11,257 nt of DNA from positions 1 to 11,257 of the forward strand of contig JAUYMQ010000204.1 of assembly GCA_030698575.1 (NCBI GenBank), read 5' to 3'. A model generated the notes under the pieces. It searched no databases, was not told the origin of the DNA, and saw only the letters and a program-made list of their open reading frames with translations. The DNA is from Deltaproteobacteria bacterium (GTDB lineage: Bacteria > JAUYMQ01). The translations under genes were made by a program, and so were the position numbers. This document shows positions 1-11,257 of this stretch, piece by piece (within the stretch, counting starts at the first letter, position 1; each line of letters opens with the position of its first letter).

Positions 1-118
1 CCTGGGTGGAATCGGTGAGGGCCTTGACCCGGAAGCCTTCCTCCGTGAGGAACTGCTTCAGGTACTCGCACACGTCCTTGTCGTCATCGACGACCAGAAT
101 TCTGATCTTCGCAGCCAT
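1..118 (-). CDS. Response regulator, receiver domain N-terminus (partial)
   Basis: Reading the minus strand from the ATG at 118 gives 39 residues before the window ends. They start MAAKIRILVVDDDKDVCEYL, a classic CheY-like receiver opening: a hydrophobic first beta strand (IRILVV), the acidic cluster D11-D13 that binds the metal for phosphotransfer, and an amphipathic first helix. The phosphoacceptor aspartate (usually near residue 55) and any output domain lie outside the window, so it cannot be said whether this is a single-domain protein or a DNA-binding regulator. A purine-rich GAGGAGAG lies at 130-137, 11-13 bases upstream, slightly long but usable as a ribosome-binding site. It has the same orientation as the salvage operon but is separated from it by 344 bp, so it is probably a separate transcription unit. 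The receiver identity is secure; its role here is unknown. Confidence 0.9.
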   Translation of the reverse strand, partial: MAAKIRILVVDDDKDVCEYLKQFLTEEGFRVKALTDSTQ

Positions 119-316
119 GATGAAATCGTCTCTCCTCTACACTGCCCGGCCTCGCCGAAAGGAGGTCCCTGGTCGGGGCAGGTTGAAGGCCGGCCCGCGC
201 GCGCTGGGCGCAGGCGCGATCTGTGGGGGCGTCAACTTCGAATGCAACGGAATGGATGGAGAAGGCGCGGACCGCCCGTGCCGAAGAGCGGTCGAAGCTT
301 TTCCAAAGCGGGTCCT

Positions 317-345
317 ACTCTAACGATGTTCCAGCAGGGGTGCAA
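317..345 (-). promoter_or_regulatory. Weak candidate sigma70-like promoter for the response regulator
   Basis: On the minus strand TTGCAC (340-345) and TAGAGT (317-322) are separated by exactly 17 bases. They match the -35 and -10 consensus at 3 and 4 of 6 positions. The pair lies about 200 bases upstream of the response regulator start, at the edge of the AT-rich island. The match is weak and could be chance. A second option is TTGAAT further upstream, with TGTATC 16 bases downstream of it. Confidence 0.2.
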
Positions 346-382
346 TGAGGGATACAGTATTTATCGAGGTAAATTCAACTCC

Positions 383-442
383 ATGTCTTCTAGCATATCT
401 TCTAGCATGTCTTCTGGCACGTATTCTAGCCTGTATTCATGG
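383..442. repeat. 12-bp imperfect tandem repeat, about five copies
   Basis: Five consecutive 12-base units start at 383, 395, 407, 419 and 431. On the plus strand they read ATGTCTTCTAGC, ATATCTTCTAGC, ATGTCTTCTGGC, ACGTATTCTAGC and CTGTATTCATGG. The first three differ by single bases, the fourth by a few, and the fifth is strongly decayed. The array lies in an AT-rich island just downstream of the murU-like stop codon and upstream of the response regulator. The period is a multiple of three, but no supported gene runs through it. Spacing near one helical turn could suit repeated protein binding; slippage of a neutral sequence is equally possible. Confidence 0.8.
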
Positions 443-462
443 GGTTTCCGTGAGGGGGCGGC

Positions 463-1530
463 TCATTCCAGGTTGACGGCCGGGTCGACAGCCACCCGCC
501 GGCTGGAGGTAAGGATCGTCCGCTCGAGAACGGCTCCCTCGGGCGCCACTGCGCCCTCCCACAGGATCGTGTGGGCGATCGCGCTGCCCGCGGCGGCGCG
601 GCTGGCGGATCCCAGAAGTGCGTAGGGGCCGACGCGGGCGCCCGCCTCCACTGCTGCGTTCTCGCCGACGTACAGCGGGGCTTGAAGGACGGCCGCCGGA
701 TCGATCCGGGCTCCCGCCGAGATCCATATACCGGGAGAGCGCTCGACGGCGCCGGCGGAGCGGAGCCAGCCCGGTCCGCCCGCGTAATCGGGCTGCAACC
801 GCCCGTCGAGCAGTGCTTCGGCCGTCGCGAGATAGCGCGCCGGGGTTCCCACGTCGGAAAAGCTCCTGGCCAGGAAGCATGCCCGGATAGTTTCGCCCGC
901 TGCGAGCAGGCGGGGATAGACATCGGCGTTGATGCAGAAGATGTCCGTCACGGGCATTAAGTCGAAGATGCGGGGCTCGATCACGTGGATTCCGCAGAAG
1001 TGACCCAGGCGCGCCGGTCTTCCGCGCCATCCGGCGCGCCCGGCGATGTCGCGGACGCGCATATCTTCATCGACGGCCACCAGCCCGTACTCCTTGCCGT
1101 CCGCGGGCGCCTCGGCGAGCACCATTGTTGCCGCCGCGCCGCTTCGCTCGTGCTCTTCAATGGCCGACGGAAGATCGACGTCGGAGATGGTGTCCCCGTT
1201 CACGACCACGAAGGGGCCGCCCTCCAGAAAGTCGCGGGCGCGCTTGATCCCGCCACCCGTGCCGAGAAGCTCCGGCTGCTCCTCGGAAAAGTGAATCGAA
1301 AGTCCGAGATCGCCTCCGGCGCCGAAGCGTTCGCGGATCTGTCCGCCCATGTGGTGGAGGTTCATCATCACCTCGCGGACGCCGGCCTGTCGCAGCATGA
1401 GGAGCGGGTAGTGCAGGATGGTGAGAGGTCCCAGGGGGAAGAGCGGCTTCGGGCGCTCGTCGCTGAGCGGGCGGAGCCGCGTTCCGCGCCCCGCGGCCAG
1501 CACCATGGCCCGGCGAATGGCCCGGCTCAA
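463..1530 (-). CDS. murU: MurU-like sugar-1-phosphate nucleotidyltransferase with C-terminal beta-helix
   Basis: Likely transfers a nucleotide (UMP, if truly MurU) to a sugar 1-phosphate, here probably MurNAc-1-phosphate made by the adjacent kinase, giving UDP-MurNAc in the cytoplasm. The N-terminal nucleotidyltransferase fold shows the signature LAAGRGTRLRPL (11-22) with PKP (27-29, K28), ELLGTGGGI (87-95), the metal-binding NGD (111-113) and DVGTP (226-230). Residues from about 265 to 345 look like hexapeptide-type left-handed beta-helix turns, with repeated small and hydrophobic residues. Pseudomonas MurU is only about 220 residues and lacks this part, so this 355-residue protein is longer than the founding member. 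The start is TTG at 1530, overlapping the upstream kinase stop and preceded by GAGG 7 bases away; an internal ATG at 1506 has no such site. General NDP-sugar pyrophosphorylase (mannose- or glucose-1-phosphate) activity is the main alternative; the kinase and NagZ neighbours favour MurU. Confidence 0.8.
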   Translation of the reverse strand: MSRAIRRAMVLAAGRGTRLRPLSDERPKPLFPLGPLTILHYPLLMLRQAGVREVMMNLHHMGGQIRERFGAGGDLGLSIHFSEEQPELLGTGGGIKRARDFLEGGPFVVVNGDTISDVDLPSAIEEHERSGAAATMVLAEAPADGKEYGLVAVDEDMRVRDIAGRAGWRGRPARLGHFCGIHVIEPRIFDLMPVTDIFCINADVYPRLLAAGETIRACFLARSFSDVGTPARYLATAEALLDGRLQPDYAGGPGWLRSAGAVERSPGIWISAGARIDPAAVLQAPLYVGENAAVEAGARVGPYALLGSASRAAAGSAIAHTILWEGAVAPEGAVLERTILTSSRRVAVDPAVNLE

Positions 1531-2594
1531 AGTTCCGCCTCGCGCGAAAGCTCGGCTTGCAGGATCTCCCGCGCGGCGCCCAGCTCGGGGAGCTTCGCCG
1601 CGGCGTCCAGGATGTAGCGCGCATTCGCCGGGTTGTAGCCGAGGTACGCCGGATTCCCCTTCACACGGTCTATGTAGACGAATCGGCCGTAGTCCTTCAG
1701 CTTGCGCTGGAGCGTCATGCGCGCGAACTCCTCCTTGAGGCCGGCCGGCGGCTCAGCCGCGCCCAGCGCGGCCGCGCGTTCCAGGTAGTCCTCCAGCAGG
1801 CAATCGAGAAGCGCAGGGCCGAGTTCGACGTAAGAGTCGCGCAGCAGGGCCACGAGGTCATAGGTGCGAGGACCCCGGAGCGCGTCCTGGAAGTCGATGA
1901 GCCGGATTCGCTCCCCCTGCACGATCAGGTTCTTGCTCTGGTAGTCCCTGTGCGTGAAGACCTGCGGCGCGGCGGCCAGACGTTGCGCGATCCCCCGAAA
2001 GCTTTTCCTCAGGGTCTCGAGGGCGGCGGCGTCTTCCGGGCGCCCGAGCTTGGTCCCGTAGCCGTACTCGATGTAGTGCTCGAATTCCCAGAGGAGCAGG
2101 GTTTCGCTCAAGGCCGCCTTTGAGGCCAGGCAATCCGCGCCGAGTCGCCGCGTTCCCTCGGTCTGGAGGGTAAGCAGCAGATCGAGCGCGCGGCCATACC
2201 AGAGCCGCCGCTCCGCGTCGTCGGCGTCCCGGACGAGATGCTCGAAGAGCCGGTCGCCCAGATCCTCGAGGTACATCAGCCCGTGCTCCGCGTCGAAGTG
2301 GTAGACCTCCGGCACTGCATCCGTGAAGCGGCGCAGGAAACGATGGACGTTCAGGAAGGGAAGCTCGTCCGTGCCCGATTCGACCTCGACGATCTCGTCC
2401 GACTTGATCCCCCGGTCATCCCCCAGGAGCACCATCAGCGCGATGCTGCGCGGCCCGTTTCCGGCGCCGAGCAGGACGCGGTAGTAGGCCCTGCTCGATG
2501 CGTGAGCCGCGAGCGGGCGGATCTCGATCTCGCCGGCGGGGCATCCGAAGCGGGCCGCCACCGTCTCGCGTACGCGCGGCTCGAACTTTTCCAT
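1527..2594 (-). CDS. amgK: AmgK-like N-acetylmuramate/N-acetylglucosamine anomeric kinase (APH fold)
   Basis: A 355-residue kinase of the aminoglycoside phosphotransferase fold. In Pseudomonas, AmgK phosphorylates MurNAc (and GlcNAc) at the anomeric position with ATP, feeding MurU. Visible here are the catalytic loop THRDYQSKN (214-222, base D217, N222), the metal-binding IDFQDA (233-238, D234) and the following GPRTYDLVALLRD (241-253). This IDFQDA..GP..YDL pattern is typical of the AmgK subgroup rather than antibiotic-resistance enzymes. The N-terminal SSRAYYRV region (33-40) fits the nucleotide-binding loop. The start is ATG at 2594 with only a weak GGGA upstream. It lies 60 bases after nagZ, and its TGA overlaps the TTG start of the murU-like gene. 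Pairing with a nucleotidyltransferase and NagZ makes a role in murein sugar salvage likely. A plain sugar kinase or other APH-family member is a weaker alternative. Confidence 0.87.
   Translation of the reverse strand: MEKFEPRVRETVAARFGCPAGEIEIRPLAAHASSRAYYRVLLGAGNGPRSIALMVLLGDDRGIKSDEIVEVESGTDELPFLNVHRFLRRFTDAVPEVYHFDAEHGLMYLEDLGDRLFEHLVRDADDAERRLWYGRALDLLLTLQTEGTRRLGADCLASKAALSETLLLWEFEHYIEYGYGTKLGRPEDAAALETLRKSFRGIAQRLAAAPQVFTHRDYQSKNLIVQGERIRLIDFQDALRGPRTYDLVALLRDSYVELGPALLDCLLEDYLERAAALGAAEPPAGLKEEFARMTLQRKLKDYGRFVYIDRVKGNPAYLGYNPANARYILDAAAKLPELGAAREILQAELSREAEL
1538..1541 (-). promoter_or_regulatory. Ribosome-binding site deciding the TTG start of the murU-like gene
   Basis: GAGG on the minus strand lies 7 bases before TTG at 1530, inside the 3' end of the amgK-like gene. 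No purine-rich site precedes the internal ATG at 1506. This supports a TTG start that overlaps the kinase TGA and suggests translational coupling. Confidence 0.5.
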
Positions 2595-2654
2595 GAGTAA
2601 TCCCGATCAATGACCCAAAAAGTCCAGCTCTATTGCTCTTCCACTATGCCCGGC

Positions 2655-3776
2655 TCATTTGCCCTGCTTCATGATCCTGGCCACAAGGCGGCGATGCGCG
2701 GGGCGTCCCACCCATGAGATGGGGGCCCGGCCTGCCGCGCGCGCGACAATGAAGCGCCGCTTCAGGGCGAGGATCCGCCGGACCGCCTCGTCGATGCGGC
2801 GCATCGGGATCTCTCCCTTTTCGGCGCGCGACAGCAAGTGGCGGTATGCGCGGCGCTGCGCCCGGGCGTCGTGGCAGACGAGAAGGATGTCGGCGCCCGC
2901 CATGATGCTGTTGAATGCTGCCTCCTCGATCGTCTGTCCCTGGCGCGCGCCGGCCATCGAGAGATCGTCGCTCACGATGGCGCCGCGATAACCGAGCCGC
3001 CCGCGCAGTATGCCCTGCAGGATGGCGGGCGAGAAGCTTGCGGCGCGCTTTCGATCCCAGGCGGGATACAGAACGTGCGCCGTCATCAGGCTGGGCATTC
3101 CGGCGCGCACGGCTGCCCGAAAGGGGGCGAGTTCAACGGCTGCGAGCGATCGCGCGCTTCGCTTCACGACCGGTAGCGAGAAGTGCGAATCATCGACCGT
3201 ATCCCCGTGGCCGGGAAAGTGCTTTCCCGTCGTCAGAATGCCCGCGCGGCGGAGCCCCCGCTCAACGGCGAGAGCCAGGCGAGCCGCGCTTCCCGCGCGG
3301 CGCCCGTAGGCGCGCGGTCCGATCACCGGGTTGCGCGGATTGGTGTCGAGGTCGAGCACCGGCGCGAAGTTCCAGTGAATTCCCACGGCCCGCAGCTCTC
3401 GCCCCATCGCCAGCCCAACCGCTGTCGCGGCGGCGAGATCACCCGTGCGCTCCACGTAGCGGGCAACGTCGCCGGCCGCCGGCCATGGGGTGAACGGGGG
3501 AACGCGAAGCCGCATGACCGGGCCGCCTTCCTGATCGATCGAGATGAGTGGCGGAACGGGGGAGTTAACGCGGCTGATCTCCGCGCAGAGCTGGCGAACC
3601 TGACGCACTCCTTTCACGTTTCGTGCAAAGAGGGTGACGCCGCCGAGGCCCTGCTCCTCCAGAAAGCGTCTGAGGGCTCGGGAGACCTTCGTCCCCTCGA
3701 ATCCCACGACGAAGAGCTGCCCGATCTTGAGGGCAAGGGGCATCTCTGAAACGCGGGGCAGCGATCGTCCGGGCAT
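2655..3776 (-). CDS. nagZ: Beta-N-acetylglucosaminidase NagZ (glycoside hydrolase family 3)
   Basis: NagZ removes GlcNAc from GlcNAc-anhydroMurNAc (peptides) in the cytoplasm during peptidoglycan recycling. The 373-residue protein carries the GH3 features in order: LISIDQEGGPVMRL (77-90), KHFPGHGDT (185-193) followed by DSH (196-198, the Asp-His catalytic dyad of NagZ), and SDDLSM (269-274), whose first aspartate (D270) is the expected nucleophile. No signal peptide is seen, in agreement with a cytoplasmic enzyme, and no second GH3 C-terminal domain is present, as usual for Gram-negative NagZ. The ATG at 3776 is chosen because AGGAG lies 5 bases upstream; an internal methionine at residue 12 has no better site. 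It follows the dppC-type gene by 11 bases and precedes the amgK-like gene, so it links the importer to the sugar-activating enzymes. This identification is one of the firmest in the window. Confidence 0.95.
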   Translation of the reverse strand: MPGRSLPRVSEMPLALKIGQLFVVGFEGTKVSRALRRFLEEQGLGGVTLFARNVKGVRQVRQLCAEISRVNSPVPPLISIDQEGGPVMRLRVPPFTPWPAAGDVARYVERTGDLAAATAVGLAMGRELRAVGIHWNFAPVLDLDTNPRNPVIGPRAYGRRAGSAARLALAVERGLRRAGILTTGKHFPGHGDTVDDSHFSLPVVKRSARSLAAVELAPFRAAVRAGMPSLMTAHVLYPAWDRKRAASFSPAILQGILRGRLGYRGAIVSDDLSMAGARQGQTIEEAAFNSIMAGADILLVCHDARAQRRAYRHLLSRAEKGEIPMRRIDEAVRRILALKRRFIVARAAGRAPISWVGRPAHRRLVARIMKQGK

Positions 3777-3781
3777 GCCTT

Positions 3782-3790
3782 CTCCTGTCA
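3782..3790 (-). promoter_or_regulatory. nagZ ribosome-binding site abutting the dppC-type stop codon
   Basis: On the minus strand the permease stop TGA (3788-3790) is followed after one base by AGGAG (3782-3786), then 5 bases and the nagZ ATG at 3776. The arrangement suggests that ribosomes finishing the permease start nagZ, tying the importer and the hydrolase in one operon. Confidence 0.7.
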
Positions 3791-4603
3791 GCCTGCTGAT
3801 CCGAAGGCGCGCATGCGCGGATCGAGCCGATCCCGCAGGCCGTCTCCGAGGAAATTGAGGCCCAGGATGGTGATCATGAGGGCAAGCCCGGGAAAGATCG
3901 AAAGGTGAGGGGCCATGAAAAGGTAGTCGATTCCCTCGTTCAGCATCCCGCCCCAGCTTGGCATTCCCTGCGCTCCCAGCCCGAGGAACGAGAGGCTCGC
4001 CTCGCCCAGGATGGCCGCGGCAACGCCGAAGGTCGCCTGCACGATGATCGGCGCCCAGAGGTTGGGAAGGATATGCCGGAGGATGATCCGGCTGTCTCCC
4101 GCGCCCAGCGCGCGGGCGGCGCTCACGTACTCCATCTCACGGATCTTCAGGAACTCCCCCCGGACCAACCGCGCGTAGCCGACCCAGCCGAGGGCCGAGA
4201 GGGCGAACACGATGTTGCGCAGGCTCGGCCCCAGGATCGCCGTGAGCGCGATGGCCAGCAGAATTCCCGGGAAAGCCTGCAGGATGTCGATGGCCCGCAT
4301 GATGACCTCGTCGGCAATCTTGCCGAAATAGCCTGCCAGGCTCCCCAGAAAGAGCCCCACCAGGACCGAGATGGCCACTGTCGAGATTCCCACCAGCATC
4401 GAAACCCGCGCGCCGTAGAGGATGCGGCTCAGGATGTCGCGGCCGGAGCGGTCCTGGCCGAGCGGGTGCTCCGCGCTGGGCCCGCGGAATTTCTCCGCGA
4501 GGACCTGACGGTCGGGGTTCGCCGGCGCGAGGGCAGGGGCGGCGACGGCCACGAGCAGCGTGATCGCCATGATCGCCAGCCCCACGCGCGCAAGCAGGCT
4601 CAT
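3788..4603 (-). CDS. ABC transporter permease, DppC/OppC type
   Basis: Inner-membrane permease of the peptide/opine/nickel importer family, 271 residues. It opens with a membrane segment (about 5-25), then the family's periplasmic stretch HPLGQDRSGRDILSRILYGAR (in 46-66). Further hydrophobic segments lie at about 69-92, 107-125, 130-146, 186-204 and 236-253. The cytoplasmic EAA loop that docks the ATPase is EYVSAARALGAG..RIILRHILPN (158-181). EASLSFLGLG (201-210) and the C-terminal GDGLRDRLDPR (253-263) are hallmarks of the DppC side. The start at 4603 has a G-rich site (GAGGGGG) just upstream. The gene is 45 bases after its DppB-type partner and 11 bases before nagZ. The substrate cannot be read from the permease; the operon suggests murein peptides or muropeptides. 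Confidence 0.92.
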   Translation of the reverse strand: MSLLARVGLAIMAITLLVAVAAPALAPANPDRQVLAEKFRGPSAEHPLGQDRSGRDILSRILYGARVSMLVGISTVAISVLVGLFLGSLAGYFGKIADEVIMRAIDILQAFPGILLAIALTAILGPSLRNIVFALSALGWVGYARLVRGEFLKIREMEYVSAARALGAGDSRIILRHILPNLWAPIIVQATFGVAAAILGEASLSFLGLGAQGMPSWGGMLNEGIDYLFMAPHLSIFPGLALMITILGLNFLGDGLRDRLDPRMRAFGSAG

Positions 4604-4648
4604 CGGTCCCCCTCTCCCTTCCCCGACGCCCGCTCCGGGGCAGCCGGA

Positions 4649-5569
4649 CTACTCCATGCGAATTCTTGGGTCCACCGCCGCGTACAGGAGGTCAATGGCC
4701 AGATTGACGAGGACGTAGCTCAAGCTGATCGCCAGCACGCACCCCTGGACCAGGGGGTAGTCGCGCGCCTCGATACCGTCGACGAGCAGGCGTCCGATGC
4801 CCGGCCAGGCGAAGACCTTCTCGGTCACCACGGCGCCGGAGAGCAGCGCCCCGATCTGCAGCCCCAGCACGGTCAGAACCGGGATCAGCGCGTTTCGAAA
4901 TCCGTGTTTCAGGATCAGCGTGCGCTCCGTGAGCCCCTTTGCACGGCCCGCGGTGATGTACTCCTCGCGGATGACTTCGAGCATCGCCGACCGGGTCATC
5001 CGCGAAAGGATGGCCGCCAGCGCCGTGCCGAGCGTGATCGCCGGCAGTACCAGACTCGAAATGCCTGCCCTTCCCGAAACCGGGAACCAGTCGAGATGGA
5101 TCGCGAAGGCGAGGATCAGCAGAGGTCCGAGCCAGAAGCTCGGCATCGAAACGCCGACGAGCGAGAGGAACATCGAGCCGTGGTCGAAAGCAGAGTAGGG
5201 GCGGATGGCCGACATGATCCCCGCGGGGATTGCGATGAGGATCGCGATGATCATGGCGGCCGTCGCCAGCTCCAGGGTGGCCGGAAGGCGCGCGAGGACC
5301 ATTTCCATCACCGGCTTGTCATATCGCAGCGATCGGCCGAGGTCGCCGTGAACCAGGCCTCGCAGGAAGCGCACGTACTGCTCCCCGAGCGGGCGGTCGA
5401 GGCCCATCTGCGTGCGCAGCTCCGCCACATCGGCCGCCCGGGCCGTGTCGCCGAGCATGATGGCCAAGGGGTCGCCGGGGATAAAATGAATGAAGAAGAA
5501 GACGAGAGTCGAGACCATGAAGGTCACGAACACGAGGAAGGCGAGGCGCCTCGCGATGAACGTGCTCAT
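4649..5569 (-). CDS. ABC transporter permease, DppB/GsiC type
   Basis: Inner-membrane permease pairing with the DppC-type protein, 306 residues, the normal length for the family. The N-terminal membrane segment (about 9-29) ends in the conserved FIPGDP (29-34). MGLDRPLGEQYVRFLRGL (55-72) and GDLGRSL (75-81) are standard for DppB. Hydrophobic segments follow at about 98-122, 130-158, 172-190, 227-248 and 273-296. The ATPase-contacting EAA loop is EEYITAGRAKGL (202-213), and FAWPGIGRLLV (253-263) is a family signature. The ATG at 5569 overlaps the TGA of the binding-protein gene (ATGA), with GGAG a few bases upstream, indicating translational coupling. No ATP-binding partner is encoded in the window, so the ATPase must be supplied from elsewhere. 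Confidence 0.93.
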   Translation of the reverse strand: MSTFIARRLAFLVFVTFMVSTLVFFFIHFIPGDPLAIMLGDTARAADVAELRTQMGLDRPLGEQYVRFLRGLVHGDLGRSLRYDKPVMEMVLARLPATLELATAAMIIAILIAIPAGIMSAIRPYSAFDHGSMFLSLVGVSMPSFWLGPLLILAFAIHLDWFPVSGRAGISSLVLPAITLGTALAAILSRMTRSAMLEVIREEYITAGRAKGLTERTLILKHGFRNALIPVLTVLGLQIGALLSGAVVTEKVFAWPGIGRLLVDGIEARDYPLVQGCVLAISLSYVLVNLAIDLLYAAVDPRIRME

Positions 5570-7119
5570 TGCTCTCCGGACCTGTCGCTCTCCAGCGCCC
5601 CCGCCAGGCTCGCGGCCAGCACGCCGCGAAGATCCCCGCCCAGCCAGATGTCATATCCTTCGACGCGATTCTGCATGGCTGCGACGTCCGTGGCGTACCA
5701 CAGGGGGACGTAGGGGAGGTCATGCGCGATGATCCGGAGCGCCTCGGCATACAGTGATTTGCGCTCCGCCTCCCCCGTGACTTCCCTCGCGCGGGTGACC
5801 AGCTCGTCCACCCGCTGGTTCGCGTAGCGGCCGCGGTTGGCGCCGTTCTCGGGAATGCTCTCCGAGTGGAACGCGTAGTAGAGGATGTCCGGATCGGTCA
5901 CGCCTACCCAGGTCAATCCGAACATCTGGAAATTGCCCCGCTTCACATCATCGTACAGCGTTCCGAACTCGAGCGATCGGAGCCGCGCGTCGATCCCGAC
6001 CTCTCTCATGTACTGCACGATCGACTCGCCAATCTGAACCCGTTCCTTGTTCGTCGAGGTCTTGTAGGTGATCGCGAATCGCCACCCGTTCTTGTCCGGC
6101 AGAAGTCCGGCTTCGTCCAGGAGCGCGCGAGCGCGGGCGGGGTCATAGTCGTAGCTCTCCACGTCGTCGGCATAAGCCCAGTTCGTCGGGGCGAGCAGCT
6201 CCCTGGCCGGCGTAGCGAGGCCCTGCAGCACGTGCTCGATGATCGCCTCCCGGTCGATCGCATGCGCGATGGCCGCGCGCACGGCGCGCTTCTTCAGGAG
6301 GGGGTCCTCCATGTTGAAGCCCAGATAGGAGAAGTTGATTCCCGGCCGGGTCATCACCTCGACGCCCGGATCCTCCCGCAGGAATTCCACCGCGTGCGCC
6401 GGGATGGCGTTCTGGACCAGATCCACGGAGCCCTTGCGAAGCTCGAGCACGCGGGTCGTGTCGTTGGGGACGATCTTGAACACGGCGCTTTCGATGCGCG
6501 GAGGCCCGCCATGGTAGGAAGCGTTCGCCTTCATGACGACGCGACTGTCGGTTTCCCAGGCGCTGAAGCGGAACGGCCCGGTGCCGATGGGCGCCTTCGC
6601 AAATGACTCGGGGCTCTGGCCCGCGAGATCCGTCGGCACGATGCCCGTGGCCGCCGCGGTCAGGAATGGCGCGTAAGGGGCATCGAGCCGGATGATCACC
6701 GTGTGGGGGTCGGGTGTTTCCACCGCCTCCACCCTTGAAAAGTCGCTCCTCCGCGGAGATCGCGTCTTCTCGTCGAGAATGGATGCGATCGTGAAGGCGA
6801 CATCCGCCGAGGTGAAAGGTTGCCCGTTGTGGAAGCGAACGTCCCGGCGGAGGTGAAAGACGTAGGTCCGCGGGTCGGGCGTTTCCACACGCTCCGCCAG
6901 ATCGGGAACGAGCCGCCCGTCGCGATCCTGCGTCATGAGGCCGTTGAAGAGGAGCGCTGACAGCCGCGAGGAATAAGCATCCGTAGCCAGGCGAGGGTCG
7001 AGCGTCGAGGGGTTCGATTCGATGGCAATGACGAGGGTGTTCCCCTCGGGGCGCGGAGACCCGCCGCACCCGCTGGCGAGAAACGCCGCGGCGAGAAGGA
7101 ACGTTACGGAGCGCCGCAT
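5566..7119 (-). CDS. Family-5 solute-binding lipoprotein (DppA/OppA/MppA type)
   Basis: Extracytoplasmic binding protein of the peptide/nickel ABC importer family, 517 residues. The start MRRSVTFLLAAAFLASGCGG is a lipoprotein signal peptide with cysteine 18 as the lipidation site, which supports the ATG at 7119. The mature part has the family-5 pattern: STLDPRLATD (38-47), LFNGLMTQDRDGRLVPDLAE (57-76), LRRDVRFHNGQPFTSADVAF (90-109) and IGTGPFRFSAWE (178-189). No ribosome-binding site is evident upstream, so the message may be nearly leaderless. It is the first gene of the minus-strand operon and overlaps the DppB-type gene by four bases. Related binding proteins carry oligopeptides, murein tripeptide (MppA) or muropeptides (YepA with YejBEF in Agrobacterium). 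Given nagZ, amgK and murU downstream, a cell-wall fragment is the best guess for the ligand; this is inferred from context only. Confidence 0.93.
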   Translation of the reverse strand: MRRSVTFLLAAAFLASGCGGSPRPEGNTLVIAIESNPSTLDPRLATDAYSSRLSALLFNGLMTQDRDGRLVPDLAERVETPDPRTYVFHLRRDVRFHNGQPFTSADVAFTIASILDEKTRSPRRSDFSRVEAVETPDPHTVIIRLDAPYAPFLTAAATGIVPTDLAGQSPESFAKAPIGTGPFRFSAWETDSRVVMKANASYHGGPPRIESAVFKIVPNDTTRVLELRKGSVDLVQNAIPAHAVEFLREDPGVEVMTRPGINFSYLGFNMEDPLLKKRAVRAAIAHAIDREAIIEHVLQGLATPARELLAPTNWAYADDVESYDYDPARARALLDEAGLLPDKNGWRFAITYKTSTNKERVQIGESIVQYMREVGIDARLRSLEFGTLYDDVKRGNFQMFGLTWVGVTDPDILYYAFHSESIPENGANRGRYANQRVDELVTRAREVTGEAERKSLYAEALRIIAHDLPYVPLWYATDVAAMQNRVEGYDIWLGGDLRGVLAASLAGALESDRSGEQ

Positions 7120-7127
7120 CGACGCGG

Positions 7128-7156
7128 AGACTATCAGAGAGTTGACGGCTTGTCAT
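7128..7156 (-). promoter_or_regulatory. Candidate promoter for the salvage operon, giving a near-leaderless mRNA
   Basis: On the minus strand ATGACA (7151-7156, 5 of 6 to TTGACA), a 17-base spacer and TAGTCT (7128-7133, TAnnnT form) precede the ATG at 7119. Transcription would begin only a few bases before the start codon. This would explain why no ribosome-binding site is seen for the binding-protein gene. The -10 match is poor. Confidence 0.3.
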
Positions 7157-7205
7157 GAAGAAGAGCGGAAAGCGTCTCCGGGGAAGCCAGATCGTCACAT
7201 TACGG

Positions 7206-7232
7206 TTGAAGGGTCCGGGGGGTTCTGTTAAT
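7206..7232 (+). promoter_or_regulatory. Weak candidate promoter for dacB-mltD
   Basis: TTGAAG (7206-7211) and GTTAAT (7227-7232, 4 of 6) are separated by 15 bases, shorter than the preferred 17. A start of transcription near 7239 would leave a leader of about 28 bases carrying the GGAGG at 7256-7260. The position suits the dacB-type gene, but the match is weak. Confidence 0.2.
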
Positions 7233-7255
7233 GAAATGAGACCGACGAGCGTCCC

Positions 7256-7260
7256 GGAGG
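7256..7260 (+). promoter_or_regulatory. Strong Shine-Dalgarno site upstream of the dacB-type signal peptide
   Basis: GGAGG is a full core Shine-Dalgarno sequence. The codon six bases downstream, in the frame of the dacB-type protein, is ATA at 7267 rather than ATG. The site shows that translation probably begins near 7267 and not at the first in-frame ATG at 7540, which lies inside the catalytic domain. Confidence 0.5.
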
Positions 7261-7266
7261 CGGGCT

Positions 7267-8841
7267 ATAAGAAACCTCAGCCGGTTTTCCGCCGGTATTC
7301 TGATCCGCTCCTGTCCGCGCCGGCGGGCGGGAGCCCTCCTGTTCCTTCTGGCGACGCTCCTGGCGATCCCCCCTCCCGTCGTTTCGGCCGCGGGTGAAAA
7401 TCCCGCGACGCGATCGGCATCAGACTCCCCCCCGACTGCTGAGCCAGCCGCGGAGATTGATCACGCGGCAGGGCCGGATCTTGCCCGGGAGCGCCTTGCG
7501 CGCGCGATCCGGCAGGCACTCTCCGCGGCGCCCGCCGGCATGGCGGTGGGGGTGGCCGTGTTGTCGGGTGAGACGGGAGAAATACTCTTTGAGAGCGGGG
7601 CCCGGCAGCCGCTCATTCCGGCTTCGAACGCCAAGATCTTCACGATCGCGGCCGCGCTGGATCGTCTCGGGACGGCGTTCGTTTTTCGCACGGAAGTTCT
7701 GGGGACGGGCCCGATCGAGGCCGGGGTGCTCCGGGGCGGGATCACCCTCCGGGGGTCGGGCGACCCCTCGCTCACGACCGAAGATCTGTGGGCGCTCGCG
7801 CTCGATCTTGAGGCTCTCGGCATAAAGCGTATCGAGGGGGATCTTGTTCTGGACGATGGGGCGCTGGATCGGACGCAGGCCCCGGCGGCGCGCGCCGATC
7901 GGTACGGCGACCGCCCTTATGGCGCGATGACATCGGCGCTCACCTCGAATTTCAACACGATCGCGGTTGAAGTGGCGCCGGGTCCGAGGAGCGGCGGGCC
8001 CGCCCGGGTCGTGACCGTGCCGCCGATCCCCCGGGTGCGCGTCGAGAACCGGACGGTGACGGCTTCCCGGGATGGCGGGCGCGAGAGCCTCGCGGTCTCG
8101 ATCGCGGAGCCCGCGGGTGAGGGGCCGGCCGAGGTCGTGACCGTGCGGGGGAGCATTCCGGCCGGTTCACCGCCACGGCGCATCTGGCGAAGCGTGGGGC
8201 GACCGGCGCTGGTGACGGGGCTCCTGTTCAAGGGGCTTCTGGATCGGGCCGATATCGGCTTGAGCGGGGAAGTCCGGACCGGCGCCGCGCCCGCCGGCCA
8301 CCGTGTGCTTGCATCGCACGCGTCGGCACCCCTTTCGGTGCTCCTTCGCGACGTGGGCAAGCGCTCGAACAATCTCTACGCCGAGCAGATTCTCAAGGCG
8401 CTCTCCCAGGCTCAGCCGGGTTCCACTCGCGGGGGGATTGGCGCCGTGGAGGGATGGTTCGACAAGGTCGGAATACCGCGCAGCAGCGTTCGCGTGGCCG
8501 ACGGATCAGGACTCTCGACGCAAAATCGCGTGGCGCCCCTGGAGTTGGCGAGAGCGCTGCGCGCCGGCGCGCGGAGTCCGATTTCAGGCGCTGAGTTCCG
8601 GAGCGCTTTTGCAATCGCGGGTGTGGACGGTACACTGGAGAAGCGAATGACCGGGCTCAGGGGCAGAGTGCGCGGGAAGACGGGCTATCTTACCGGCGTG
8701 AGCGCGCTATCGGGGTGGGTGACCACGCCGGCCGGAGACGAAGTCTTCTTCGCGATTCTCGCCAATAAGATCGGGGCCGATCCGTCTGCCGCGAAATCGC
8801 TTCAGGATCGAATCGTCCGGGTTGTTGCCAATGCGAACTAG
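7267..8841 (+). CDS. dacB: D-alanyl-D-alanine carboxypeptidase/endopeptidase, PBP4 (DacB) type, without canonical start codon
   Basis: A penicillin-binding peptidase of family S13. Such enzymes cleave D-Ala-D-Ala ends and peptide cross-links in periplasmic murein. Counting from the first in-frame ATG (7540), the active-site motifs are SNAK (29-32, S29 nucleophile, TCG at 7624), SNN (276-278) and KTG (380-382), with DGSGLS (321-326) typical of PBP4. That ATG lies inside the first beta strand of the fold, so it is not the true start. In frame upstream, about 7300-7395 encodes a clear signal peptide: arginines (CPRRR), a hydrophobic core (AGALLFLLATLLAI) and an export-type VVSAA end. Between the stop at 7237 and 7540 there is no ATG, GTG or TTG. 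ATA at 7267 has GGAGG 6 bases before it; CTG at 7300 gives the shorter signal peptide but has no ribosome-binding site. From 7267 the product is 524 residues. The stop overlaps the mltD-like gene. Confidence 0.85.
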   Translation: MRNLSRFSAGILIRSCPRRRAGALLFLLATLLAIPPPVVSAAGENPATRSASDSPPTAEPAAEIDHAAGPDLARERLARAIRQALSAAPAGMAVGVAVLSGETGEILFESGARQPLIPASNAKIFTIAAALDRLGTAFVFRTEVLGTGPIEAGVLRGGITLRGSGDPSLTTEDLWALALDLEALGIKRIEGDLVLDDGALDRTQAPAARADRYGDRPYGAMTSALTSNFNTIAVEVAPGPRSGGPARVVTVPPIPRVRVENRTVTASRDGGRESLAVSIAEPAGEGPAEVVTVRGSIPAGSPPRRIWRSVGRPALVTGLLFKGLLDRADIGLSGEVRTGAAPAGHRVLASHASAPLSVLLRDVGKRSNNLYAEQILKALSQAQPGSTRGGIGAVEGWFDKVGIPRSSVRVADGSGLSTQNRVAPLELARALRAGARSPISGAEFRSAFAIAGVDGTLEKRMTGLRGRVRGKTGYLTGVSALSGWVTTPAGDEVFFAILANKIGADPSAAKSLQDRIVRVVANAN

Positions 8842-11239
8842 GAAACATGACGGGGGGATGCTCACGGTACTGCTCGCACTGGTGCTCCTGCTGGGAGCGC
8901 CGGCCGCGTGGGCCGAGCGTGGTGGTGTGGCTTCGCCCCGCCTGCCCGGCGACCGTGGAGGCGGATACGCCGTTCCACCCCTCACGGGCGAGTTCGCCGC
9001 CCGGCCGGAGCTTCGCCCTGCAATCGAGTTCTGGAAGGGGGTCTTCGGCCTCTACAGCACCGACCAGGCCGTGGTCCACCACGCGCAACAGCTCGACGTC
9101 ATCTACAGCATCCTCGATTTCAAAGACCTGAGAGGCAACCCCCGTGCCGCGAGCATCCGGCGGTCGCGAACTGAGGCCGAGGTGGGCCGGGTCCAGGCGA
9201 TGCTGCGCCGCATGCAGGCCGCGGGCGCGCCGGCCGGCCTTTCCGAGAAGGAGCGCCGCATTTATGATCAGCTCCGCAAGGCGCCGGGCGGCGTGAGGTC
9301 GGCGGCGATCGAAGAGAACATCCACGTTCAGAGCGGCATCAGCGATCGGTTCCAGGAGGGATTGATAGTCTCGCGGCGCTACCTGCCGGAGATCGAAGCC
9401 ATCTTCAGGGAAGAGGGGCTCCCGCCGCAGCTCACGCGAATGCCCTTCGTCGAGTCGACCTTCAACGTCAAGGCCCATTCCAAGGCGGCGGCCTCCGGGA
9501 TCTGGCAGTTCATCCCCTCAACCGGGCGGCTCTACCTCCAGATCACGAACGCGGTGGATGAGCGCCGCGATCCGATCATGGCCACTCACGCGGCCGCGAA
9601 GCTCCTGAAGCACAACTACAGCGTTTCCAGGCGGTGGCCGCTGGCCGTGACCGCTTACAACCACGGTCTCGGCGGGGTCATGCGGGCTGTCCGCACCACG
9701 GGTTCCTCGGACATCGTCGACATCATCCGGAACTACCAGGGTGCCCGATTCGGGTATGCCTCCCGAAACTTCTTCGTGGAGCTTCTTGCCGCCCTGGAGG
9801 TTGAGCGCGACTACGAGCGATACTTCGGGCGCCTCAGCTTCCCGCCGCCTTTCAGCTACGACGAGATCCGGCTCAACCGTTCCCTGCTGGCGCGCCACCT
9901 GGTGCAGGGAGGGCTCAGCCAGGATGATCTGACCGAGATGAACCTCGCGCTGAGCGAGCGGACGCTCAACAATTACTACTCGATACCGGCAGGCATGCCG
10001 ATCCGCGCGCCGCTCGGCCGTGGCGAAACCATCGTCGCGCGCCTGAACGGCTTGCGCGAGTCCGAAGTGGCGACCGCTGTCGCCAGGGGGCCCGGAAAGC
10101 ACCGGGTGCGCTCGGGCGAAACCCTCTCCGGCGTGGCGAGCCGCTACGGGCAGAGCCGACACGCCCTGGCCCGCGCGAACGGAATCTCATCGAATGCCAG
10201 GTTGAGAGTCGATCAGGTGCTCACCGTGCCCGGGAGTTCGGGCGGCAGTCGGAGCGTCTCGATCGGTTCGGGAAACCGGGCGATCTTCGTGCGGAGGGTC
10301 GACCCCGGGCAGACCTTCCGCGCTGTGGAGCCGGAGGCCGCTCCCCCCACGCGGATGGCCTCGAGCCGGGGCTCCTTCGATGCGACCGCCATCGCCCTAG
10401 ATGCTTCTGAGAGGCCCGCTTCTGAGATGCCGGCCTCGGAGGGCTCGGCGCACGCAATCGCGCCTCCACCCAGGATCGAGAAGAAGGACGCCGAGACTCC
10501 CCCGGCGGTCATACCTCCGGCACCGGCACCGGCCCCGCCCGCGGCCGGGAAGCGACAGGACTCCGCTGACAAAAAGCTGAACGAACCGGTGTTGGATGAA
10601 GCGGCCCCAGCGGTCGCCCGGGAAGCACCACCAGCCCCCCCGGCGGCCGCGCCCGATCCAGCTCTGCCGGCCAAGCCCATCGCATCGCCCGGCGCTGTTA
10701 TCGGCAGGACGGCCCCGGCGCAACCCTCGGGCGGAGAGGCCGTGGCCGGGGAGCCGTCCGCACCCGAAGAGTTGGGCGTGACCCATGTTGTGCGTCGCAA
10801 CGAGACGCTCTGGATCATCGCAAAGAATTATGGCGTCTCGGTGGCCTCAATCGAGCGCGCGAACGCAGACAAGCGCCTCTCGCCGCTCATTCCGGGAACC
10901 CGGCTCGCCGTCAATGGCGGCTCAGCGGCGCGGGAAGACGCCCCAAGCGAGACCCATGTGGTGCGACGCAACGAAACGCTCTCACGCATCGCGAAGAAAT
11001 ACGACGTGTCGCTTTCGGATCTCAGGTTGTCGAACGCGGAGAAGCGTCTCTCTCCGCTGATGCCGGGAACCAGGCTCCGGGTTCCCGGGTCGGGCAAGAC
11101 GCATGTTGTGCGTCGCAACGAGACGCTCTGGGGGATCGCCCAGCGCTACCGGGTTTCATTGAACGATCTGAAGGCGGCCAATTCCGGCAAGAGGCTCTCG
11201 CCGCTCAAGCCCGGCACGGAACTGTTCATACCCGGATAG
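8831..11239 (+). CDS. mltD: MltD-like lytic transglycosylase with four LysM repeats
   Basis: Periplasmic enzyme that cleaves the MurNAc-GlcNAc bond of murein to give 1,6-anhydroMurNAc ends. Numbered from ATG 8831 (802 residues): signal peptide 1-28 (MRTRKH, hydrophobic 11-24, AWA end); the SLT catalytic domain about 190-330 with MPFVESTFN (204-212, catalytic E208), SGIWQFIPSTG (222-232) and AYNHGLGGVMRA (275-286); LysM 1 at about 423-467; a long Pro/Ala-rich linker about 500-648; and LysM 2, 3 and 4 from 651, 708 and 757. E. coli MltD has about 450 residues, two LysM and a lipoprotein anchor. Here there is no lipobox cysteine, so a soluble or murein-bound periplasmic protein is likely. ATG 8831 is chosen over 8858 because it supplies the positive n-region; TTG at 8822 is also possible. 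It overlaps the dacB-type gene by 11 bases, so the two form an operon. Confidence 0.92.
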   Translation: MRTRKHDGGMLTVLLALVLLLGAPAAWAERGGVASPRLPGDRGGGYAVPPLTGEFAARPELRPAIEFWKGVFGLYSTDQAVVHHAQQLDVIYSILDFKDLRGNPRAASIRRSRTEAEVGRVQAMLRRMQAAGAPAGLSEKERRIYDQLRKAPGGVRSAAIEENIHVQSGISDRFQEGLIVSRRYLPEIEAIFREEGLPPQLTRMPFVESTFNVKAHSKAAASGIWQFIPSTGRLYLQITNAVDERRDPIMATHAAAKLLKHNYSVSRRWPLAVTAYNHGLGGVMRAVRTTGSSDIVDIIRNYQGARFGYASRNFFVELLAALEVERDYERYFGRLSFPPPFSYDEIRLNRSLLARHLVQGGLSQDDLTEMNLALSERTLNNYYSIPAGMPIRAPLGRGETIVARLNGLRESEVATAVARGPGKHRVRSGETLSGVASRYGQSRHALARANGISSNARLRVDQVLTVPGSSGGSRSVSIGSGNRAIFVRRVDPGQTFRAVEPEAAPPTRMASSRGSFDATAIALDASERPASEMPASEGSAHAIAPPPRIEKKDAETPPAVIPPAPAPAPPAAGKRQDSADKKLNEPVLDEAAPAVAREAPPAPPAAAPDPALPAKPIASPGAVIGRTAPAQPSGGEAVAGEPSAPEELGVTHVVRRNETLWIIAKNYGVSVASIERANADKRLSPLIPGTRLAVNGGSAAREDAPSETHVVRRNETLSRIAKKYDVSLSDLRLSNAEKRLSPLMPGTRLRVPGSGKTHVVRRNETLWGIAQRYRVSLNDLKAANSGKRLSPLKPGTELFIPG
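10781..11236 (+). repeat. Three near-identical LysM-coding repeats at the 3' end of mltD
   Basis: Three units begin at 10781, 10952 and 11099, each encoding THVVRRNETL near its start and KRLSPL.PGT near its end. A 30-base stretch at 10784-10813 recurs exactly at 11102-11131, and the middle unit differs at several bases. The first LysM (about residues 423-467) is much more divergent. The pattern indicates recent duplication inside the gene, and the copy number may vary between strains. Confidence 0.85.
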
Positions 11240-11257
11240 CTCGCCAGAGCGCGTTAC

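Follow-up and report, generated by a model that had tools for sequence, protein, structure and literature searches.

The window analysed here is a single contig of 11,257 nucleotides (C217) from an assembly of 4.1 Mb in 653 contigs, 91.6% complete. It carries a run of six genes, all on the minus strand, from 7119 down to 463. Open reading frames and domain searches confirm the sequence-only reading of six co-directional genes joined by overlaps or short gaps. The first gene (5566..7119) encodes a family-5 solute-binding protein, or SBP (Pfam SBP_bac_5, 317 bits), probably a lipoprotein judging from its N-terminus (...FLASGC). Its end overlaps the start of the next gene by ATGA (7119-5566 against 5569-4649). 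Two permeases follow, one of the DppB/OppB type (4649..5569) and, after a gap of 45 nt, one of the DppC/OppC type (3788..4603). They match Pfam BPD_transp_1 at 145 and 120 bits, and the best NCBIfam permease match, Opp2B, is barely above its cut-off (361 vs 350). NagZ, a beta-N-acetylglucosaminidase of family GH3, starts 11 nt further on (2655..3776; Glyco_hydro_3, 267 bits; KHFPGHG motif) and exceeds the curated cut-off of NCBIfam model PRK05337 (265 vs 207 bits); a signal peptide is not obvious in it. A gap of 60 nt separates NagZ from an AmgK-like sugar kinase of the APH fold (1527..2594; Pfam APH, 57 bits; HRDYQSKN and IDFQD motifs), which overlaps by TTGA the last gene, encoding a MurU-like nucleotidyltransferase with a C-terminal extension (463..1530; NTP_transferase, 90 bits; LAAGRGTR and GTGGG motifs).

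Upstream of this operon, and transcribed divergently from it on the plus strand, lie genes for two murein hydrolases, a PBP4/DacB DD-peptidase (7540..8841; Peptidase_S13, 302 bits; TIGR00666) and an MltD-type lytic transglycosylase (8822..11239; SLT and LysM domains, the latter as four repeats). An in-frame hydrophobic N-terminus from about 7282 indicates that the true start of PBP4 is probably upstream of 7540. A consensus scan of positions 1-7700 returned no promoter-like site, and terminator-like sites at no more than chance level. Just 3' of the MurU-like gene, at 382-438, is a 12-base tandem repeat, CATGTCTTCTAG, in about five copies. Farther downstream, at 2-118 on the minus strand, a response-regulator receiver domain begins and is truncated by the edge of the window. 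The window has no ATPase gene. Contig C497 of the same assembly carries a separate dpp operon encoding two OppD/F-type ATPases with the oligo_HPY domain. Borrelia Opp offers an earlier example of two permease pairs that share a single pair of ATPases (PMC5736914).

Recurrence and phylogeny of the importer genes

Linkage of these genes was surveyed from two sides. The NagZ side comprised about 84 loci with their flanks, drawn from genomes across the bacterial phyla; in 12 of them the gene directly upstream of NagZ encodes a DppC-type permease, most with DppB too. In the control, 40 loci of up to 16 kb centred on AmgK, DppB/DppC occur twice, both times also with NagZ. Scanning of named genomes with SBP peptide patterns only gave 80 SBP loci, which are phylogenetically non-independent. 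Within 7.5 kb of the SBP these contain DppB (37 loci), NagZ (18), AnmK (10), PBP4 (6) and MltD (6), counts that are lowered by the ends of contigs. Of the 80 loci, 31 have one or more of the murein genes NagZ, AnmK, PBP4 and MltD, while about half have no DppB nearby, in part from contig ends.

The core SBP-DppB-DppC-NagZ, or just DppB-DppC-NagZ, recurs in several phyla, and the DppC of the window is 45-66% identical to NagZ-adjacent DppC proteins of other phyla. The gene order on which the sequence-only reading was built thus reappears across phyla in its core, but among the loci surveyed, in which the window's own phylum is represented by one genome, that of the window, only the window has all six genes in this order. 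MltD-PBP4 // SBP-DppB-DppC-NagZ is also the layout of L222, from an Oligoflexia MAG (genome G178, the same record), and of L227; when the phylum of G178 was searched for the SBP, a linked copy was found in G178 only. In the three gammaproteobacterial loci tested (L250, L255 and L278), a gene for a YkuD L,D-transpeptidase lies between SBP and DppB. At L061, DppBC-NagZ adjoins genes for AnmK, MurU, AmgK, M48 and MltD. Partial versions include DppC-NagZ-AmgK in G185 (L052). An LdcA-NagZ-AmgK-like-MurU-like run at L129 (1-3474; G147), on a short contig with no importer gene, supports a recycling role for the kinase and transferase pair.

Several other neighbours were observed at these loci. AnmK is directly upstream of the SBP in Acidobacteriota loci L223, L225, L226, L229, L230 and L232-L236, where DppB/DppC were not found at the locus. 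A gene for an MscS-type mechanosensitive channel lies just 3' of NagZ in gammaproteobacterial loci L250 (14813-15910), L255 (7233-8351) and L268 (17216-18304); E. coli mppA likewise adjoins an MscS-type gene, ynaI. A CYTH-domain (triphosphate tunnel) gene is immediately upstream of the SBP in L250 (9510-9992) and L248 (9287-9754). A plasmid of Deinococcus peraridilitoris (L327, 2415-8845) has SBP-DppB-DppC followed by an M20 peptidase, NlpC/P60 and a dipeptide epimerase; its DppB falls outside the murein-linked DppB clade described below, and the gene content suggests a distinct cluster for the import of murein peptides.

In phylogenetic trees the SBPs form one clade of 81 rows (SH-aLRT 98); eight SBPs of E. 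coli, MppA included, lie outside it, as do paralogues from the same genomes. Percent identity between DppBs was rejected as a sole line of evidence, since generic plasmid DppBs are up to 51% identical to the DppB of the window, and the DppB tree was therefore rebuilt with them. Two independent routes led to the DppBs of SBP-linked and NagZ-linked loci, and these group in a single clade (99/99). Neither the E. coli paralogues nor the closest plasmid homologues sampled belong to it, and the rooting is unsure because the outgroup branches are long. In trees that do not contain YepA, E. coli YejA is not part of the SBP clade and YejB is not part of the DppB clade, and the branches of both are very long.

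Cytoplasmic enzymes and the distribution of AmpG

The kinase has AmgK as its sole named NCBIfam match, at scores below the curated cut-offs (112 vs 550 and 90 vs 500 bits). The transferase also scores below cut-off (134 vs 250 and 80 vs 370 bits), with a mannose-1-phosphate guanylyltransferase model ranking best and MurU second. MurU structure 4y7t matches it at 90 bits, and its length of 355 aa includes a C-terminal extension absent from the 226-aa MurU. The low scores leave AmgK and MurU function possible, because the functional Caulobacter AmgK and MurU are just 30% and 37% identical, respectively, to the Pseudomonas proteins (PMC13046382). The two genes are adjacent in the window, and the partner occurs within 1.5 kb in 22 of 40 AmgK loci.

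A full AnmK in the window genome was rejected: the match covers just about 45 residues (29 bits), lies within an unrelated frame on contig C346 (L172, 8519-8700), and looks like a remnant. On the other strand, at 5969-8413, it is adjoined by an N-acetylglucosaminidase gene with NAGidase and GH20b domains. With AnmK reduced to a fragment, conversion of anhydroMurNAc to MurNAc is unaccounted for; the Pseudomonas route as known could not use anhydroMurNAc here, nor in several related genomes from which AnmK is absent. Three explanations offer themselves: AnmK is encoded in a part of the genome missing from the assembly, the cell uses fragments with ordinary MurNAc, or AmgK serves GlcNAc released by NagZ. 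Among the 50 SBP-bearing genomes, AmgK is found in 43 and AnmK in 38, compared with 100 and 91 of the 290 genomes of a phylum-wide sample, an enrichment that is only suggestive because the two samples differ in taxonomy and phylogeny is uncorrected. AmgK and MurU seem to have been added locally to an importer-NagZ core that is conserved. Given the sub-cut-off scores and the AnmK fragment, the case for the reactivation half of the operon is weaker than that for the importer half. The proposal that uptake, trimming and reactivation are united in one operon therefore agrees with the gene content, but is qualified by an ATPase encoded outside, by the gap at AnmK and by the scores of AmgK and MurU.

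AmpG was not found in the window genome, where an assembly about 92% complete gave no TIGR00901 match above cut-off; the nearest candidate is a partial MFS match of 35 bits at a contig edge, which Pfam places as generic MFS. Across the phylum-wide set, AmpG reaches cut-off in 19 of 290 genomes and NagZ is present in 167. Within that set AmpG occurs in none of the 12 genomes with NagZ beside the permease and in 16 of the 155 other NagZ genomes (p 0.6); among SBP-bearing genomes it occurs in 1 of 18 with linked NagZ and 10 of 32 without (p 0.07). Anticorrelation with AmpG was rejected as proof because these differences are weak and AmpG is commoner in SBP-bearing genomes (11 of 50) than in the phylum-wide set. 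The idea that the ABC importer replaces AmpG fits the window genome but does not extend to every genome with the SBP. A telling contrast comes from two genomes of one phylum: G033 has AmpG, and NagZ beside PBP4, while G178 has SBP-DppBC-NagZ beside PBP4, and AmpG is absent.

The ligand of the binding protein

Peptide SBPs bind the N-terminal amine of the peptide through an Asp, Asp419 in Salmonella OppA and Asp445 in E. coli precursor numbering (PMC5736914). In all 81 family SBPs our alignment has I, V, A or L in this column (DppA D408/OppA D419), while the Asp is kept in DppA, OppA, MppA, SapA and DdpA. The position of the DppA Arg is mainly T in the family, and DppA structure 8z1z alters the corresponding Asp and Arg pair (R383D, D436R). 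Loss of the Asp would fit a ligand with a blocked amino end, for example a peptide attached to MurNAc, and the window SBP is unlikely to hold ordinary peptides. As YejA, NikA and GsiB have also lost this Asp, its absence excludes the usual free-amine binding mode without naming the ligand.

The predicted structure of the SBP (pLDDT 94) has an ordinary family-5 fold. Assignment of a ligand from the fold was rejected, because the best matches (NikZ, a Bacillus SBP, GsiB, AppA, DppA and sialic-acid SBPs, at Z 38-45) span many ligand types; solved relatives bind peptides, nickel complexes, glutathione, opines and sialic acid. A structure search recognised no murein ligand in any solved member of the SBP family.

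Gene order, domain content, recurrent linkage, a common clade and loss of the amine-binding Asp are the observed basis for reading the operon as parts of a murein-fragment ABC importer together with cytoplasmic processing enzymes. We hold this reading at a probability of roughly 0.8; the ligand, the sharing of an ATPase, the specificity of the enzymes and the physiological role are inferred. PBP4 and MltD would free murein fragments in the periplasm, and the lipoprotein SBP would capture those whose amino end is blocked by a sugar. DppB and DppC would import them, powered by a shared OppD/F-type ATPase encoded elsewhere. NagZ would then cleave off GlcNAc, the AmgK-like kinase would yield a sugar-1-phosphate (of MurNAc and/or GlcNAc), and the MurU-like enzyme would convert this to a UDP-sugar.

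Much of the same gene content could serve import of chitooligosaccharides or GlcNAc, with NagZ splitting GlcNAc-GlcNAc, AmgK making GlcNAc-1-phosphate and the transferase making UDP-GlcNAc. Vibrio family-5 SBPs bind chitobiose, the AmgK family name covers GlcNAc besides MurNAc, the fragmentary AnmK is compatible with such a route, and proteins with the SBP fold include binders of amino sugars, among them the sialic-acid SBPs 5za4 and 5z99. We nevertheless give this account little probability, as the recurrent neighbours AnmK, PBP4, MltD and YkuD are murein-specific and no chitinase was seen within the window. It is hardly likely that the system imports free murein peptides in the manner of E. 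coli MppA-OppBCDF, with NagZ merely a related neighbour gene: MppA, a solved relative from the peptide superfamily to which DppB, DppC and the SBP belong, retains the Asp that the whole family has lost, and NagZ, the immediate neighbour, requires sugar substrates. An ordinary dipeptide or nickel importer with coincidental neighbours, as the Opp2B match and the unlinked ATPase genes might suggest, is highly improbable in view of a linkage that recurs over many phyla with several different murein genes, and of a DppB in a separate clade.

Relation to known recycling systems

The closest described case to the proposed murein-fragment importer is YejBEF-YepA of Agrobacterium (PMC9790009), likewise an ABC importer with a family-5 SBP in place of AmpG, and one whose SBP and permease/ATPase genes are also not united in one operon. 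Unlike that system, the window family adjoins NagZ, AnmK or PBP4/MltD, and its SBP and DppB are remote from E. coli YejA and YejB in the trees; YepA itself has been reported from Alphaproteobacteria only (PMC9790009). The window importer is best read as analogous to YejBEF-YepA, yet distinct from it. AmpG has the same proposed cargo and pathway position, but is an MFS muropeptide permease from an unrelated protein family. MppA-OppBCDF, the E. coli importer of murein tripeptide, resembles the window system in its superfamily, its murein-derived cargo and its shared permease and ATPase; it differs in its free peptide ligand, and MppA, with its amine-binding Asp, sits outside the SBP clade. The Dpp and Opp peptide importers have a homologous permease pair, but their amine-binding Asp is absent from the window SBP. 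The AnmK-MupP-AmgK-MurU pathway of Pseudomonas and Caulobacter shares the AmgK-MurU gene pair and NagZ, whereas the window pair is in one operon with an importer, AnmK is a fragment, and the MurU-like protein has its C-terminal extension. Searches of open-licence full texts for NagZ with DppB, for an oligopeptide SBP with muropeptide and for AmpG-less ABC recycling found the system undescribed, an absence that is not proof of novelty.

The core inference of the sequence-only reading stands, and is broader than first stated, as a murein-linked ABC importer family. Phyla with the importer family include Nitrospirota, Myxococcota, Bdellovibrionota, Thermodesulfobacteriota, Acidobacteriota and Nitrospinota, along with Gammaproteobacteria and others. 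Loss of the amine-binding Asp together with a conserved GANRGRY stretch provides a sequence mark by which further members may be recognised. We consider it rather likely that AmpG and YejBEF-YepA are joined by a third kind of muropeptide importer of wide occurrence, formed by SBP-DppB-DppC and coupled genetically to NagZ, AnmK, PBP4/MltD or YkuD. Most of what is known about murein recycling comes from bacteria with AmpG. If true, a third kind of importer would explain murein recycling in many bacteria that lack AmpG, and the NagZ-adjacent ABC importer, for which cultured hosts exist, among them Methylohalomonas lacus and the ampG-bearing Halochromatium roseum, is a testable candidate for fragment uptake in them.
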